NCBI RefSeq assembly: GCF_025457605.1
Contig: NZ_JAMZFY010000001.1
Span: forward strand, 1,550,001-1,614,000
Origin: Haloarcula laminariae
GTDB lineage: Archaea; Halobacteriota; Halobacteria; Halobacteriales; Haloarculaceae
Length of the DNA stretch: 64,000 nt
Reading direction: 5' to 3'
Within the stretch, counting starts at the first letter, position 1. The number at the start of each line of letters is the position of its first letter. The position numbers were made by a program, and so were the translations under genes. A model generated the notes under the pieces. It ran no database searches, was not told the origin of the DNA, and saw nothing but the letters and a program-made list of their open reading frames with translations. Positions 1 to 64,000 of this stretch are shown piece after piece.

Positions 1-532
1 ACGTGTCGATGGTCCCCATGAGGAGCTCGCCGTTCTCCGCGCGGTCGCGAACGTCCTCGCCGCGGGAGGCTTCCATCTTCAGGGGCTCGGCGTTGTCGAG
101 AATCCACTCGGTCTTGGTCGCCGAGAAGTACGCGTCACATTCCAGGCCGGTCTTCTCGCGGATCCACTCGACCTTGTCCTCTTCCTGGATCTCCTCGACG
201 CGGTCCGTCGTTCGACGGTCCTGCCAGACGAGCGCGTTGTGGACCGGCTTGCCTGTCTCTTTGTCCCATACGATCGTCGTCTCACGCTGGTTCGTAATCC
301 CGAGCGCTTCGAGCTGTTCGGGGTCGAGGTCGGCCTCGTCGAGACCGGTGGTGACGACGTCCTTGGTGTTCTCCCATATCTCCATCGGGTCGTGTTCGAC
401 CCAGCCGGGTTCCGGGTAAATCTGTTCGTGCTTCTCGTACGCGTTCGCGACGACCTGGCCGCTGTGGTCGAATACCATGAAGCGGGTTCCGGTCGTCCCC
501 TGGTCGATCGCACCGACGTATGTATCTGCCAT
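1..532 (-). CDS. glpK: Glycerol kinase, N-terminal part (runs off the window edge)
   Basis: Phosphorylates glycerol to sn-glycerol-3-phosphate with ATP in the cytoplasm, the first step of glycerol use. About 177 N-terminal codons are present and the C-terminus lies left of base 1. Visible FGGY-kinase features are the N-terminal phosphate-binding loop GAIDQGTTGTR near residues 7-17, the NQRETT segment and the WQDRRT motif. The start is the ATG whose complement lies at 530-532; it gives MADTYVGAIDQG, the expected N-terminus. It is divergent from glpABC, whose product uses glycerol-3-phosphate, so both arms serve one pathway. The other reading frames over this stretch are shadows. Confidence 0.93.
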   Translation of the reverse strand, partial: MADTYVGAIDQGTTGTRFMVFDHSGQVVANAYEKHEQIYPEPGWVEHDPMEIWENTKDVVTTGLDEADLDPEQLEALGITNQRETTIVWDKETGKPVHNALVWQDRRTTDRVEEIQEEDKVEWIREKTGLECDAYFSATKTEWILDNAEPLKMEASRGEDVRDRAENGELLMGTIDT

Positions 533-1466
533 TGTGTGTGTTCTCCGTTGGGCGGACCTTGTTTATCCAAGACCCCGCCTTGAGAGTAAACAATATAGTG
601 AATCATTATAAAGATTACTGCTGGCCTCGGAGAGGTAGTAAAAAATACCGAGAGTGATGTGAGAGGCGCTAAAACGGGTCAATTCGGCATCTTTGAGCCG
701 TTGTAACTGATGTCATTACGCTATCCTGTGTTTCAATTGATGTTTAATTCTGCGCATGACTGACGGCCAGACGCGGTTGCGACCGCTGTAGGGGCGAATA
801 TTGCAACAAGATTCACGGCCCGCGCCCCGGTTCGAAACAGAGTCAGTAAAATATATGATAAATCATGCCTGTCGGGTGTTCGTCGCCGATTCCAGGGTAA
901 TCGCCGCTGGAGTAGCCAGTTCGTACAGTTACCTGGCGTATTATCCAACGCCAGTGTCGGCTTCGTGTCGGAGATTGCGGCGGTCAAGGTTGGCCCGCAC
1001 ATTCGGGCGCACCCTGCCCGGCGGCGCGAGGGCGAAGTGGCCAGTCCGTCACTCCGACCACGACACCGACGCGCGTTGGAGCCGGTGTCCCGCTGGCCGG
1101 CCGCACGAAGATGTCCCGGCGCCGGTTCGGTTCCCTGTCCAAAGTTGACAGGTCGTCGGCCGGAGACGGTGGTCGCGAGTGAGAGAACCGGGTGTGACTC
1201 GCGCGTGCGCGCTAAGATAGTATTAATCTCGGAACCATCTGGCGCCCTTATAGATATCAGGCGGTCTGTACCCCTACAGTAATTTGCTGGCGTTCGTAAG
1301 TGTGTACATGGCCACTTGACTAGCGTCGCTTGCGGGCCAGTTGCTCCCTACATCCGGCCCGTAGCCGCGGCTGGAGAAACATCCATGATTACTAATAAAA
1401 TTTACTGGCGGACCCCTGTTTAGCGGTAAAATAAAGTGTATGCGAGCCAAAGCCGAGGTATAACAG
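533..1466. other. Long glpK-glpA divergent intergenic region, no supported gene
   Basis: 934 bases between divergent glycerol genes. I see no convincing gene. The longest reading frame here (801-1148) starts in AT-rich DNA and lacks the GC-ending codons and acidic composition of its neighbours. AT-rich islands that could be promoters lie near 560-610 (glpK side, with TATAGTG/TTATAAAG-like runs), at 846-867 (contains the palindrome ATGATAAATCAT at 855-866), at 1210-1226 and at 1385-1440 (glpA side). The region is much longer than most intergenic gaps in the window, so it may hold regulatory sites or an untranslated RNA. Confidence 0.5.
1427..1459 (+). promoter_or_regulatory. glpA promoter and Shine-Dalgarno candidate
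   Basis: A TATA-like TAAAATAAA lies at 1427-1435. A GAGGT Shine-Dalgarno match lies at 1455-1459, seven bases before the glpA ATG at 1467. The ribosome-binding match supports this start and implies a short leader rather than a leaderless transcript. A second AT-rich stretch (1391-1405) is an alternative TATA. Confidence 0.5.
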
Positions 1467-3197
1467 ATGGCACAGACACCACACATCGCCGTCATCGGCG
1501 GCGGTTCGACCGGTATCGGCATCGCCCGCGACCTGGCTATGCGGGGGCTCGATGTCACGCTGGTCGAACAGGGTAACCTGACACACGGAACGACCGGCCG
1601 GATGCACGGCCTGCTCCACAGCGGGGGTCGCTACGCCGTGGCGGACCAGGCCAGCGCGACGGAGTGTATCGAGGAGAACCGGGTCCTGCGGGACATCGCG
1701 AGCCACTGCGTCGAGATGACCGGCGGCCTGTTCGTCAAGCGCCCAGAGGACTCGGAGGAGTACTTCCAGGAGAAACTCGAAGGCTGCAAGGAGTGTGGCA
1801 TCCCCGCGGAGGTCATCTCCGGGGAGGAGGCCCGCGCGATGGAGCCCCATCTCGCGAAGGACGTGGAGAAAGCGATTACCGTTCCCGACGGCGCCATCGA
1901 CCCGTTCCGGCTGGTCGTGGCGAACGCGGCCAGCGCCGAGGAACACGGCGCCCGCATCGAGACCCACTCGAAGGTCACCGACCTCATCATCGAGGACGGC
2001 GAGGTCGTCGGCCTCGAAGTGGAACACGCCTCGGGCTCGGGCAAGCGCGTCCACGGCACGGAAGGCGGGACCGAGGAGATACGGGCCGACTACGTCGTCA
2101 ACGCGACCGGCGCGTGGGCGGGTCGCATCGGCGACATGGCCAACGTCGACATCGCGGTTCGACCCTCCAAGGGCGTGATGACCATCATGAACATCCGGCA
2201 GGTGGACACGGTCATCAACCGCTGCAAGCCCAAGGGCGACGCCGACATCGTCGTCCCACACGAGACGACCGCTATCCTGGGCACGACCGACGAGGAGGTC
2301 GAAGACCCCGAGGACTACCCCGAGGAGGGCTGGGAGGTCGACAAGATGATAGACACCCTCAAAGAGCTGGTACCGATGCTCGATGAGGCCCGCACCATCC
2401 GCTCGTTCTGGGGCGTCCGCCCGCTGTACGAGCCCCCGGACGTCGGCAGCGACGACCCGACGGACATCACCCGGGACTACTTCCTGCTCGACCACGACGA
2501 GCGCGACGACCTGCAGGGGATGACCTCCATCGTCGGCGGGAAGTTCACCACCTACCGGATGATGGGCGAGGAGATATCCGACCACGTCTGTGCCAAGTTC
2601 GGCATCGACGCCGAGTGTCGCACCGCCGACGAACCGCTGCCCGGCAGCGAGGACTTCTCCGTGCTGCGCGATTACATGGACGAGTTCGGTCTCCGCTCGC
2701 CAATCGGCCGGCGGAGCGTCGAACGGCTCGGTTCGCGAGCCGACGACGTGCTCAAGACCAGCGACCCGAACCCGACCATCTGTAACTGCGAGGGCGTCAC
2801 CCGCGCCGAAGTACAGGACGCCATCGAACAGTCGGGGTCGGACCTGAACGCGGTCCGCATCCGGACCCGCGCGTCGATGGGGAACTGCCAGGGCGGCTTC
2901 TGCTGTAGCCGGCTCGCGAGCGAACTCCACGGCGAGTACAGCGAGGACATCGCCCGGGAGGCGTGGGACGAACTACTGCAGGAGCGCTGGAAGGGCCAGC
3001 GACACGCCCTGTGGGGCGAACAGCTCTCCCAGGCCGCGCTGAACTACGCGCTGCACTCGACGACGCAGAACCGCGACAACGACCCGGCCGACGGTGGGCC
3101 GGTCGACTTCGCCGCCTTCGACAGCGGCGTGGGGGCGGGCGAGGCCTCGGGGACTGCCGACGTGGCCGCCGACGGGGGGACACGGAATGGCGATTAA
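1467..3197 (+). CDS. glpA: Glycerol-3-phosphate dehydrogenase subunit A (FAD, catalytic)
   Basis: 576 aa. Oxidises sn-glycerol-3-phosphate to dihydroxyacetone phosphate as part of the membrane-associated GlpABC complex and passes electrons towards quinone. The N-terminal Rossmann motif [17 protein letters not shown] (about 11-27) binds FAD, and [17 protein letters not shown] follows, as in GlpA/GlpD. After the DAO domain, a C-terminal BFD-like [2Fe-2S] region is visible: [15 protein letters not shown] and GNCQGGFCC supply the cysteines. The last ~50 residues are acidic and low-complexity. The start is backed by a GAGGT seven bases upstream. It overlaps glpB by 11 bases, so the two are probably translationally coupled. 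Confidence 0.96.
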
Positions 3198-4461
3198 CTC
3201 CGAGGTGCTGGTCATCGGCGGCGGCCTCGCCGGGCTGACCAGTGCGCTAAAGGCGGCGCGCGAGGGCGCGGACGTGCGCCTGGTTTCCTACAAGCAGAGC
3301 TCGCTCCGTCACGCCTCCGGGCTGGTGGACCTGCTCGGATACACGCCCGACGGCGAGGGGCCGATAACCGACCCCTACGCCGCGATGGGCGACCTGCCCG
3401 AGGAACACCCCTACCGGCGGGTCGGCGTCGAGACCGTCCGGGAGTCGATGTCGCTGTTCGACGAGGTGACCGACTACCGGGGCGACCACACCGACACGAA
3501 CGCCCTGGTGCCGACCCACGGCGGGACGGTCAAGCCGACGGCGCGCTACCCGACCGGGGCGGCCGCCGGGCTGGCAAGCGACGACCGCGACGTGTTGCTG
3601 GTTGGGCTCGAATCGCTGGTCGACTTCGACGCGCCACACGCCGCCGCCCATCTGGAGGCGGCCGGCGTCCCCTTCGACGTGCGGGGCGAGACCATCCGGT
3701 TCCCGGGCGACCTGCAGGCCGACGCGAAGATCACCCGGTACGCCAAACTGCTCGACACCAACGGCGACGTGGCCGTGCGGGGTCGCAAGAAGGGCGCCCG
3801 CGACGCGCTCGCCGAGCGGGTCAACACCGTTCGGGACACGGAGGAACGGATCGGCTTTCCGGCTATCCTCGGCGACGCCCACACCGACGCCGTGCGCGCG
3901 GCCCTGGAGGAGAAAATCGGCGCCGACGTCTTCGAGGTCCCGATGGGGCCCCCTTCGCTTCCGGGGCTCCGGCTCGAAGACGCCCTCTTCGAGGCCCTGG
4001 ACGAGGCCGGCGCGAGCTTCGAGACCGGCAACCCGGTCGTCGACTTCGACGCCGACGGCGAGCGCATCGAGACGGTGTACATCGAGAAAAACGGCGCGAA
4101 GATTCCCAACAGCGCCGACCAGTACGTCCTCGCGACGGGCGGGCTGGTCGGCAAGGGCATCGAGTCGGACCGCGAGAGCGTGACGGAGCCCGTCTTCGAC
4201 TGTCACATCGAACACGGCGAGGACCGTTACGAGTGGTTCGACGGCGACGCCTTCGGCGACCACCCCTTCGCCAGCTTCGGCGTCGAGACCGACGAGACCC
4301 TGCGGCCGCTGACCGCCGACAGCGCGGTCCAGTTCGAGAACCTGCGGGCGGCGGGGTCGGTGCTCGGCGGCTACGACTTCGCCGCAGAGAAATCCGGTAG
4401 CGGAGTGTCGATTGCGACAGGCTACGTGGCGGGCGAGAACGCCGCAGCGGAGGCACGATGA
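3187..4461 (+). CDS. glpB: Glycerol-3-phosphate dehydrogenase subunit B (flavoprotein)
   Basis: 424 aa. GlpB is the second flavin-binding subunit of the anaerobic-type complex and relays electrons between GlpA and GlpC. The start at 3187 ([20 protein letters not shown]) puts the dinucleotide-binding glycine motif at residues 8-16, as expected. A longer in-frame start at 3094 would lie inside glpA and lacks family features. The C-terminus ends with a typical FAD-binding pattern ([19 protein letters not shown]). It overlaps glpA upstream and glpC downstream (ATGA), so the three form one operon. Confidence 0.94.
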
Positions 4462-5828
4462 GCGACGCACAATCCCCAACAGAGTTCGACCCAGTGGAAC
4501 CGAACACGGGCGAGGACTTCGAACCGGTCGACGTCTTCCCCGACAGCAACGACTTCGACCTGCGACCCGGCGCCGACTCCTGTTTCAAGTGCTCGGTGTG
4601 TGACACCAACTGCCCGGTCGCCGAGGTCGACGACGAGTTCCCCGGACCGAAGTTCCAGGGCCCCGAGCAGTGGCGGCTGAAACAGACCGACGACGACTAC
4701 GAGATAGACGACTCCGTGATGTCGTGTTCGAACTGCATGCGCTGTGACAACGCCTGTCCGTCGGGCGTCCCCCTCTCACAGATGCACAACACGGCCCGCG
4801 GGGAGTACGTCAGCGAGCAGATGGACAAGTTCTCCATCGAGTACGTCCGCAACCGGATTCTCGCGAACTACCGCACGTCGGCGGCAATCGCGAGCAAGGT
4901 CCCCAAACTCGCGAACTGGGGGATGAACTTCGGGCCGGCCCGCTGGCTGATGGAGAAGACGCTGGGGGTCACCAAAGAGCGGGAGTTCCCCGAGTTCGCG
5001 GAGGAGACGTTCCGCGAGTGGTGGGCGGCCCGCGGCGGTGCCGACGCCTCCCGACGCAACGCCCAGCAGCGCCGCGAGGAACTGGGACTGGACCGCGACG
5101 CCGACAAGAAGGTCGCGTACTTCCACGGCTGTTACTCGAACTACAACTCCCCGAACGTCGGCCAGGCGATGGTCCGGGTGTTCGAACACTACGGCTACGA
5201 GGTCGTCGCGCCCGAGCAGAAGTGCTCCGGGACGCCGATGTTCGCCAACGGGATGCTCGACGACGCCCGTCGCCACGCCGAGGTCAACGTCTCCTCGATG
5301 TCGGACCTCGTCGAGCAGGGGTACGACGCCATCGCGTCGTGTACCTCCTGTTCGATGGCGCTCCGACAGGAGTACCCCGAGCTGTTCGACATCGACGGCA
5401 TCGACAAGGTCGCCGAGAACACCTTCGAGTCCCTGGAGTATCTGCGCATCCACGAGGACATCAAGGAGGACATCCAGGAGACAGATGTCTCCGGCGAACT
5501 GGCCGAGGAGTTCGCCTACCACGCCCCGTGTCACGCCCGCAACCAGGGGCTCGACCGCCAGTCCGTCGAGCTGTTCCGCGACCTGGACGGGGCCGGCATC
5601 GAGGACGTCGGCGAGTCCTGTTCGGGCATCTCGGGCACCTACGGCTGGAAGGAAGAGAAGTACGAGAAGTCGATGGAGATCGGCGAGGAGATGTTCGAAC
5701 ACATGGAACACGCCGAGGGCGAGGTCGGCATGACCGAGTGTCCCACCTGTGCCAGCCAGATGGAACACGGCACCGGATACGAGGTCCGCCACCCGCTCGA
5801 ACTGCTCGAAGCCGCGCTCGTGGAGTGA
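4458..5828 (+). CDS. glpC: Glycerol-3-phosphate dehydrogenase subunit C (Fe-S, membrane anchor)
   Basis: 456 aa. GlpC carries electrons from GlpAB to the membrane quinone pool. Two ferredoxin-type clusters are visible near the N-terminus: CFKCSVCDTNCPV and CSNCMRCDNACPSG. Two cysteine-rich CCG domains follow, seen as HGCYSNYNSPNVG with EQKCSGTPM and as HAPCHARNQG with ESCSGISGTYG. The ATG overlaps the glpB stop (ATGA), and the gene ends the glp operon. A 119-base gap precedes the next gene. Its N-terminal ~35 residues are a halophile-style acidic extension. Confidence 0.94.
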   Translation: MSDAQSPTEFDPVEPNTGEDFEPVDVFPDSNDFDLRPGADSCFKCSVCDTNCPVAEVDDEFPGPKFQGPEQWRLKQTDDDYEIDDSVMSCSNCMRCDNACPSGVPLSQMHNTARGEYVSEQMDKFSIEYVRNRILANYRTSAAIASKVPKLANWGMNFGPARWLMEKTLGVTKEREFPEFAEETFREWWAARGGADASRRNAQQRREELGLDRDADKKVAYFHGCYSNYNSPNVGQAMVRVFEHYGYEVVAPEQKCSGTPMFANGMLDDARRHAEVNVSSMSDLVEQGYDAIASCTSCSMALRQEYPELFDIDGIDKVAENTFESLEYLRIHEDIKEDIQETDVSGELAEEFAYHAPCHARNQGLDRQSVELFRDLDGAGIEDVGESCSGISGTYGWKEEKYEKSMEIGEEMFEHMEHAEGEVGMTECPTCASQMEHGTGYEVRHPLELLEAALVE

Positions 5829-5947
5829 GTATAGGCGCGCTCGGGTCCTCTCGTTTACGTCGCCGCGTTCGACGTCGCCGGCCGGACACTATCAGATGTG
5901 ATACGTAAGCGACAACCAATATATACAATAATAAATAACGTTAGATA

Positions 5948-7801
5948 GTGTTCCGTCGGACTCCCGATCACGTCCGGGTGGTTCTCGTGGACGACGACGC
6001 CGACGTAGCGGCGTCCGTCGCGGCGGTTTTACGGCGGACGGCGGAGTTCGACGTGGAGATAGCCCCCAGCGCCAGTGAAGCGCGGAAGACGCTCGAAGCG
6101 AACCCGCCGGACTGTGTCGTCTCGGAGTACAACCTGCCGGGCGCGGACGGTATCGAGTTTTGCGAAGCCGTACGGGAGCGATACCCGGAGCTACCTATCG
6201 TTCTCTTTACCGGGCGTGGGAGCGAGGCGGTCGCCAGCGACGCCTTCTCGGCGGGCGTCACCGACTATCTCCGGAAGGAGGCGACCGGCGAGCGGTACGA
6301 ACTGCTGGCCGACCGAGTCAGAGACGCCGTCGAGGCGCGGCGTAGCGAACGGCTGGCAGTGCGGCGGGAGGAGTTGATGGGGCTGACCGAGTTCGTCGGC
6401 GACACCGGCGGCTGGGAACTCGACGCCGCGACGGACACCGCGCTCCTGACCGACGGCCTGTGTCGCCTGCTCGGACTGGACGAACGGACCCTGCTCCCCA
6501 GGGTCGAACTGCTGTCGTTCGTCCACCCGGACGACCGCGAGGAGGTCGCAAACGCGCTCGACCGGGCGACCGAGACCGGCGACCGCGACCGCGGGACGTG
6601 GCGGCTCCGCACTGCCGCCGCCGAGCAGCGGGTAGTCGAGATTACGATACGGCCGACGACGGAGGGCGGTGACGTTCGATGCCTCCGCGGGACGGTACGC
6701 GATATCACGGAGCGGCGGCGACACGAACAGAAGCTACAGCGCTACAAGCGCATCTTCGACACGATGGAGGAGGCCGCGTGTATCTACGACGCCGACGGAC
6801 GGTTCGAGATAGTCAACGACTATCTGGCCGACTTCTACGGAACCACGCGGGCGGAGCTAGTCGGACGGAAGGGCCACCTCATCGAGAAGGTCCGTGCGGA
6901 CGCCGACGGGGACCCGTACCAGGAGCTGTTGGATGGGAACCGGGAGGAGATACGGGACGAAATCGAGGCGGAGTTTCCCGACCACGGCGTCGAGGTGCTT
7001 TCCTTCCGGCTGACGCCGCTGCGAATCGACGGCGAAATCGACGGCGTCGTCGGCGTCGCCCACGAAGTCACCGACCACAGAGAGCGCGAACGCGAACTGC
7101 AGGAGCAAAACGAACGGCTCGATGACTTCGCCAGCATCGTCAGCCACGACCTCCGGAACCCGCTGAACGTCGCCAGCGGCCACGTGGAGCTCGCACGCGA
7201 GGAGTGCAACAGCGACCATCTAGACCGTGTCAGCGAGTGCCACGACCGGATGGAACGGCTGATAGACGAGCTGTTGACGCTGGCCCGGGCCGGCGACGTT
7301 GCGACGGATGTGGAACCGGTCGAGATAGCGACGGCCGCAAAGAGCGTGTGGAAACACGTCTCGACGGCCGAGGCGACGCTCGCGGTCGATACCGACCTGA
7401 CAATCAGAGCCGACCGCCACCGGCTGGAACAGCTGCTCGGCAACCTCTTCCGGAACGCCGTGGAACACGGTTCCACGAGCCCCGACTCACAAGCTCGTCA
7501 GGACGCCGGCGACGACCCGAACGGTCGGCCGGAAGTCGATACCGTCGACGGAAGCGAGGACGTGACGGTCACCGTCGGGTCGCTCCCGGACGGGTTCTAC
7601 GTCGCCGACGACGGCTCGGGAGTCGCGGAGTCGGAGCGACAGGACGTCTTCGACGCCGGCTACTCGACCGGCGAGTCTGGAACCGGGTTCGGACTGAAAA
7701 TCGTCGAGGAGATAGCGACGGCCCACGGCTGGGAGATATCGCTGACCGAGTCAGCGCACGGCGGCGCGCGCTTCGAGATTACGAGTGTGAGAGGCCCGTA
7801 G
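5948..7801 (+). CDS. Hybrid sensor: receiver-PAS-PAS-histidine kinase
   Basis: 617 aa, cytoplasmic with no membrane segment. Receiver domain (about 8-125) has the acidic pocket DDD (15-17), the FTGRG switch threonine and the DYLRKE lysine. The phospho-acceptor position reads S-E-Y (E60) instead of Asp, so it may be a phosphomimic or non-phosphorylated receiver. Two PAS-like regions follow (about 140-260 and 265-385; the second contains IYDADGRFEIVND). The HisKA motif SHDLRNPLN places the phospho-His at residue 400. The ATPase has an N-box (NLFRNAVEHGS), a ~45-residue halophilic insert, ADDGSGV (G1) and GFGLKIVEEIA (G2). The start codon is GTG. The ligand is unknown, and no response regulator lies beside it. 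Confidence 0.85.
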   Translation: MFRRTPDHVRVVLVDDDADVAASVAAVLRRTAEFDVEIAPSASEARKTLEANPPDCVVSEYNLPGADGIEFCEAVRERYPELPIVLFTGRGSEAVASDAFSAGVTDYLRKEATGERYELLADRVRDAVEARRSERLAVRREELMGLTEFVGDTGGWELDAATDTALLTDGLCRLLGLDERTLLPRVELLSFVHPDDREEVANALDRATETGDRDRGTWRLRTAAAEQRVVEITIRPTTEGGDVRCLRGTVRDITERRRHEQKLQRYKRIFDTMEEAACIYDADGRFEIVNDYLADFYGTTRAELVGRKGHLIEKVRADADGDPYQELLDGNREEIRDEIEAEFPDHGVEVLSFRLTPLRIDGEIDGVVGVAHEVTDHRERERELQEQNERLDDFASIVSHDLRNPLNVASGHVELAREECNSDHLDRVSECHDRMERLIDELLTLARAGDVATDVEPVEIATAAKSVWKHVSTAEATLAVDTDLTIRADRHRLEQLLGNLFRNAVEHGSTSPDSQARQDAGDDPNGRPEVDTVDGSEDVTVTVGSLPDGFYVADDGSGVAESERQDVFDAGYSTGESGTGFGLKIVEEIATAHGWEISLTESAHGGARFEITSVRGP

Positions 7802-7806
7802 CCGGC

Positions 7807-8259
7807 TCACTCGTCGCCGCGGACGAAGGTCACGGGACAGGGCGACGACAGCATGACTTCCTGGGCGACCGAGCCGAAGACGGCCTTGCCCGTCGGCGAG
7901 CGCTTGCGGCCGCCGACGACGACGAGGTCGGCGTGGACGGACTTCGCGAGGTCGACGATTTCGTCGCCGTGGTCGCCGACCGCACCCTGGACGCTCGTGG
8001 ATATCTCGGCCGCTGTCAGGAGGTCGCGGAGCTCCCGGACCGTCGTGTGTCGGTCGGCGACCTCGTCGGCGTCGGCCTCCGCGACGGCGGCAAACTCCAG
8101 TTGCTCGACGACGTTCTCGTACTCCTCGTCCGTGAATACGTGTGCGATGACTACGTCGGCCCCGGCCGGCCCAGCGATGTCGATAACGGTGTCCGCGAGT
8201 TCTTCGACTCGGTTCGCGTCGTTGGGTCCGACTGCGAGAAGCAGGGTTTCGAGTGCCAT
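7807..8259 (-). CDS. UspA-family universal stress protein
   Basis: 150 aa, the normal length for a single Usp domain. Begins MALETLLLAVGPND and ends with a nucleotide-binding signature GGRKRSPTGKAVFGSVAQ followed by SSPCPVTFVR, matching the G-x2-G-x9-G-S/T ATP-binding motif. Usp proteins bind ATP or AMP and help cells survive stress or regulate partners; the partner is not evident here. The gene is convergent with the sensor kinase, with only five bases between the stops. Confidence 0.88.
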   Translation of the reverse strand: MALETLLLAVGPNDANRVEELADTVIDIAGPAGADVVIAHVFTDEEYENVVEQLEFAAVAEADADEVADRHTTVRELRDLLTAAEISTSVQGAVGDHGDEIVDLAKSVHADLVVVGGRKRSPTGKAVFGSVAQEVMLSSPCPVTFVRGDE

Positions 8260-8333
8260 ATCAGGTATGTACCCTACCGGTGATTAAGTTCTTTGGCAAA
8301 AACGACGCCGCGTGTAGCCGACGTGGCCGGACG

Positions 8334-11030
8334 TTACCCGGTGTTCTTCATCCCGGCGGCGATTCCCTGTACCGTCAGCCGCAGGGTCCGCTTCTCGGTC
8401 TCCGTGAGGTGAGACTGGGCGAGCAGCCGGACCTGCAGCAGGTTCAGCGGGTCAACGTAGGGGTTCCGGCGTTCGAGGTTCTCCTCCAGCCACTCGCGGG
8501 AGAGCAGGCCGTCGCGCTTGGTGATGTCGAGGACGAGGTCGACGGTCTCGTCGTACTCCCCCTTGAGCCGCGGGAAGATGCGCTCCCGGAGGTCGTCGTC
8601 CGCGAGGTCGGCGTACTCCTCGGCGATGTCGAAGTCGGTCCGGGCCAGCGCGAGCGAGGCGTTGTCGATTTTCGTCCGGAAGAAGGGCCACTCCTCGTAC
8701 ATCTCCTGGAGCGTCTCCATGTCGCCGCCGTCCTCCAGGTAGGCGTTCAGCCCGGTCGCGATGGAGTACCAGCCGGGGATGATACAGCGGGCCTGGGTCC
8801 AGGAGAACACCCACGGGATGGCCCGGAGGTCGTCGACGCTGCGGTCCTCGCTGCGGGAGGCCGGCCGCGAGCCCATGTTGAGGTTCTCGATGACCGTGAT
8901 GGGCGTGGCCTGCTCGAAGTAATCGACGAAGCCCTCGGTCTGGAGGAGGTCCTGGTACTCCTCGCGGGCGGCGGGGGCGGCCGTCTCCATGGCCTCCCGC
9001 CACGCCTCGGGTATCTCCTCGACGGGGTCCTCCATCGCGTTGTGTCGGGCCCGTACCTGGGCGTTCAGCATCTGTTCCAGGTTGCGCTCGGCGATGTCGT
9101 GGTTCGCGTACTTCTCGGCGATGGCCTCGCCCTGCTCGGTGAACTTTATCTGACCGGTGACGGTCTCGTTTGGCAGCGCGAGCATCGCGTCGTTCATCGG
9201 GCCGCCGCCGCGGGAGATAGAGCCGCCGCGGCCGTGGAACAGCCGCATGTCGACGTCGAAGTCGCCGGTGATGTCTGCCAGGCGCTTCTGGTTGTTGTAC
9301 AGCGACCAGTTGGCGGCCAGGAAGCCGTTCTCCTTGTTGGAGTCGGAGTAGCCGAGCATTATCTCCTGGACGCCGGTGCGGGCCTCCAGGGCCATCTGGT
9401 AGGCCTCGTTCTCGAACAGGGTCCCCATGATGCGTCGGGCCCCCGAGAGCGCGTACTCCGATTCCAGCAGCGGGACGATGTCCAGCCCGCAGTAGCCGGG
9501 CAGGTCGACGATGCCGACCTGGTCGGCGAGGAACAGGACTTCGAGCACGTGGCTGGGCTCCTCGCACCAGGAGATGGCGTAGGTGTCGATGGCGTCGACG
9601 CCGAACTCGTCCTGCCAGTCGGCCGTCTTGCGGAACCGCCGCAGCACGCGGGCGGAGTCATCGGAGAGGCCGGTCGCGTCCTCCATGTCGATGACCGAAC
9701 CGTCCTGGAGGATGGCCTCCGTGAGGAACTCGACGCGCTCGTCCTCGTCCATCCCGGCGTAGTCGATGCCCTGTCGCTCCATCGACTCGGCGATGGCGTC
9801 CGTGTGCATCTTGCGGTGGTCACGGAGGTCGAGGCCCGCAAGCGAGAAGCCGAAGGTGTCGACCTTCCGGACCAGCGGGTCGACGTGGGACTCGGCGATG
9901 ACCTCGGCGTTGTTCTCCCGGAGGCTCTCTGCGATGGCGCGGAGGTCCGTCAGCAGCTCCTCGTGGTTCTCGTAACCGCCCTGTCGCACGTCACTGACCC
10001 GAAGCACCGACTCGCGCATCAGCTTGAGCTTCTGTCGGTAGGGCTCGTCGGGGTAGCGCTCCTCGGCCTCGCTGGCAATCCCCGGCAGCCGCTCCTTGTG
10101 TTCCTGGAGCCGCTCGTCGAAGGTGGCGTCGGTGGTGATGTTCGAGGCGTCCTGGCTGAGCACGCCGGAGAGCTCCTTGAGCTTGTTGCGGTACAGCGGC
10201 AGGATGGTGTCACGCTGGCGCTCCAGTGTCTCCTCGGTGACCTCGGGGGTCACGAAGGGGTTGCCGTCGCGGTCCGACCCGGCCCACGAACGGAACTCGT
10301 AGAGCTTGGGGACGTCGATGTCCTCGTCGTATCGCTCTTCGATGGCGCGTTCCAGCTCGTCGTACACCTCGTCGATGACCTCGAAGAGGACGTTTTCGAG
10401 GTACCACTGGACGTTGAGCGCCTCGTCGGTCACTTCGGGGCGTCGCTCACGGACCTGCGGGGTCTGCCAGAGGCTCGTCACCTCGGCGGCGAGGTCGCGT
10501 TCGACCCGTTCCTCCTCGCGGTCGGTCAGCCGGACCTCGTCCAGCTGTTCGAGGTCTCGGGCGACCGCCCGGAGCTTCGCCTTCACGGTCTTCCGGCGGG
10601 CCTCGGTCGGGTGGGCGGTGAAGGTCGGCTCGATGAGCACGTCCTCGAGGACCTGCTGTAGCTCTTCCCCGTCGGCGCCGCGCTCGTCCAGGATGTCGAC
10701 GGCTTCCTCGACGCTGTCGGCCAGGATGCCCTCCTGGCTCCCTTCTCGGGTCTCTCGGACCCGTTCGCGCTCCTCGGCGAGGTTGATGAGTTCGAAGTAG
10801 GTAGTGAACGCCCGGGCGACGATGTCCTGCATCTCGGGGTCGAGGCGGTCGAGGGTGCGACCGACCTCCTCGCGGGTCTCGGCGTCGCCCCGGCGGTACT
10901 CGATCGAGGCCAGTCGAGTCCGCTCAACGATTTCGAACGCTTCAGTCGAAGATTGCGCCTCGAGAACGTCACCCAGGAGCTCGCCAAGCTCCCGTACGTC
11001 TTGGTTTATCTCTCTGGCGTGCAAAGTCAT
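8334..11030 (-). CDS. ppc: Phosphoenolpyruvate carboxylase
   Basis: 898 aa, the usual length for the bacterial-type enzyme. Carboxylates PEP to oxaloacetate and so refills the TCA cycle. Catalytic motifs are present: FTAHPTEARRKT near residue 140, GYSDSNKENGF, and the FHGRGGSISRGGGP loop in the C-terminal half. The protein ends AAGMKNTG, the conserved PEPC C-terminus (x-x-M-x-N-T-G), so it is complete. The start (MTLHAREINQDVREL) lies just downstream of an AT-rich stretch (around 11055-11068) that could hold the TATA box. It stands alone, divergent from the gene at 11358. Confidence 0.97.
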   Translation of the reverse strand: MTLHAREINQDVRELGELLGDVLEAQSSTEAFEIVERTRLASIEYRRGDAETREEVGRTLDRLDPEMQDIVARAFTTYFELINLAEERERVRETREGSQEGILADSVEEAVDILDERGADGEELQQVLEDVLIEPTFTAHPTEARRKTVKAKLRAVARDLEQLDEVRLTDREEERVERDLAAEVTSLWQTPQVRERRPEVTDEALNVQWYLENVLFEVIDEVYDELERAIEERYDEDIDVPKLYEFRSWAGSDRDGNPFVTPEVTEETLERQRDTILPLYRNKLKELSGVLSQDASNITTDATFDERLQEHKERLPGIASEAEERYPDEPYRQKLKLMRESVLRVSDVRQGGYENHEELLTDLRAIAESLRENNAEVIAESHVDPLVRKVDTFGFSLAGLDLRDHRKMHTDAIAESMERQGIDYAGMDEDERVEFLTEAILQDGSVIDMEDATGLSDDSARVLRRFRKTADWQDEFGVDAIDTYAISWCEEPSHVLEVLFLADQVGIVDLPGYCGLDIVPLLESEYALSGARRIMGTLFENEAYQMALEARTGVQEIMLGYSDSNKENGFLAANWSLYNNQKRLADITGDFDVDMRLFHGRGGSISRGGGPMNDAMLALPNETVTGQIKFTEQGEAIAEKYANHDIAERNLEQMLNAQVRARHNAMEDPVEEIPEAWREAMETAAPAAREEYQDLLQTEGFVDYFEQATPITVIENLNMGSRPASRSEDRSVDDLRAIPWVFSWTQARCIIPGWYSIATGLNAYLEDGGDMETLQEMYEEWPFFRTKIDNASLALARTDFDIAEEYADLADDDLRERIFPRLKGEYDETVDLVLDITKRDGLLSREWLEENLERRNPYVDPLNLLQVRLLAQSHLTETEKRTLRLTVQGIAAGMKNTG

Positions 11031-11239
11031 ACCAGTCTCTCCAAATCCGACGCCTAAAACATTATTGAATCAGTGAGGTCCGCGCCTCCGTCCCCTGTGG
11101 TTGTTCATGAGAAACGCCTTTCTGAGCGCGTTCACGGAGTTGAATTTTCGGCCGCGGGAGACCGTGTGACATACCACCTCGGGCGCCAGCGAGCGCCAGC
11201 CGACACACATTGAAACGCGCGGGTCGCGTAGTCGGGCCC

Positions 11240-11365
11240 ATGGCGACCGCGACCAACGACGGCGGCGGGCCGGCCGAGGAGTTCGAGGGGGCTCCCCATC
11301 CATGCTTCGTCGAGCGGACAGACCCAGTCGACGGTACGCTCAGGGTGTTCGCGTCCGATGTCTGA
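11240..11365 (+). CDS. Possible small protein upstream of the acyl-CoA ligase
   Basis: 41 codons: ATG at 11240, TGA at 11363-11365. The end overlaps the ATG of the next gene by eight bases in another frame. Most codons end in G or C, as in neighbouring real genes, and the peptide is acidic (starts MATATNDGGG, ends LRVFASDV, with one cysteine in HPCF). An ATTGAAAC-like element lies about 24-31 bases upstream. I do not recognise a family. It could be a regulatory leader peptide coupled to the ligase or a chance frame in GC-rich DNA. The rest of the 11031-11357 gap holds only the divergent promoters. Confidence 0.35.
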   Translation: MATATNDGGGPAEEFEGAPHPCFVERTDPVDGTLRVFASDV

Positions 11366-12926
11366 GTTCACGGACGGCCCGCAGGCCTGGGTCGGTGCCT
11401 GGAGCGAGAAGCGGGCGGCGCTGACGCCCGACCGAACCGGGCTGGTCGACGCGACCACCGGCGGGCGGTACACCTACGCGGCGCTCGACCGACGGGCAAA
11501 CCGCGCGAGTCGATTGCTCCGAGCGAACGGCGTCGGCCGCGGCGACGGCGTCGCCGTCGTCTCGCGGAACCGCCCCGCGGTCGTCGACCTGTTCCTCGCA
11601 ACGGCCAAGACCGGGAGCGTCCTCGCGCCGCTGTCCCACCGGCTCGCGCCGCCGGAACTCGCCGAGTTGCTCGACCGGGTCGACCCCGCCCTCCTGGCCG
11701 TCGAGGCGCCGTTTCTGGACGAGACGCGGGCGGCCCTCGCCGACGCCGACACTGCGGCGCCGGCCGTGGTGGGAATCGAGACGACCGACGGCGCGGACAC
11801 GAGCGGCGAGGTCCCCACCGACGTATCGACCTACGCCGAGGCGCTCCCGGCCGACGACGGCCCCGTCGAGACACCGACGCTCGCGCCCGACGACACGCAT
11901 CTGTTGCTCCACACCGGCGGCTCGACGGGCACGCCGAAAGAGACGGTCGTGACCCACCGGGCCGTCGTCTGGAACTCCCTGAACACCATCGCCTCGTGGG
12001 GGCTGCGTGACGACGACGTGACGCCGCTGACCTTCCCCATGTTCCACACCGGCGGGTGGAACGTCGTCACGGTCCCCGTCTGGCATATGGGCGGGACGGT
12101 TGTGCTCGCCCGCGAGTTCGACCCGGGTCAGCTACTCGCGACAGTCGAACGCGAGGGCGCGACGGTCCTCGTGGCAGTGCCCGCCGTCCTGCGGATGCTG
12201 ACCGACCACGACGACTGGACGGCCGCCGACCTCTCGTCGCTGCGAACCGTCAAGTCCGGCGGCGGGCCCTGTCGCCAGTCGGTCATGGAGAAGTGGTGGG
12301 GCCGCGGTATCGACCTCTCGCAGGGGTACGGCCTCACCGAGTGTGGCCCCAACAACTTCGCGATGCCCGACGGCTGGCCCCGGGAGAAGGCCGACACGGT
12401 GGGCAAACCGGCGATGCACGTCGAGGCCCGCGTCGTCGACGGCGGCGAGCCGGTCGAGCCCGGCACCGTCGGGGAACTCCAGTTGCGCTCGCCCCACGCC
12501 GCAGCGGGCTATCTCGACGAGCCCGCGGAGACCGAGGCGACGTTCGGCGGCGGCTGGGTGTCGACGGGCGACCTCGCCAGCGTCGACGCCGAGGGCTACT
12601 ACCGCATCGAGGGGCGCAAGAAGGATATGTTCGTCAGCGGCGGGGAGAACGTCTATCCGAGCGAGGTCGAAGCGGCGCTCTCGGCTCACGACGGCGTCGA
12701 CGAGGTGGTCGTGGTGCCGGTCCCCCACGACCGGTGGGGCGAGGTCGGCAAGGCCGTCGTCGAAGGCGACGACTCGCTCACGCTCGCCGACGTCGAGGCG
12801 TTCTGCGACGGCCGGCTCGCGGGCTACAAGGTGCCCAAACGCCTGGCGTTCGTCGACGAGATGCCGACCTCAGGCCCGGAGAAGATAGACCGGCAGGCCG
12901 TCGTCGAGCGGTTCGGCGGGGAGTAG
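11358..12926 (+). CDS. AMP-forming acyl-CoA synthetase / ligase
   Basis: 522 aa, ANL superfamily. Activates a carboxylic acid with ATP to an acyl-adenylate, then transfers it to CoA. The P-loop-like motif HTGGSTGTPKETV is clear. Further motifs are GYGLTECGPNNF, the STGDLASVD hinge region with YYRIEGRKKDMF, and GGENVYPSEVE, followed by the C-terminal catalytic lysine region (SGPEKIDRQA). A medium- or long-chain fatty or aromatic acid is likely, but the substrate is not readable from motifs. The eight-base overlap with an upstream small frame may couple translation. Two strong hairpins follow the stop. Confidence 0.88.
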   Translation: MSEFTDGPQAWVGAWSEKRAALTPDRTGLVDATTGGRYTYAALDRRANRASRLLRANGVGRGDGVAVVSRNRPAVVDLFLATAKTGSVLAPLSHRLAPPELAELLDRVDPALLAVEAPFLDETRAALADADTAAPAVVGIETTDGADTSGEVPTDVSTYAEALPADDGPVETPTLAPDDTHLLLHTGGSTGTPKETVVTHRAVVWNSLNTIASWGLRDDDVTPLTFPMFHTGGWNVVTVPVWHMGGTVVLAREFDPGQLLATVEREGATVLVAVPAVLRMLTDHDDWTAADLSSLRTVKSGGGPCRQSVMEKWWGRGIDLSQGYGLTECGPNNFAMPDGWPREKADTVGKPAMHVEARVVDGGEPVEPGTVGELQLRSPHAAAGYLDEPAETEATFGGGWVSTGDLASVDAEGYYRIEGRKKDMFVSGGENVYPSEVEAALSAHDGVDEVVVVPVPHDRWGEVGKAVVEGDDSLTLADVEAFCDGRLAGYKVPKRLAFVDEMPTSGPEKIDRQAVVERFGGE

Positions 12927-12990
12927 TAACCCCGTCGAACGGCGAAAATCGGGTCTTGCGGGCGCGACGGAGCTATGCTTCGTCGAATGC

Positions 12991-13035
12991 CGTGGAGCGC
13001 CGCTCCACGTTTTCGACCCGGCTCACGCCGGGTCG
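12991..13035. terminator. Pair of hairpins between convergent genes
   Basis: First hairpin: CGTGGAG (12991-12997), five-base loop, CTCCACG (13003-13009), followed by TTTT. Second hairpin: CGACCCGGC (13014-13022), loop TCAC, GCCGGGTCG (13027-13035). The second one overlaps the stop codon of the leftward gene, which ends at 13023. Together they look like a bidirectional terminator for the rightward ligase and the leftward dehydratase. Confidence 0.6.
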
Positions 13036-14273
13036 AACAGCGTGTCGCCCTCGACCATGTGTTCCTCGACGGCGTCCATATCGAGCGTGACGCCCAGGCC
13101 CGGTTCCTCGGGAATCTCGATGTAGCCGTCCTCGATGACGGTCTCCTCGACCAGGTCGTCCCACCAGCCCAGCTCGTAGGAGTGGTACTCGACGGCGAGG
13201 GAGTTCGGGACGGCGGCACCGACCTGTGCGCTGGCCATCGTCGCGACCGGCGAGGCGACGTTGTGCATCGCGACCGGGATGTAGTACTGGTTTGCCACGT
13301 CGGCTATCTTGCGGGTCTCGCGCATCCCGCCGACCTTCGGGAGGTCGGGCGCGACCATGTCGACGGCCTGGTTCTCGATGAGCCGGCGCTCCTCGGTCAC
13401 GCGGTAGCGGTTCTCGCCGACGGTGATGGGCGTCGTCGTGGACTTGGTGACCTCCTCCTGGACTTCGAGGTTCTCCGGCGGGACGGGGTCTTCCAGCCAC
13501 CAGACGTCGTAGTCCTCGATGGCCTCGGCCAGTCGCTTGGCCGACCCACCGGAGAACGTCCAGTGGCAGTCGAAGGCCACGTCGGCCTCATCTTTGACTT
13601 CCTCGGTGACCTTCTCGACGATCTCGGCCTTGTGTCGGATCTCACCGGAGCGGAGGTGGCGGTTCGCGCGGTCCTTCTCCAGGCCGCTCGGGACGTCGAG
13701 GTCGAACTTCAGGGCGTCATAGCCCAGCTCGTCGACGACGCGGCGGGCCTCCTCGGCACAGGCGTCGGCGTCGGCCTCTTCCTCGGTGTGGCAGTCACAG
13801 TAGACCCGCATCTCGTCGCGGTACTTCCCGCCCAGCAGCTGGTAGGCCGGCACCTCCAGAATCTTCCCGGCGAGGTCGTGCAGCGCGATTTCGATGCCGG
13901 CGATGGCGGTGACGGTGACCCCTTCGACGCTCCCCTCGCCGGACATCTTCTGTATGAGATGTTCGTAGAGGCGGTCGATGTCCAGGGGGTTCTCGCCGAC
14001 GATGAAGGGTTTCATCCGCTCGATGAGCTCGGGGACGCCGGCGCCCCAGTAGGCCTCACCGGTCCCGACGACGCCCGCGTCGGTGTAGAGACGGACCAGC
14101 GTCCACGGGAAGTTCCCGTCTACCATCGTGGTCTGGACGTCCGTTATCTCTACGTCCCGGCCGCCGCCCCGCTTGGCCGTCGCCCCCATCGACTCGGCGG
14201 ACAGCTCTCGCATCGTGTACTCCGCGTTGGGGTCGTGCAGGTCGGCGTAATCGATGTCGTTCGCTTTTCCCAT
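13023..14273 (-). CDS. Enolase-superfamily sugar-acid dehydratase (gluconate dehydratase-like)
   Basis: 416 aa, mandelate racemase/muconate-lactonising fold. Such enzymes remove water from aldonic acids to give 2-keto-3-deoxy acids, the step after sugar dehydrogenase in the haloarchaeal Entner-Doudoroff pathway. An N-terminal capping domain (about 45-160) precedes a barrel with metal-ligand motifs: FDCHWTFS, WWLEDPVPPEN and ITVGENRYR, with AMHNVASPVA near the C-terminus. Glucose dehydrogenase and GfcR lie a few kilobases away, which favours gluconate, but xylonate, galactonate or a deoxysugar acid remain possible. Divergent from the isomerase-like gene at 14470. Confidence 0.82.
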   Translation of the reverse strand: MGKANDIDYADLHDPNAEYTMRELSAESMGATAKRGGGRDVEITDVQTTMVDGNFPWTLVRLYTDAGVVGTGEAYWGAGVPELIERMKPFIVGENPLDIDRLYEHLIQKMSGEGSVEGVTVTAIAGIEIALHDLAGKILEVPAYQLLGGKYRDEMRVYCDCHTEEEADADACAEEARRVVDELGYDALKFDLDVPSGLEKDRANRHLRSGEIRHKAEIVEKVTEEVKDEADVAFDCHWTFSGGSAKRLAEAIEDYDVWWLEDPVPPENLEVQEEVTKSTTTPITVGENRYRVTEERRLIENQAVDMVAPDLPKVGGMRETRKIADVANQYYIPVAMHNVASPVATMASAQVGAAVPNSLAVEYHSYELGWWDDLVEETVIEDGYIEIPEEPGLGVTLDMDAVEEHMVEGDTLFDPA

Positions 14274-14438
14274 GCGGGTGGCTTACTGGCCCCCTCACAA
14301 AAACCTAGAGGATAAGCATCTACAACCGTCGTTCACACCGGACTGACAGTCTCGGCGTGCGGCCGTCTCCGGCCGCGGGGACTCCGTCTAACAACCCGGA
14401 GACGACCGTCAGCGGGCCCGGGTCCGCTCCGCCAGGGA

Positions 14439-14448
14439 TTTTATGATA
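14439..14448 (+). promoter_or_regulatory. TATA box for the isomerase-like gene
   Basis: TTTTATGATA lies 22-31 bases before the ATG at 14470, the spacing expected for a leaderless haloarchaeal transcript. It supports 14470 as the start over the in-frame ATG at 14443, which lies inside the TATA element. Confidence 0.55.
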
Positions 14449-14469
14449 GCACCTGTCGTACCGTCTGGC

Positions 14470-15438
14470 ATGGATATCGGTGTGCTAACAGTTCCGCTCG
14501 GAGACCAGTCACTCGATGACGCCCTCTCGTATCTCGCCGGCATCGGCGTCGACACCGTCGAGATCGGCTGTGGGGGCTACCCGGGCTCGGACCACCTCGA
14601 CCGCGGCGAATTGCTCGACGATGACGACGCGCAGGCCGAGTTCCGCGACCTGCTCGACGAGTACGGGCTGGGCGTGAGCGCGCTCGCGACGCACAACAAC
14701 CCGCTCCACCCCGACGAGGAGCGGGCCGCGACCGCGGACACGGAGCTACGGGAGGCTATCACGCTGGCCGACCAGCTGGACGTGAACACGGTGACCTGTT
14801 TCTCGGGGCTGCCCGCCGGCGGCCCGAACGACGAGGTCCCGAACTGGATTACCGCGCCCTGGCCCCAGGAACACGCCGACGCCCACGAGTACCAGTGGGA
14901 GGTCGCGACGGAGTACTGGTCGGACCTGGCCGCCCACGCCGCCGACCACGGCGTCGACGTGGCCATCGAGATGCACCCGAACATGCTCATCTACGAGCCC
15001 CACGGGATGCTTGAACTGCGCGACGCCACCAACGAGTACGTCGGCGCGAACTTCGACCCCTCGCACCTCTACTGGCAGGGCATCGACGTGACCGCGGCCA
15101 TCCGGCTGCTGGGCGAACACGGGGCCATCCACCACTTCCACGCCAAGGACACCAAGGTCTACGAGGACCGGGCCCGCGAGAAGGGCGTCCTCGATACGAC
15201 GCCGTACACCCGCGAGCCCGACCGCTCGTGGCTCTTCCGCTCTATCGGCTACGGCCACGACGAGAGCCACTGGAAGGACGTGGTCTCGACCCTGCGGATG
15301 GTCGGCTACGACGGGGCCCTCTCCATCGAACACGAGGACTCCCTGACCAGCGCCCGCGAGGGGTTAGAGAAGGCCGTCGACGTGCTGGACCGCGCCGTCT
15401 TTCGGACACAGCCGGGTGACGTTTACTGGACCGAATAA
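14470..15438 (+). CDS. Sugar phosphate isomerase/epimerase-like TIM barrel protein
   Basis: 322 aa, xylose-isomerase-like/AP-endonuclease-2 barrel. The expected metal-site series is visible in order: a Glu in AIEMHPN, the Asp in NFDPSHLYWQG, the His in HHFHAKD and the Glu in SIEHEDS. Such proteins isomerise or epimerise keto-sugars or inositol-type polyols. An upstream in-frame ATG at 14443 adds nine residues but overlaps the TATA box, so I chose 14470. The oxidoreductase at 15441 follows after two bases, so the pair forms an operon and probably shares a substrate. The exact sugar is unknown. Confidence 0.85.
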   Translation: MDIGVLTVPLGDQSLDDALSYLAGIGVDTVEIGCGGYPGSDHLDRGELLDDDDAQAEFRDLLDEYGLGVSALATHNNPLHPDEERAATADTELREAITLADQLDVNTVTCFSGLPAGGPNDEVPNWITAPWPQEHADAHEYQWEVATEYWSDLAAHAADHGVDVAIEMHPNMLIYEPHGMLELRDATNEYVGANFDPSHLYWQGIDVTAAIRLLGEHGAIHHFHAKDTKVYEDRAREKGVLDTTPYTREPDRSWLFRSIGYGHDESHWKDVVSTLRMVGYDGALSIEHEDSLTSAREGLEKAVDVLDRAVFRTQPGDVYWTE

Positions 15439-15440
15439 CG

Positions 15441-16550
15441 ATGCCAGCAGAACCACTCGACATCGGCGTCCTCGGCTACCGCTTCATGGGCAAGGCCCAC
15501 GCCAACGCCTTCGCCAGGCTCCCGATGTTCTTCGACGACGCCCCCGAGGTGAACCGCGACGTCCTCGTCGGCCGTGACGCGGACGCACTGGCCGACGCGG
15601 CCGACCGGCTGGGATTCGCTCGCACCGCGACCGACTGGCGGGACGTGGTCGACGACGTGGACGTGTTCTACAACCTCGGGCCGAACCACGTCCACGCGGA
15701 GCCCTCTATCGCCGCGCTGGAGGCCGGGACGCCGACGTTCTGCGAGAAACCGCTCGCGCCGACGCTCGAAGACGCAGAGACGATGGCCGACGCGGCCAGC
15801 GACGCGGGAGTCCCCGCCGGCATCGCGTTCAACTACCGGTTCATCCCGGCCATCCAGTACGCCAAGGAGCTCATCGAGAACGGCGACCTGGGCGAGATAC
15901 ACCACTTCCGCGGGCGCTATCTGCAGGACTGGCTCGTCGACCCCGAGGCCCCGTGGTCGTGGCGCAACGACGCTGAGATGGCCGGCAGCGGTGCGCTGGG
16001 GGACCTCGGCGCGCACACTATCGACCTCGCGCGGTACCTCGTCGGCGACATCGCCGAGGTGTCCGGCCGCCTCCGGACGTTCGTCGACGAGCGGCCCGTA
16101 GAGGGCGAAAACGAGACCCGAGAGGTCACCGTCGACGACGCCTACAGCGCGCAGGTCGACTTCGAGAACGGCGTGATGGGCACCCTCGAAGCCTCCCGGT
16201 TCGCCAACGGGCGCAAGAACGACCACACGATCGAGATAGAGGGGTCGAAGGGGAGTCTGAAGTTCTCGCTGGAGCGGCTGAACGAACTGGAGGTCCTGCG
16301 CGAGGGGTCGCGGGGGTACGAGACGGTTCTGGTCACCGACCCCGAGGACCCCTACGTCGACCACTGGTGGCCGCCGGGCCACGTCATCGGCTGGGAACAC
16401 ACCTTCGTCCACGAGAACTACGAGTTCCTCTCGGCGGTCGCCGGGGGCGGAGCGTACGAACCGAGCTTCGCGGACGGGCTGGCGGTCCAGCAGGTGCTCG
16501 CCGCCGTCGAGGAGAGCGACGAGCGCGGCGAGCGGGTGTCGGTGCGCTGA
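15441..16550 (+). CDS. Gfo/Idh/MocA-family sugar oxidoreductase
   Basis: 369 aa. NAD(P)-dependent oxidation or reduction of a sugar, inositol or related polyol. The Rossmann start ILGYRF-type motif (GVLGYRFMGKAHANAF, about residues 8-23) and the family motif FCEKPLAPTLEDA (the catalytic Lys of EKP near 115) are clear. The C-terminal half is the alpha/beta substrate domain with GSGALGDLGAHTIDLARYL. It is separated by only two bases from the isomerase-like gene, so the two probably act in sequence on one sugar. The substrate cannot be read from the sequence. Confidence 0.88.
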   Translation: MPAEPLDIGVLGYRFMGKAHANAFARLPMFFDDAPEVNRDVLVGRDADALADAADRLGFARTATDWRDVVDDVDVFYNLGPNHVHAEPSIAALEAGTPTFCEKPLAPTLEDAETMADAASDAGVPAGIAFNYRFIPAIQYAKELIENGDLGEIHHFRGRYLQDWLVDPEAPWSWRNDAEMAGSGALGDLGAHTIDLARYLVGDIAEVSGRLRTFVDERPVEGENETREVTVDDAYSAQVDFENGVMGTLEASRFANGRKNDHTIEIEGSKGSLKFSLERLNELEVLREGSRGYETVLVTDPEDPYVDHWWPPGHVIGWEHTFVHENYEFLSAVAGGGAYEPSFADGLAVQQVLAAVEESDERGERVSVR

Positions 16551-16603
16551 CCCGGCCCGCCCACACCGCGCGGTTTTAATCGACCGGCCCTCGTTGGGCC
16601 GGT

Positions 16604-17683
16604 ATGTCAGTCACCGCCCGACTCGACGCGTATCTGGAGCGCAACGACCTGGCCGCGGTCTGGTTCGCCCGACCGAACAGTTTCGCCTGGCTGACCGGCG
16701 GCGACAACGTCGTCGACCGGGGCGGCGATATCGGCCTCGCGGCGGCTGGCTACGACGGCGACGGGGTCACGGTCGTCACGGACAACATCGAGGGGTCGCG
16801 GCTGCGTGCGGAGGAACTCGACGACGACGTCGCGGTCGAGACCTACACGTGGTACGAGACTGACCTGCCCTCGGCCGTCGCCGAGGCGAGCCCGGACCCG
16901 GCCGCCGCCGACTTCGACGTGCCCGGCTTCGAGGCCCTGGACGCGTCCACGCTCCGACAGCCCCTGACCGAGCGCCAGCGCGAGCGGTATCGGACGCTGA
17001 GCGCCGAGACGGCCGAGGCGGTCGAGACGGTCGCCCGGCGAGTCGAGTCCACAGACACCGAACGGGCCGTCGCGGCGGCGCTACGGGGCGAACTGGCCGA
17101 ATCGGGCATCGACTCGCCGGTCGCGCTGGTCGGCGGGGCCGAGCGCGCACAGCGGTACCGCCACTACACGCCCCAGGCCGAGCCGCTGGGCGAGTACGCC
17201 CTGCTCTCGGTGACCGCCGAGCGCGGGGGGCTGTACACCAGTTGCACCCGGACGATAGCGTTCGACGCGCCCGATTGGCTCCGCGAGCGGACGCGCTCGG
17301 CGATGCGGGTCGAGGCGACCGCGCTGGCCGCGACGCGGGCCGTCGGCCGCGACGGTGGCACGGCCGGTGACGTCTTCGACGCCGTCCAGCGGGCCTACGA
17401 CGCCGTCGGGTGGGACGGCGAGTGGCGCAACCACCACCAGGGCGGCGCGGCGGGCCACGCCGGCCGGGAGTGGATTGCGACCCCAGACAGCGACAACCCA
17501 GTCGTACTCCCCCAGGGGTACGCCTGGAATCCGACCGTCCAGGGGGCGAAAAGCGAGGACACGCATCTGGTCACCGCTGACGGTATCGAACTCCTCTCGG
17601 GGACGGGCGAGTGGCCGACCCGGCGGGTCGAAGCTATCGGCTACGACGTTGCGCTGTCCCGTCACGCCGTCCTCGACCGCTGA
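16604..17683 (+). CDS. M24-fold (creatinase/aminopeptidase P-like) protein lacking several metal ligands
   Basis: 359 aa with a creatinase-type N-terminal domain (about 1-125) and a pita-bread-like C-terminal domain. A true M24 peptidase needs Asp, Asp, His, Glu, Glu. Here the Asp region reads LYTSCTRT (210-217) with no Asp; the His region NHHQGGAAGHAGRE (276 on) is retained; the first Glu site reads WNPTVQG (N309); only the last Glu (SEDT, E318) is in place. It is therefore probably not a dinuclear peptidase and may be a hydrolase of another type, a regulator or a non-catalytic partner. TATA-like GGTTTTAATC lies 24-33 bases upstream. The sugar-gene context suggests a role with sugars. Confidence 0.78.
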   Translation: MSVTARLDAYLERNDLAAVWFARPNSFAWLTGGDNVVDRGGDIGLAAAGYDGDGVTVVTDNIEGSRLRAEELDDDVAVETYTWYETDLPSAVAEASPDPAAADFDVPGFEALDASTLRQPLTERQRERYRTLSAETAEAVETVARRVESTDTERAVAAALRGELAESGIDSPVALVGGAERAQRYRHYTPQAEPLGEYALLSVTAERGGLYTSCTRTIAFDAPDWLRERTRSAMRVEATALAATRAVGRDGGTAGDVFDAVQRAYDAVGWDGEWRNHHQGGAAGHAGREWIATPDSDNPVVLPQGYAWNPTVQGAKSEDTHLVTADGIELLSGTGEWPTRRVEAIGYDVALSRHAVLDR

Positions 17684-17727
17684 CTGACGCCGAAAAACGG
17701 CCGCTCACGTGCCGCGCTCGTGCCCGT

Positions 17728-18369
17728 TCAGGCCGAGGACTGGTCGCTGCCCACGCGGATGACCTGCAGCAGCGAGTACACCGGGACGCCGTGTATCTCC
17801 TCGATGCCACGCTTGTCGGCCAGCACGACGCAGGCGACGGGGTTGCCGCCCTGTTGCTGGATGGCCTCGACGGTCTCCGTCATCGTGTTGCCGCTGGTGA
17901 CGGTGTCGTCGACGACGTAGCAGTCCCGGTCGCGAATCTGTGCGAAGTTCCGGGAGAACGAACCGTCGGAGGTGTCGCTCTCGTCGTCGTCCCACTGGTG
18001 TTTCGAGGGGGCGTAGGTCCCGAGGTCGGTATCAAGTTCACGGGCGACCGTGGTCGCAAGCGGCGCGCCGGCCTTCTCGATGCCGATGGTGAGGTCGACG
18101 TCTTCGCCCTGCTTCGAGAGCAGGTCGGCCATGGCACAGCCGATGTGGTGGAGGCGGCTGCTGTCCCGGCCCAGCGCGGACCAGTCGACGTGGATGTCGT
18201 GGGGACCGCTCGCGGCGGTCTCCGTGGGCGCGGGACCGGAGCCGCTGCGCTCGACCAGCCAGCTCGCAGTCTCGCGGGAGACGTTCAGTTCGTCGGCTAT
18301 CTCTCCCTTGGAGAGACCTCGCTCGGCGAGGTCCGCCGCACTCTCGACGAGGTCGTCGATGTTCTTCAT
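17728..18369 (-). CDS. gfcR: GfcR-type transcriptional regulator (HTH plus phosphoribosyltransferase fold)
   Basis: 213 aa. An N-terminal helix-turn-helix (SKGEIADELNVSRETASWL, about 20-38) is followed by a type I phosphoribosyltransferase domain with the PRPP-loop motif CYVVDDTVTSGNTMTE. In haloarchaea this orotate-PRTase-like protein activates genes of glucose, galactose and fructose breakdown. The neighbours (glucose dehydrogenase, TrmB, Gfo/Idh, sugar-acid dehydratase) match that role. The name PyrE is sometimes given to such proteins, but the HTH argues for a regulator. Divergent from the Gfo/Idh gene at 18556 with a 186-base shared promoter region. Confidence 0.85.
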   Translation of the reverse strand: MKNIDDLVESAADLAERGLSKGEIADELNVSRETASWLVERSGSGPAPTETAASGPHDIHVDWSALGRDSSRLHHIGCAMADLLSKQGEDVDLTIGIEKAGAPLATTVARELDTDLGTYAPSKHQWDDDESDTSDGSFSRNFAQIRDRDCYVVDDTVTSGNTMTETVEAIQQQGGNPVACVVLADKRGIEEIHGVPVYSLLQVIRVGSDQSSA

Positions 18370-18518
18370 ACGGTGCCTTCTGTCCGGCGGGGCTTAATAT
18401 GCAACGCCTTTGTGCCGTCCGCGGCCGGATACGGCGCCGGCGTGAGCCGAAGCCAGCCGCCCCTCGCCCCGCTCCGTCGCAGTCCGAACGGATGTGGGGC
18501 GATACCAGCTGTCCCAAC

Positions 18519-18532
18519 CGGAATAATTTCCG
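18519..18532. promoter_or_regulatory. Palindrome over the TATA box of the Gfo/Idh gene
   Basis: CGGAA-TAAT-TTCCG: five-base arms around a TAAT centre, lying 24-37 bases before the ATG at 18556. The centre (AATAATTT) is also the best TATA candidate, so a protein bound here would compete with TBP. The divergent gfcR makes GfcR an obvious candidate, but I cannot assign the binder. Confidence 0.45.
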
Positions 18533-18555
18533 TCTCCGGTTCGTTCTCCAACATA

Positions 18556-19629
18556 ATGAACGAGAGACATGAAATCGAGATAGGCGTCATCGGCCTCGGG
18601 AACATCGCTCGGCTCCACAGCGACCGCCTCCAGAAAGCGGGGTACGGCGACGTAGTCACCGCCGGACTGGACGTCGACCCCGACGCGCGCGGCCGGTTCG
18701 CCGCACAGTACGACGCGGACGTCTACGAACGACAGGCCGACCTCTACTCGGACGTCGACGCCGTCCTGGTGACGACGCCAAACAAGTTCCACGAGGAGTA
18801 CGTCGTCGGCGCGCTGGAGGCCGGGCTGGACGTGTTCGTGGAGAAACCGCTCGCCCACTCCCTCGCGAGCGCCGAGCGCATCGCCGAGGCCGCCAAGGCG
18901 GCCGAGGGGTTCTGTATGGTCGGGTTCCACAACCGGTTTCGGGACCCGGTCCAGGTCCTCCTGGGCTACCGCGACGACGGGAGTATGGGCGAACTGAAAC
19001 ACATCGAGGCGAACTACCTCCGCCGGCGCGGCGTCCCCGGTCGGGGGTCGTGGTTCACGCGCGAGGCGCTGGCCGGCGGCGGGGCGCTCATCGACATCGG
19101 CGTCCACGCCATCGACCTCTCGCTGTACCTGCTCGGCTTCCCCGAGGTGGTCGAGGTGTCCGGACAGACGCGGGCGACCTTCGGCACCCGCTCCGAGTAC
19201 GCCTACGTGACCATGTGGGGCGAGGACCACGGCTCCGCCGGGTTCGACGTCGACGATTCGGCCTCGGCGTTCATCCGGTGTGCCGACGGGACGACCATCG
19301 CACTGGAGGTGTCGTGGGCGTCAAACCGGACCGACAGCCAGGAGTACGTCGTCCGCGGGTCGGGGGCCGGCGCCCGGCTCGACCTGAGCAACGACGAGAT
19401 GGATCTGTACGAGACCGTCTCGACCGGCGTCAACCACCATCGGACGTCACAGATAGAGACGGCCGGCAACGACGCACACGCCATCGAACTGGAGCGGTTC
19501 GTCGACAGCGTCGCGACCGGCGACCCGCCCGGGACCAACACCGTCGAGCAGGCCCTGGCGGTCCAGCGGGTGCTCGATGCCATCTACCGCTCCAGCGAGG
19601 AGGGGCGTGCCATCTCGCTTACGGAGTGA
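18556..19629 (+). CDS. Gfo/Idh/MocA-family oxidoreductase (second copy)
   Basis: 357 aa. NAD(P)-dependent sugar or polyol oxidoreductase. MNERHEIEIGVIGLGNIARL gives the Rossmann glycines at about 11-16. VFVEKPLAHSLASAER holds the EKP lysine. GGGALIDIGVHAIDLSLYL marks the substrate domain. The frame is open upstream to 17611, but that extension reads antisense through gfcR and is not real; the ATG at 18556 has a TATA-like sequence 24-37 bases upstream. It lies 46 bases before glucose dehydrogenase on the same strand. It is clearly diverged from the copy at 15441, so the substrate may differ. Confidence 0.88.
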   Translation: MNERHEIEIGVIGLGNIARLHSDRLQKAGYGDVVTAGLDVDPDARGRFAAQYDADVYERQADLYSDVDAVLVTTPNKFHEEYVVGALEAGLDVFVEKPLAHSLASAERIAEAAKAAEGFCMVGFHNRFRDPVQVLLGYRDDGSMGELKHIEANYLRRRGVPGRGSWFTREALAGGGALIDIGVHAIDLSLYLLGFPEVVEVSGQTRATFGTRSEYAYVTMWGEDHGSAGFDVDDSASAFIRCADGTTIALEVSWASNRTDSQEYVVRGSGAGARLDLSNDEMDLYETVSTGVNHHRTSQIETAGNDAHAIELERFVDSVATGDPPGTNTVEQALAVQRVLDAIYRSSEEGRAISLTE

Positions 19630-19633
19630 CCAC

Positions 19634-19653
19634 CATGGACAATTTTAACCATG
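19634..19653. promoter_or_regulatory. Inverted repeat around the glucose dehydrogenase TATA box
   Basis: CATGG, ten bases, CCATG. The spacer contains AATTTTAA (19641-19648), 28-35 bases before the gdh ATG at 19676, so the repeat brackets the TATA element. It is a candidate operator for GfcR, TrmB or another sugar regulator. Confidence 0.4.
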
Positions 19654-19675
19654 TCTCCACGGAGTTTCAGGTAAG

Positions 19676-20740
19676 ATGAAAGCTATCGGTGTCACTCGCG
19701 AGGGGGACGACGTGGAGCTACTCGACGTAGCCCGGCCGGAGCCGTCCGAGGGGGAGGCGCTGGTGAGGACGCTGCGTGTCGGCGTCGACGGGACCGACCA
19801 CGAGGTCATCGCGGGCTCACACGGCGGCTACCCCGAGGGCGCGGAACACATGATACTGGGTCACGAGGCCGTCGGCGTCGTCGAGGACGGCAACGGGTCC
19901 GGGCTCGAAGCCGGGCAGGTCGTCGTCCCCACCGTCCGCCGGAAACCCGACGGGGAGACGAACGACTACTTCCGCCGCGGCGAGCCCGATATGGCCCCCG
20001 ACGGGGAGTACGTCGAACGGGGCATCGTCGGCGAACACGGGTTCATGGCGGAGTACTTCACCTCGCCCGCAGACAACCTCGTCCCGATTCCCGACCACCT
20101 GGCGGAGTACGGGATGCTGATCGAACCCGTCTCCATCGCCGAGAAGGCCAACGACCACGCCTTCTCGACCCGTGAGCCCTTCGAGTGGCGCCCCGAGGCC
20201 GCCTGCGTCCTGGGCAACGGCTCGCTCGGGCTCCTGACCCTGTGGATGCTCGGCCGGGAGTTCGACCGGACCTACTGCGTGGGCCGCCGGGACCGCCCGG
20301 ACCCGACTATCGACGTCATCGACGAACTCGGCGCCACCTACGTCGACTCCCGCGAGACGCCCGTCGACCAGCTACCGGACGACCACGAGGCCGTCGACTA
20401 CGTCTTCGAGGCGACCGGATACGCGCCCCACGCCGTCCAGACCGTCGACGCGCTCGCGCCCAACGGCGTCGGCGCCTTGCTCGGCATACCCGGGCCCTGG
20501 GAGTTCGAAATCGACGGCGGGACCTTCCACAAGGAAATCGTCCTGCACAACAAGTGTCTCATCGGCACCGTCAACTCCCACGTCAAGCACTTCGAGGCCG
20601 CCGTCGACACCCTCGACGAGATGCCCCAGTGGTTGCTCGACGACCTCGTGACGACGGTCGCGAGCCCCGACAGCGTCGACGCGGCCTTCGAGGACGACGA
20701 GGACCAGATAAAGGCCGTCGTCGAGTTCGACACGCTGTGA
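19676..20740 (+). CDS. gdh: Glucose 1-dehydrogenase (zinc MDR family)
   Basis: 354 aa. Oxidises D-glucose (often also galactose or xylose) to the lactone with NAD(P)+, the first step of the modified Entner-Doudoroff pathway. MKAIGVTREGDDVELLD and VGVDGTDHEVIAGSHGG are typical of archaeal glucose dehydrogenases, with Asp where many alcohol dehydrogenases have the zinc cysteine. LGHEAVGVVE carries the next zinc ligands. The nucleotide domain has LGNGSLGLLTLWMLG, and C-terminal NKCLIGTVNSHVKHF is also family-typical. It sits between GfcR and TrmB, regulators of sugar breakdown. Confidence 0.92.
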   Translation: MKAIGVTREGDDVELLDVARPEPSEGEALVRTLRVGVDGTDHEVIAGSHGGYPEGAEHMILGHEAVGVVEDGNGSGLEAGQVVVPTVRRKPDGETNDYFRRGEPDMAPDGEYVERGIVGEHGFMAEYFTSPADNLVPIPDHLAEYGMLIEPVSIAEKANDHAFSTREPFEWRPEAACVLGNGSLGLLTLWMLGREFDRTYCVGRRDRPDPTIDVIDELGATYVDSRETPVDQLPDDHEAVDYVFEATGYAPHAVQTVDALAPNGVGALLGIPGPWEFEIDGGTFHKEIVLHNKCLIGTVNSHVKHFEAAVDTLDEMPQWLLDDLVTTVASPDSVDAAFEDDEDQIKAVVEFDTL

Positions 20741-20786
20741 CGGCGGGGCGAACTTCTTTGTAGCGGTCCGGCCAACCCACGTCCGT

Positions 20787-21839
20787 ATGCCATCCGACGA
20801 CCTGGAGGCGGCGCTGGACGGGGTCATCTCGCGGTTCAACCTCGGCGAGTACGAGATAACGGCGTATCTGGCGGTCCTCCAGCACGGGGAGTTGACCGCA
20901 TCGGAGATAGCCGAGCGGACTGATATCCCCCAGCCGCGGGTGTACGACACCGTCCGGAGCCTGGGCGATGTCGGCCTGGTCGAACTCAAGGAGTCCAGGC
21001 CGATGAAAGTGATAGCCATCGACCCGCGGGAGGCGTTCGGCGACATCCAGGAGTCGCTGGACGAGCTGGTCGACGACCTCTCGGCGCGCTACACCGCCCC
21101 CGCCAGGGAGCCAGAGGCCGTCTCGCTCGTCAAGTCCCGGCCCACCATCCTCCGCTATCTGGAGGACATCATCGACGCCGCCGAGTACGAACTCCTGTTG
21201 TCGCTGACTCCCGCCCTGCTCGACCGCTTCGAGGACAGGCTACAGCGCCGACGGGAGTCGGGAATCGCCACGGAAATCCTGCTGTCGCCGGCCGCCGACG
21301 CGCCCGACCCCGACACGTTCGATTACGACGCCGTGGCGACCACGGTGAAGGGACGCCGGGGCATCACGACTCCGGTGGTGGCCGTCGCCGACGGGAACTA
21401 CTCGATGTACGCCACCCGGGAGTCGGTCAGGGGCGCTCCCGACCGCTACGGCGTCATTTTCAACCGTTCGGAGCTCGGATTCCTGGTCTCGGGCTTTCTC
21501 AACACCGTCCTCTGGACGACGGCGGAGACCATCGCGACTGCCGACACCGAACTCCCGTTTCCGCGGCGTTACGGCACTATCCGCCGGTGCGTCTCCGACT
21601 TAGAGGAACTGGACGGGGTGTTCTACGCGACCATCGAGGGCCGAAACGTCGTGACCGGCGACGACTGGGTCGTCGAAGGGCAGGTCGGGGAGGTCTCCTT
21701 CGGGACGAACCGGGAAGTTGCCACGCTCGTTGTCGAGACCGAGGACGGGCCAATCGACGTTGGCGGGCAGGTCGCTGCCTACGAGGACATCGAGGCCTAC
21801 GAGATTCGGGTCGGTCGGGACGCCCCGCCGTCCGTCTGA
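20787..21839 (+). CDS. TrmB-family transcriptional regulator
   Basis: 350 aa. The N-terminal winged helix (about 15-75; LGEYEITAYLAVLQHG, ASEIAERTDIPQPRVYDTV) is the TrmB HTH. A PLD-like effector region follows (about 105-250), with a C-terminal sugar-binding-type extension to 350. TrmB in Halobacterium controls central sugar metabolism and gluconeogenesis in response to glucose. The gene lies 46 bases after gdh on the same strand. I did not see the TrmB operator reported for Halobacterium in the nearby promoters, so its targets here are open. It may be a paralogue of the global regulator. Confidence 0.85.
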   Translation: MPSDDLEAALDGVISRFNLGEYEITAYLAVLQHGELTASEIAERTDIPQPRVYDTVRSLGDVGLVELKESRPMKVIAIDPREAFGDIQESLDELVDDLSARYTAPAREPEAVSLVKSRPTILRYLEDIIDAAEYELLLSLTPALLDRFEDRLQRRRESGIATEILLSPAADAPDPDTFDYDAVATTVKGRRGITTPVVAVADGNYSMYATRESVRGAPDRYGVIFNRSELGFLVSGFLNTVLWTTAETIATADTELPFPRRYGTIRRCVSDLEELDGVFYATIEGRNVVTGDDWVVEGQVGEVSFGTNREVATLVVETEDGPIDVGGQVAAYEDIEAYEIRVGRDAPPSV

Positions 21840-21860
21840 GTCGCCGTTCCTGTCGGACCA

Positions 21861-21911
21861 CGCCAATTGTTTTGGCGAACCTAAAAATACTAAAACCCCC
21901 GCGAGAGAGGT
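21861..21911 (+). promoter_or_regulatory. Hairpin, TATA and Shine-Dalgarno before the GT2 gene
   Basis: CGCCAA (21861-21866), loop TTGTT, TTGGCG (21872-21877) is a six-base inverted repeat that may end the trmB transcript or act as an operator. AAAAATACT (21883-21891) is a TATA candidate and GAGGT (21907-21911) a Shine-Dalgarno match six bases before the ATG at 21918. Confidence 0.45.
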
Positions 21912-21917
21912 AGCGTA

Positions 21918-22628
21918 ATGAGTTCACAGCAGTCAGGCGAGACCGGCACGGCGTACACGTTCGACGATCTCGCCGTCGTGATGGGCACCTACAACGAGGA
22001 AGACGCGATAGCCACCGTCCTGGAGGACATCGCGACCGTCACCGACGGCCGTGCCGAAGTCATCTGTGTCGACGGCTCCAGCGACCGGACGCCCGAAATC
22101 GCCCGCGAACACGGCGCGACGGTCGTCGAACAGGAGCCACAGGGGTACGGCGTCGCCGTGCGCGCGGCCGTCCTGGCGCCGGACCGGCCGGTCGTCGTCA
22201 CGACCGACTGCGACGACACCTATCCGATGGAGCGGCTCCCGGACTTCCTCGACGAGATAAACGACGGCGCCGACGTCGTCAGCGGCGACCGGCTCTACTA
22301 CGGCGCCGACGAGATGCCCGGGCTGAACAAACTCGGCAACGAGCTGTTCGCCCTGCTGGCCTCCGTCGCGATGGGCGAGCGCGTCCACGACACGACGACC
22401 GGGATGCGGGCCTACCGCCGCGAGGTCGTCCAGAAGATACGATGGACCGAGAACACCGGGCTCTCGGCCGAGCTGTTGATGCGCCCGCTGATGCGCGGCT
22501 ACGACGTGCGCGAACGCCCCATCGAGTACGACGAGCGCAAGGGCGAGACCAAGCTCGACCCGTTCGAGGGCGGGGCCGCCATCGCCAAGTCCATCCTGAA
22601 AGTCGCCGCCGAGGAGCGGCTCCGGTAG
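21918..22628 (+). CDS. GT2 glycosyltransferase, dolichyl-phosphate hexose transferase-like
   Basis: 236 aa. GT-A fold: VVMGTYNEEDAIATVLEDI at the N-terminus, CVDGSSDRTPEIAREHGA for the nucleotide-binding region, and TTDCDDTYPME as the metal-binding DxD-like motif. The C-terminal ERPIEYDERKGETKLDPFEGG matches dolichol-phosphate mannose/glucose synthases. No C-terminal membrane segments are present, so it is a soluble or peripheral enzyme that charges a lipid carrier for protein glycosylation. Its Shine-Dalgarno is clear. Not obviously linked in function to TrmB upstream; the convergent gene downstream is separate. Confidence 0.85.
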   Translation: MSSQQSGETGTAYTFDDLAVVMGTYNEEDAIATVLEDIATVTDGRAEVICVDGSSDRTPEIAREHGATVVEQEPQGYGVAVRAAVLAPDRPVVVTTDCDDTYPMERLPDFLDEINDGADVVSGDRLYYGADEMPGLNKLGNELFALLASVAMGERVHDTTTGMRAYRREVVQKIRWTENTGLSAELLMRPLMRGYDVRERPIEYDERKGETKLDPFEGGAAIAKSILKVAAEERLR

Positions 22629-22688
22629 CAAGCGGTTCGCCCGTTGTGACCCCCCGCTCGGCGACCGATAACGGGACCGCGGACGGCC

Positions 22689-23228
22689 TCACTCCCCGTC
22701 GGGCGGGCGCTGGTAGCTCTCGGTGCCGCCGGGGTGGCCCTGCGGGTTCTCGATGCCGACGAGTTCCCCGCCGGTCGGCGAGCTGTAGAGCCCGTACACC
22801 AGTTCGTTGACCAGGTAGTGCCGGACCCGCTCTCGGGGGGCGCCGTCGGGGACGGGGTCGGCTTCGGCCACGCCCATCGCTCTGAGCGTCTCCTCCTGTG
22901 TCGCCGCGTCCAGCTTCCGGAACGTCGTCTCCTCCCACCCCTGTGCGTACTCGTCGAGAGCCGATAGCGCGTCGAGGACGGCCCCGGCCCGCTCCGGGTC
23001 GGCCCGCAGCCGCCGGGACATGTAGCCGTCGACGAACGAGCCGATACCGTCCACCTCGCTGGGGTAGACGGTCCGTGCGACCGCGTGCAGCGTCCGGCGT
23101 TCGTGGTCAGTGACGATGGGGTCGCCGTCCCCGTCGTCGGCCCATTCGAGCAGCGCCGCGCCGCCGCCGACGGTGATGCCGACCGCGCCGAGCGCCTTCA
23201 ACACGTCGCGTCTGTCGAGTTCTGTCAT
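22689..23228 (-). CDS. Gluconate 2-dehydrogenase subunit 3-like protein
   Basis: 179 aa. Begins MTELDRRDVLKALGAVGITVGGG: a hydrophobic stretch after an arginine pair (residues 6-7), like a Tat-type signal. The rest (HERRTLHAVARTVYP, LVNELVYGLYSSPTGGELVG) matches the small subunit of gluconate 2-dehydrogenase-type membrane flavin complexes. No flavoprotein or cytochrome partner is in the window. The start overlaps the stop of the upstream glycosyltransferase by four bases (ATGA), making it the fifth and last gene of the iron-transporter operon. The longer upstream in-frame extension reads antisense through that gene and was rejected. Confidence 0.75.
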   Translation of the reverse strand: MTELDRRDVLKALGAVGITVGGGAALLEWADDGDGDPIVTDHERRTLHAVARTVYPSEVDGIGSFVDGYMSRRLRADPERAGAVLDALSALDEYAQGWEETTFRKLDAATQEETLRAMGVAEADPVPDGAPRERVRHYLVNELVYGLYSSPTGGELVGIENPQGHPGGTESYQRPPDGE

Positions 23229-25237
23229 CCCTGTCTCACCGTTGCGTTGAGTGCGATGCCGTCGCGATGGGCGCCGGGCACGTAAGCGGCCTGGCCGCCA
23301 CAGAGCCGCTCGGACCAGCACACCTCCATCCGCGGCGTCAGGGCCCGCACGCCCGAGTCCGTCTCGTTTACCGGGAGGACCCAGCGGTACTTTACGGCTC
23401 GGTCCGTGCCGTAATCGACGAAGGCGACGACAGTCACGGTTCCGCTCTCCGGCGTGGGAACGGCTATACTCTCGTCGAGACTGTCGCCGCCGAGGCGACT
23501 CCGGTTTGCGTCGGTGCGAAGCCGCAGGGAGAGCGGCGACGTATCGGTGGCGGTGGTGAACTCGTTCGCGCTGGTGTTTGTCGTCCCGTTGTGTAGCTGG
23601 ACGGTGACCGACTCCACCGCCGCGGGCACCGTCGCCGAGATGTCGGTGCGTACCGTCTCCCCGCTCGCCTCCCGCACGCGCTGGAGCCGCGGCTCGACGG
23701 GCTGGTCGAGGAACGGCGCCCACTGGCCCCGATAGACGTACCGGTAGTAGCTCCGGTCGGGGTAGCTGTCGACGACGGCGAACTGCTGGCGCTGCATGGC
23801 ATACACCGTCTCGCCGTCGAAGCCGGGGTCGTTTCGCAGCGTCTGGAACGGGTGGTTGAGCCAGTTCCCGTAGGTCCGCGGCAGGAAGACGACGGCGTCG
23901 TCGAGGTCGCGCCCGTCGAAGGGCTCGTAGGCCTGCTCGTACTGTTGGGTCACGTCGTAGTTCTCTCCGAGCGGAGCCGCGACGGCGGCCACGGCGACAC
24001 CGGCTCCGACCGTGGCCCCGACCAGCAACAGGGCGGTCACGGCCGGCGCCGCGCGCTCGCCGCTCACGTGGTCCGGGACCGTCTCACGGGCCCACTCGAC
24101 GGCCGAGAACAGGCCGACGGCACCGAAGGCGACGACCGGGACGAGCAGGTCCGTGTGGTAGTACGGCCCGAAGAAGGAGACGAGCCCGTCGGTCGGGTCG
24201 GCGAGTTCGCCGAGAATGTTGAAGTTCCCCCAGAAGAGGAGGTTCCCGAGCGGGACACTGAGGCCGACGCCGGCCAGCGCGAGCTGACGGTCGTCGAACC
24301 CCCGCCGTCGGACGGTCCGGAGGCCGACCAGGGCGGCGAGGACGCCGAGCGGGCCGGCGACGACCCACTCCGTGGCGAACAGCCACAGCACCTCGGCGTT
24401 GGCCCGCAGCGAGAGCGACGGCGTGAACGTCTCCGAGTGGCCGGCTATCTCACGGTAGCCGAAGCCGAGCCCGTCCAGGGGCGCGAACGCCTGGTAGGGG
24501 AACACGAGCGGGTCGCCGGTCATCACGACGTTGTACCCCAGCGTGACGGCGACGCCGGCCAGCCCGAACAGTGCGGTCAGCCCGACGCGCTCGACGACCG
24601 GCCGTTCCCTGCCGCGGAGCGACCACAGCGCGTGCAGGATGAAGGGCACCGCGAACAGCACCGCGGTGTAGGGCCGGGTGAAGAAGGCGACCCCCACCGC
24701 GAGCCCCGCGAGCGCCGCGGTCCGCCGACTGCCGCTCCGGTCGGCGTGGAGGTACGACGCCGCGAAGGCCAGGTTCCAGCACATCGCCGGCACGTACGAG
24801 AGGAAGACGGAGGCCTCCACGACAAACAGCGGCGAGGCGAGCATGAGCACGCTCGCGACGACACCGGTCCGGGCGTCGAAGACTTCCCGAACCGTGTGGT
24901 AGGTCCCGGCGAGCGCGCCGGTCGCGACGAGCCCGAGCGCGATTCGGTAGCCGCCCAGCAGCTTCCCGACGGCGAACACCGCCGCCGTCGGCGGCGTGTA
25001 CTTCGAGTACAGCCCCCGGCCGCTCTCGACGAAGAACCAGGGCCGGAAGGGGCCGTCGACCGGCGGGCGCAAAAAGAGCTGCCCCTCAAGCAGCATCGCG
25101 GCCTGCTGGAGATACACCGCCTCGTCGTGGTTGCTGGTGTGGTACGGAAAGACGACGTGGGCGATGGCATAGACTGCCAGCCCGCCGACGACTGCGACGA
25201 GCGCCGCCTGCGCGCGGGGCCGTCGCAGTCGGCTCAT
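23225..25237 (-). CDS. Polytopic membrane glycosyltransferase (GT-C, ArnT/GT39-like)
   Basis: 670 aa. About ten hydrophobic segments occupy the first ~430 residues; a hydrophilic extracytoplasmic tail of ~240 residues follows. The first loop has FPYHTSNHDEAVYLQQAA: an acidic (D/E) motif as in lipid-carrier-dependent GT-C enzymes, so it probably transfers a sugar from a polyprenyl phosphate outside the cell. The C-terminal tail carries many N-x-S/T sites. It overlaps the ABC ATPase upstream and the next gene downstream by four bases each. The acceptor is unknown; iron-regulated surface glycan or a secreted ligand are possibilities. Confidence 0.72.
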   Translation of the reverse strand: MSRLRRPRAQAALVAVVGGLAVYAIAHVVFPYHTSNHDEAVYLQQAAMLLEGQLFLRPPVDGPFRPWFFVESGRGLYSKYTPPTAAVFAVGKLLGGYRIALGLVATGALAGTYHTVREVFDARTGVVASVLMLASPLFVVEASVFLSYVPAMCWNLAFAASYLHADRSGSRRTAALAGLAVGVAFFTRPYTAVLFAVPFILHALWSLRGRERPVVERVGLTALFGLAGVAVTLGYNVVMTGDPLVFPYQAFAPLDGLGFGYREIAGHSETFTPSLSLRANAEVLWLFATEWVVAGPLGVLAALVGLRTVRRRGFDDRQLALAGVGLSVPLGNLLFWGNFNILGELADPTDGLVSFFGPYYHTDLLVPVVAFGAVGLFSAVEWARETVPDHVSGERAAPAVTALLLVGATVGAGVAVAAVAAPLGENYDVTQQYEQAYEPFDGRDLDDAVVFLPRTYGNWLNHPFQTLRNDPGFDGETVYAMQRQQFAVVDSYPDRSYYRYVYRGQWAPFLDQPVEPRLQRVREASGETVRTDISATVPAAVESVTVQLHNGTTNTSANEFTTATDTSPLSLRLRTDANRSRLGGDSLDESIAVPTPESGTVTVVAFVDYGTDRAVKYRWVLPVNETDSGVRALTPRMEVCWSERLCGGQAAYVPGAHRDGIALNATVRQG

Positions 25238-26367
25238 TCAGCGGGGTACCAGGCCAGCTCGTGGTCGGCGGCCAGGTCTACCTCGACCGGCTGGCCGGCC
25301 TCGAACGTCTCGACGTGGTTGTGCATGCAGTGGACCACGTCGCCGCTGTGCAGCTCGACCCGGTAGATGAAGTTGGGGCCGTTGTACTGGCGGTGGACGA
25401 CGTAGCCGTCGGCCTTCGGCTCGCTGGCGGGGATCGCCTGCAGGTCGTCCGGCCGGACCAGCACGTCCACCATCGCGCCGTCGTAGGCCTGGATGGGGCC
25501 GTTCAGCCGTTCGAGTCCGAAACTCCCCAGCCCGGTCTCGAGCCGGTCGGTCACGCGGGCCGAGAGGAAGCTGGCCTGTCCGAGGAAACTCGCGACGAAA
25601 CGGCTCTCGGGGTTCTCGAACACTTCGCCCGGGTCGCCAACCTGTGCGATGGTGCCGTCGTTCATGATGGCGACCCGGTCGCTGATGGAGAGGGCCTCCT
25701 CCTGGTCGTGGGTCACCGAGATGGCGGTGACGCCCGCCCGCTTGAGGATGCGCCGCACTTCCTCGCGCATCTCGACGCGCAGGCGCACGTCGAGGTTCGA
25801 GAACGGCTCGTCGAGCAGGAGCACGTCCGGCTCCGGGGCCAGCGAGCGGGCCAGCGCCACCCGCTGTTGTTGCCCGCCCGAGAGCTGGCTGGGCATCTTC
25901 TCCTCGTGGGCCTCCAGGTCGACCAGCTCCAGCAGCTCAGCGACCCGGGCGTCGGTCTCGGCCTCGTCGAGGTCGTCGAGCCCGAAGGCGATGTTCTCGG
26001 CGACGGTGAGATGGGGAAAGAGGGCGTAGTCCTGGAAGACGATGCCCACGTCGCGCTCCTCGGGCTTCCTGAAGGGGCCGTCGGCGTCGCCGGTCACCGT
26101 CTCGCCGGCGATGGTGATGGTCCCCTCGCTCGGCGCCTCCAGGCCGGCGAGCATCCGGAGCGTGGTCGTCTTCCCGCAGCCCGACGGGCCCAAAAGCGTC
26201 AGCAGCTCCCCGTCCTTGACCGACAGCGAGAGCCCCTCGACGGCTTTCTCGGCCCCGTACTCCTTCGAGACGCCCTCGATGGAGAGCACCGTCCGCTCCG
26301 GGTCGTCGACCGCTGTCTCTATCGTCTCGAACTCGGAAATCCGCTGCTTTGATTGGTTTTCTGCCAT
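25234..26367 (-). CDS. Ferric iron ABC transporter, ATP-binding subunit (FbpC-like)
   Basis: 377 aa. Walker A LGPSGCGKTTTLRML, Q-loop FQDYALFPHLT, signature LSGGQQQRVALARSL and Walker B VLLLDEPFSNLD are all present in the first ~230 residues. The C-terminal ~130 residues form a TOBE-type regulatory domain, typical of the FbpC/PotA/MalK class. It powers import by the permease encoded one base upstream. It overlaps the glycosyltransferase downstream by four bases. Ferric iron is inferred from the partner binding protein and the iron box upstream of that gene; thiamine or polyamine transport is the alternative. Confidence 0.9.
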   Translation of the reverse strand: MAENQSKQRISEFETIETAVDDPERTVLSIEGVSKEYGAEKAVEGLSLSVKDGELLTLLGPSGCGKTTTLRMLAGLEAPSEGTITIAGETVTGDADGPFRKPEERDVGIVFQDYALFPHLTVAENIAFGLDDLDEAETDARVAELLELVDLEAHEEKMPSQLSGGQQQRVALARSLAPEPDVLLLDEPFSNLDVRLRVEMREEVRRILKRAGVTAISVTHDQEEALSISDRVAIMNDGTIAQVGDPGEVFENPESRFVASFLGQASFLSARVTDRLETGLGSFGLERLNGPIQAYDGAMVDVLVRPDDLQAIPASEPKADGYVVHRQYNGPNFIYRVELHSGDVVHCMHNHVETFEAGQPVEVDLAADHELAWYPAE

Positions 26368-26368
26368 T

Positions 26369-27982
26369 TTAACCCTCTTGTCTGAGGATGACGAGCATCG
26401 ACAGCCCCGAGACGCCGACGAGAATCAGCGCCGGGACGGCTGCCTGTCCTTGGTACGCTGCTCCGCGGACCAGCCAGATGTACGTTACGATGGTCTCGAA
26501 GCCGATGGGCCGGAGCATCAGCGTCGCCGGTAGCTCCTTCATCGTCGTCAGGAACACGAGCGCCGCGCCGGCGGCGATACCCGGCGCGACAAGCGGCAGG
26601 ACGACCTTCCGGAACGAGGTTATCGGGCCGTAGCCGAGCGAGCGGGCCGCCTCGATGTAGCTGGGGTCGACCTGTAGTATCGAGGACTCCGTCGTCCCGA
26701 CGGCCTGCGGGAGAAAGCGGACGACGTAGGCGAACACGAGCACGAAGAGGCTCTGATAGAGGAAGGGGACGAACCGCAGCGCGAGGTAGATGAGCGAGAG
26801 CCCTATGACGACCCCGGGGACCGCGTAGCCGACGTAGGACACCCGCTCGGGCAGCGAGGAGAGCGTGCCGTCACCGCGCGCCGAGAGGTAGGCAATCGGG
26901 AGCGCGACGACGACACAGAGCGCGGCCGCGCCGGCCGCGAGCATCACGGAGTTGGTGACGTGTTGGGCCTCGAAGACGAACCCCGCGGGCGCGGCACCGG
27001 CCGACCTGACCAGCCACAGCCCGAGGATGCCGATGGGGAGCGCCAGACAGAGCGCGGCGATGAGGGCACAGAAGCCCATCGCGGGCAGTTTCCAGTAGCC
27101 CAGCTGTATCTCCCCGGCCCGGTGGTCGCCGCTGGCGACGTAGGCGCCGTCACGGCTCGCGCCGATGCGTGACTCGACGGCGAGTATCGCCATCGCGAGG
27201 ACGAGCAAGAGCAGGGAGAGGACGGCGGCGGCGTCCAGGTTCCGGGCCTGCTCCTCGACGAATATCATGCGCGTGAACACGTCGTAGCGCATGATGGCCG
27301 GCGTCCCGAAATCCGAGAGCGTGTACAGCGCCACCAGCAGGGCGCCGGCGGCGATGCCGGGGAGAATCTGTGGCAGCGTGACGCGTTTGAACGCCTGAAA
27401 GCGGCTGGCGTTCAGCGTCCGGGCGGCCTCGACGGCCCTCCCGTCGAAGGAGATGAGCGACGCTCGGGTCGTCAGGAAGACGTAGGGGTACGTAAACAGC
27501 GTCAACACCAGCACGGTCCCGTGGAGCCCGTAAATCGTCGGAATCGACTCGATACCGAGCGGCGCCAGCAGGTCCGCAAGCTCCCCGCGCGGACCGAAGG
27601 CGGAGACGAACGCGAAGGCGCCGATGTAGCTGGGGACCACGAGCGGGAGCGCCGCGGTGACCGTCCAGAACCGCTTGAACGGGAGGTCGGTCTGGACGGT
27701 GAGCAGGGCCAGCGGGACGCCGATGAGTATCGACGCCGCGGTAACGGCGGAGACCAGCACGAACGTGTTGACCGTCACCGTCGTCGTCGTCCCGCTCACG
27801 ACGAGTTCGACCAGCCGGCCGGTCGGCATCTCGCTGGCCTCGATGAGCACCCAGGCGATGGGCGAGAGGAGGAGCAGGGAGATCGCCAGAACGACCAGAG
27901 CGAGGACCGTCGGCTCGTCGGCGTCGCGGTCGGCGACGTTCGCCCCCTCGCGAATCCGCTCCAGACGGTCGCTCGCGCCCAT
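26369..27982 (-). CDS. Ferric iron ABC transporter permease (FbpB-like, fused double permease)
   Basis: 537 aa with about 12 membrane segments. Two copies of the binding-protein-dependent permease module are fused. Each has an EAA-type loop that contacts the ATPase: EAARTLNASRFQAFKRVTLPQ (first half) and EAARSLGYGPITSFRKVVLPL (second half). This two-in-one layout is usual for FbpB. The N-terminal ~30 residues are charged and cytoplasmic. One base separates it from the binding-protein gene before it, and one from the ATPase gene after it. Confidence 0.9.
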   Translation of the reverse strand: MGASDRLERIREGANVADRDADEPTVLALVVLAISLLLLSPIAWVLIEASEMPTGRLVELVVSGTTTTVTVNTFVLVSAVTAASILIGVPLALLTVQTDLPFKRFWTVTAALPLVVPSYIGAFAFVSAFGPRGELADLLAPLGIESIPTIYGLHGTVLVLTLFTYPYVFLTTRASLISFDGRAVEAARTLNASRFQAFKRVTLPQILPGIAAGALLVALYTLSDFGTPAIMRYDVFTRMIFVEEQARNLDAAAVLSLLLLVLAMAILAVESRIGASRDGAYVASGDHRAGEIQLGYWKLPAMGFCALIAALCLALPIGILGLWLVRSAGAAPAGFVFEAQHVTNSVMLAAGAAALCVVVALPIAYLSARGDGTLSSLPERVSYVGYAVPGVVIGLSLIYLALRFVPFLYQSLFVLVFAYVVRFLPQAVGTTESSILQVDPSYIEAARSLGYGPITSFRKVVLPLVAPGIAAGAALVFLTTMKELPATLMLRPIGFETIVTYIWLVRGAAYQGQAAVPALILVGVSGLSMLVILRQEG

Positions 27983-27983
27983 C

Positions 27984-29132
27984 TCAGAGGACGCCCACGT
28001 CCTGCATCAGGTCGACGGTCCCCTCCACGTCCGCAAGCTCGGTGAGGTCGATGTCCGGCGGGTTCAGGTCGTCGATACGGGGCAGGCCACCGACGGGCTG
28101 GACGCCCGAAATCATCGGGTAGGCAAAGGTCCGGGTGGCGAAGAACTCCTGGGCCTCCGAGGAGAGGACGTGCCGGACGAAGTTCCCGGCCAGTTCGGCG
28201 TTGTTCGTCCCGTTGAGAATCTCCAGCCCGGAGACGTTGACCAGCGCGCCGGCGTCCCCCTCGGTGAAGTGCAGGTCAAGGGGCGCGTTCTGGCGGGCCG
28301 ACTGGACCCGAAGCGAGTAGTAGTGGTTCGCGAAGCCGGCCGCCAGCTCGCCGTTCGCGGCGCTGTTGGAGACGGCGAACTCGTTGTCGTACTCCGTGAT
28401 GCCGTGGTTCTGCATCGAGTTGAGCCAGGAGCGGGCCACGTCGTCGCTCCTGTTGAGCCGCATCGCGGTGATAAAGGACTGGAAGGCGCCGTAGGTTGGG
28501 GCCCACCCCATCGTCCCCTCCAGGGCAGCGGTGTCCGGGAAGTCGTGGACGGAGTCCGGGAGATCGGACGGCGAGAGCCTGTCGGTGTTGTACGGAATCG
28601 CCCGGGCGCGGCCGGCGAAGCCGACCCAGCGCCCGTCGCCGTCCTGGAAGCTCCCGGGCACGGCGTCAAGCGCCTCGCTCGGCAGTGACTGGGTGGCGCC
28701 GGCGTTAGCGACGGCGCCCAGCGACCCGGCGTCGACGGACATGAACACGTCGGCCTGGGACGCGCCGGCCTCGCTTTCCTCGATGATGGTGGTGGCGAGG
28801 CTGCTGGACCCCTCCACGCGGTGGTTCACGGTGAAGCCCTCGTAGGCCTGCTCGAGCAGGTCGAGGAGGTCGACGTAGAGACCCCCTTCGCCGCCGCCGA
28901 GATACACCGTGAGTTCGCCTTCGAGCGCCGGCAGGTCCTGTATCGAGGTGCCGCCGGGCTGGTCGCGGGACTCAACGAGCGGCCCGGAGCCCCGGAAGTC
29001 CGACAGCGAGACGCCTATCTGGTTGTTATCGTCGCTGAACAGCCCGAAACAGCCGGCGAGGGAGCCGGCGGCAGTCGCTCCGCCCAGGGCGAGAAACCGC
29101 CGACGGGAGGAGCTAGAGTTGAGGTCAGTCAT
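27984..29132 (-). CDS. Ferric iron ABC transporter substrate-binding lipoprotein (FbpA-like)
   Basis: 382 aa. The N-terminus has a twin-arginine motif (SSRRRFLALGG) and a lipobox SLAGC, so it is probably Tat-exported and lipid-anchored. The body is a class II periplasmic-binding fold; GGEGGLYVDLLDLLEQAYEG and the paired tyrosines in FANHYYSLRV resemble iron-binding FbpA/FutA proteins, where Tyr ligands hold Fe3+. It is the first gene of a five-gene operon. An iron box lies 17-32 bases before the start, so low iron should induce the operon. The related sulfate or putrescine binders are less likely. Confidence 0.88.
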   Translation of the reverse strand: MTDLNSSSSRRRFLALGGATAAGSLAGCFGLFSDDNNQIGVSLSDFRGSGPLVESRDQPGGTSIQDLPALEGELTVYLGGGEGGLYVDLLDLLEQAYEGFTVNHRVEGSSSLATTIIEESEAGASQADVFMSVDAGSLGAVANAGATQSLPSEALDAVPGSFQDGDGRWVGFAGRARAIPYNTDRLSPSDLPDSVHDFPDTAALEGTMGWAPTYGAFQSFITAMRLNRSDDVARSWLNSMQNHGITEYDNEFAVSNSAANGELAAGFANHYYSLRVQSARQNAPLDLHFTEGDAGALVNVSGLEILNGTNNAELAGNFVRHVLSSEAQEFFATRTFAYPMISGVQPVGGLPRIDDLNPPDIDLTELADVEGTVDLMQDVGVL

Positions 29133-29148
29133 GGTTGGATGAGTATGT

Positions 29149-29164
29149 TTTAGGTTTACCTAAA
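29149..29164. promoter_or_regulatory. Iron box of the FbpABC operon
   Basis: TTTAGG-TTTA-CCTAAA: perfect six-base arms, four-base centre, 17-32 bases before the FbpA-like start and 13 bases past the end of the upstream gene. The same palindrome type occurs at three other promoters here. It resembles the TTAGG...CCTAA sites reported for DtxR-family iron regulators of haloarchaea (SirR/Idr); binding is inferred. Confidence 0.7.
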
Positions 29165-29176
29165 TGGCTTACGTTT

Positions 29177-30340
29177 TCAGTCGTCGGCGGCCGGCGGCGC
29201 CGTCTCGGGCGCGGCCTCCAGCGCGGCCAGGCAGTCGAGCCAGTCGCGCATGTACTCCCCGCAGTGGTTGAGGAAGGCGCCGTTCTCCCAGTCCTCGAAG
29301 TCGCCCTCGGCCAGTCGGTCGGCCATCGCTTCGAACACCTCGCGGTAGGAGTCGGCGTCGCCCCCGACGGCGTCGATTTCCTCCCAGACGTGTTCGTTGA
29401 GTTCGAGGCCGTGGACCTCGTTGGTCAGGTCCGAGAACGTCGAGCGGGGAGCCTTGTTGTGCTCACACAGCGGGTCGCCGTTGTATATCTTCCCGCCCAG
29501 CACGTCGCAGGCGCGCTTGAGGAACAGCCCGGACCAGATGTCGTCGAACCGGCCCACGTCCCACGCGTTGTCGTCCATCGGGAGCTGGTAGAAGGCGGGG
29601 ACGACCTCGCGTCGGAAGGCCAGGTTCATCGAGCAGACGGTGAGGTAGTTCCCCTCGGCGGCGACGAAGTCCTCGCCGAAGTCCGCGTCGGAGGTCCGGG
29701 TCTGGGCCTGTCCCCGCAGGTCGCCGTCCATCAGGATGCGGACGGCGTCGAGGTCGGGCACGTTCGTCCACAGCCCCTGGGAGGCGACGACGCGTTCGAC
29801 CTCGGCCGTGTCCGTCTCGACTTCCTCGTCCATCGCGGCGTAGGGGTAGCCACGGGGGTAGAGCCCGTGTTCGTCCTCGTTCTGGTAGAGGACGTTCACC
29901 CAGTTCTCGTCGGAGCGGACCCGCTCGATGTCGCCCTCGAAGGCGAGGTTCTCCATGTGGGTCCCGAAGAAGTCCACGTCGTCGTGGGGCGCGGTGTCGT
30001 CGTCGATGAAGACGCCGTAGTCGTAGTCGGCCGCCCAGAGATACAGCAGGCCGAAGGAGGTCTGGGCGTGGCTGGCCGCCGGGACGAGATGCGAGAACTC
30101 GCTGATGCCCTGCTCGTCGTACCACTCCTCGCGGGCCGTCTCGTCGAAGACGGCCCCGTCGACGCCCGCCTCGTCGAGCATCGCTTCCATGGACTCGGTG
30201 TCACAGAAGTCCTCGGTGATGAGGACCACGAACAGGCGGTCCAGGTCGAACCCGTGGTCGCGGGCGTTCTCGAAGTACTCGCGCATGCACTCTGGGTTCC
30301 GTATCGTCGGAACCATCACGCAGATGTCGGCCTCTGTCAT
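29177..30340 (-). CDS. GT75-like protein (reversibly glycosylated polypeptide / UDP-arabinopyranose mutase family)
   Basis: 387 aa, soluble. Starts MTEADICVMVPTIRNPECM. It has the metal/nucleotide motif GVFIDDDTAP near residue 115 and a second conserved block RFDDIWSGLFLKRACDVLG followed by HNKAPRSTFSDL, which together recall the RGP family (Pfam PF03214 type). Such proteins bind UDP-sugars and self-glycosylate or interconvert arabinopyranose and arabinofuranose. One full and one partial iron box precede the gene, and the iron-transporter operon follows on the same strand with its own box. The link to iron is unexplained. The family call is from memory of motifs. Confidence 0.65.
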   Translation of the reverse strand: MTEADICVMVPTIRNPECMREYFENARDHGFDLDRLFVVLITEDFCDTESMEAMLDEAGVDGAVFDETAREEWYDEQGISEFSHLVPAASHAQTSFGLLYLWAADYDYGVFIDDDTAPHDDVDFFGTHMENLAFEGDIERVRSDENWVNVLYQNEDEHGLYPRGYPYAAMDEEVETDTAEVERVVASQGLWTNVPDLDAVRILMDGDLRGQAQTRTSDADFGEDFVAAEGNYLTVCSMNLAFRREVVPAFYQLPMDDNAWDVGRFDDIWSGLFLKRACDVLGGKIYNGDPLCEHNKAPRSTFSDLTNEVHGLELNEHVWEEIDAVGGDADSYREVFEAMADRLAEGDFEDWENGAFLNHCGEYMRDWLDCLAALEAAPETAPPAADD

Positions 30341-30351
30341 GCTTCCGAATC

Positions 30352-30394
30352 TTTAGGGTAGCCTAAAGAGTGTTCTGTTTTAGGCTCCCCAAAC
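30352..30394. promoter_or_regulatory. Iron boxes before the GT75-like gene
   Basis: The proximal box TTTAGG-GTAG-CCTAAA (30352-30367) is perfect and ends 12 bases before the start codon. The distal copy TTTAGGCTCCCCAAAC (30379-30394) keeps the left arm and CC but has a degenerate right arm. Their centres are 27 bases apart, like the pair at 40980-41021. Confidence 0.68.
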
Positions 30395-30585
30395 AATTCC
30401 GGTCGCGCCGGGCGGTCCGGCCGATTTCGCACGTAGGTGTGTTTTCCGGCTGGGGCGGCGAATCGGTGTCGACGGCGCCCGTCCCGACCCGCGGACCCCC
30501 CGTTTAAGGCGAACTATTATCTGGCTGTGCTTTGGGTCACTAGTTGAGCAATGTGTGCACGAACAGACGGGGGTCGTCCCACGGG

Positions 30586-31329
30586 ATGAACCTCGAAGAC
30601 CAGACCTGCGTCGTCACCGGCTCCTCGCGGGGCATCGGCCGCGGCATCGCGACCGACCTCGGCGACCACGGTGCCGACGTCGTGGTCAACTACCGCTCCT
30701 CGGAGGCGGAGGCCCGAGCGGTGGTCGAGGAAATACGCGAGCGCGGCGGCGACGCCATCGCCGCCCAGGCCGACGTGGCCGACGCCGACGACGTCGAGTC
30801 GATGCGGGAGCGGGTCAACGACGAGTTCGGGAACGTCGACGTCCTCGTCAACAACGCCGGCATCACCATCGACAAGAAGTTCGAGAAGATGACCCGCGAG
30901 GACTGGGACGCGGTGATGAACGTCAACCTCGGTGGCGTGTTCAACTGCACCGACGCCTTCTACGAGGACCTCAAGCGCGCGGACCACGGCCGCCTCATCA
31001 ATATCTCCAGCGTCGTGGGCCAGCAGGGGAACATCGGGCAGGCCAACTACGCGACGACCAAGTCCGGGCTGTTCGGTTTCACCCGCACGCTCGCGCTCGA
31101 ACTCGCACACACGGGCGCGACCGCCAACTGCGTCGCGCCCGGGTTCGTCGAGACGGACATGCTGGAGGAGGTGCCAGAGCGGGTCCAGGAGAAGATTCTC
31201 CGCGAGATACCGCTGGACCGCTTTGCCACCGTCGAGGACATCGCCGGCATCGTCCGCTTCGTCGCGAGCGAGGAGTCGAGTTACATGACCGGTCAGGTAC
31301 TTGGCGTCAACGGCGGGATGGAGTGGTAA
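30586..31329 (+). CDS. SDR acetoacetyl-CoA / 3-oxoacyl reductase (PhaB/FabG-like)
   Basis: 247 aa, short-chain dehydrogenase. Cofactor motif TGSSRGIGRGIA (about 10-21), the NNAG motif, catalytic Ser in NISSVVG and Y-x3-K in YATTKSG are all present. It probably reduces acetoacetyl-CoA to (R)-3-hydroxybutyryl-CoA with NADPH for PHA synthesis, because pccB-pccX follow directly and a haloarchaeal ketothiolase lies 6 kb away; a fatty-acid FabG role is possible. I chose the ATG at 30586 (MNLEDQTCVVTG); an in-frame TTG 14 codons upstream adds no family sequence. One base separates it from pccB. Confidence 0.85.
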   Translation: MNLEDQTCVVTGSSRGIGRGIATDLGDHGADVVVNYRSSEAEARAVVEEIRERGGDAIAAQADVADADDVESMRERVNDEFGNVDVLVNNAGITIDKKFEKMTREDWDAVMNVNLGGVFNCTDAFYEDLKRADHGRLINISSVVGQQGNIGQANYATTKSGLFGFTRTLALELAHTGATANCVAPGFVETDMLEEVPERVQEKILREIPLDRFATVEDIAGIVRFVASEESSYMTGQVLGVNGGMEW

Positions 31330-31330
31330 C

Positions 31331-32911
31331 ATGAGCAAACAGGAGAACGACGAGACGACAGAGGCGACCGACGACCCCATCGAGGAGCTCCGCGAGAAGC
31401 GCCGCGAGGCCGAACTCGGCGGGGGCGAGTCACGTATCGAGTCCCAGCACGAGAAGGGGAAGATGACCGCCCGGGAGCGCATCGACTTCCTGGTCGACGA
31501 CGGCACGTTCAACGAGGTCGACCCCTTCGTCGAACACCGCTCGACGAACTTCGGGATGGAGGACAAGAAGTTCCCGGGCGACGCCGTGGTGACTGGCTAC
31601 GGCGACGTCGACGGCCGGAAGGTGTTCCTCTTCGCGCACGACTTCACCGTTCTCGGCGGCTCGGTGGGCGAGGTCGTCGCCGAGAAAATCTGCAAGGTCA
31701 TGGACAAGGCCATCGAGAACGGCGTCCCCGTCATCGGGCTGAACGACTCCGGCGGCGCACGCATCCAGGAGGGCGTCGACTCGCTGGTCGGCTTCGCCAA
31801 GATATTCGAGCGCAACACCAAGGCGAGCGGACTCATCCCCCAGATATCGGCCATCATGGGGCCCTGTGCCGGCGGCGCCACCTACTCGCCGGCGCTGACG
31901 GACTTCACGTTCATGGTCCAGGACACCAGCCACATGTTCATCACCGGGCCGGATGTCATCGAGACCGTCACCGGCGAGCAGGTCTCGAAGGAGGCGCTGG
32001 GCGGGGCGAGTTCCCACTCGACGAAATCGGGCGTCGCGCACTTCTCTTACCCCTCCGAGGAGGAAGCGCTGGAGAACATCCGCCGGCTGCTCTCCTATCT
32101 GCCCCAGAACAACATGGAGGACCCGCCGCGGGTCCAGCCGTGGGACGACCCCGACCGGGAGGTGCCGGAACTCACCGACATCGTCCCGTCGGCGCCGCGA
32201 AAGCCCTACGACATGTCCGAGGTCGTGGGTCGAATCGTCGACGAGGAGTCGCTGTTCGAGGTCCACGGCAACTGGGCGCGAAACGTCATCACCGGCTTCG
32301 CCCGGATGGACGGCCAGTCGGTGGGCGTGGTCGCCAACCAGCCCCGCGTGAGCGCGGGGACGCTCGACATCGACGCCGCGGAGAAGGCCGCCCGCTTCGT
32401 CAGGTTCTGTGACTCGTTCAACATCCCCATCCTCACCTTCGTCGACGTGCCAGGATTCATGCCCGGCACCGACCAGGAGCACAACGGCATCATCCGCAGG
32501 GGCGCGAAGCTCATCTACGCCTACGCCGAGGCGACCGTGCCGCTGCTCTCGGTCGTCGTCCGCAAGGCCTACGGCGGCGCCTACATCGTCATGTCCTCGA
32601 AGTTCCTGGGCAGCGACGTCAACTACGCCTGGCCCGGCTCCGAGATGGCGGTCCTGGGGCCCCGCGGGGCGGTCAACATCCTCTATCGCAACGAGATAGC
32701 CGAGGCCGACGACCCCGACGCCAGGCGCCAGGAGCTGATGGACGACTTCCGCGAGGAGTTCGCCCACCCGTACGGTCCGGCAAAGCGGGGCTACCTGGAC
32801 GACGTCATCGAACCGAAGGACACGCGCAAGCGGCTCATCGACGACCTGGACATGCTCCAGCGCAAGCGCGAGGACAGCCCGCCAAAAGACCACGGCAACA
32901 TCCCACTGTAA
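31331..32911 (+). CDS. pccB: Propionyl/acyl-CoA carboxylase, carboxyltransferase (beta) subunit
   Basis: 526 aa. Transfers CO2 from carboxybiotin to propionyl-CoA (or acetyl-CoA) to form methylmalonyl-CoA (or malonyl-CoA). Carboxyltransferase motifs are clear: [35 protein letters not shown] and [16 protein letters not shown] in the N-domain, then [21 protein letters not shown] and [11 protein letters not shown] in the C-domain. It starts one base after the reductase and shares one base with pccX. The biotin-carrying alpha subunit (pccA) is not in this window. Confidence 0.93.
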
Positions 32912-33213
32912 TGTCAGCATCTGACGAATCCGACGAGGAAGCGAACACGGCACCGGCGGACGACACCGGTATCAGGGTGTCCATCCCGGACGACGCGACC
33001 GAGGCCGAGGCGGCGGCCATCTCGGCGGCGATAAGCGCACACATCACCGACCGCCAGCGGGCCGCCGCCGCGGCCGCGGCGGCGAGCGAGTCGCCGGACT
33101 ACGTCGACGAGTGGACCCTGGAGGGGCGACTCAAGCGGTTCGGCAAACGCCGCCGCCCACGGAACGTCGAGCGGGGCGAGGAGTGGAAGGCCGCCGCCCG
33201 AGCGCGCTACTGA
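32911..33213 (+). CDS. pccX: PccX-like small subunit of haloarchaeal propionyl-CoA carboxylase
   Basis: 100 aa. An acidic N-terminus ([18 protein letters not shown]) leads to an alanine-rich helix ([18 protein letters not shown]) and a basic C-terminal patch ([10 protein letters not shown]). In Haloferax mediterranei a small third subunit named PccX is required for propionyl-CoA carboxylase activity; position right after pccB, size and composition match. The ATG shares its A with the pccB stop (TAATG). The C-terminal coding end overlaps the convergent zinc-protein gene by seven bases. Confidence 0.75.
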
Positions 33214-33389
33214 CCGAAACTCCGTAGCAGTTCGAGGTCGCGTTTCGTCTTCATCAACTCCGACAGCGGCCGCTCGCCGCCACACTCGTCGCAGGAAAAC
33301 GCCGTCTCGGGACTGGGGAGGTCGGTCGGCGTCGCTTCCCAGTGTTTGTCACAGTCGGGACACCGGAGCTGAAGCCAGGCCTCCTGCAT
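33207..33389 (-). CDS. Small zinc-ribbon protein
   Basis: 60 aa. Four cysteines form two knuckles, RCPDCDKHW near residue 9 and [11 protein letters not shown] near residue 32, so it probably binds one zinc. Small zinc-ribbon proteins of this kind are abundant in haloarchaea and often bind RNA or protein, but no function can be given. The end overlaps pccX by seven bases tail to tail. The start is 60 bases from the iron box at 33450, on the other side of a short AT-rich promoter region. Confidence 0.72.
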
Positions 33390-33449
33390 GTGTCTGTGTC
33401 ACGATGGCACATCTATATATTTTGTGCCGTTCTACGGCGAACCCCTCGA

Positions 33450-33499
33450 TTTAGGGGTGCCTAAAGATAGGAACTTTTTAGACATTAGGTAGGCCTAAA
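33450..33499. promoter_or_regulatory. Two iron boxes flanking the TATA of the siderophore ABC operon
   Basis: Upstream box TTTAGG-GGTG-CCTAAA (33450-33465) and downstream box ATTAGG-TAGG-CCTAAA (33484-33499), with CTTTTTA (33474-33480) between them as the TATA element 26-32 bases before the ATG at 33506. The downstream box ends seven bases before the ATG, over the expected transcript start. Occupation of either would block initiation. Confidence 0.72.
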
Positions 33500-33505
33500 A
33501 GACAC

Positions 33506-34669
33506 ATGGACCGACGTGAATTCGTAGCCGCGGCGGGCACAGCAGTCACAGGGGCCCTCGCCGGCTGTGGCGCGTTCCCGCCGGGCGACGACCCGGCCGA
33601 TGGCAACCAGACCGCGACCGAATGGGCCACATCCGAGCCCATAGAAGAGAACCTGGAGGACCCCGAGACGGCGGAGGACGGCTCCTACTCGGTGTCGATA
33701 GAACCGATGGGCGAAGTGACGTTCGACGGCGTCCCCGAGACCTGGGTCGGCAACAACGGGAGCTGGGCCGATATGGCGCTCGCGCTGGGCGTAACGGCGC
33801 CGAAAGCCCTCTGGCTTCCGTCCCGCTACTATACGAGATACTACGACGACATTCCGAACGTGTCGGTCGACGGGTCAAGCATCTCGGCGCTGTACTCGGA
33901 CGGGGTCGGCAAAGAGCAGTTTTACGACCTCGACGGCGACGTCCACATCTTCGACCCGAACTTCCTGCAGAACCGCTACAGCGGCTGGGAGCAGGCCGAC
34001 ATCGACGACGTCGCCGACATCGCTCCCATCTTCGGTAACAGCAGCTTCACGCACAACTACGACTGGCACAGCGGCTACCGCTACTACACCATCGAGGAAG
34101 CGTTCGCGAAACTCGCCAAGGTGTTCCGACGGGCGGACCACTACAACGCTATCGCCTCGGTCCGCAACGACTTCATCCGGAACCTCTCGGACGTGGTCCC
34201 CGACGACGCGGCGGACCGTCCGGACGTCGCGAACATCTGGGGGAGCAACCAGCCAGAATCGTTCTACCCCTACCACATCGGACAGGGGACGTCCTACCGC
34301 CAGCTCCGCGACCTCCAGGTCGGCGACGCGCTCGCGAAAGCCGGCGTACCGGACTTCTACGACACCCGGGGGCAGATAGACTACGAGACGCTCCTCGACG
34401 CCGACCCGGACGTCCTGCTCGTGCGCGGCCACGAGGACAAGTCGCGCTCGGAGTTCGAGGACAAGGTGGTCTCGTTCATGGAGGACCACGACACGGCGAG
34501 CACGCTGCGGGCCGTCCGGAACGGCGAGGTGTACCGCGGCGGGCCGCTCTACCAGGGCCCCATCACGAACATGGTCGTCGCCGAGCGGCAGGCAGGACAG
34601 CTGTACGGCGCCGACGCGGACCTCTTCGACCGACAGCGCGTCGGCGAAATCGTCAACGGGAACCTGTAG
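33506..34669 (+). CDS. Siderophore/metal-type ABC transporter substrate-binding lipoprotein
   Basis: 387 aa. N-terminal MDRREFVAAAGTAVTG followed by ALAGC is a Tat-type signal plus lipobox. The body fits a class III (FepB/BtuF/TroA-like) binding protein: an N-lobe with TFDGVPETWVGNNGSWADMALALG, then a long helix and a C-lobe ending in PITNMVVAERQAGQLYG, where typical proteins say which solute is bound. Paired with FecCD permease and FecE ATPase genes, and preceded by two iron boxes, so a ferric siderophore or haem-like ligand is likely. No siderophore biosynthesis gene is visible. Confidence 0.88.
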   Translation: MDRREFVAAAGTAVTGALAGCGAFPPGDDPADGNQTATEWATSEPIEENLEDPETAEDGSYSVSIEPMGEVTFDGVPETWVGNNGSWADMALALGVTAPKALWLPSRYYTRYYDDIPNVSVDGSSISALYSDGVGKEQFYDLDGDVHIFDPNFLQNRYSGWEQADIDDVADIAPIFGNSSFTHNYDWHSGYRYYTIEEAFAKLAKVFRRADHYNAIASVRNDFIRNLSDVVPDDAADRPDVANIWGSNQPESFYPYHIGQGTSYRQLRDLQVGDALAKAGVPDFYDTRGQIDYETLLDADPDVLLVRGHEDKSRSEFEDKVVSFMEDHDTASTLRAVRNGEVYRGGPLYQGPITNMVVAERQAGQLYGADADLFDRQRVGEIVNGNL

Positions 34670-34677
34670 CACAGCCA

Positions 34678-35985
34678 ATGGAGACTGACGAGGCCGGCAC
34701 CAGCGACCGAGCGGCGACAGTCGCCGCCGACGCACCCGGCTGGATAGACGTACCGCTGGTGACGCTGGCAATCGTGAGCGTGCTCGTCACCGCGTTCGCC
34801 GGACTGCTGCAGGTGAGCTACGGGACCTACGAACTCTCCCTCGAAACGGCGTGGGCGACGATATTCGACCCGTCGCTGCTCTCCAATCCGGCCGTCTGGA
34901 AGGCGTTTCTGCTGGGGTCCGAGCTGCCCGCCCTTCCCCCGCGCTCCATCGTCGTCTGGAACATCCGCATGCCACGCGTCGCCGTCGGCCTGCTGGTCGG
35001 TGCGAACCTCAGCGTGTCGGGCGCGATATTCCAGGCCATCACCCGGAACGACCTGGCCAGCCCCCAGACGCTCGGTGTCAACGCCGGTGCCGGGCTGGCC
35101 GTGCTGCTGACGCTGGTGGTCTACACGGGGCTGACCCACCTCCTGCCGCTGGTCGCAGCGCTCGGCGGGACCGTGGCCTTCCTCCTCGTCTACGCCATCG
35201 CGTGGAACGGCGGGACGAGCCCGGTCAGGCTGATTCTGGCCGGTATCATCGTCGCGACGGTGTTCAACGCGCTGCAGACGGCCCTGTTCTTCGTCGCCGA
35301 CGACCTCGGCGTCGTTCAGACGGCGCTGGCGTGGACGACTGGGTCGCTGTCCGGGGTCGACTGGGAGGAGTTCCGGATTATCCTCCCGGTAACGCTCGTC
35401 GGACTCCCGCTGTCCCTGGCCGGCGCCAGACATCTGAACGTGCTGGTCCTGGGCGAAGGGACCGCGAAGTCCCTCGGCATGAACGTCGAGCGGATGCGAT
35501 TCGGGCTCTCCGGCGTGGCGATACTCACGGCCAGTTCGGCCATCGCCGTCGCCGGCATCGTCGGCTTCGTCGGCCTCATCGTGCCGCATCTGGTCCGGAC
35601 TATCGTCGGCAGCGACTACCGCCGCGTCGTCCTCGGCTCCATCTTCGTCGGGCCGGCGCTGCTCGCCGTCGCCGACGTGGGGTCACGCCTCGGCGCCGCG
35701 ATGTTCGTCTTCATGGTCGGCGTCAGCGGCGTCGCGACCGCGGGGCTGTTCGTCCTCGCGGGCCTGGCCCTCTATCTCTACGACGCGGACCGAATCGACA
35801 GGAGCTACCGCCGGTTCGTGGCTGGCGCCGCCGCCGTCGGTATCCTGGCGTTCGGCGTGACGGCGCTGCTGGGCGGCCCCAGCGTCGGCGACTCGCAGGT
35901 CCCGGTCGGCATCGTGACCGGGCTCATCGGCGGCCCGTACTTCCTCTATCTGATGCGGCGGCGCCAACAAATAGGTGATCTCTGA
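34678..35985 (+). CDS. FecCD-family permease with an inserted membrane region
   Basis: 435 aa, about 90 longer than the usual ~340. The typical elements are present: FQAITRNDLASPQTLGVNAGAG, the GxxxG-rich SLGMNVERMR coupling region, GIVGFVGLIVPHLVRTIVG, and near the end PVGIVTGLIGGPYFLYLMRRR. Normally VADVGSR is followed shortly by PVG; here ~80 residues with two extra hydrophobic segments (VFMVGVSGVATAGLFVLAG and AAAVGILAFGVTALLGG) are inserted between them. Imports ferric siderophore or a related metal chelate with the proteins on either side. Shares one base with the ATPase gene. Confidence 0.88.
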   Translation: METDEAGTSDRAATVAADAPGWIDVPLVTLAIVSVLVTAFAGLLQVSYGTYELSLETAWATIFDPSLLSNPAVWKAFLLGSELPALPPRSIVVWNIRMPRVAVGLLVGANLSVSGAIFQAITRNDLASPQTLGVNAGAGLAVLLTLVVYTGLTHLLPLVAALGGTVAFLLVYAIAWNGGTSPVRLILAGIIVATVFNALQTALFFVADDLGVVQTALAWTTGSLSGVDWEEFRIILPVTLVGLPLSLAGARHLNVLVLGEGTAKSLGMNVERMRFGLSGVAILTASSAIAVAGIVGFVGLIVPHLVRTIVGSDYRRVVLGSIFVGPALLAVADVGSRLGAAMFVFMVGVSGVATAGLFVLAGLALYLYDADRIDRSYRRFVAGAAAVGILAFGVTALLGGPSVGDSQVPVGIVTGLIGGPYFLYLMRRRQQIGDL

Positions 35986-36833
35986 TGGCAACACAAGACA
36001 GCGACGGCCGAACGGAACGCGTACAGCAATCGGCGACCGAGGGGACCGCTCAGGACAGCGCCCTCTCCGCGACGGACCTCGAAGTCAGCTACGCCACCAG
36101 CGACGGGCCGGTCGTCACCGTCGACCGCCTCGACATCCCCGAGGGGGAGATAACGGCGCTGGTCGGTCCGAACGGGAGCGGAAAGAGCACCATCATCAAA
36201 TCGCTGGCCGACCAGTTGGCCCCGGACACCGGGGAGATACTGCTGCAGGGCGAGGCCATCGCGAGCTACGACGGGAAGGCGCTGGCCCGGGAACTGGGCC
36301 ACCTCTCACAGGAGAACGACGCGCCCGCCTCGGTCAGCGTCGAGGACCTCGTCTTCCACGGCCGCTACCCGTACCGCGGCTTCTTCGGGGCGGTGGACAC
36401 GGACGACCGCGAGGCCGTCGAGCGGGCCATCGACCTCGCCGGCGTCGACCACCTCCGCGAGGAGAACGTCGGCAACCTCTCGGGCGGTCAGAAACAGCTC
36501 GCGTTCATCGCGATGGTGCTGGCCCAGGAGACGGACGTGCTCTTGCTCGACGAGCCGACGACGTATCTGGACCTCCACCACCAGCTGCGCGTGATGGAGA
36601 CCGTCGAGCGCCTCAACGCCGAGCGCGGCGTCACCGTCGCCGTCGTCCTCCACGACATCGCGCAGGCGGCCCGCTTTGCGGACTACCTCATCGCGCTGGA
36701 CGACGGCGAGGTGTACGACTGGGGGCCGCCCACCGACGTCGTGACCGAGGAGTTACTCCGGGACGTCTTCGACATCGAGGCGGCCGTGCGCTACACGCCC
36801 GAGCCGGAGATAACGCCCCAGCGCTCCCTGTGA
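35985..36833 (+). CDS. FecE-family ABC transporter ATP-binding subunit
   Basis: 282 aa. Walker A VGPNGSGKSTIIKSLA, signature LSGGQKQLAFIAMVLAQ and Walker B VLLLDEPTTYLDLHHQ are in order, with the H-loop VLHDIAQAAR. Length and sequence fit FecE/FhuC. An N-terminal ~25-residue acidic extension is halophilic. The ATG shares its A with the permease stop (TGATG) and two bases separate it from the gene at 36836, so all four are one operon. Confidence 0.93.
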   Translation: MATQDSDGRTERVQQSATEGTAQDSALSATDLEVSYATSDGPVVTVDRLDIPEGEITALVGPNGSGKSTIIKSLADQLAPDTGEILLQGEAIASYDGKALARELGHLSQENDAPASVSVEDLVFHGRYPYRGFFGAVDTDDREAVERAIDLAGVDHLREENVGNLSGGQKQLAFIAMVLAQETDVLLLDEPTTYLDLHHQLRVMETVERLNAERGVTVAVVLHDIAQAARFADYLIALDDGEVYDWGPPTDVVTEELLRDVFDIEAAVRYTPEPEITPQRSL

Positions 36834-36835
36834 CC

Positions 36836-37663
36836 ATGGTCGGACGGACGCTCTCCGACATCAGAGCGCGCCTGGAAGAGCTGTCGGTCGCTATCGGCCC
36901 CTACAGGGTCGTCAGTGCCAAGACCGGCGACGGCCCCTTCCCGGTGACCGGCCTACAGTTCCCCGACCGGGCGACCGCGGCCGAAGCCGCCACCGTCGCG
37001 TCGGCGTACCGGCGCGCGCTGCGGCGATACGACCCGCGCGTGAGGGTTCACGGGCTCGTCGTCACCGAGACGGGGGTCGGTTCCGAGACCACTCCGGGGC
37101 CGCCGGAGACGCTCCCGGAGTACTGCCACGCCGTCGCCGGCGCCCTGTTCGAGACGCTCTCGGACCGCCACGGCCCGGTCGAGCGCACGGTCATGGACGC
37201 GTATCTCGCGGCCGCCGAGGGGACGACGGACCGCGAGCGGCTCTGTCTCACGATGCTCGAACGGTCGGCCGAGGCGCTGGAGGCACAACTCACCGCCAGC
37301 GAGCAGGCCACGGTGCTCGCGACCACGGCCGGCCGGCTCCCGCCGCTCGACACCGACGCGGCGCCGCTCGTCGACGCGCTTCGGTCGCTTCGGGACACCG
37401 GGCTCCTGTCGGCGTACAGCGTCGACCGGACCCCGGGCAGTGCCGGTCGTCCCACACAGCGCGTCACGGTCGAGGGGTACCGGCTGTCGCTCTCGGCCGA
37501 GCGCTGTCCGGTCCTGCCAATCGCCGTCGAGTTGCTCCGCCGGACCGCCGTGACCCCGCGAATCACCGACCTGACGCGGACGGCGACCGGGTGGACCTTC
37601 GCCGTCGCCACGGCGGGCGACGGGCCGGCCGCCGGCCTTTCCGTCGCGGCGACGCGGAGTTGA
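36836..37663 (+). CDS. Uncharacterised haloarchaeal protein at the end of the iron operon
   Basis: 275 aa, soluble, not highly acidic. I do not recognise a named function. The N-terminal ~85 residues (LSDIRARLEELSVAIGPY, TGDGPFPVTGLQF, AAEAATVASAYRRALRRYDP) read like a small alpha/beta module; a helical middle (LPEYCHAVAGALFETL, MDAYLAAAEGTTDRERL) and a C-terminal segment ending in TGWTFAVATAGDG follow. The gene starts two bases after the FecE stop, so it is in the iron operon. It may help transporter assembly, chelate processing or sensing. The frame is open far upstream, but that part is antisense to neither operon logic nor family and was dropped. Confidence 0.68.
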   Translation: MVGRTLSDIRARLEELSVAIGPYRVVSAKTGDGPFPVTGLQFPDRATAAEAATVASAYRRALRRYDPRVRVHGLVVTETGVGSETTPGPPETLPEYCHAVAGALFETLSDRHGPVERTVMDAYLAAAEGTTDRERLCLTMLERSAEALEAQLTASEQATVLATTAGRLPPLDTDAAPLVDALRSLRDTGLLSAYSVDRTPGSAGRPTQRVTVEGYRLSLSAERCPVLPIAVELLRRTAVTPRITDLTRTATGWTFAVATAGDGPAAGLSVAATRS

Positions 37664-37725
37664 AATTTCCCGGCGAGAGCTGAGCGACCGTAACGAATAC
37701 ACGCTCCCCCTGAGAGGAGCGACAC

Positions 37726-38877
37726 ATGGGAGTCGCAGTAATCGGCGCGTCGATGACGAAGTTCGGGCAGCGCGACGCCTGGCTCCAGGAGCTGCTCTCG
37801 CAGGCGGGCGAGGCGTGTCTGGACGACGCCGGCGTCACACCGAAGCAAGTAGAGCACCTGTACGTCTCGAACATGGCCAGCGGCGAGTTCGAGGGCCAGG
37901 GGGGCGTCATGAACGCGCTGGCCCACGACCTCGGCGTGTTGCCCGCGTACAGCGAACGGGTCGACCAGACCTCCTCGTCGGGCGGGGCGGGCATCTACGA
38001 GGCCTGGCAGTCCATCGCGTCGGGCGCAAGCGAGATGACGCTGCTCGTCGGGGGAGAGAAGATGACCCACAAGACGACCGGGCAGGCGACGGACGTCATC
38101 GCCTCCATCACCCACCCCGCGGAGTACAAACACGGCGTCACGCTGCCTTCCTTTGCCGGGATGACCGCCCGGCACTACCTGGAGCGGTTCGACGCACCCC
38201 GGGAGTCGCTGGCCCGCGTGGCCGTCAAGAACCACCGGAACGGCGTCGACAACCCCAACGCGCAGTTCCAGAAGGAGATCTCCGTCGAGAAAGCCCTGGA
38301 GTCGCCCATCATCGCGGACCCGCTCCGGCTGTACGACTTCTGTCCCATCACGGACGGCAGCGCGGCGATGCTGTTTACGACTGAAGAGCGCGCCAAGGAG
38401 ATCACCGACGAGTACGCCGTCGTCTCCGGCATCGGCGGGGCGACCGACACCCACGTCGTCCACGAGCGCGACGACCCCACAATCATGGGCGGCGTCGTCG
38501 AGTCGAGCGAGCAGGCCTACGAGATGGCCGGCATCGGCCCCGACGACCTCGACGCCGCGGAGCTGCACGACATGTTCACCATCCTGGAGTTTCTCCAGCT
38601 GGAGGGTATCGGCGTCGCCGAGCAGGGCACCGCCTGGGAACTGGCGATGGACGGCAGCACCGCGAAGGACGGCGAGCTCCCCATCAACACCTCTGGCGGG
38701 CTGAAGTCCAAGGGCCACCCGCTGGGCGCCAGCGGCGTCGCCCAGGGCGTCGAGATATACGAACAGCTCGTCGGCGAGGCCGGCCCCCGGCAGGTCGAGG
38801 CCGACACCGCACTGGCCTGTAACGTCGGCGGCTTCGGGAACTGTGTCATCACCACCATCATGGAGGCGGCAGAATGA
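37726..38877 (+). CDS. Haloarchaeal-type beta-ketothiolase, large (alpha) subunit
   Basis: 383 aa, thiolase fold. Condenses two acetyl-CoA (or acetyl- with propionyl-CoA) to a 3-ketoacyl-CoA, or cleaves it. The nucleophile region reads DQTSSSGGAGIYEA: Ser at 83 stands where bacterial thiolases have Cys. The two histidines are kept (AELHDMFTI and KGHPLGASG). In Haloferax mediterranei the alpha subunit of BktB has such a Ser-His-His triad, so this one may be active. The next gene encodes the OB-fold partner and overlaps it by four bases. With the PhaB-like reductase and pcc genes it points to PHA or short-chain acyl metabolism. Confidence 0.87.
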   Translation: MGVAVIGASMTKFGQRDAWLQELLSQAGEACLDDAGVTPKQVEHLYVSNMASGEFEGQGGVMNALAHDLGVLPAYSERVDQTSSSGGAGIYEAWQSIASGASEMTLLVGGEKMTHKTTGQATDVIASITHPAEYKHGVTLPSFAGMTARHYLERFDAPRESLARVAVKNHRNGVDNPNAQFQKEISVEKALESPIIADPLRLYDFCPITDGSAAMLFTTEERAKEITDEYAVVSGIGGATDTHVVHERDDPTIMGGVVESSEQAYEMAGIGPDDLDAAELHDMFTILEFLQLEGIGVAEQGTAWELAMDGSTAKDGELPINTSGGLKSKGHPLGASGVAQGVEIYEQLVGEAGPRQVEADTALACNVGGFGNCVITTIMEAAE

Positions 38878-39257
38878 CGCTCGAAGCAGGCATCTGTCCG
38901 AACGGTCACGTATCGTACCCGACCCACCCGCGCTGTCCGGACTGTGGCGACCCGCAGGACGAGACCGTCGACCTCTCCGACGAACGCGCCGAGGTCGTCA
39001 CGTGGACCACCTCGACGGCGACCCCGCCCGGCGTGCGGGAGCCCAACACGCTGGCGATTGTCGAGTTCGACATCTCCCATCTGGAGTACGAGGACGCGTT
39101 CGTCCGCGCGATGGGTCAAGCGACGAGCGATGACATCGAGACCGGGGATGTCGTCGAACCGGTGTACGTCGAGGAGCTTCGGGACCCCGACGTGGGCATC
39201 AAGAGCGCGAACCCCGAGAGCACGGACTGGGACGGCTACCGCTGGGACCCGGTCTGA
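38874..39257 (+). CDS. DUF35 OB-fold protein, small (beta) subunit of the ketothiolase
   Basis: 127 aa. An N-terminal zinc ribbon (ICPNGHVSYPTHPRCPDCG, about 7-26) precedes an OB-fold domain (TWTTSTATPPG, LAIVEFD). DUF35 proteins bridge CoA enzymes, and in haloarchaeal two-part thiolases the small subunit is required for activity. The ATG overlaps the thiolase stop by four bases. The protein ends YRWDPV. Confidence 0.87.
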   Translation: MTLEAGICPNGHVSYPTHPRCPDCGDPQDETVDLSDERAEVVTWTTSTATPPGVREPNTLAIVEFDISHLEYEDAFVRAMGQATSDDIETGDVVEPVYVEELRDPDVGIKSANPESTDWDGYRWDPV

Positions 39258-39266
39258 GTTGGAGTC

Positions 39267-39332
39267 GGACCACTACCGCCTGGCACCCGTGTGAGCCGGC
39301 GCTTGGACCACTACCGCCTGGCACCCGTGTGA
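39267..39332. repeat. 28-base direct repeat at the end of the 39311 gene
   Basis: The same 28-base unit (starts GGACCACTACC, ends CACCCGTGTGA) occurs at 39267-39294 and 39305-39332, separated by ten bases. The second copy covers the last codons and stop of the leftward gene, so the first copy is a duplicated 3' end between two convergent genes. It may be a recent slippage or recombination scar. Confidence 0.75.
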
Positions 39333-39763
39333 TTCAGCCGCTCGCCGCTCCGGAGCGCGGCTTCGATTCTGTCCAGCCCGTCGGCGACCGTGCAGTGGCC
39401 GCTGGGGCCGGCGTGGGGATAGACGCCCAGTAGCTCGCCGCCCTCCCAGTAGGCCACGCAGGCAATCGGGAGCGTCACCACCGAGTCGTCGCCGGTAACG
39501 GCGCTGTGCCGGTCGCGGCGGTCGAACGCCGGCGCGAGCGAACAGCCGTTGTCGGCGGCCCACTGCTCCAGCGCCCGGATATCCGAGTTTTGGTGTGGGT
39601 CGACACCGGTCGAGAGACGACTCCAGTAGGTGACTGTCACCTCGTCCACGAGGCGCTGCTGTCGGAGGGCGTCGGCCCGGCCGAGAACACTTGTCTGGCG
39701 CTGCTCGGTCCCGCTAGCGACCGGCGTGCGTAGATACACCGCTAACCGTTTGTTGTGACTCAT
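39311..39763 (-). CDS. Uncharacterised haloarchaeal protein, paralogue of the next gene
   Basis: 150 aa. It shares with the gene at 39833 the layout: N-terminal beta strand (LAVYLRTPV), charged helix ending in LVDEVTVTYWSRLS, a helix ALEQWAADNGCSLAPAFDRRD, then VVTLPIACVAYWEGGELLGVYP and a final helix. I know this as a common haloarchaeal family, sometimes labelled HTH-containing, but no function is established from what I see. It ends inside the 28-base repeat. It follows the 39833 gene on the same strand after 69 bases, so the two are a tandem duplicate. Confidence 0.68.
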   Translation of the reverse strand: MSHNKRLAVYLRTPVASGTEQRQTSVLGRADALRQQRLVDEVTVTYWSRLSTGVDPHQNSDIRALEQWAADNGCSLAPAFDRRDRHSAVTGDDSVVTLPIACVAYWEGGELLGVYPHAGPSGHCTVADGLDRIEAALRSGERLNHTGARR

Positions 39764-39832
39764 GCTGTACTCCTGTTGAGTGCCCTACGACGGGTCGGGG
39801 GATAGCCGTATCGGTGCCCGTGATAGTCAGAC

Positions 39833-40312
39833 TCAATCAGCCGTCGAGACTGTCGGGCTGGCGGGTGTCAGCGGCGTCCGACCCGATTCGAGGTCGTCGA
39901 GACACTCCTCGATAGAGCGGGGGGTTCCCCCGCGAGCGAACGGAGCGACCTGCACCAGGTCGTCGTCCTCGTAGACGGCGAGACACAGCGCGGGCAACAC
40001 GAGTTCGGTGCGCTTCTCGCCGGTCTCCCAGCTGTAACACAGCCTGGTGTCGAAGAAGGGCGAGAGGGTCGCTCCGGCCTCGATAGCCCAGTCGAGGAAC
40101 TCCTCGTAGCGGGTCTGTTCGGGACAGTCATCGTCCGCGACCGGAACGCGCTTCTCCCACACCGTGGTTCCGGTGGCGTCGATAGCGCCCGCACACTGCA
40201 GTTCCTGGAGCCGCTTCTCGACCGCGGCTCGACGTTTCTCCGACGGTGTGGGGAGGTCGGCTCTGACGAACAGCTCCGCACGCCGGGTCTGTGGACACTC
40301 GGTTTTGGACAT
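39833..40312 (-). CDS. Uncharacterised haloarchaeal protein, paralogue of 39311-39763
   Basis: 159 aa, soluble. AELFVRADLPTPSEKRRAAVEKRL, then a variable middle, DWAIEAGATLSPFFDTR, VLPALCLAVYEDDDLVQVAPFARGG and a C-terminal helix SIEECLDDLESG match the neighbour position by position. Both have a conserved Cys in LP-x-x-C. Function unknown. Transcribed in the same direction as its copy, from an AT-rich promoter region around 40345-40385 (several T-rich runs, e.g. AAACGTTATG). Confidence 0.7.
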   Translation of the reverse strand: MSKTECPQTRRAELFVRADLPTPSEKRRAAVEKRLQELQCAGAIDATGTTVWEKRVPVADDDCPEQTRYEEFLDWAIEAGATLSPFFDTRLCYSWETGEKRTELVLPALCLAVYEDDDLVQVAPFARGGTPRSIEECLDDLESGRTPLTPASPTVSTAD

Positions 40313-40386
40313 CCCTACCTACTGATTCGGCTGTGGAATTATAAAACGTTATGTTTTTTGAATTATGTTTGTCTATATATCCCTTC

Positions 40387-40938
40387 TCACTCCTCGTCGC
40401 CCGTCGGGTCGTCCATATCGTCCTTGATAGACCGGAGTTCGGCGTCGACGTCGACCGGTACGTCGGTCCCCTCGCCGTCGAAGTCGTCGCCGGCGACGGA
40501 CTCGCTCTCGGCCAGTCGCTCGGCGAGCGACGCCCGGAGCTCTCTGGCCTCGGTCAGCAGTTCCCTCGCCTCCGCGTCCGGCGGCCGTCCCTCCACGGCC
40601 CCCTGGAGGTCCGAGAGCGCGTCGTCGAGCCGGGCCAGCGTCGCGCGGCTCAACTGGGTCGCCCGCTCCTGGACGTCGCCGCCACTCGACGCTGTCGACG
40701 GCCGCCCGTCCGCCAGTCGCAGGGCCCGGCGGAGCAGTTTCAGCGCTTCGATATTAGTCTTCAGGACGAGTATCGCGGCCGGAATGGTCACGTCGCTGGT
40801 GAACCGGACGAGTTCGCTCGGTGTCGGCGGGCGTGGGCGGCCGTCCGCAGTGCGGGGTTCGACTTCCCCCTGGAGGTCCTGTAGCGTCCTGACGAGGTCC
40901 CCCAGCAGGGCGGCGATGTCGTCGTCGGGGTCGGTCAT
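40387..40938 (-). CDS. Uncharacterised acidic helical haloarchaeal protein
   Basis: 183 aa from the ATG at 40938; an upstream in-frame ATG at 40962 adds eight residues. Predicted mostly helical: DIAALLGDLVRTLQDLQG, TIPAAILVLKTNIEALKLLRRALR, RATLARLDDALSDLQGAVEG and a long charged C-terminal helix, then an acidic tail. No motif I can assign. It is divergent from the iron-boxed small gene at 41030 and shares its 91-base promoter region, so it may also respond to iron. Confidence 0.7.
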   Translation of the reverse strand: MTDPDDDIAALLGDLVRTLQDLQGEVEPRTADGRPRPPTPSELVRFTSDVTIPAAILVLKTNIEALKLLRRALRLADGRPSTASSGGDVQERATQLSRATLARLDDALSDLQGAVEGRPPDAEARELLTEARELRASLAERLAESESVAGDDFDGEGTDVPVDVDAELRSIKDDMDDPTGDEE

Positions 40939-40979
40939 ACCCCCACTTGGACTGTCCCACACAAAAGCCCGCCGAGGAA

Positions 40980-41021
40980 ATTAGGCAGACCAAAACCCTT
41001 TTTGCTTTAGGCATGCCTAAT
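40980..41021. promoter_or_regulatory. Iron boxes before the 53-residue gene
   Basis: TTTAGG-CATG-CCTAAT (41006-41021) has a fully self-complementary core TTAGGCATGCCTAA and ends nine bases before the ATG at 41030. A weaker copy ATTAGG-CAGA-CCAAAA lies at 40980-40995. The T-rich TATA candidate (CCCTTTTTG, 40997-41004) is between them: the same box-TATA-box layout as at 33450-33499. The distal box could also control the divergent gene. Confidence 0.7.
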
Positions 41022-41029
41022 CATCGCTA

Positions 41030-41191
41030 ATGGCAACGAAGGCCGAGGAACTACGGGGCCCCGAGGCAGAGACCGAGGACTGTCCGACAGTGACCGCACA
41101 CAAGAGCCACACGGAACGGACAGTGTTCACCGAGAGCGACAACAAAGAAGGGTGGATCGCCACCGACCTCACGGTCGATCTCTGGCGCTGA
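41030..41191 (+). CDS. 53-residue protein under iron-box control
   Basis: ATG at 41030, TGA at 41189-41191. The protein begins MATKAEELRG, has one cysteine (EDCPTVTAHKS), and ends GWIATDLTVDLWR. Codons end mostly in G or C. The end resembles small haloarchaeal proteins with a WIATDLTVD-type tail (I recall DUF7331, unverified). Two iron boxes flank its presumed TATA, and the ferritin-like DpsA gene follows on the other strand. A small iron-stress effector or regulator is a reasonable guess. Too short for most automated calls. Confidence 0.65.
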   Translation: MATKAEELRGPEAETEDCPTVTAHKSHTERTVFTESDNKEGWIATDLTVDLWR

Positions 41192-41254
41192 GGCTGTCGA
41201 AGTTCTGCCGTCGAAAAATCAAATACTGGAAGCGTTTTCGGTTGAGTCGCCCGT

Positions 41255-41788
41255 TCAGTCCATCACGAGCGTGTCGTCCGCGAGGTAGTGCTCGATGTGG
41301 TGGGCGTCCTCTTCGACCTGCACCAGAATCTCGCGCAGAATCTGGGCCGTCGCGTGGTCGCCGAGGTTCTCGGCCAGTTCGATGTGGTCCCGGGCCGACT
41401 CGATGATGTCGCCGTACACTTCGAGGTCGTGTTCGAGCGACGTGCGGATGTCGTAGATGTCCTGGCCCTCGTACTCGACCGAGGCGTGTTCCTCCTGTGC
41501 GGCCGGGCCGGAGATGGGCGTCCCGCCCAGCGCCTGCGCGCGCTCGGCCAGTTCGTCGGCCCCGTCTTCGAGGTGTGCGGCAGCGTCACCGAGGAACAGG
41601 TGGAGGTCACGGAACTCCGCGCCCTCGACGTTCCAGTGGTGTTTCTTGACCTGATGGTAGAGGACGTACGTGTCGGCGAGGTCCTGGTTCAGGGCGTCGA
41701 TGATCTGCTCGGACTTCTCCTTGTCGAGCCGAAGGTCGTTCTCCTCTACGGTTCCGAACTCGCGGCTCACGTGCTCTTGTGTCGCCAT
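41255..41788 (-). CDS. dpsA: DpsA ferritin-like iron storage / DNA protection protein
   Basis: 177 aa. Forms 12-mers that oxidise and store Fe(II) and protect DNA from peroxide. The ferroxidase-type helix VKKHHWNVEGAEFRDLHLFLGDAAAHLEDGADELAERA carries the His, Asp and Glu ligands at the dimer interface. C-terminal DAHHIEHYL is typical of halophilic DpsA. The ATG at 41788 is preferred over the GTG two codons upstream (41794). It lies tail to tail with the 53-residue gene, 63 bases apart. No perfect iron box is seen upstream of it. Confidence 0.93.
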   Translation of the reverse strand: MATQEHVSREFGTVEENDLRLDKEKSEQIIDALNQDLADTYVLYHQVKKHHWNVEGAEFRDLHLFLGDAAAHLEDGADELAERAQALGGTPISGPAAQEEHASVEYEGQDIYDIRTSLEHDLEVYGDIIESARDHIELAENLGDHATAQILREILVQVEEDAHHIEHYLADDTLVMD

Positions 41789-41912
41789 TGTCACTCGTAC
41801 GTACTCGCGGATGGCACTTAAAACTTCGCTTCAGAAAAAACCTTTTTCGAATATACAAAACCTCCTTTCCGATATGATTATTTTTGCCACGGTAACCGCG
41901 ACATCCGCGGCG

Positions 41913-42293
41913 TCACTCCCGGGCGACAATGAGCGCGGTGTGGCCGTCGGGGATGGCCGAGAAATCCACGGCCGCCGTCCTGACGGTCTGTTCCTGGTGG
42001 ACGGCCGTGAGGGCGGCGAACACGTCGGAGTCGAGCTCCAGATGGTCGCCGTACTGCTCCCAGACCGTCGGCGGGAGCGCGAGGACGAACCGCTCCGGCG
42101 TGCGCGCGAGCACCGGGTCGTCGTACTGCTTTCGCCACTCGTAGACGAGGTCCTCGACGCCGGGGTTCTCCCGCATCGCCCGCTGGTGGCTGGCGAGCGC
42201 GTCCCGCAGGACGCCCTCTTCGACGTCGTTTCGCTGGGCGGTCGTACGTATCACTGCCAAGTCGAACGGAGCCAGCAGCGTCTCCTCTGTCAT
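41913..42293 (-). CDS. Conserved haloarchaeal protein of unknown function
   Basis: 126 aa from the ATG at 42293 (MTEETLLAPFDLAVIRTTAQRND). Helical segment with REN-PGVEDLVYEWRKQYDDP, then RFVLALPPTVWEQYGDHL and a C-terminal TAAVDFSAIPDGHTALI. I have seen similar sequences in haloarchaea but know no function. An in-frame ATG at 42320 adds nine residues. A TATGATAG element sits at about 42345-42355 and fits transcript starts near 42320. The two candidate starts lie at the two feet of a nine-base inverted repeat. Confidence 0.68.
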   Translation of the reverse strand: MTEETLLAPFDLAVIRTTAQRNDVEEGVLRDALASHQRAMRENPGVEDLVYEWRKQYDDPVLARTPERFVLALPPTVWEQYGDHLELDSDVFAALTAVHQEQTVRTAAVDFSAIPDGHTALIVARE

Positions 42294-42320
42294 GTGGCCG
42301 TCTTCGGGGGCCGGCCACAT
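42291..42320 (-). promoter_or_regulatory. Inverted repeat joining two candidate start codons
   Basis: On the minus strand the sequence reads ATGTGGCCG, eleven bases, CGGCCACAT, then G. The arms are perfectly complementary for nine bases. The upstream candidate ATG (42320) forms the outer 5' end of the stem, and the preferred ATG (42293) starts in the 3' arm. In RNA the stem would hold the start region. Confidence 0.4.
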
Positions 42321-42422
42321 AGCCTCTGTTCTTGTGACCCGTCTATCATACCGGATTAAGCCTGTTAATACCCGTGCTTCGGCAGCTATTTGCCCGCGGA
42401 TTCGCTACTTCAAGGGAGAGGA

Positions 42423-44528
42423 ATGGGACGATTATCAACACTCTTTGGGCCGGAACGGGTCGCCGTGATAGGGGCGTCAGAATCGGAGGGTTCTGTCGGC
42501 CGCGCCATCACGGAGAACCTGCTTGAATCGTACGAGGGCGAGGTTCTGGCGGTCAATCCGAACGCCGACGAGGTCCTCGGTCTCCCCTGTCGCGACGGTA
42601 TCGGGGAGGTCGACTCGCCGGGGACTGTCGACGTGGCCGTCGTCGTCGTACCGCCACAGATCGCCGTCGACGCTATCCGCCAGGCCGGCGAGGTCGGTAT
42701 CGGGAACGTCGTCGTCATCACCGCCGGCTTCGGCGAGACCGGCAGCGACGGGGCCGCCCGCGAGCGGGAGCTCCGCGAGGTGGCCGAGGAGTACGACCTC
42801 AACCTGGTGGGTCCCAACAGCCTCGGCGTGATGTCCACGCCGAAGGGGCTCAACGCGACCTTCGGCAACGAGATGGCCAACGAGGGCGACATCTCCTTCA
42901 TGAGCCAGTCCGGGGCGTTCGTGACGGCCGTCCTGGACTGGGCCGCCGAGCGCGACGTGGGCTTCAAGGACATCGTCTCGCTGGGCAACAAGGCGATACT
43001 GGACGAGGGCGACTTCGTCGAGGAGTGGGGCGAGGACCCCGAGACGGACGTCATCCTGGGCTATCTGGAGGACATCGAGGACGGCGGGGAGTTCATTCGC
43101 ACCTCGCGTGAGGTGACACAGGACACGCCCATCGTCGTCGTGAAGTCCGGTCGCACCGACGCCGGGGCCTCCGCCGCCGCCTCCCACACGGGGGCGATGG
43201 CCGGCTCCGAGCGGGCCTACGAGGCCGGCCTCGAACAGGCCGGAACGCTGCGCGTCGAGTCCGTCCAGGAGCTGTTCGACTACGCGCAGATTCTCTCGGG
43301 CCAGCCGCTGCCCGACGGCGAGGAAATCGCCATCGTCACGAACGCCGGCGGGCCCGGCGTGATGACGACCGACGCGGTGGGCGACTCGGACCTCTCGCTC
43401 GCTGAGTTCTCGGACGACACCTTCGAGACGCTCCAGGAGACGATGCCCGAGGCGGCCAACATCTACAACCCGGTCGACATCATCGGGGACGCCCCCGCGG
43501 AACGGTTCGAGTCGGCCCTGGAGACCGTCCTGGCCGACGAGAACGTCTCGATGGCCGTCGTCGTCGCCTGCCCGACCGCCGTGCTCTCCTTCGAGGAGCT
43601 GGCCGAGGTCGTCGTCGAGAAACAACGGGAGAGCGGGCTGCCCGTCGCGACGACGCTGATGGGCGGCAAGTCCGTCGGCGCCGGCCAGGAGATCCTCGCA
43701 CGGGCGGGCATCCCACAGTACTTCGACCCCGCCCGCGCCGTCGGCAGCCTGGACGCCCTGACCGAGTACCGCAACATCTCCGAACGGGAGTTCCAGGAGC
43801 CGGACACCTTCGACGTGGACCGCGAGCGCGCCCGCGAAATCCTCCAGAGCGCGACCCGCCGGGACACGAACCGCCTGGGCGTCGAGGCGATGGAGCTGCT
43901 CGACGCCTACGGCATCCCGACCCCGCAGGGCGCCGTCGTCGACTCGCCCGGCGAGGCCGAGGCCATCGCCGAGGACATCGGCGACGACGTGGTGATGAAA
44001 ATCGTCAGCCCCGACATCCTCCACAAGTCGGACATCGGCGGCGTCGAGGTCGGCGTCCCGCCCGAGGAGGTCCGGGACACCTACGAGGACCTCGTCGTCC
44101 GGGCACGGAACTACCAGTCCGACGCCACCATCCTGGGCGTGCAGGTCCAGGAGATGGTCGACCTTGAGGCGGGCACCGAGACCATCCTCGGGATGAACCG
44201 GGACCCGCAGTTCGGCCCGCTACTGCTCTTTGGCCTCGGTGGTATTTTCGTGGAGGTCCTCGAAGATACAACCGTCAGGGTCGCGCCAGTCAGCGAGCCC
44301 GAGGCCAGTGCCATGCTTGACGACATCGAATCCGCGCCGCTGTTGCAAGGGGCACGGGGCCGCGAACCGGTCGACAGGGACGCCCTCGTCGAGACGGTCC
44401 AGCGGCTCTCGCAGCTGGTCACCGACTTCCCGGCCATCGTCGAACTGGACATCAACCCGCTCGTCGCGACGCCCGACGGCGTCAAGGCGGTCGACCTGCG
44501 GCTCACGCTCGACCAGGAGGAACTATGA
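42423..44528 (+). CDS. acd: ADP-forming acetyl-CoA synthetase (acyl-CoA synthetase, NDP-forming)
   Basis: 701 aa. Makes acetate and ATP from acetyl-CoA, ADP and phosphate (reversible), the main energy-conserving acetate step in haloarchaea. Domain order is as in fused alpha-beta enzymes: CoA-binding (VAVIGASESEGSVGRAI), succinyl-CoA-ligase-like with the phospho-His in AASHTGAMAGSE, then an ATP-grasp-like beta part (VVMKIVSPDILHKSDIGGV, LLFGLGGIFVEVLED). The ATG at 42423 has a GGAGAGG match just upstream; an earlier in-frame ATG (42390) is rejected. It overlaps the next gene by four bases. Confidence 0.92.
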   Translation: MGRLSTLFGPERVAVIGASESEGSVGRAITENLLESYEGEVLAVNPNADEVLGLPCRDGIGEVDSPGTVDVAVVVVPPQIAVDAIRQAGEVGIGNVVVITAGFGETGSDGAARERELREVAEEYDLNLVGPNSLGVMSTPKGLNATFGNEMANEGDISFMSQSGAFVTAVLDWAAERDVGFKDIVSLGNKAILDEGDFVEEWGEDPETDVILGYLEDIEDGGEFIRTSREVTQDTPIVVVKSGRTDAGASAAASHTGAMAGSERAYEAGLEQAGTLRVESVQELFDYAQILSGQPLPDGEEIAIVTNAGGPGVMTTDAVGDSDLSLAEFSDDTFETLQETMPEAANIYNPVDIIGDAPAERFESALETVLADENVSMAVVVACPTAVLSFEELAEVVVEKQRESGLPVATTLMGGKSVGAGQEILARAGIPQYFDPARAVGSLDALTEYRNISEREFQEPDTFDVDRERAREILQSATRRDTNRLGVEAMELLDAYGIPTPQGAVVDSPGEAEAIAEDIGDDVVMKIVSPDILHKSDIGGVEVGVPPEEVRDTYEDLVVRARNYQSDATILGVQVQEMVDLEAGTETILGMNRDPQFGPLLLFGLGGIFVEVLEDTTVRVAPVSEPEASAMLDDIESAPLLQGARGREPVDRDALVETVQRLSQLVTDFPAIVELDINPLVATPDGVKAVDLRLTLDQEEL

Positions 44529-45595
44529 CCGACACGCTACTCGTCACATCAACCGAAGAAGGCATCGGCAAGACAGCAATCACCATCGCGCTCGCGAAGG
44601 CCGCACAGGCGGCCGACAGGGACGTCGGCTACATGAAACCGAAGGGGACGCGGCTCCAGAGCGCCGTCGGCAAGACCCGCGACGAGGACCCGATGCTCGC
44701 GCGCGAGCTGTTGGACTTCGACGCCGAGATACACGAGATGGAGCCCATCGTCTACTCGCCGACCTTCGTCAAGGAGGCCGTCCGCGGCCGCGAGGACCCC
44801 GCGGAACTGCGCGAGCGCGTCATCGAGAACTTCGAGAAGCTGTCGGAGGACCGGGATACGATGCTCGTCGAGGGGAGCGACCGCCTGGAGACGGGCGGCA
44901 TCGTCGACCTCACCGACGCGGACATCGCCGAGGCAATCGACGCCCGCGTGTTGCTGGTCTGTGGCTACACGACGCCCGCCGACGCGGACGAGGTGCTCGC
45001 CGCGGCCGACCAGCTGGGCGAGCGGCTCTCCGGGGTCGTGTTCAACGGCGTCACCGAGTCGGCCATGGACGAACTCGTCGACGACGTCATCCCCTTCCTC
45101 GAAGGGCGTGGCGTGTCGGTCTACGGCGCGCTCCCGCGGGTGCAGGACCTCTCCGGCATCACCGTCGGCGACCTCGCCCGCAGCCTGGGCGCGGACGTGC
45201 TCACCAGCGAGGCCCCGACCGACGTTCACGTCGAGCGGTTCACTGTGGGCGCGATGGGCGGCAACAAGGCCCTCGACCAGTTCCGGCGGACGCGCGACGC
45301 CGTGATGATAAGCGGCGGCGACCGCTCGGAGGTCCAGACGGCCGCCCTGGAGGCGTCGGGAATCAAGGCGCTGTTGCTGACCGGCGGATTCCGGCCGGCC
45401 AGCGCCGTGCTGGGCCGGGCCGAGAAGGAGAACGTGCCCATCCTGCTGGTCCAGTCCGACACCCGGACCACTATCGACCGAGTGGAGGACGTGCTCCACT
45501 CGGGGCGCACCCGCGACGCGGAGACCGTCACGCGGATGCAGGAGCTCCTCGGCGACGGCGTCGACGTCAACTCCTTGCTCCGGCTCTCGGAGTAG
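44525..45595 (+). CDS. BioD-like / DRTGG-domain protein (phosphotransacetylase N-terminal type)
   Basis: 356 aa. The N-terminal part is a P-loop NTPase of the dethiobiotin-synthetase type (LVTSTEEGIGKTAITIALAKA), with YMKPKGTR and LVEGSD. The C-terminal ~120 residues form a DRTGG domain (VGAMGGNKALDQFRRT, MISGGDRSEVQTAALE). The combination equals the N-terminal region of long phosphate acetyltransferases but lacks the catalytic Pta domain. The gene overlaps acd by four bases, so it probably regulates or helps acetyl-CoA/acetate conversion. A biotin role is less likely: bioB is nearby but on the other strand with its own promoter. Confidence 0.82.
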   Translation: MTDTLLVTSTEEGIGKTAITIALAKAAQAADRDVGYMKPKGTRLQSAVGKTRDEDPMLARELLDFDAEIHEMEPIVYSPTFVKEAVRGREDPAELRERVIENFEKLSEDRDTMLVEGSDRLETGGIVDLTDADIAEAIDARVLLVCGYTTPADADEVLAAADQLGERLSGVVFNGVTESAMDELVDDVIPFLEGRGVSVYGALPRVQDLSGITVGDLARSLGADVLTSEAPTDVHVERFTVGAMGGNKALDQFRRTRDAVMISGGDRSEVQTAALEASGIKALLLTGGFRPASAVLGRAEKENVPILLVQSDTRTTIDRVEDVLHSGRTRDAETVTRMQELLGDGVDVNSLLRLSE

Positions 45596-45711
45596 CCACC
45601 GTTTCCGCTGCGGTTTCAGGCTTTGATAACGGGCTACAGCGCGGTCATCCCCCGAAATCTCCAGTCGAAACTCACCTCACCTTTTTGGTTATCGGCCCGC
45701 TAATTATGGGT

Positions 45712-45762
45712 GGAGCCTCTCCGGCTCCGTAGTGTCACACGTTCGGGGACTCCGGTCCCCGA
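45712..45762. terminator. Two hairpins between the acd operon and bioB
   Basis: GGAGCC (45712-45717), five-base loop, GGCTCC (45723-45728), and TCGGGGAC (45743-45750), loop TCCG, GTCCCCGA (45755-45762), followed by CTTGTTCCCTTT. The convergent genes acd operon (ends 45595) and bioB (ends 45835) bracket them, so they are probable transcription ends. The remainder of 45596-45834 shows no gene. Confidence 0.5.
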
Positions 45763-45834
45763 CTTGTTCCCTTTGTGCGCGGCTTCAGTATTTCCGCTGA
45801 CCTCGAAAGGACCGGTACAGCGCCGTAGCCCCAC

Positions 45835-46950
45835 TCAGCCGTCGGACTGCAGTTCGGCGTTGCTCTGTGCGCTGCCTGCCGCGGTCTCGGGCGCGGTCGC
45901 GTCGTCGCCGCGCTCTTTGACCCGCTCGGGGTCGAACTCGTTCGTTCCCGTGTTGGGCTCCAGGCCGGCTTCCTCGACGATTTCGATGTCGTCGGCGGGG
46001 GACTGGCCCTCGGTCGTCAGGTAGTCGCCGGTGAGGATGCCGTCCGCGCCCGCCTCCAGGGCGGCGACCTGGCCCTCGGTGTCGAGGTTGGCCTCGCGGC
46101 CGCCGGTCAGCCGCACGCGGGCATCCGGATGTAAGAGCCGGTAGACGGCGACGGTCCTGACGACTTCTTCGGTCGTGATGTCGGGGAGACCCCGTTCGGC
46201 CATCGGCGTCCCCTTGACGGGGTTGAGGACGTTCACCGGGAGCGAGGCGACGCCGATGTCCTGGAGGGCCACGGCGGCGTCCACGCGGTCGGTCGGGGAC
46301 TCGCCCATCCCCAGGATGACGCCGGCACAGAGGTCCATCCCGGCCTCCTTGGCGACCTCCAGCGTCTCGACGCGGTCCTCGAAGCTGTGGGTTCCGACGA
46401 CTTCGGGGAAGTATCGCGGGGAGGTCTCGATGTTGTGATTGTAGTGGTTGAGCCCTTCCTCGGCCAGAATCGCGGCCTCCTCCTCGGTCAGGATGCCGAG
46501 CGAGGCGTCGACCTCCACGTCGGTCTCGTCCCGCACGAGTCGGATGGCCTCCAGTACCTCCTCCCACTCCTCTGGGCGCCGTTCCTTGGAGACGCCCTTC
46601 TCGGCGAGGACGATGCCGAACCGCTGGGAGCCGTCCCGCTCGGCCCGCTTTGCGGCTTCGAGTATCTTCTCCGGCCCGAGGAAGCCGTAGTCGTCGATGC
46701 CGGTGTCGAAGTGGACAGACTGGGCACAGAAGCCACAGTCCTCCGCGCAGTTGCCGGCCTTCGCGTTCACGATGGAGCAGGCGTCGACGGTGCCATCGCC
46801 CAGCGCGGCGCGTACGGCGTCCGCGCCCGCGGCGACTGCGTCGACGGGCTGGGCGATCAGCGCTAGCCCGTCCCGCCGGTCGAGCGTCTCCCCGTCCAGT
46901 ACGCGCCGCACTGCGTCGTCGACAGTCCTGTTACCCGTTTCGTAAACCAC
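45835..46950 (-). CDS. bioB: Biotin synthase
   Basis: 371 aa. Radical SAM enzyme that inserts sulfur into dethiobiotin. The SAM-cluster motif GNCAEDCGFCAQS (CxxxCxxC, about residues 67-79) and the substrate/cluster motifs YNHNIETSPRYF, CAGVILGMGE and VNVLNPVKGTPM are present, with RLTGGRE near the C-terminus. A ~40-residue acidic tail beyond the barrel is longer than in bacteria. It stands alone: no bioA, bioD or bioF is nearby, though the biotin enzyme pccB is encoded 13 kb away. Confidence 0.95.
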   Translation of the reverse strand: MVYETGNRTVDDAVRRVLDGETLDRRDGLALIAQPVDAVAAGADAVRAALGDGTVDACSIVNAKAGNCAEDCGFCAQSVHFDTGIDDYGFLGPEKILEAAKRAERDGSQRFGIVLAEKGVSKERRPEEWEEVLEAIRLVRDETDVEVDASLGILTEEEAAILAEEGLNHYNHNIETSPRYFPEVVGTHSFEDRVETLEVAKEAGMDLCAGVILGMGESPTDRVDAAVALQDIGVASLPVNVLNPVKGTPMAERGLPDITTEEVVRTVAVYRLLHPDARVRLTGGREANLDTEGQVAALEAGADGILTGDYLTTEGQSPADDIEIVEEAGLEPNTGTNEFDPERVKERGDDATAPETAAGSAQSNAELQSDG

Positions 46951-47120
46951 GGGTCAAATGTCAGTTGACGGCCTGATAAGGATTCGGGTGGCGGGCGTCT
47001 CAGCTCACCGGGACCGCACACTCCGTCCAGCCGAGCGTGTCGGCGCGTTGCTCGGAGACGTGCTGTTCCCCTTCGGACATCACCCGCGTGATTGGCTACG
47101 GGCATTGGAACACCAACTCA

Positions 47121-48434
47121 CTATTCCGGGCTCTGGTCCTCCCCGGGTTCGCCGGACGGCGCGTCTCGGGCGTGGTCGAGCCAGTTCATCACTGGATTGA
47201 CCGAGACGCCGTGAACGACGATAGAGGTGAGAACCACGAATCCGACCAGCGCCCACAGCACCTCGGCGGCGACGAGCAGCTGTCGCTCCTCGAACCCCGC
47301 CTCGGTGAGGGCGAACGCGAGGTAGTAGAACGACCCGATGCCACGGATACCGAACGAGGAGACGACGATGCGTTCCTTCCACGGCATGGGGGTTCCGACC
47401 AGTCCGACCAGCCCCGCCACCGGACGGACCACGAAGACGAGGACGAGACCGACCACCACTTCGACCCAGGTTAGCGGGGCGAAGAGCCCGCCGACGATTA
47501 CCCCGCCGAACAGCACCAGGACGGCCGCCATCACGATACGTTCCACCATCTCGGCGTAATCGTGGAGTGCTTCGTAGTACTCGTGTCTCCACTCGTAGTG
47601 CCGGAGCGTCAGCGCGGCGACGAACACTGCGATGAACCCGTATCCGTTGAGGAGTTCGGTCACGCCGTACGTGAAGAGCGTCGCCGCCAGCGCTTCCGCC
47701 CCCTCCATGACTTTGCCGAGCTGCGTCGTGACGGGGCCGCGGAAGATGACCCGGGCGACGACCCGTCCGGCGAGATAGCCGATGACGATACCGACAGTAA
47801 TCTCGTAGAGCACGTGAACGAGAAACCACTCGCCGACCCACTCCAGCGACGACGCCCCGGTCGCGGCGGCCATCGCGATAGCGAGGTGTGTGAAGGGGAA
47901 CGCCAGCCCGTCGTTGAGCCCCGCTTCCGACGTCAGTGTGAACCTGATTTCGCCCTCCTGGTCCGCCGGGTCCATCTCCTCGTCTACCGCTTCGGTCGGC
48001 GGTGACGCCTGTACGTCCGAAGCCAGCACGGGGTCGGTGGGTGCGACGACGGCACCGAGAAGAATCGCTGTCGGGAGCAACATTCCGAGGACGCCCCACC
48101 CGAGGAGCGCGGTAGCGGCGATAGTGAGCAGCATCGTCACGCCGAGCAGTCGCCACGTGTTCGACCAGGCGTGCCAATCGAACGGGCGGTCGAGTTTCAA
48201 CCCCGCTCCCATTAGGGCGATTATCACGACGAACTCGGTGAGCCGTTTGGCGATGTCCCCGTGTGTGGCGGGGTCCGGGATTTCGACGCCGAGGGGCAAC
48301 GAGAACAGTATCGCGCCGGCGGCCACGTATATGATAGGGAACGACAGCGGCTCGTCTGCGAGCACCCGCGGCAAGACCACTGCCCCGAACATGGCGAGAC
48401 CGACGAGCGTCAGAATGACTTCGTATACGGCCAT
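47121..48434 (-). CDS. CPA1-type Na+(K+)/H+ antiporter
   Basis: 437 aa with about 12 membrane segments. Motifs of the CPA1 (NhaP-like) family are clear: GAVVAPTDPVLASDVQ on the ion-binding helix, LTSEAGLNDGLAFPF for the Glu/Asn-Asp pair, and SFGIRGIGSFYYLAF near the C-terminus. Extrudes Na+ (or K+) using the proton gradient, important for the high-salt cytoplasm. The first segment starts MAVYEVILTLVGLAMFGAVV, so the ATG at 48434 is well placed. Neighbours are not functionally linked. Confidence 0.9.
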   Translation of the reverse strand: MAVYEVILTLVGLAMFGAVVLPRVLADEPLSFPIIYVAAGAILFSLPLGVEIPDPATHGDIAKRLTEFVVIIALMGAGLKLDRPFDWHAWSNTWRLLGVTMLLTIAATALLGWGVLGMLLPTAILLGAVVAPTDPVLASDVQASPPTEAVDEEMDPADQEGEIRFTLTSEAGLNDGLAFPFTHLAIAMAAATGASSLEWVGEWFLVHVLYEITVGIVIGYLAGRVVARVIFRGPVTTQLGKVMEGAEALAATLFTYGVTELLNGYGFIAVFVAALTLRHYEWRHEYYEALHDYAEMVERIVMAAVLVLFGGVIVGGLFAPLTWVEVVVGLVLVFVVRPVAGLVGLVGTPMPWKERIVVSSFGIRGIGSFYYLAFALTEAGFEERQLLVAAEVLWALVGFVVLTSIVVHGVSVNPVMNWLDHARDAPSGEPGEDQSPE

Positions 48435-48611
48435 CCGGTCGTGACTAGCGAACCCACCGGTGAAAATACTATTGGAGAATTGTCAGCTTTGGACGGCTCG
48501 CAGTTCAGTAGCGCCGGCTCGTTCCCGACAGCGCGGAACCGGCCTCATTGCCGCGATGGGCAATGCTCGACCCGGCGGTGTCAACGACCGTAAATACCGT
48601 CTGCCCCGGCC

Positions 48612-49421
48612 TCAGTACAGGTCTTCGAGGTCCTCGGCCGTGTCCGCGTGTTGCTCGCCGGGGAACTCGCCCGACTCGACGGCGTCGACGTAGTCGCCGA
48701 CAGCGGACCTGACTTCGCTTCGAACGTCGCCGAACTGCTCGGCGAAGGGCGGCGACGACTCGGCCAGTCCCACCACGTCGGTAAAGACGAGCACTTGCCC
48801 GTCACAGTCACCGCCGGCGCCGATGCCGATGGTCGGAATATCGAGGGCTTCGGTGACCTGTGCGCCGAGGTTCGTTGGGACGTGTTCGAGCACGAGCGCG
48901 AACGCGCCGGCGTCCTCGTGGGCCCGCGCGAGTTCGAGTATCTCCGTGGCCTCTTCCCGGTCGGTCGCCTGCTGGGTGTAGCCGGTCTGATTCACGCTCT
49001 GGGGTGTCAGACCCAGATGCGCCATCACGGGGATACCCAGGTCGTCGAGCCGCTCGGTGAGTTCGACGGTGTGGGGGCCCGACTCCAGTTTGACGGCGTT
49101 GGCGCCTTCCTCCTTGAGCATCCGCCCGCAGTTTTTCACGCTCTCGGCCTCGTCCGCGCCGATAGAGAGGAACGGCATATCGGCGACGACCAGGGCGTCG
49201 TCGGTCCCCCGCGCCACGGCGCCGACCCGGGAGGCTATCTCGTCGACGGTGACCGGAAGCGTGTCCTCGTAGCCCAGCACGGCGTTGCCCACGCTGTCGC
49301 CGACGAGAATCATGTCTACCCCGGCGCCCTCGACGAGTGCCGCCGTCGCCGCGTCGTAGGCCGTCAGCATCGCAATCTGTTCGTCACCGGCCATCTCCTG
49401 CACGTCCCGAACCGTGGTCAT
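48612..49421 (-). CDS. panB: 3-methyl-2-oxobutanoate hydroxymethyltransferase
   Basis: 269 aa. Adds a hydroxymethyl group from methylene-tetrahydrofolate (or pterin) to ketoisovalerate for pantothenate and CoA. Family motifs: MLTAYDAATAALVEGAGVD, the metal/substrate region VGDSVGNAVLGYEDTLPVT, MAHLGLTPQS and GIGAGGDCDGQVLVFTDVVGL. Starts MTTVRDVQEM at 49421; the longer frame to 49619 reads antisense into the 49447 gene and is rejected. It lies 25 bases downstream of the gene at 49447, so the two are likely cotranscribed. Confidence 0.95.
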   Translation of the reverse strand: MTTVRDVQEMAGDEQIAMLTAYDAATAALVEGAGVDMILVGDSVGNAVLGYEDTLPVTVDEIASRVGAVARGTDDALVVADMPFLSIGADEAESVKNCGRMLKEEGANAVKLESGPHTVELTERLDDLGIPVMAHLGLTPQSVNQTGYTQQATDREEATEILELARAHEDAGAFALVLEHVPTNLGAQVTEALDIPTIGIGAGGDCDGQVLVFTDVVGLAESSPPFAEQFGDVRSEVRSAVGDYVDAVESGEFPGEQHADTAEDLEDLY

Positions 49422-49446
49422 GTGCGTGGCCGGGCGCTCCGGGGTA

Positions 49447-49668
49447 TTACGTGTTCGGGTCGTCGCCGAGCAGCCCCATGTCACGGCCGAGCCGGTCCGT
49501 GAGCGCCTCCAGTATCTCGGGGTCGACCTCGGCGACGGCATCGCCGTCGTGGAGCTGTTCGTTGTGCCGTTCCACGGCCGCCTCGACGTCCTCGAACGGG
49601 ACCTGCGTGCGCGTCTCACAGGCCGTACAGACGACCGGTATCTCGGGTATATCTCCGTCGGCAGTCAT
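49447..49668 (-). CDS. Small conserved haloarchaeal protein
   Basis: 73 aa. Two cysteines in VVCTACETRTQV form one zinc-knuckle half, followed by a helix DVEAAVERHNEQLHDG and an acidic end. No function known to me. It overlaps nothing and starts 25 bases upstream of panB. It is divergent from the 75-residue membrane protein at 49753 over an 84-base region. Confidence 0.72.
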   Translation of the reverse strand: MTADGDIPEIPVVCTACETRTQVPFEDVEAAVERHNEQLHDGDAVAEVDPEILEALTDRLGRDMGLLGDDPNT

Positions 49669-49752
49669 AGCCGGCGGTTTGCGACGGGCGGGGAAATAAG
49701 AGTCGACTCCCGAACCGCAACCGCCTTGCCACCCCGCTCGGAACACACGGCC

Positions 49753-49980
49753 GTGCCAGCAGTCGAGAAAACGGACCCCGACGGCGTCGACTTCGGCTGG
49801 GTGATGCAGACCACCTTCGTGACGACCATCCTGCTGGGGTCGCCCGTCGTCGCCGCCGCCTCGCTCGGGACCCGGCTCCCGACGTGGACCAGCCGCGCGA
49901 TGTTCGCGGTCCGCGTCGGCGCGGTCATCTGGATACTGACCGCCGTCTCCGTCTACCTCTACGCCCGATACCGTCGCTGA
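49753..49980 (+). CDS. DUF5822-type small membrane protein
   Basis: 75 aa from a GTG start (VPAVEKTDPDGVDFGWVMQTT). Two hydrophobic helices, TFVTTILLGSPVVAAAS and RVGAVIWILTAVSVYLYARY, so it lies in the membrane. I recall this motif pattern (DPDGVDFGWVMQTTF) as the haloarchaeal DUF5822. Function unknown. Its end overlaps the convergent HAD gene by 22 bases. Confidence 0.78.
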   Translation: MPAVEKTDPDGVDFGWVMQTTFVTTILLGSPVVAAASLGTRLPTWTSRAMFAVRVGAVIWILTAVSVYLYARYRR

Positions 49981-50501
49981 TCGAACTCCTGCGCCCAGGC
50001 AAACGCCATCCCCGCGCGGCGTGCCGCCTCCCTGTCCCGCTCGGAGTCACCGACGAACACCGTCGACTCCGCCGGCGTTCCGAGCGCGTCGGCAACCGTC
50101 AGGAGCCCCTCGGGGTCCGGCTTCTCAGAGCCCAGCGTGTCCCGTCCGACGACCGACGCTATCGCGTCCGCTATGTCGTGTACGTCAAGCGCCACTCGGC
50201 AGGCCGACTCCGCGTTCAGCGAACAGACGCCCACGGGAACGTCGTGTGGGAGGCCGTCGGCGAGAGCCAGCCGCGTCGACCTGCGAGCGCCCGCGCGCTC
50301 GTACTCGGCGATTGTCGCCTCGACGGCCTCCCGATGGCCGGTCGTCTCGGCCAGTTCCAGCAGCCCCCAGAGGTCCGCTCCGTCGGGGGAAATCCCGTTG
50401 TCCCTGAGAACGGCGGCGACGTCGCTGGTCACTATCTCCCAGTCGACGGCGAGGTCGACCAGCGTCCCGTCGAGGTCGTAGACGACCGCGTCGTGAGTCA
50501 C
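49959..50501 (-). CDS. HAD-family phosphatase (phosphoglycolate phosphatase-like)
   Basis: 180 aa. Motif I YDLDGTLVDLAVDW supplies the nucleophilic Asp. Motif III Lys is in GSEKPDPEGLLTVADALG, and motif IV is VFVGDSERDREAARRAGM. A small cap lies between. It hydrolyses a phosphorylated metabolite such as phosphoglycolate or a sugar phosphate; the precise substrate is not readable. It is tail to tail with the DUF5822 gene and overlaps it. Confidence 0.88.
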   Translation of the reverse strand: MTHDAVVYDLDGTLVDLAVDWEIVTSDVAAVLRDNGISPDGADLWGLLELAETTGHREAVEATIAEYERAGARRSTRLALADGLPHDVPVGVCSLNAESACRVALDVHDIADAIASVVGRDTLGSEKPDPEGLLTVADALGTPAESTVFVGDSERDREAARRAGMAFAWAQEFDQRRYRA

Positions 50502-50634
50502 AGCGGTGGTACGGCGCCGCTTCGCAAATGCGCTTCGGCGTGTCGATAGCGCTATCGTACCGCTCGAAACGGTAAAATCCCGTTCGCGCTCCGACTGTGG
50601 GAGCGTGTGTATCGCTCTTCAGTGGTTGCGATAG

Positions 50635-51135
50635 CTACCGGGACTCGGCGAGTTCGATGTCGAGAAACCCTTCGATTTCGGCGATGGTCGAGCCCTTGAC
50701 GTTCGCCTGAACTGCGCGGCCCTGCTCGACGGCGAGAACGTCGTCTTCGGAGAGGTCCAGCTCGTCGGCGAGTTCCCCGGTCTTGAGGCCCGCGTCCTGT
50801 CGGGCGTCGGTGACGCGGGACCCGTAGTCGCTGACCAGGTAGGGGAGCTGGTCGGCGTCGTAGTCGGCGCCGTCCTCCCAGTGGGAGCTGTCGGCGGACT
50901 GGGAGTCCTGCATCTTCGCGGCGTTCTGGGCCGCGCGCCGTCTGCGCTCCTGGTCCTCCGACGTGTCGCTCCCGCCCTGGCTCCGGTCGGTCTCGCCGTG
51001 GTTCTGTGCGCAGTCACCACAGAGCTCCAGCGTCGCGCCGGCGACGCTGGCGGTCTGTGTGTCGCCCTCGGCGCCGCAGAGTTCGCAGCTCCCGCCGGCG
51101 CTGTCGCCCCCGCTGCCGGTCGAGTATTTGGCCAT
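50635..51135 (-). CDS. Archaeal multiprotein bridging factor (aMBF1)
   Basis: 166 aa. An N-terminal zinc ribbon (CELCGAEGDTQ ... LELCGDCAQNHG, about 17-45), a charged linker, and a C-terminal Cro/C1-type HTH (VTDARQDAGLKTGELADELDLSEDDVLAVEQGR). This domain order is the archaeal MBF1, a basal transcription and ribosome-linked protein. The ATG at 51135 (MAKYSTGSGGDS) gives the conserved N-terminus; the longer frame upstream runs antisense through tRNA-Leu and is rejected. Confidence 0.93.
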   Translation of the reverse strand: MAKYSTGSGGDSAGGSCELCGAEGDTQTASVAGATLELCGDCAQNHGETDRSQGGSDTSEDQERRRRAAQNAAKMQDSQSADSSHWEDGADYDADQLPYLVSDYGSRVTDARQDAGLKTGELADELDLSEDDVLAVEQGRAVQANVKGSTIAEIEGFLDIELAESR

Positions 51136-51267
51136 GCCCCCGGTAGCGGTTTCGTCATATTTGAAACGTCCGGTTCGACGGAGTGGCAAGCCCTCCCGGA
51201 CCGGGACGTAAACGAAAGCCCTTTTATCCGACCGCGGGATACGATTTATTGCAGTAAGACGCAGCAA

Positions 51268-51352
<85 letters not shown>

Positions 51353-51518
51353 TACTTCTGTCGCGAGCCACTCCGCGAGCGACTGCGTTGCTGACGAGCG
51401 GAGAGTCTTCGAACGGGTCGAACACGAACGCAGTTCTGGGAGGCTCGTTGGCCTACGAAATTCAACTGTGATAATTTAGCCGGTGGCTTTTTAATCATGC
51501 ACACGTCAATTATTGCCA

Positions 51519-51560
51519 TGGCACCGTTTTGGTGCCACTACCCCCCACCCCCACCCCCAC
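51519..51560. repeat. Hairpin followed by a cytosine-rich tract
   Basis: TGGCACC (51519-51525), loop GTTTT, GGTGCCA (51531-51537), then CCCCCCACCCCCACCCCCAC (51541-51560). The minus strand has three G runs of 5, 5 and 6 bases separated by single T bases, so a two-layer or intermolecular G-quadruplex is possible. No gene boundary explains it; it may mark an old recombination site. Confidence 0.6.
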
Positions 51561-51728
51561 TTTCCATACTTTTAACTGACCGGTAGTTACGAGTCCACTC
51601 TCCGTAACAGCCGTTCCCAAGCGGGAAACGCCGTCGGCCGCTCGTTTCAGTTGCTTAGCTCCGCACAGCCCCTGTGGCTCGCGGATACCGCTGTCGTCAC
51701 TCGTCGCTCACGTCCGTTAGTGACAGAG

Positions 51729-51750
51729 TGGAAGGGGCGGGATTCGAACC
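51729..51750 (-). repeat. Isolated tRNA 3'-end fragment
   Basis: TGGAAGGGGCGGGATTCGAACC on the plus strand, identical to bases 51846-51867. On the minus strand it reads GGTTCGAATCCCGCCCCTTCCA: T-loop, T-stem, acceptor strand and discriminator A of a tRNA. The bases upstream of it do not rebuild a cloverleaf, so it is a partial copy, 117 bases from the other copy. Confidence 0.65.
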
Positions 51751-51845
51751 GAGGCAAGACGGTCGGCCTCACGCCGTTCGGCCACTGCGATTTGCGTTTT
51801 CGAATCCCGGATACCATCGGCTCCTCACATCCGTTCGGAGCACGA

Positions 51846-51947
51846 TGGAAGGGGCGGGATTCGAACCACGCGGAGCCCTGCGAGGGAAACTACCAGGCCG
51901 TTTTCTGGCATTTGGCCGGCAGCGCTCTACCACTGAGCCACCCTTCC
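51846..51947 (-). pseudogene. tRNA-like element, probable pseudo-tRNA or unusual intron-containing tRNA
   Basis: Read on the minus strand, the 5' half is GGAAGGG with a good D-arm (GCTC-AGTGGTA-GAGC), and the 3' end is TTCGAATCCCGC-CCCTTCC-A; the acceptor stem pairs fully over seven bases. In between, CTGCC pairs with GGTAG around a 23-base loop instead of seven. A CCCT-CGC-AGGG stem follows, and the T-stem fits only if one T is bulged (GCG-T-GG). No anticodon can be read in a standard loop. It may be a decayed tRNA, or a real one with an intron I cannot resolve. Confidence 0.45.
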
Positions 51948-52074
51948 GAACGATACCCAGTAGGTCTGTCGGGAACAAATATGTGACGGGGGACTACACC
52001 GGCCGGCCACGTTCCCGGCACAGTTCGGCGCGCTCGGCAGTATGTATTTGTGGGTTCCGTTCGATTGTCATATC

Positions 52075-52395
52075 GTGAGATATACACGAATCAACTACGA
52101 GGACGTCGACCCAATCGGCGACGCGATACACTTCATGCGGGACCCGCTCGAATGTTCGAACCTCGGGGTCACCATCGTCGAGTGCGAGCCGGGCTGGACG
52201 GGGAAGGAACACAATCACGGCAGCAAAGGCCACGAGGAGGTGTACGTGCTCGTCGAAGGGGCGGCGACGGTCGATATAGACGGTGAGCCAGTCGAGCTAG
52301 AGGCGGGCGACGCGCTCAGAATCGATCCGGACGCGAGACGGCAGATACGGAACGGCGACCGGGAGAGCCTGTTCGTCCTCGTCGGCGCACCGTAA
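52075..52395 (+). CDS. Small cupin-domain protein
   Basis: 106 aa from the GTG at 52075 (VRYTRINYEDVDPIGDAIHF), which matches the usual N-terminus of haloarchaeal cupins. An in-frame ATG at 52042 adds 11 residues, but TATGTATTT at 52041-52049 looks like a TATA box for the later start. Cupin motif 1 is HNHGSKGHEEVYVLVEGAATV and motif 2 is DALRIDPDARRQIRNG. Metal-binding His/Glu are kept. Such one-domain cupins bind a small metabolite or metal; the role is unknown. Confidence 0.82.
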   Translation: MRYTRINYEDVDPIGDAIHFMRDPLECSNLGVTIVECEPGWTGKEHNHGSKGHEEVYVLVEGAATVDIDGEPVELEAGDALRIDPDARRQIRNGDRESLFVLVGAP

Positions 52396-52402
52396 GACGC
52401 GG

Positions 52403-54229
52403 TCAGTAGCTACGCTCTTTCGGCTCGTAGGTCTCCTCGTCGCCTTCGAGTTCGACCGGTTTGTAGTACAGCTCCGGCGTGCCGTCGTTCCAGGCCAGCA
52501 TCGTGTGTTTGATCCACTCGTCGTCCTTGCGCTCCTGGTGTTCCGCGCGCCAGTGGGCCCCGCGGAACTCCTCGCGGGCCAGCGCCCCGAGGGTGATGGC
52601 CTCGGCCACGTCGAGGATGTTGCGCGTCTCGATGGTGTGGATGAGGTCGGTGTTGTAGGTCCGCGAAGGGTCCGAGACGGCCACGTCCTCGTAGGCCTTC
52701 CGGGCCTCGCGGAGGTCCCGAAGCGCGTCCTCGAGGCTCTCTTTCTCCCGGAAGACGTTGACGTTCTCCGTCATCGTCTGCTGGACGTCCGCGCGGACGT
52801 TCGCGTGGTTGATGCCGTCGTCCTCCAGCAGCGTCTCGATTCGGGTGCGCTCGTTGTCAACCGCGTTCTCGATGACTGCGGTCGGCTCCACCGCGGCGCC
52901 GTCGGCGACGACGTCCTCGCTGCCGGCGTCGACAGCGCCCGGCTCGACCGGCGGCTGGACCGCGCCGTCCTCGCTCTTGGCGGAGGGGCCGGTGCCGATT
53001 TCGGCCGCTTTCATGTCCTTGCCGGCGGCGTGCCAGCCGGCGCGGGCGCCGAAGACGAGCAGTTCGGGGAGCGCGTTCCCGCCGAGGCGGTTCGCGCCGT
53101 GCAGCGAGACACACGCGGTCTCGCCGGCGGCGTAGAGCCCGTCGATGCAGGTCTCGCCATTCTCGTTGCACTCGATGCCGCCCATGGCGTAGTGCTGTCC
53201 GGGCTTGACCGGCATCGGTTCGTCGAGCCCGTCGACACCCTCGAAGTCCTCCGCGAGGTGGAGGATGTTCTCCAGCCGGTCGAGGATGCGCTCCTCGCCC
53301 AGGTGGCGCATGTCGAGGTCGACGTGCTCGTCATCGATGCCCCGGCCCTCGTTTATCTCGGTGAGTTCGGCCCGGGAGACCACGTCGCGGGAGGCGAGTT
53401 CGCCGTCGTTGTTCGCGTAGCCGTACTCGAACATGAACCGCTCTTCCTCCCCGTTGTAGAGGATGCCGCCCTCGCCGCGGACACCCTCGGAGATGAGTAC
53501 CCCCGTCGACGGGAGCGTCGTCGGGTGGAACTGAATCATCTCCATGTCCTCCATCGGGACGCCGGCGCGGTAGGCCATCGCACAGCCGTCGCCGGTGTTG
53601 GCGACGGCGTTGGTCGTGTGGTCGAAGGCCTGCCCGAGGCCACCAGTGGCGAGGATGACGCCGTTGTTGGCCTTGAACCCGTGAATCTCGCCGGACTTGA
53701 TGTCGTAGGCGACACAGCCGTGACACTCGCGGTCCTCGGGGTTCTCGTGGTCCGTCACCGCGAGGTTGGTGACGTACCACTCGTCGTACACCTCGATGCC
53801 GCGCTTGACCGCCTGCTCGTACATCGTGTGGAGCAGGTGGTGACCGGTCTCGGCGCCGGCGTAGGTGGTCCGCGGGAACGACATCCCGCCGAAGGGTCGC
53901 TGTGAGACGCGGCCGTCGTCCTCACGGGAGAAGGGCATCCCCCAGTGTTCTATCTGGATGACCTCCTCGGGCGCGGACTTCGCGAACGTGTCGACGGCCG
54001 GCGCGTCGGCCAGGTAGTCCGCGCCCTTGATGGTGTCGTACGCGTGGAGGTCCCAGGAGTCGCCCTCCTGAAGCGCGGCGTTGATACCGCCTTCGGCTGC
54101 GCCCGTGTGGCTTCGAACCGGATGCAGTTTGGTCACGAGGGCCACGTCGGCGCCCTCCTCGTCCGCTGCGATAGCCGCTCTGAGGCCGGCGCCGCCCGCG
54201 CCGACCACGATGACGTCGTGTTCGTACAT
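52403..54229 (-). CDS. sdhA: Succinate dehydrogenase flavoprotein subunit
   Basis: 608 aa. Oxidises succinate to fumarate in the TCA cycle. N-terminal FAD fold VIVVGAGGAGLRAAIAADEEG; the covalent-FAD histidine lies in KLHPVRSHTGAAEGG. Catalytic region: MIQFHPTTLPSTGVL, SEGVRGEGGIL, and YAMGGIECNENGETCIDGLYAAGE, then HGANRLGGNALPE. The C-terminal cap has RTYNTDLIHTIETRN. It is the last gene of the sdhCDBA operon, 33 bases after sdhB. Convergent with the cupin gene. Confidence 0.96.
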   Translation of the reverse strand: MYEHDVIVVGAGGAGLRAAIAADEEGADVALVTKLHPVRSHTGAAEGGINAALQEGDSWDLHAYDTIKGADYLADAPAVDTFAKSAPEEVIQIEHWGMPFSREDDGRVSQRPFGGMSFPRTTYAGAETGHHLLHTMYEQAVKRGIEVYDEWYVTNLAVTDHENPEDRECHGCVAYDIKSGEIHGFKANNGVILATGGLGQAFDHTTNAVANTGDGCAMAYRAGVPMEDMEMIQFHPTTLPSTGVLISEGVRGEGGILYNGEEERFMFEYGYANNDGELASRDVVSRAELTEINEGRGIDDEHVDLDMRHLGEERILDRLENILHLAEDFEGVDGLDEPMPVKPGQHYAMGGIECNENGETCIDGLYAAGETACVSLHGANRLGGNALPELLVFGARAGWHAAGKDMKAAEIGTGPSAKSEDGAVQPPVEPGAVDAGSEDVVADGAAVEPTAVIENAVDNERTRIETLLEDDGINHANVRADVQQTMTENVNVFREKESLEDALRDLREARKAYEDVAVSDPSRTYNTDLIHTIETRNILDVAEAITLGALAREEFRGAHWRAEHQERKDDEWIKHTMLAWNDGTPELYYKPVELEGDEETYEPKERSY

Positions 54230-54262
54230 TGTGTGGTAAAGGTTCTCTGGGGGTCTTTAGGA

Positions 54263-55144
54263 CTACCAGAACTTCAGGTTGTTCTTGACTGCCTCGCGTT
54301 TCAGCTCCTGGATGTGCTCGGTCAGCGGGATGTCCTTCGGGCACACCTCGGTACAGGAGAACTGGGTCTGGCACCGCCAGACGCCGTGTTCCTGCTCGAT
54401 GATACGCAGGCGCTCCTGCTTGCGGTTCTCGCCCTCGCGTTCGTCCATGGCGAAGCGGTAGGCCTTGTTGATGGCCGCGGGGCCGAGATACTCGTTGTCG
54501 CCGGCGGCGATGTTACAGCTGGACATGCAGGCGCCACACCAGATACACCGCGTGGACATCTTCACCTTCTCGCGGTTCTCTCGGGTCTGGCGCTGCTCTT
54601 CGAGGCCGTCCTCGGGGAGCTCGTCGGCGTCGAAGTACGGCTCGACGGCGTGCATCTGGTCGTAGAAGTGCTCCATGTCCACGACGAGGTCCTTGACGAC
54701 CTCCTGGTGGGGGAGCGGTTCGATGCGGACCGGCGATTCGAGGTCGGCCATCTGTGTCTTACAGCCCAGGCGCTGACGCCCGTTGACGAAGAGGGCGTCA
54801 GAGCCGCAGACGGCCTGCCGACAGGAGTGTCGGAAGGTCAGCGACGAGTCGTACTTGTCCCGGGCGTAGATTAGGGCGTCCAACACGGTCATCCCCTTGT
54901 GGAACGGGACCTGGAAGTCGTCGAACCGGGGCTCCTGCTTGCCCTCGACCTCCGGGTCGTATCGGAACACCTTGAGGAGGATGGTCTCCTCGTCGTCCAG
55001 ACTCGCTTCCTCGGCCTCTCGCTGGGCCTCCCGCTCGGCCTCGCGTTCGCGCTTCTCGGCGCGGCGGCGCTCGCCCGGCGACTCGACCGCCTGGTTTTCG
55101 GCCTGTTCCTCGGTTTCGCTCTCCTGTTGTTCTATTGTACTCAT
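54263..55144 (-). CDS. sdhB: Succinate dehydrogenase iron-sulfur subunit
   Basis: 293 aa. Carries three Fe-S clusters between SdhA and the quinone site. The [2Fe-2S] cysteines are in FRHSCRQAVCGSDALFVNG with CKTQM; the cubane ones are in RCIWCGACMSSCNIAAG and QFSCTEVCPKDIPLTEHI. About 45 N-terminal residues are highly charged (EKREREAEREAQREAEEAS) and precede the conserved part. The start shares one base with the sdhD stop. A longer in-frame extension to 55321 lies inside sdhD and is rejected. Confidence 0.95.
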   Translation of the reverse strand: MSTIEQQESETEEQAENQAVESPGERRRAEKREREAEREAQREAEEASLDDEETILLKVFRYDPEVEGKQEPRFDDFQVPFHKGMTVLDALIYARDKYDSSLTFRHSCRQAVCGSDALFVNGRQRLGCKTQMADLESPVRIEPLPHQEVVKDLVVDMEHFYDQMHAVEPYFDADELPEDGLEEQRQTRENREKVKMSTRCIWCGACMSSCNIAAGDNEYLGPAAINKAYRFAMDEREGENRKQERLRIIEQEHGVWRCQTQFSCTEVCPKDIPLTEHIQELKREAVKNNLKFW

Positions 55145-55509
55145 TATAGGAACCCGTTCATGGCGAGTGCGACTCGCGTCCCCTGTGCGACGAGCAGCAG
55201 CCCCGCGACGATCAGCACCCACTTGACTGCGCTCTTCTGCGTGCCTTCGATACCCTGGTTCACGAGGGCGTTGTAGACCCCGTTGACGCCGTGGAACGTC
55301 GCGGTCACCAGGAACAGCCACATCGTCGCGAAGTAGCCCACCTGGCTCATCCGCGCCTGCGTGCCTGCGAAGGTGATGTCAGCCGCGTGGTTTGCGAAGT
55401 GCAGCAGCAGGAAGTGGAAGGCCAACACACCGATGAGGAAGACGGCCGTCAGCCGCTGGAGGAGCCAGCGTCGACCGCCCCGCTCGAAGGAGGAGTAGTG
55501 TTCGGCCAT
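55144..55509 (-). CDS. sdhD: Succinate dehydrogenase membrane anchor subunit D
   Basis: 121 aa. Three membrane helices: LTAVFLIGVLAFHFLLLHF, VGYFATMWLFLVTATFHGVNG and WVLIVAGLLLVAQGTRVAL. Histidines in HFANHA and ATFHGVNG are candidates for haem b or quinone binding. Starts [20 protein letters not shown], which is typical. It shares one base with sdhB downstream and one with sdhC upstream, so all are one transcript. Confidence 0.93.
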   Translation of the reverse strand: MAEHYSSFERGGRRWLLQRLTAVFLIGVLAFHFLLLHFANHAADITFAGTQARMSQVGYFATMWLFLVTATFHGVNGVYNALVNQGIEGTQKSAVKWVLIVAGLLLVAQGTRVALAMNGFL

Positions 55510-55904
55510 TAGACCAACGGCCCCCCGAGGAACGTCGGAATGCTCGCGACGGTGATAGCGCCCGTCAGCACCATCGACGCGTAGAAGCTCTTGTCCTGTG
55601 CCTCAAGTCCGACCCCGAGGTCGACCATCAGCAGCCGGACGCCGTTCAGGATGTGGAAGACGGCGACGGCCAGCAGGCCGACTTCGAGGAACCGGACGAC
55701 GAGTAGGGCTTCGAGGCCCTGCAGCGTGTTTGTGTACATGTCGGCACCCCCAAGCGAGGTACTCAGGACGGCGATGTGGGTGAACAGGTACCCCACGAGC
55801 ACCCAGCCGGTGAACTTGTGGAAAATCCAGGCCCACATCCCGGCCGAGAACTCCCGCCACCGACCGAAGTCCTCGACGGAGCCACGGTTGTAAGACTGAC
55901 TCAT
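55509..55904 (-). CDS. sdhC: Succinate dehydrogenase cytochrome b subunit C
   Basis: 131 aa. [26 protein letters not shown] leads to three helices with conserved histidines in [21 protein letters not shown] and [16 protein letters not shown], which can bind haem b. It anchors SdhAB and passes electrons to menaquinone. It is the first gene of the operon; the promoter should lie in the 117-base gap upstream, where TAGTAGTTACTACC-like sequence (around 55930) is AT-rich. Confidence 0.93.
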
Positions 55905-56021
55905 ACAGGGGGGTTAGTCCGGGGACAGATAGTAGTTACTACCGCAACCGTGCTTCGCCGGAATCCGGCGTCGGCGCTCCCCCCTGGGCCAGACACGCCG
56001 GCCCCGAAACCGGTCGTCCAC

Positions 56022-57068
56022 TCAGCCGCCCGGAGGGGTGCCCGGGGTGGCGTTCCACACCGGCGTTTCGCGGCTCCGTTCGAACGCTCGCAGCGTCCGC
56101 TCGTCGAGATGAACCAGGTGACACAACGGGTTGCCGGGGTAGACCAGCGGGTTCTCCAGCACGCCCACGAGCAGTCCGGTAAAGGGCGCCGTGACGGTCG
56201 TACTGTCGGTCTTGAACGGGTTCGCGATAGTGCAGATGGTCTCGTCCTCGTAGACGAGGCCGCCACGCTCGTGGTGCATGTCGACGAGGCCGCCGACGTC
56301 GGCTCGAATCCAGGTCTTCTCCTCCGAGTCCTCGATGACGGTCCGCCAGCCCGGCCAGCGGACGACCTCGGTGTCGAGCATCCCGAACTCCGCCAGCACC
56401 GACCGGACGCTGTCCAGCGCGCTGTCGATGAGCGGCCGCTGGAACCGGTGGGCCTCCCCCATCTCGATGGTGATGGTCGGGGTCGCCTGGGCGCTCGCCT
56501 CCCGACGGAGCGAGCCGCTTGGCCCCTCCGAGGAGATGATGACGTTCGACGCGAAGGCGTTCGCGACCCGGGCGACGGCCTCGTCGTCCATGTCGGCCCG
56601 GACGTGTAGCGTGTTGGTTCGGCCACGCGTCGACGTGTGGAAGTCAAGCCCGAAGTCACACGGGTCGACGAAGTTCCGGAAGAGCCGGTAGGCCATCCGC
56701 TTGGCGCTCGTCGACTCCGGGTGGCCCGGGAACGACCGGTTGAGGTCGCGGTCGTAGATGGGGAGATACCGCTCCTGTGCGAGGAAGGCGGGCACGTTCA
56801 ACACGGGGAGACAGACGAGCGTGCCCGCGAGCCCCTCCAGGTCCCACTCGTGGGCGACCTCGCGGACGACCTCGATGCCGTTGAGCTCGTCGCCGTGGGC
56901 CGCCGCCGAGAGAAAGCCCGTCGGTCCGGGCCGTTCCCCGTTGATGATGGTCACGGGCATCCGCACGGGGTCACCGAGATACGTCTCGCTGACAGTGTAC
57001 CGGACGTTCTGCGTCTCGCCCGGGTCGACACGGCCCCCGTCGTAGGTGAACGGCTCCGCCTCGTCCAT
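56022..57068 (-). CDS. Succinylglutamate desuccinylase/aspartoacylase-family hydrolase
   Basis: 348 aa, zinc carboxypeptidase fold. Zinc/catalytic motifs: SAAAHGDELNGIEVVREV, YDRDLNRSFPGHPEST, DFHTSTRGRTNTLHVR and a Glu near TPTITIEMGEAHRF. Removes an acyl group from an amino acid or acyl-peptide. The C-terminal ~110 residues contain a beta-barrel (TAPFTGLLVGVLENPLVYPG). The start at 57068 (MDEAEPFTYDG) is preferred; the upstream in-frame extension overlaps the promoter of the divergent gene. Divergent by 86 bases from the RimK-retropepsin gene, a pairing that recurs in genomes and suggests a shared pathway. Confidence 0.84.
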   Translation of the reverse strand: MDEAEPFTYDGGRVDPGETQNVRYTVSETYLGDPVRMPVTIINGERPGPTGFLSAAAHGDELNGIEVVREVAHEWDLEGLAGTLVCLPVLNVPAFLAQERYLPIYDRDLNRSFPGHPESTSAKRMAYRLFRNFVDPCDFGLDFHTSTRGRTNTLHVRADMDDEAVARVANAFASNVIISSEGPSGSLRREASAQATPTITIEMGEAHRFQRPLIDSALDSVRSVLAEFGMLDTEVVRWPGWRTVIEDSEEKTWIRADVGGLVDMHHERGGLVYEDETICTIANPFKTDSTTVTAPFTGLLVGVLENPLVYPGNPLCHLVHLDERTLRAFERSRETPVWNATPGTPPGG

Positions 57069-57154
57069 GAAGCTACAACAGTGACACACGACATATAAAC
57101 CTCCGGACGGCGGACCCGCCAGACCTTTCCTGTCAACGCCGGAACTAGCGGGCA

Positions 57155-58486
57155 ATGACGGAGGATATCACCGTCGGTGTGTTGAGTCTCCATTCGAGCA
57201 AGGAGACGAAGGCGATTCTCAACGCCGTCGACGAGCTGGGCTACGACACGGCGTGGCTCCGCGAGGAGAACACGACCGTGCGGGCTACCGATGGACGCAT
57301 GACGCTGGAACCGGACGTGGACGTCATCGCCAACCGACTGTTGCTCTCGAACGACGAACATCCGATGGAGGGGGTCGGGCTGGCGCTGACGCTCAACAAC
57401 CTGGTGCCGATGCTCAACGAGCCGTTGGCGGCGACGACGGCGCTGCACAAGTTCGCGAGCGCCGCCGCCCTGGCGGAGGCCGGCGTCCCCATCCCCGACG
57501 CCGTCCTCGCGCTCTCGAACGAGCGGCTCAACGCCGAGCGGGCGAAGTTCGGCGAGCGGGCGGTGTACAAGACCGCCATCGGCACCCACGGCGGCGGCAC
57601 GTGGATGGTCGAACTCGACGACCCGGTCAACGCGCAGGTCGGCGACCGTCACGCCTTCCTCCAGGAGTATCTCGACCACGACGAGACGCGCCACCACGAC
57701 CTCCGGGTGTACGTCGTCGGCGACCGCATCGTCGGGGCGATGAACCGGTACGCGCCGGAGGGGGAGTGGCGGACTAACGTCGCGCTGGGCGGCGAGGTCG
57801 AGGACATGACCGGCCGGCTCCCCGAGACGGTCAGTCAACTGGCGCTCGAATCGGTCGACGCCATCGGGCTCGACTACGCCGGCGTCGATATCGTCCAGGG
57901 CGAGGACGGCTACTACGTCCTGGAGGTCAATCCGACGGCCGGCTTTCGGGGGCTGTTCGCGGCCAGCGGTATCTCCCCCGCGCCCTACATCGCCCGGCGT
58001 GCCATCGAGCGGGCCGGCGGCGCCGTCCCCGACGGCGAGGTCGAGCGCCTCGCCGACCGACTCGACGACTCCCGGCCGGCCGCGATGCCCCCCAAACCCA
58101 CGGAGAAACGCGCCGAAAACGTCGTCGTCGGCTACATCGAGGAGGTCGTCGTCTCCGGGACCCGGGGCAACAAGAGCGTCCTCGCCAAGTCCGACACCGG
58201 CGCGACCCGCACCAGCATCGACGCCGAACTCGCCGCCGAAATCGGGACCGGACCCATCCTCGACATCGTGAAGATAAAGTCGGGCAGCCTCAAGTCGGGC
58301 CGCTCGCGGCCGGTCGTCGACGTGGTGGTCGGGCTGGGCGGCACCCAGCACACCGTCCCCGCCAGCGTCGAGGACCGCTCCCACATGGACTACCCGGTCC
58401 TGCTGGGCCGTGACATCCTCAAGAACTATCAGGTCGACGTCAACCACCGCGCCGACGCCGACCACGAGGTCGACACCGAGGAGTAG
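57155..58486 (+). CDS. RimK-type ATP-grasp ligase fused to a retropepsin-like domain (RimB-like)
   Basis: 443 aa. The N-terminal ~300 residues are a RimK-type ATP-grasp ligase: LHKFASAAALAEAGVP, GTHGGGTWMVELD, the metal motif VLEVNPTAGFRG. It should form an amide bond between an amino acid and a peptide or small acid. The C-terminal ~130 residues (from about 318, VVVGYIEEVVVSG) form a retropepsin-like fold with the aspartyl motif SDTGATRTSI (D347-T348-G349), as in the RimB/COG4067 group. Both are in one chain here. The divergent gene encodes a desuccinylase-like hydrolase. The substrate is unknown. Confidence 0.85.
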   Translation: MTEDITVGVLSLHSSKETKAILNAVDELGYDTAWLREENTTVRATDGRMTLEPDVDVIANRLLLSNDEHPMEGVGLALTLNNLVPMLNEPLAATTALHKFASAAALAEAGVPIPDAVLALSNERLNAERAKFGERAVYKTAIGTHGGGTWMVELDDPVNAQVGDRHAFLQEYLDHDETRHHDLRVYVVGDRIVGAMNRYAPEGEWRTNVALGGEVEDMTGRLPETVSQLALESVDAIGLDYAGVDIVQGEDGYYVLEVNPTAGFRGLFAASGISPAPYIARRAIERAGGAVPDGEVERLADRLDDSRPAAMPPKPTEKRAENVVVGYIEEVVVSGTRGNKSVLAKSDTGATRTSIDAELAAEIGTGPILDIVKIKSGSLKSGRSRPVVDVVVGLGGTQHTVPASVEDRSHMDYPVLLGRDILKNYQVDVNHRADADHEVDTEE

Positions 58487-58503
58487 CGCCGGGGGCGACC
58501 CCC

Positions 58504-59118
58504 TCAGTCGCCGTCGGTCACTTCCGCCACGCTCCCCGCGATGTCCTCCTCGGCCCGCCAGAGATACAGCGTCGCGTAGCTCCGGTAGGGCGCCCACCGA
58601 CGGGCGTACTCGCTCATCTCCGAGCGGCTGTACCCCTCGCCGACGACGTTCGAGAAGCCCTTGCGGACGCCCAAATCACCGACGGGGAAGACGTCCTCGC
58701 GGCCCAGCGAGAACAGCAGTTGCATGTTCGCGGTCCACTCGCCGACGCCGGTGATGGCCGTAAGCTCCGCGCGGACGGCGTCGTCGCTCATCTCCGCGAA
58801 GTAGTCGAGCGAGTAGCCCCGCTCCTGGAAGGCCGCTGCCACCTCGTTGACATAGCGGGTCTTCTGCCGGGAGAGGCCCGCGTCCCGCAACACGGCGTCG
58901 TCGGCCGCCAGGACGGCCGCCGGCGTCATCTCGACGGCGTCGAACAGGCGGTCACGGGTGGCCGCGGCCGACGCCATTGACACCTGCTGGCGGCAGATGG
59001 AGACGACCAGCCGCCGGAAGAGGTCGTCGGCGGGGTCGAGCGTGAGCTCGCCGTGTCGGGCGACGAGGGGGCCGATGTCGGAGTCGGCGGCCAGACGCTC
59101 GTGGGGGGTGTCCGTCAT
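58504..59118 (-). CDS. DNA-3-methyladenine glycosylase (AlkA-like HhH-GPD)
   Basis: 204 aa. Excises alkylated bases for base-excision repair. An HhH-GPD region is visible: FRRLVVSICRQQVSMASAAATRDRLFDAV, LRDAGLSRQKTRYVNEVAAAF and the hairpin plus catalytic Asp region ELTAITGVGEWTANMQLLFSLGREDVFPVGDLGVR. The Asp in FPVGDLGVR is the expected catalytic acid. The length is short for AlkA, so it lacks the N-terminal TBP-like domain. Convergent with the RimK gene; 17 bases lie between the ends. Confidence 0.87.
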   Translation of the reverse strand: MTDTPHERLAADSDIGPLVARHGELTLDPADDLFRRLVVSICRQQVSMASAAATRDRLFDAVEMTPAAVLAADDAVLRDAGLSRQKTRYVNEVAAAFQERGYSLDYFAEMSDDAVRAELTAITGVGEWTANMQLLFSLGREDVFPVGDLGVRKGFSNVVGEGYSRSEMSEYARRWAPYRSYATLYLWRAEEDIAGSVAEVTDGD

Positions 59119-59134
59119 TGCCCTGCAGTAGCCC

Positions 59135-59719
59135 TCACTGTGTGCCGGCCCCGCCCGTACAGCCGTCGTCTGCCACTACGGGTCGACGGTTCTCGGACTC
59201 ACCGTCTCGCTCGTCGATGGGGTGTGCCGGGTTGCCGACCACGGTCGTCTCCGGGGGCACGTCGTCGACGACGACGGCGCCCGCGCCGACGGTCGCGTTC
59301 TCGCCGATGGTGACCGGACCGACGAGCGTGGCGTTGGCGCCGATGGTGACGCCGTCTTCGAGCGTCGGGTGACGCTTCTCACGGCGCATGGACTTCCCGC
59401 CGAGGGTCACGCCGTGGTACAGCAACACGTCGTCGCCGATGACGGACGTCTCGCCGACGACGGTGGCCATCCCGTGGTCGATGAAGAGCCGGTCGCCGAC
59501 GTCCGCGCCGGGGTGGATCTCGACGCCGGTGAGAACGCGGCCGACATGTGAGACGAGCCGTGCGGCGAAGTCGCGGTTTCGCGCCCACAGCGCGTGGGCG
59601 AGGCGGTACAGCCAGACGGCGTGGAGGCCGGGGTACGTGAGGACGACGGCCGCGACGCTGGTCGCCGCAGGGTCCTTGGCCAGCGCCGTGCGAACGTCGT
59701 CTCTGAGTGTTTCGAACAT
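59135..59719 (-). CDS. cysE: Serine O-acetyltransferase
   Basis: 194 aa. Acetylates serine with acetyl-CoA for cysteine synthesis. Starts MFETLRDDVRTALAKDPAA, followed by a helical domain with LYRLAHALWARN and a left-handed beta-helix: TGVEIHPGADVGDRLFIDHGMATVVGET with HGVTLGG, and catalytic His in DHGM and YHGV. Ends in an acidic tail. An upstream frame to 59779 lacks family features, so I start at 59719. Lies 16 bases before the DNA glycosylase on the same strand; cotranscription is likely but not functional. Confidence 0.92.
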   Translation of the reverse strand: MFETLRDDVRTALAKDPAATSVAAVVLTYPGLHAVWLYRLAHALWARNRDFAARLVSHVGRVLTGVEIHPGADVGDRLFIDHGMATVVGETSVIGDDVLLYHGVTLGGKSMRREKRHPTLEDGVTIGANATLVGPVTIGENATVGAGAVVVDDVPPETTVVGNPAHPIDERDGESENRRPVVADDGCTGGAGTQ

Positions 59720-59907
59720 CGTGGAGTCGGTGGGGGCAATCGACAGCGGTGCTATCGGCGGAGAACAGCGGCCCGACAACAGCGACGCGACTCAGCGCGG
59801 CGCCGTTGGCTGTCGATTCGAGCGGGCGAGAGATGCCACCCACCGGTCATACGGGAAAATCACTGCCGGACGGGCTTAAATACAGCGGGACCGAGCCAAT
59901 CCGGGGG

Positions 59908-60342
59908 CTACTCGATATCTATCTGGTGACTGCTGTCGAGGGACTCGGTTCTATCGACGGTGATAGTCAACACGCCCTCGCCCATCGAGGCGGAGATGTT
60001 CTCCGTGTCGGCGTCGACCGGGAGCGTGATATGGCGGGACAGTGACTGGTGAGACCGCTCCTGGCGGAGGTAGTACGCATCGTTTGTCACCCGCCCCTCG
60101 CTCCGTTCGGCCTCGATGGCAAGCGTCCGGTCGATGACGGACACCTCGACGTCGTCCGCGGTGAAGCCGGGCACGTCGGCCGTGATCGTGTAGCTATCCT
60201 CGTCTTCGGTCATATCGATTCGCGGCCGGTCCGTCCCCTGGGCCCACGGTTCCAGCCCGGTGCCCCACGCGGCGGTCCCGAACTGCTCGCCCATCTGTTC
60301 GAACCATGACTCCACGCTGTCGAACGGTGACTGACGGTCCAT
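59908..60342 (-). CDS. Small heat-shock protein (Hsp20/alpha-crystallin family)
   Basis: 144 aa. The alpha-crystallin domain spans about 42-135: IDMTEDEDSYTITADVPGF, DDVEVSVIDRTLAIEAERSEG, RQERSHQSLSRHITLPVD and MGEGVLTITVDR, with the conserved L-x-I/V-type strand. Binds unfolded proteins and keeps them soluble. The first ~40 residues have a Trp-containing region (SWFEQMGEQFG). Stands alone. Confidence 0.9.
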   Translation of the reverse strand: MDRQSPFDSVESWFEQMGEQFGTAAWGTGLEPWAQGTDRPRIDMTEDEDSYTITADVPGFTADDVEVSVIDRTLAIEAERSEGRVTNDAYYLRQERSHQSLSRHITLPVDADTENISASMGEGVLTITVDRTESLDSSHQIDIE

Positions 60343-60531
60343 ACGTGGACCTGGCCAACGGCGCGGTTAGTTACCGACAGCGTACGTCGGCACCCCTGAC
60401 TGGCGGGCGCGGTAAGGCGGCCTTGTCACGCGCGTACCGGTCCGCTGTCCCGGTAACGCGCCGATAAACTCGGGGGCGGTTTTTCGGGGAGAGAAACGTT
60501 GAAACGTCGGCCGCCAGTGGGGACATATGTC

Positions 60532-62496
60532 ATGGATTTCGAGGACATCGAGACGGTCGCGGTGCTTGGCGCGGGCAACATGGGTCACGGCATCGCCGAG
60601 GTCGCCGCCCTCTCTGGCTACGAAGTCCGGATGCGCGACATCAAAGAGGAGTTCGTTCAGGACGGCTACGACAACATCGAGTGGTCGCTGAACAAGCTCG
60701 CCGAGAAGGACCAACTCACCGCCGAGGAAGCCGACGCGGCGCTCGACCGCGTCACGCCGCTGGTCGACGTCGAAGCCGCCGTGGGGGAGGCCGACGTCGT
60801 CATCGAAGCCGTCCCGGAGAAGATGGAGATAAAGAAAGACGTCTACACCGACGTCGAAGACCACGCCCCCGAGGACGCCATCTTCGCCACCAACACCTCC
60901 AGTCTCTCCATCACGGAACTCTCGGAGGTGACCGAGCGACCGGAGCAGTTCTGCGGGATGCACTTTTTCAACCCGCCGGTACGGATGCAGCTCGTCGAAG
61001 TCATCACGGGCGCGCACACGAGCGACGAAACGCTGGACGCCGTCGAGGAACTGGCCGAGGAGTTCGGCAAGACGCCCGTCCGCGTCCGGAAGGACTCGCC
61101 GGGGTTCATCGTCAACCGCATCCTCGTCCCGCTGATGAACGAGGCCTGCTGGCTCGTCCACGACGACGTGGCGACCATCGCCGAGGTCGACTCCACGACG
61201 AAGTTCGACATCGGGCTGCCGATGGGCGCGCTCGAACTCTCGGACCAGGTCGGCAACGACGTGGGCCTGCACGTCCTCGAGTACATGCACGAGACGCTGG
61301 GCGAGGCCTACGACCCCTGTCCGCTGCTCGAAGCGAAAGTCGAGGACGAGAAGCTCGGCAAGAAGACCGGCGAGGGGTTCTACGACTACGAGGACGGCGG
61401 CGCAGACATCCCACGCGACCAGGCGAACGAGGAGGTCAAACACCGCCTGCTCGCCGTGATGGCCAACGAGACCGGCAAGCTCGTCGAGAACGACGTGGCG
61501 CCGGTCGCCGACATCGACGAGGCGGTCATGCTGGGCGGCGGCTTCCCCGAGGGGCCGGCGAAGATGGCCGATAAGGCCGGTCTGGACACGCTCGTCGAGA
61601 CGCTCGCCGAGGTGTACGACCAGACGGACGAGGAGCGCTACGAACTCTCCGACGGGCTGGCCAACGCGGCCGCGGAGGGCGGCTTCTACGGCGGTGATAC
61701 CGAGGACGCCGTCAGCTACGACACCATCAACGTCGAGCGCCTGGAGGGCCACGTCGGTCACATCGAACTCGACCGGCCCCACCGGATGAACACGGTCAGC
61801 ACGGAGATGCTCGACGAACTCGCCGACGCCATCGACCGGCTCGACGAGGACGACGACGTGCGCTCGCTCCTCCTGACCGGTGCCGGCGACCGCGCCTTCT
61901 CCGCCGGCGCGGACGTCCAGTCGGCCGCGACGAACGCGACGACGCTCGACGGCATCGAGCTCTCGAAGGCGGGCCAGGAGACGTTCGGGAAACTCGAGGA
62001 CTCCCCGCTCCCCGTCGTCGCCGGTATCGACGGCTACACGCTCGGGGGCGGGATGGAGCTGGCCACCGCCGCCGACATGCGTGTCGCCTCCGACAGCTCG
62101 CAGTTCGGCCAGCCCGAACACGACCTCGGCCTGCTGCCGGGCTGGGGCGGCACCCAGCGGCTGGCCAACATCGTCGGCGAGGGCCGGGCCAAGGAGATAA
62201 TCTTCACCGCCGAGCGCTACGACGTCGAGGAGATGGCCGACTACGGGTTCATCAACGAGGTCACCACGAGCGACGACCTGCTCGACAGCGCCATCGACCT
62301 GGCTCGGGACCTCGCCGCCGGGCCGCCCATCGCGATGGACTTCACGAAGCGAGCGATGCACGCGGGCCGCGTCGACGAGGACGCCGGGCTGGAGATAGAG
62401 TCACAGGCCTTCGGCCACCTGTTCGCGACGGAGGACCTCATGGAGGGGCTGACCGCGTTCGCCGAGGACCGCGACCCGGAGTTCGAGGGCAAATAA
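60532..62496 (+). CDS. Fused 3-hydroxyacyl-CoA dehydrogenase / enoyl-CoA hydratase
   Basis: 654 aa. The N-terminal half (about 1-290) is an NAD-dependent 3-hydroxyacyl-CoA dehydrogenase: VAVLGAGNMGHGIAEV, EAVPEKMEIKKDV, NTSSLSITELSE, and HFFNPPVRMQLVEVI. Its C-terminal domain follows (GFIVNRILVPLMNEAC ... GFYDYEDGG). From about 400 an enoyl-CoA hydratase domain runs to the end: IELDRPHRMNTVS, FSAGADVQ and GGMELATAADMRVASD. The two steps of fatty-acid beta-oxidation sit in one chain, like bacterial FadB/FadJ but in reverse order. Starts at 60532 (MDFEDIETVAVLGAGN). Confidence 0.93.
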   Translation: MDFEDIETVAVLGAGNMGHGIAEVAALSGYEVRMRDIKEEFVQDGYDNIEWSLNKLAEKDQLTAEEADAALDRVTPLVDVEAAVGEADVVIEAVPEKMEIKKDVYTDVEDHAPEDAIFATNTSSLSITELSEVTERPEQFCGMHFFNPPVRMQLVEVITGAHTSDETLDAVEELAEEFGKTPVRVRKDSPGFIVNRILVPLMNEACWLVHDDVATIAEVDSTTKFDIGLPMGALELSDQVGNDVGLHVLEYMHETLGEAYDPCPLLEAKVEDEKLGKKTGEGFYDYEDGGADIPRDQANEEVKHRLLAVMANETGKLVENDVAPVADIDEAVMLGGGFPEGPAKMADKAGLDTLVETLAEVYDQTDEERYELSDGLANAAAEGGFYGGDTEDAVSYDTINVERLEGHVGHIELDRPHRMNTVSTEMLDELADAIDRLDEDDDVRSLLLTGAGDRAFSAGADVQSAATNATTLDGIELSKAGQETFGKLEDSPLPVVAGIDGYTLGGGMELATAADMRVASDSSQFGQPEHDLGLLPGWGGTQRLANIVGEGRAKEIIFTAERYDVEEMADYGFINEVTTSDDLLDSAIDLARDLAAGPPIAMDFTKRAMHAGRVDEDAGLEIESQAFGHLFATEDLMEGLTAFAEDRDPEFEGK

Positions 62497-62611
62497 CGCC
62501 CCGTCCCCCGCCTGACTCGTGTACGGCGCGGTCGCTGGGCCCGTGTCACCGCGCCACAGATGGTGGGGATTTCGATGGGATTAAATTGGTGTACCCGAAA
62601 TCCGGAAGTAC

Positions 62612-62686
<75 letters not shown>

Positions 62687-62809
62687 CATTACTGACGAAC
62701 GAACCCGCGAGCGGCTGCTGAGCTTCTTTCGTTGCTTCGTCGGTCGTACGAACATGAGAACCAATGGCACAGCGGTAGCTATTTTCGGCGGCCGTGAGTC
62801 CGTCGAGGT

Positions 62810-63991
62810 ATGCAAGCAGTCGTACTCGCCGCCGGCGAGGGGACGCGAATGCGTCCGCTGACAGAGAACACGCCGAAACCGATGCTCCCCGTCGCGGACC
62901 GCCCGCTGGTCGCACACACCGCCGACACGGCCATCGCGGCCGGCGCGGAGGAACTCATTTTCGTCGTCGGCTACGAGGCCGACGCCGTCCGCGAGTACTT
63001 CGGCGACAGCTACGGCGGCGTCCCGGTCGAGTTCGCCGTCCAGGAGGAGCAACTGGGAACCGCCGACGCCGTCGACGCGGCGAGCGAGCACCTCGACGGT
63101 CCCTTCGCGGTGTTGAACGGCGACAACCTCTACGACGAGGCGAGCCTCTCGGCGCTCTTCGACGCGGCGCCCTCCATCGCGGCCTACTCGGTTCCGGACC
63201 CGTCGAACTACGGCGTCCTCTCGACCGACGGCGACCGGGTCACCGCCATCATCGAGAAGCCGGCGGACCCGCCGACCCAGCTCGCCAACGCCGGCGCGTA
63301 CGTCTTCCCGGCGGAGGCCCGCGAGTGGCTCGACGTCGAACTGAGCGAACGCGGCGAGCGCGAGATAACCGACGTCGTCACGCAGGTCATCGAGGCCTAC
63401 GACGTGACCGCCGTCGAGGTGGACCGCTGGCTCGACGTGGGCCGGCCCTGGGAGCTGCTGGAAGCCAACGAGTGGAAAGTCGGCGAACTGGAGCGCCGCC
63501 TCGACGGCGACGTGCGGGGCGACGCCGACCTGCGCGGCGATGTCGTCGTCGAGGAGGGCGCCGTAGTCGAGCCCGGCGTGGTCATCGAGGGGCCGGCGCT
63601 GGTTCGCTCGGGCGCGACCGTCGGCCCGAACGCCTACGTCCGCGGCGCGACGGTGCTGGGCGAAGATACGCACGTCGGGCACGGCGTCGAAGTGAAAAAC
63701 ACCGTCGTGATGGCCGACTCGAACGTCCCGCACGTCTCCTACGTCGGCGACAGCGTGCTGGGTACCGACGTGAACCTCGGCGCGAGCACGCAGGTCGCGA
63801 ACCTCCGCCACGACGGCGAGCCGGTGAAGCTGACCGTCAAGGGCGACCGCGTCTCGACGGGGCGTCGGAAGTTCGGCATCGTCGCCGGCGACGGGGTCCG
63901 GACGGCTATCAACACCAGCCTGAACGCCGGCGTCGTCCTCTCGGCCGGGGCGACGACGACGCCAGGCGAGACCGTGACCAGGGACCGGTAG
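62810..63991 (+). CDS. Bifunctional sugar-1-phosphate nucleotidylyltransferase / acetyltransferase (GlmU-like)
   Basis: 393 aa. N-terminal pyrophosphorylase domain (about 1-230): VLAAGEGTRMRPLTENTPKPMLPV, LNGDNLYD and the metal/sugar motif IIEKPADPPTQLANAGAYVF. A C-terminal left-handed beta-helix (about 235-390) has hexapeptide repeats (VVEEGAVVEPGVVIEG, GATVGPNAYVRGATVLGEDTHVGHG) and SYVGDSVLGTDVNLGAST. Probably makes UDP-N-acetylglucosamine or dTDP/UDP-glucose-type donors; in archaea this architecture is often GlmU. Complete inside the window. Confidence 0.88.
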   Translation: MQAVVLAAGEGTRMRPLTENTPKPMLPVADRPLVAHTADTAIAAGAEELIFVVGYEADAVREYFGDSYGGVPVEFAVQEEQLGTADAVDAASEHLDGPFAVLNGDNLYDEASLSALFDAAPSIAAYSVPDPSNYGVLSTDGDRVTAIIEKPADPPTQLANAGAYVFPAEAREWLDVELSERGEREITDVVTQVIEAYDVTAVEVDRWLDVGRPWELLEANEWKVGELERRLDGDVRGDADLRGDVVVEEGAVVEPGVVIEGPALVRSGATVGPNAYVRGATVLGEDTHVGHGVEVKNTVVMADSNVPHVSYVGDSVLGTDVNLGASTQVANLRHDGEPVKLTVKGDRVSTGRRKFGIVAGDGVRTAINTSLNAGVVLSAGATTTPGETVTRDR

Positions 63992-64000
63992 CGGCGACGG

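Follow-up and report, generated by a model that had tools for sequence, protein, structure and literature searches.

The locus lies in Haloarcula laminariae (contig NZ_JAMZFY010000001.1), within a window of 64,000 nucleotides (positions 1,550,001 to 1,614,000). Two divergent genes are separated by a short gap. Their features are listed below in window coordinates.

56022 to 57068, minus strand: AstE/AspA-type zinc hydrolase, 348 aa, with H58, E61, H144, E202 and N110-R111 intact and with the module-specific residues R107 and N152
57069 to 57154, no strand: divergent intergenic region, 86 bp, with an AT-rich TATA-like element about 27 bp upstream of the hydrolase ATG
57155 to 58486, plus strand: RimK-RimB hybrid, 443 aa, an ATP-grasp alpha-L-glutamate-type ligase followed by a retropepsin-like (RimB/PF05618) domain
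58106 to 58435, plus strand: the retropepsin-like domain, about residues 318 to 427, with DTG at 347-349 and the psi-loop LGRDIL at 417-422
58436 to 58483, plus strand: variable acidic C-terminal tail ending in Glu-Glu (VNHRADADHEVDTEE), a proposed acceptor or regulatory tail

The preferred start of the hydrolase is the ATG at 57068. The position of the TTTATA-like element upstream of it is consistent with a leaderless haloarchaeal hydrolase transcript; the element is not conserved across the class. No clear element of this kind was found for the ligase in 57069-57154, and a comparison of the gaps across the class did not find a conserved shared promoter. Among the matches listed, the gap measures 86-274 bp in 65 of 81 genomes and 0.8-3.4 kb in 13 of 81. 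Its sequence is not conserved, and the wider gaps that were read closely hold other genes. In one haloarchaeal family (L047-L052) an insert of about 3 kb separates the two genes; in L051 it encodes a GNAT acetyltransferase whose C-terminal part is zinc-ribbon-like, and also a flippase-like membrane protein. A sequence-only reading of this DNA had proposed that an 86-base shared promoter keeps the pair together. The length of 86 bp is correct; the promoter as the bond between the genes was given up, since the gap varies, is unconserved and admits other genes.

The ligase and retropepsin-like domains of the hybrid

The hybrid scored 99 bits against Pfam RimK (cut-off 21), 148.5 bits against the subfamily model TIGR00768 for RimK family alpha-L-glutamate ligases (cut-off 143.4) and 42 bits against the PF05618/RimB-type model (cut-off 27). 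Both domains pass curated cut-offs, and the fusion described in the sequence-only reading is thereby verified. The score against the S6--L-glutamate ligase equivalog NF007764 was 70.8 bits, far under its cut-off of 331. AlphaFold models of the hybrid from a single sequence (pLDDT 33) and of the retropepsin domain from five sequences (pLDDT 44) were unusable.

The conserved active-site residues of the ligase are E257/N259, R61, S65 and R184, and the ATP-grasp residues E257, N259 and R184 are found in all 107 homologues. The residues contacting the glutamate chain in Pseudomonas RimK are S7, R8, S14, R64, S68, R189 and N262 (PMC10092738). Five of these seven are kept in the hybrid as S11, R61, S65, R184 and N259, and two are changed, R8 to L12 and S14 to an invariant E17. 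The five kept contacts indicate that ligation is likely of the Glu type, but with R8 and S14 replaced, acceptor recognition may differ, and the acceptor could be another one than that of Pseudomonas RimK.

The replaced acceptor-side contacts also speak for a small-molecule pathway, in which the ligase would join Glu to an N-acylated amino acid or a cofactor, the hydrolase would deacylate, and the retropepsin would be regulatory or structural. Mammalian RIMKLA/B make N-acetylaspartylglutamate, and CofF and MptN are further small-molecule ligase parallels. The hybrid reached 118 bits with the MptN model and 56 bits with the CofF model, in favour of such a pathway, but these scores lie below the cut-offs of 350 and 300, as does the LysX score of 110 bits below 276.

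Pfam names PF05618 a 'zinc protease'; RimB and RloA, the members studied best, belong to the retropepsin-like aspartic proteases (PMC11957791, PMC12239564). RimB is a polyglutamate-specific retropepsin shown experimentally to be an endopeptidase; the Pseudomonas enzyme requires at least five contiguous Glu, the D31E mutant is dead, and RimB stimulates poly-alpha-glutamate synthesis by RimK (PMC11957791). An hhalign comparison of 32 haloarchaeal domains with nine bacterial RimB proteins gave a probability of 96.8 and an E value of 2.7e-10, with DTG aligned over DTG and LGRD over LGR. The haloarchaeal profile also matches the RimB-like structures PDB 9g59, 2pma and 9g58. The DTG Asp is D347, as first noted. 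Loss of this motif from most homologues had been named as a refuting observation, and the motif is not lost: D347 is present in 105 of 107 full-length homologues, Thr or Ser occupies position 348 in 104, and G418-R419-D420 is invariant in all 107. The few active-site losses fall in extra RimK-RimB paralogues (L135, L136, L137, L140), in which DTG is degenerate (EPV, NPA, DPT, DTA) but GRD is intact; the terminal Glu is also gone in two of them.

Retention of the catalytic Asp at this rate argues that the retropepsin domain is not merely structural, which counts against the small-molecule pathway. A make-and-trim system for a peptide or an acylated amino acid had been suggested earlier, with the peptidase role left open. 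The unit itself is retained here. Because RimB is a shown polyglutamate endopeptidase, writing and erasing of polyglutamate is much likelier than the turnover of a generic acylated amino acid.

The divergent hydrolase and its linkage to the hybrid gene

The hydrolase scored 152 bits against AstE_AspA_cat (PF24827; cut-off 25). An acyl-hydrolase-like gene divergent from the hybrid had been reported, and an intact AstE/AspA-type gene is indeed there. Its 'desuccinylase' label was not upheld, as no AstE, AspA or DoeB model passes its cut-off: the scores were 90 against 403 bits for the DoeB equivalog, 33 against 180 for aspartoacylase and 24 against 170 for the AstE subfamily. The enzyme shares its fold and zinc/catalytic residues with AstE/AspA hydrolases and DoeB (NCBIfam TIGR02994; PDB 3na6, 6twl), and differs from them in falling far below these equivalog cut-offs. 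DoeB is the nearest named model, a point in favour of the small-molecule pathway. The hydrolase of the Salinivibrio rimB-rimK-aspA operon, with 36% identity, gave 208 bits, compared with 90 for the DoeB model, and the best bacterial matches were hydrolases of such operons and their close relatives. H58, E61, H144 and E202 are invariant across 97 linked sequences, together with several Arg that are shared with the Salinivibrio operon hydrolase. R107 and N152 are kept in the archaeal operon hydrolases and replaced in all five unlinked AstE/AspA relatives compared, and so separate the module-linked enzymes from these. The hydrolase tree, with its long branches, did not recover all the module-linked enzymes as one clade; they may still have a single origin.

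AstE/AspA enzymes are known as deacylases and N-acyl amino acid hydrolases, which again favours the small-molecule pathway. They are built on the M14 carboxypeptidase fold and split an amide, liberating an acidic amino acid that carries a free carboxylate. By analogy with this fold and this reaction, the simplest role for the haloarchaeal enzyme would be that of an exo-deglutamylase; the removal of an N-acyl cap is the alternative. The tubulin polyglutamylation of eukaryotes, in which TTLL ligases act with M14 carboxypeptidases, is a parallel by analogy only, with an ATP-grasp enzyme as writer and an M14-fold enzyme as eraser.

Relatives of the hydrolase were also seen in other settings. On a Natrinema plasmid (L085), a hydrolase paralogue occurs unaccompanied by the ligase; two cation:proton antiporters and two TrkA-domain proteins are encoded nearby. 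A Pseudomonas phage genome (L151) carries an AstE/AspA-type gene annotated doeB.

Both genes, and the intact fusion, were found in 268 of the 292 genomes of the class (strong presence being an E value below 1e-100, with counts read off tables), which indicates that the fusion is not due to chance. Neither gene was found in 21 genomes, which hold just a distant hydrolase paralogue. The hydrolase stands alone in three, with visible ligase remnants beside it, and the ligase stands alone in none. The joint absence spans 13 genera; the joint loss of neighbouring genes can possibly be one deletion. Linkage was counted in the 81 genomes present among the matches listed for both genes, and the pair is divergent on one contig in 78 of them. 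The survey of gene-pair conservation proposed earlier therefore shows no random separation. A contig scan of whole genomes turned up just four close species, and a search of viral contigs yielded no relative.

At the loci that were read, sdhC is often the neighbour on one flank and a DNA glycosylase gene on the opposite flank. This would suit two independent housekeeping genes with no functional link, which general synteny keeps next to the sdh operon and the glycosylase gene, and the presence of other genes between the pair in one family would suit them as well. However, among 20 paralogue loci there are 5 (five genomes; L127, L141, L142, L143, L144) that hold a second, diverged pair at a different site, again divergent, with identities of 46-49% for the ligase and 67-71% for the hydrolase. 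General synteny therefore cannot account for the link. The joint absence in 13 genera with zero ligase-only genomes, and the same enzymes in operons of bacteria and other archaea, also contradict independence. This reading is largely contradicted already and is very improbable. In four of the five second-pair loci, a small HTH-like gene comes next after the pair, along with a protein that bears a motif resembling 'YECPDCDN...MSCHDEPMERVTD'.

The RimK-RimB fusion was sought within the phylum and found in haloarchaea only; stand-alone PF05618 proteins occur in other archaea. In one archaeal family (methanogen-type), the order rimB-rimK-aspA is found in seven of eight operon-type loci, and the eighth is without aspA. 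On bacterial replicons, the three genes also lie side by side in Salinivibrio, Photobacterium DA100, Vibrio nigripulchritudo, V. europaeus, Phaeobacter and Acaryochloris. These operons in marine bacteria and methanogen-type archaea indicate that the hydrolase belongs to the module. There it is paired with canonical RimK and RimB, which tells against the small-molecule pathway, and we consider that pathway unlikely. The earlier proposal that ligase, peptidase and hydrolase form one system is borne out by the conserved pair, the second unlinked paralogous locus and these three-gene operons.

The RimK proteins of the archaeal operons (L172-L176, L183-L185) share about 75% identity with RimK of marine bacteria, and the one that was scored reached 479 bits against the S6-glutamate ligase model (cut-off 331), in genomes without S6. 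Judged from these sequences, horizontal transfer and a different substrate are likely for them. Taken together, the rimB-rimK-aspA operons of L067, L071, L074, L172, L173, L174 and L176 have as neighbours MscS channels (L172 has three such channels around one operon), magnesium transporters of the MgtE, CorA and CNNM types, a potassium channel, a P-type cation ATPase and universal stress proteins. These neighbours, with their genes for ion transport and mechanosensitive channels, suggest, only as a lead, a role in salt or osmotic stress.

The acidic C-terminal tail and the candidate acceptor

Ribosomal protein S6 (PF01250) was not found in this genome or in ten other archaeal genomes tested (11 in total); all ten controls that matched were bacteria. 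Since these archaea are without S6, they must use a different acceptor. The end of the hybrid itself was compared among homologues. Glu closes 101 of 107 hybrids (94%); it stands second last in 78% and third last in just 20%. The tails otherwise vary in sequence and in length, from 1 to 38 residues. The background of C-terminal Glu in this genome is 40 of 264 proteins (15%; genes from 400 kb plus the window), and in neighbouring orthologous gene families it is 0-17%. The counts come from homologues of shared ancestry and are not independent, so that the Fisher value for the tail bias is descriptive only. Unfused RimK, which has TRGKG-type ends, does not carry the tail, and neither do the two bacterial RimBK hybrids that were read. 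A Shine-Dalgarno origin of the GAGGAG ending was ruled out, because both Glu codons are used at the hybrid ends, the final codons including GAA, and because the following gene is convergent in the window.

Encoded S6 acceptor tails are DNADE in Pseudomonas and GDSEE in E. coli (PMC11957791), and the haloarchaeal ends are comparable. The conserved Glu-Glu C-terminus is the best candidate for the acceptor that the sequences offer; free glutamate and another protein or peptide are the alternatives. It is tentatively proposed that the hybrid is self-primed, although this has well under an even chance. The hybrid would lengthen its own Glu-Glu tail, acting in cis or inside an oligomer, and the tail would be shortened by the RimB domain and the hydrolase, so that the protein would carry or release poly-alpha-glutamate, much as glycogenin starts glycogen. 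The terminal bias, the low background, the absence of S6 and the absence of the tail from the other RimK proteins favour self-priming. The relatedness of the homologues and the general acidity of haloarchaeal proteins tell against it, as do methanogen-type genomes that have RimK without S6 and without such a tail. Other possible roles of the tail are those of an inhibitory pseudo-substrate and of a binding tag.

A proposed polyglutamate module of haloarchaea

The likeliest explanation, at about even odds, is that the locus represents the RimK/RimB polyglutamate module in a form found across the haloarchaeal class, in which RimK extends, RimB cuts internally and the hydrolase trims or deacylates. 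As inferred from its family and conserved site, the RimK domain would use ATP to add L-glutamate to a carboxyl end. The fused RimB domain, probably as a homodimer, would make internal cuts in glutamate chains, as shown for bacterial relatives. The M14-like AstE/AspA-type hydrolase, as the third enzyme, would free glutamate at the chain ends or strip an acyl cap. The polyglutamate reading is weakened by the ligase score well under the S6-glutamate ligase equivalog, by the two changed chain contacts and by the deacylase activities known for AstE/AspA enzymes. It is also weakened by a published bacterial RimBK hybrid, which did not glutamylate Pseudomonas RpsF (PMC11957791).

RimB, RimK and a RimB-RimK hybrid are already known. 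The hybrid of Desulfotalea psychrophila and other bacteria, from a survey of bacteria only, also has both domains in a single chain, and its RimB part cleaves polyglutamate (PMC11957791). The domain order differs: by its published definition (PMC11957791), RimBK has the RimB domain N-terminal to RimK, whereas the haloarchaeal RimB domain is C-terminal. No AstE/AspA-type hydrolase is adjacent to the hybrids at the three bacterial loci read (Thioclava, Aureibacter, Persicobacter), and no Glu-Glu tail was found in the two whose ends were read. Pseudomonas RimABK likewise combines a glutamate ligase with a retropepsin that trims glutamate tails, but it has separate genes, S6 as its substrate, the c-di-GMP phosphodiesterase RimA and no AstE/AspA-type hydrolase described (PMC4741518, PMC7343187, PMC11957791). 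A RimB-independent loss of glutamate tails was reported in Pseudomonas (PMC7343187). RloABC of Pseudomonas aeruginosa, which has an osmotic-stress phenotype, also places a retropepsin with an ATP-grasp protein in one operon; its secreted protease and membrane-bound inactive transglutaminase have no counterpart at the haloarchaeal locus (PMC12239564). No mention of RimK together with succinylglutamate desuccinylase, and no description of protein polyglutamylation in haloarchaea, was found in the open literature. The amidoligase survey of Iyer and colleagues (2009) may describe related gene neighbourhoods.

What differs here is the reversed domain order, the archaeal class-wide distribution, the hydrolase as a constant partner and the Glu-Glu tail. 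Work on RimK and RimB has mostly treated them as a switch that modifies the ribosome by acting on S6. The RimK/RimB pair with a conserved third enzyme in archaea without S6 indicates that S6 cannot be the universal target. The analysis names the AstE/AspA-type hydrolase as a likely missing part of the RimK/RimB module, and the Glu-Glu tail of the hybrid as a simple, testable candidate acceptor. The full proposal, a polyglutamate synthase whose built-in acceptor tail replaces S6 and is trimmed by the fused retropepsin and a dedicated zinc exo-hydrolase, is rather doubtful. If true, a self-primed synthase would give salt-loving archaea a reversible polyanion store or signal.
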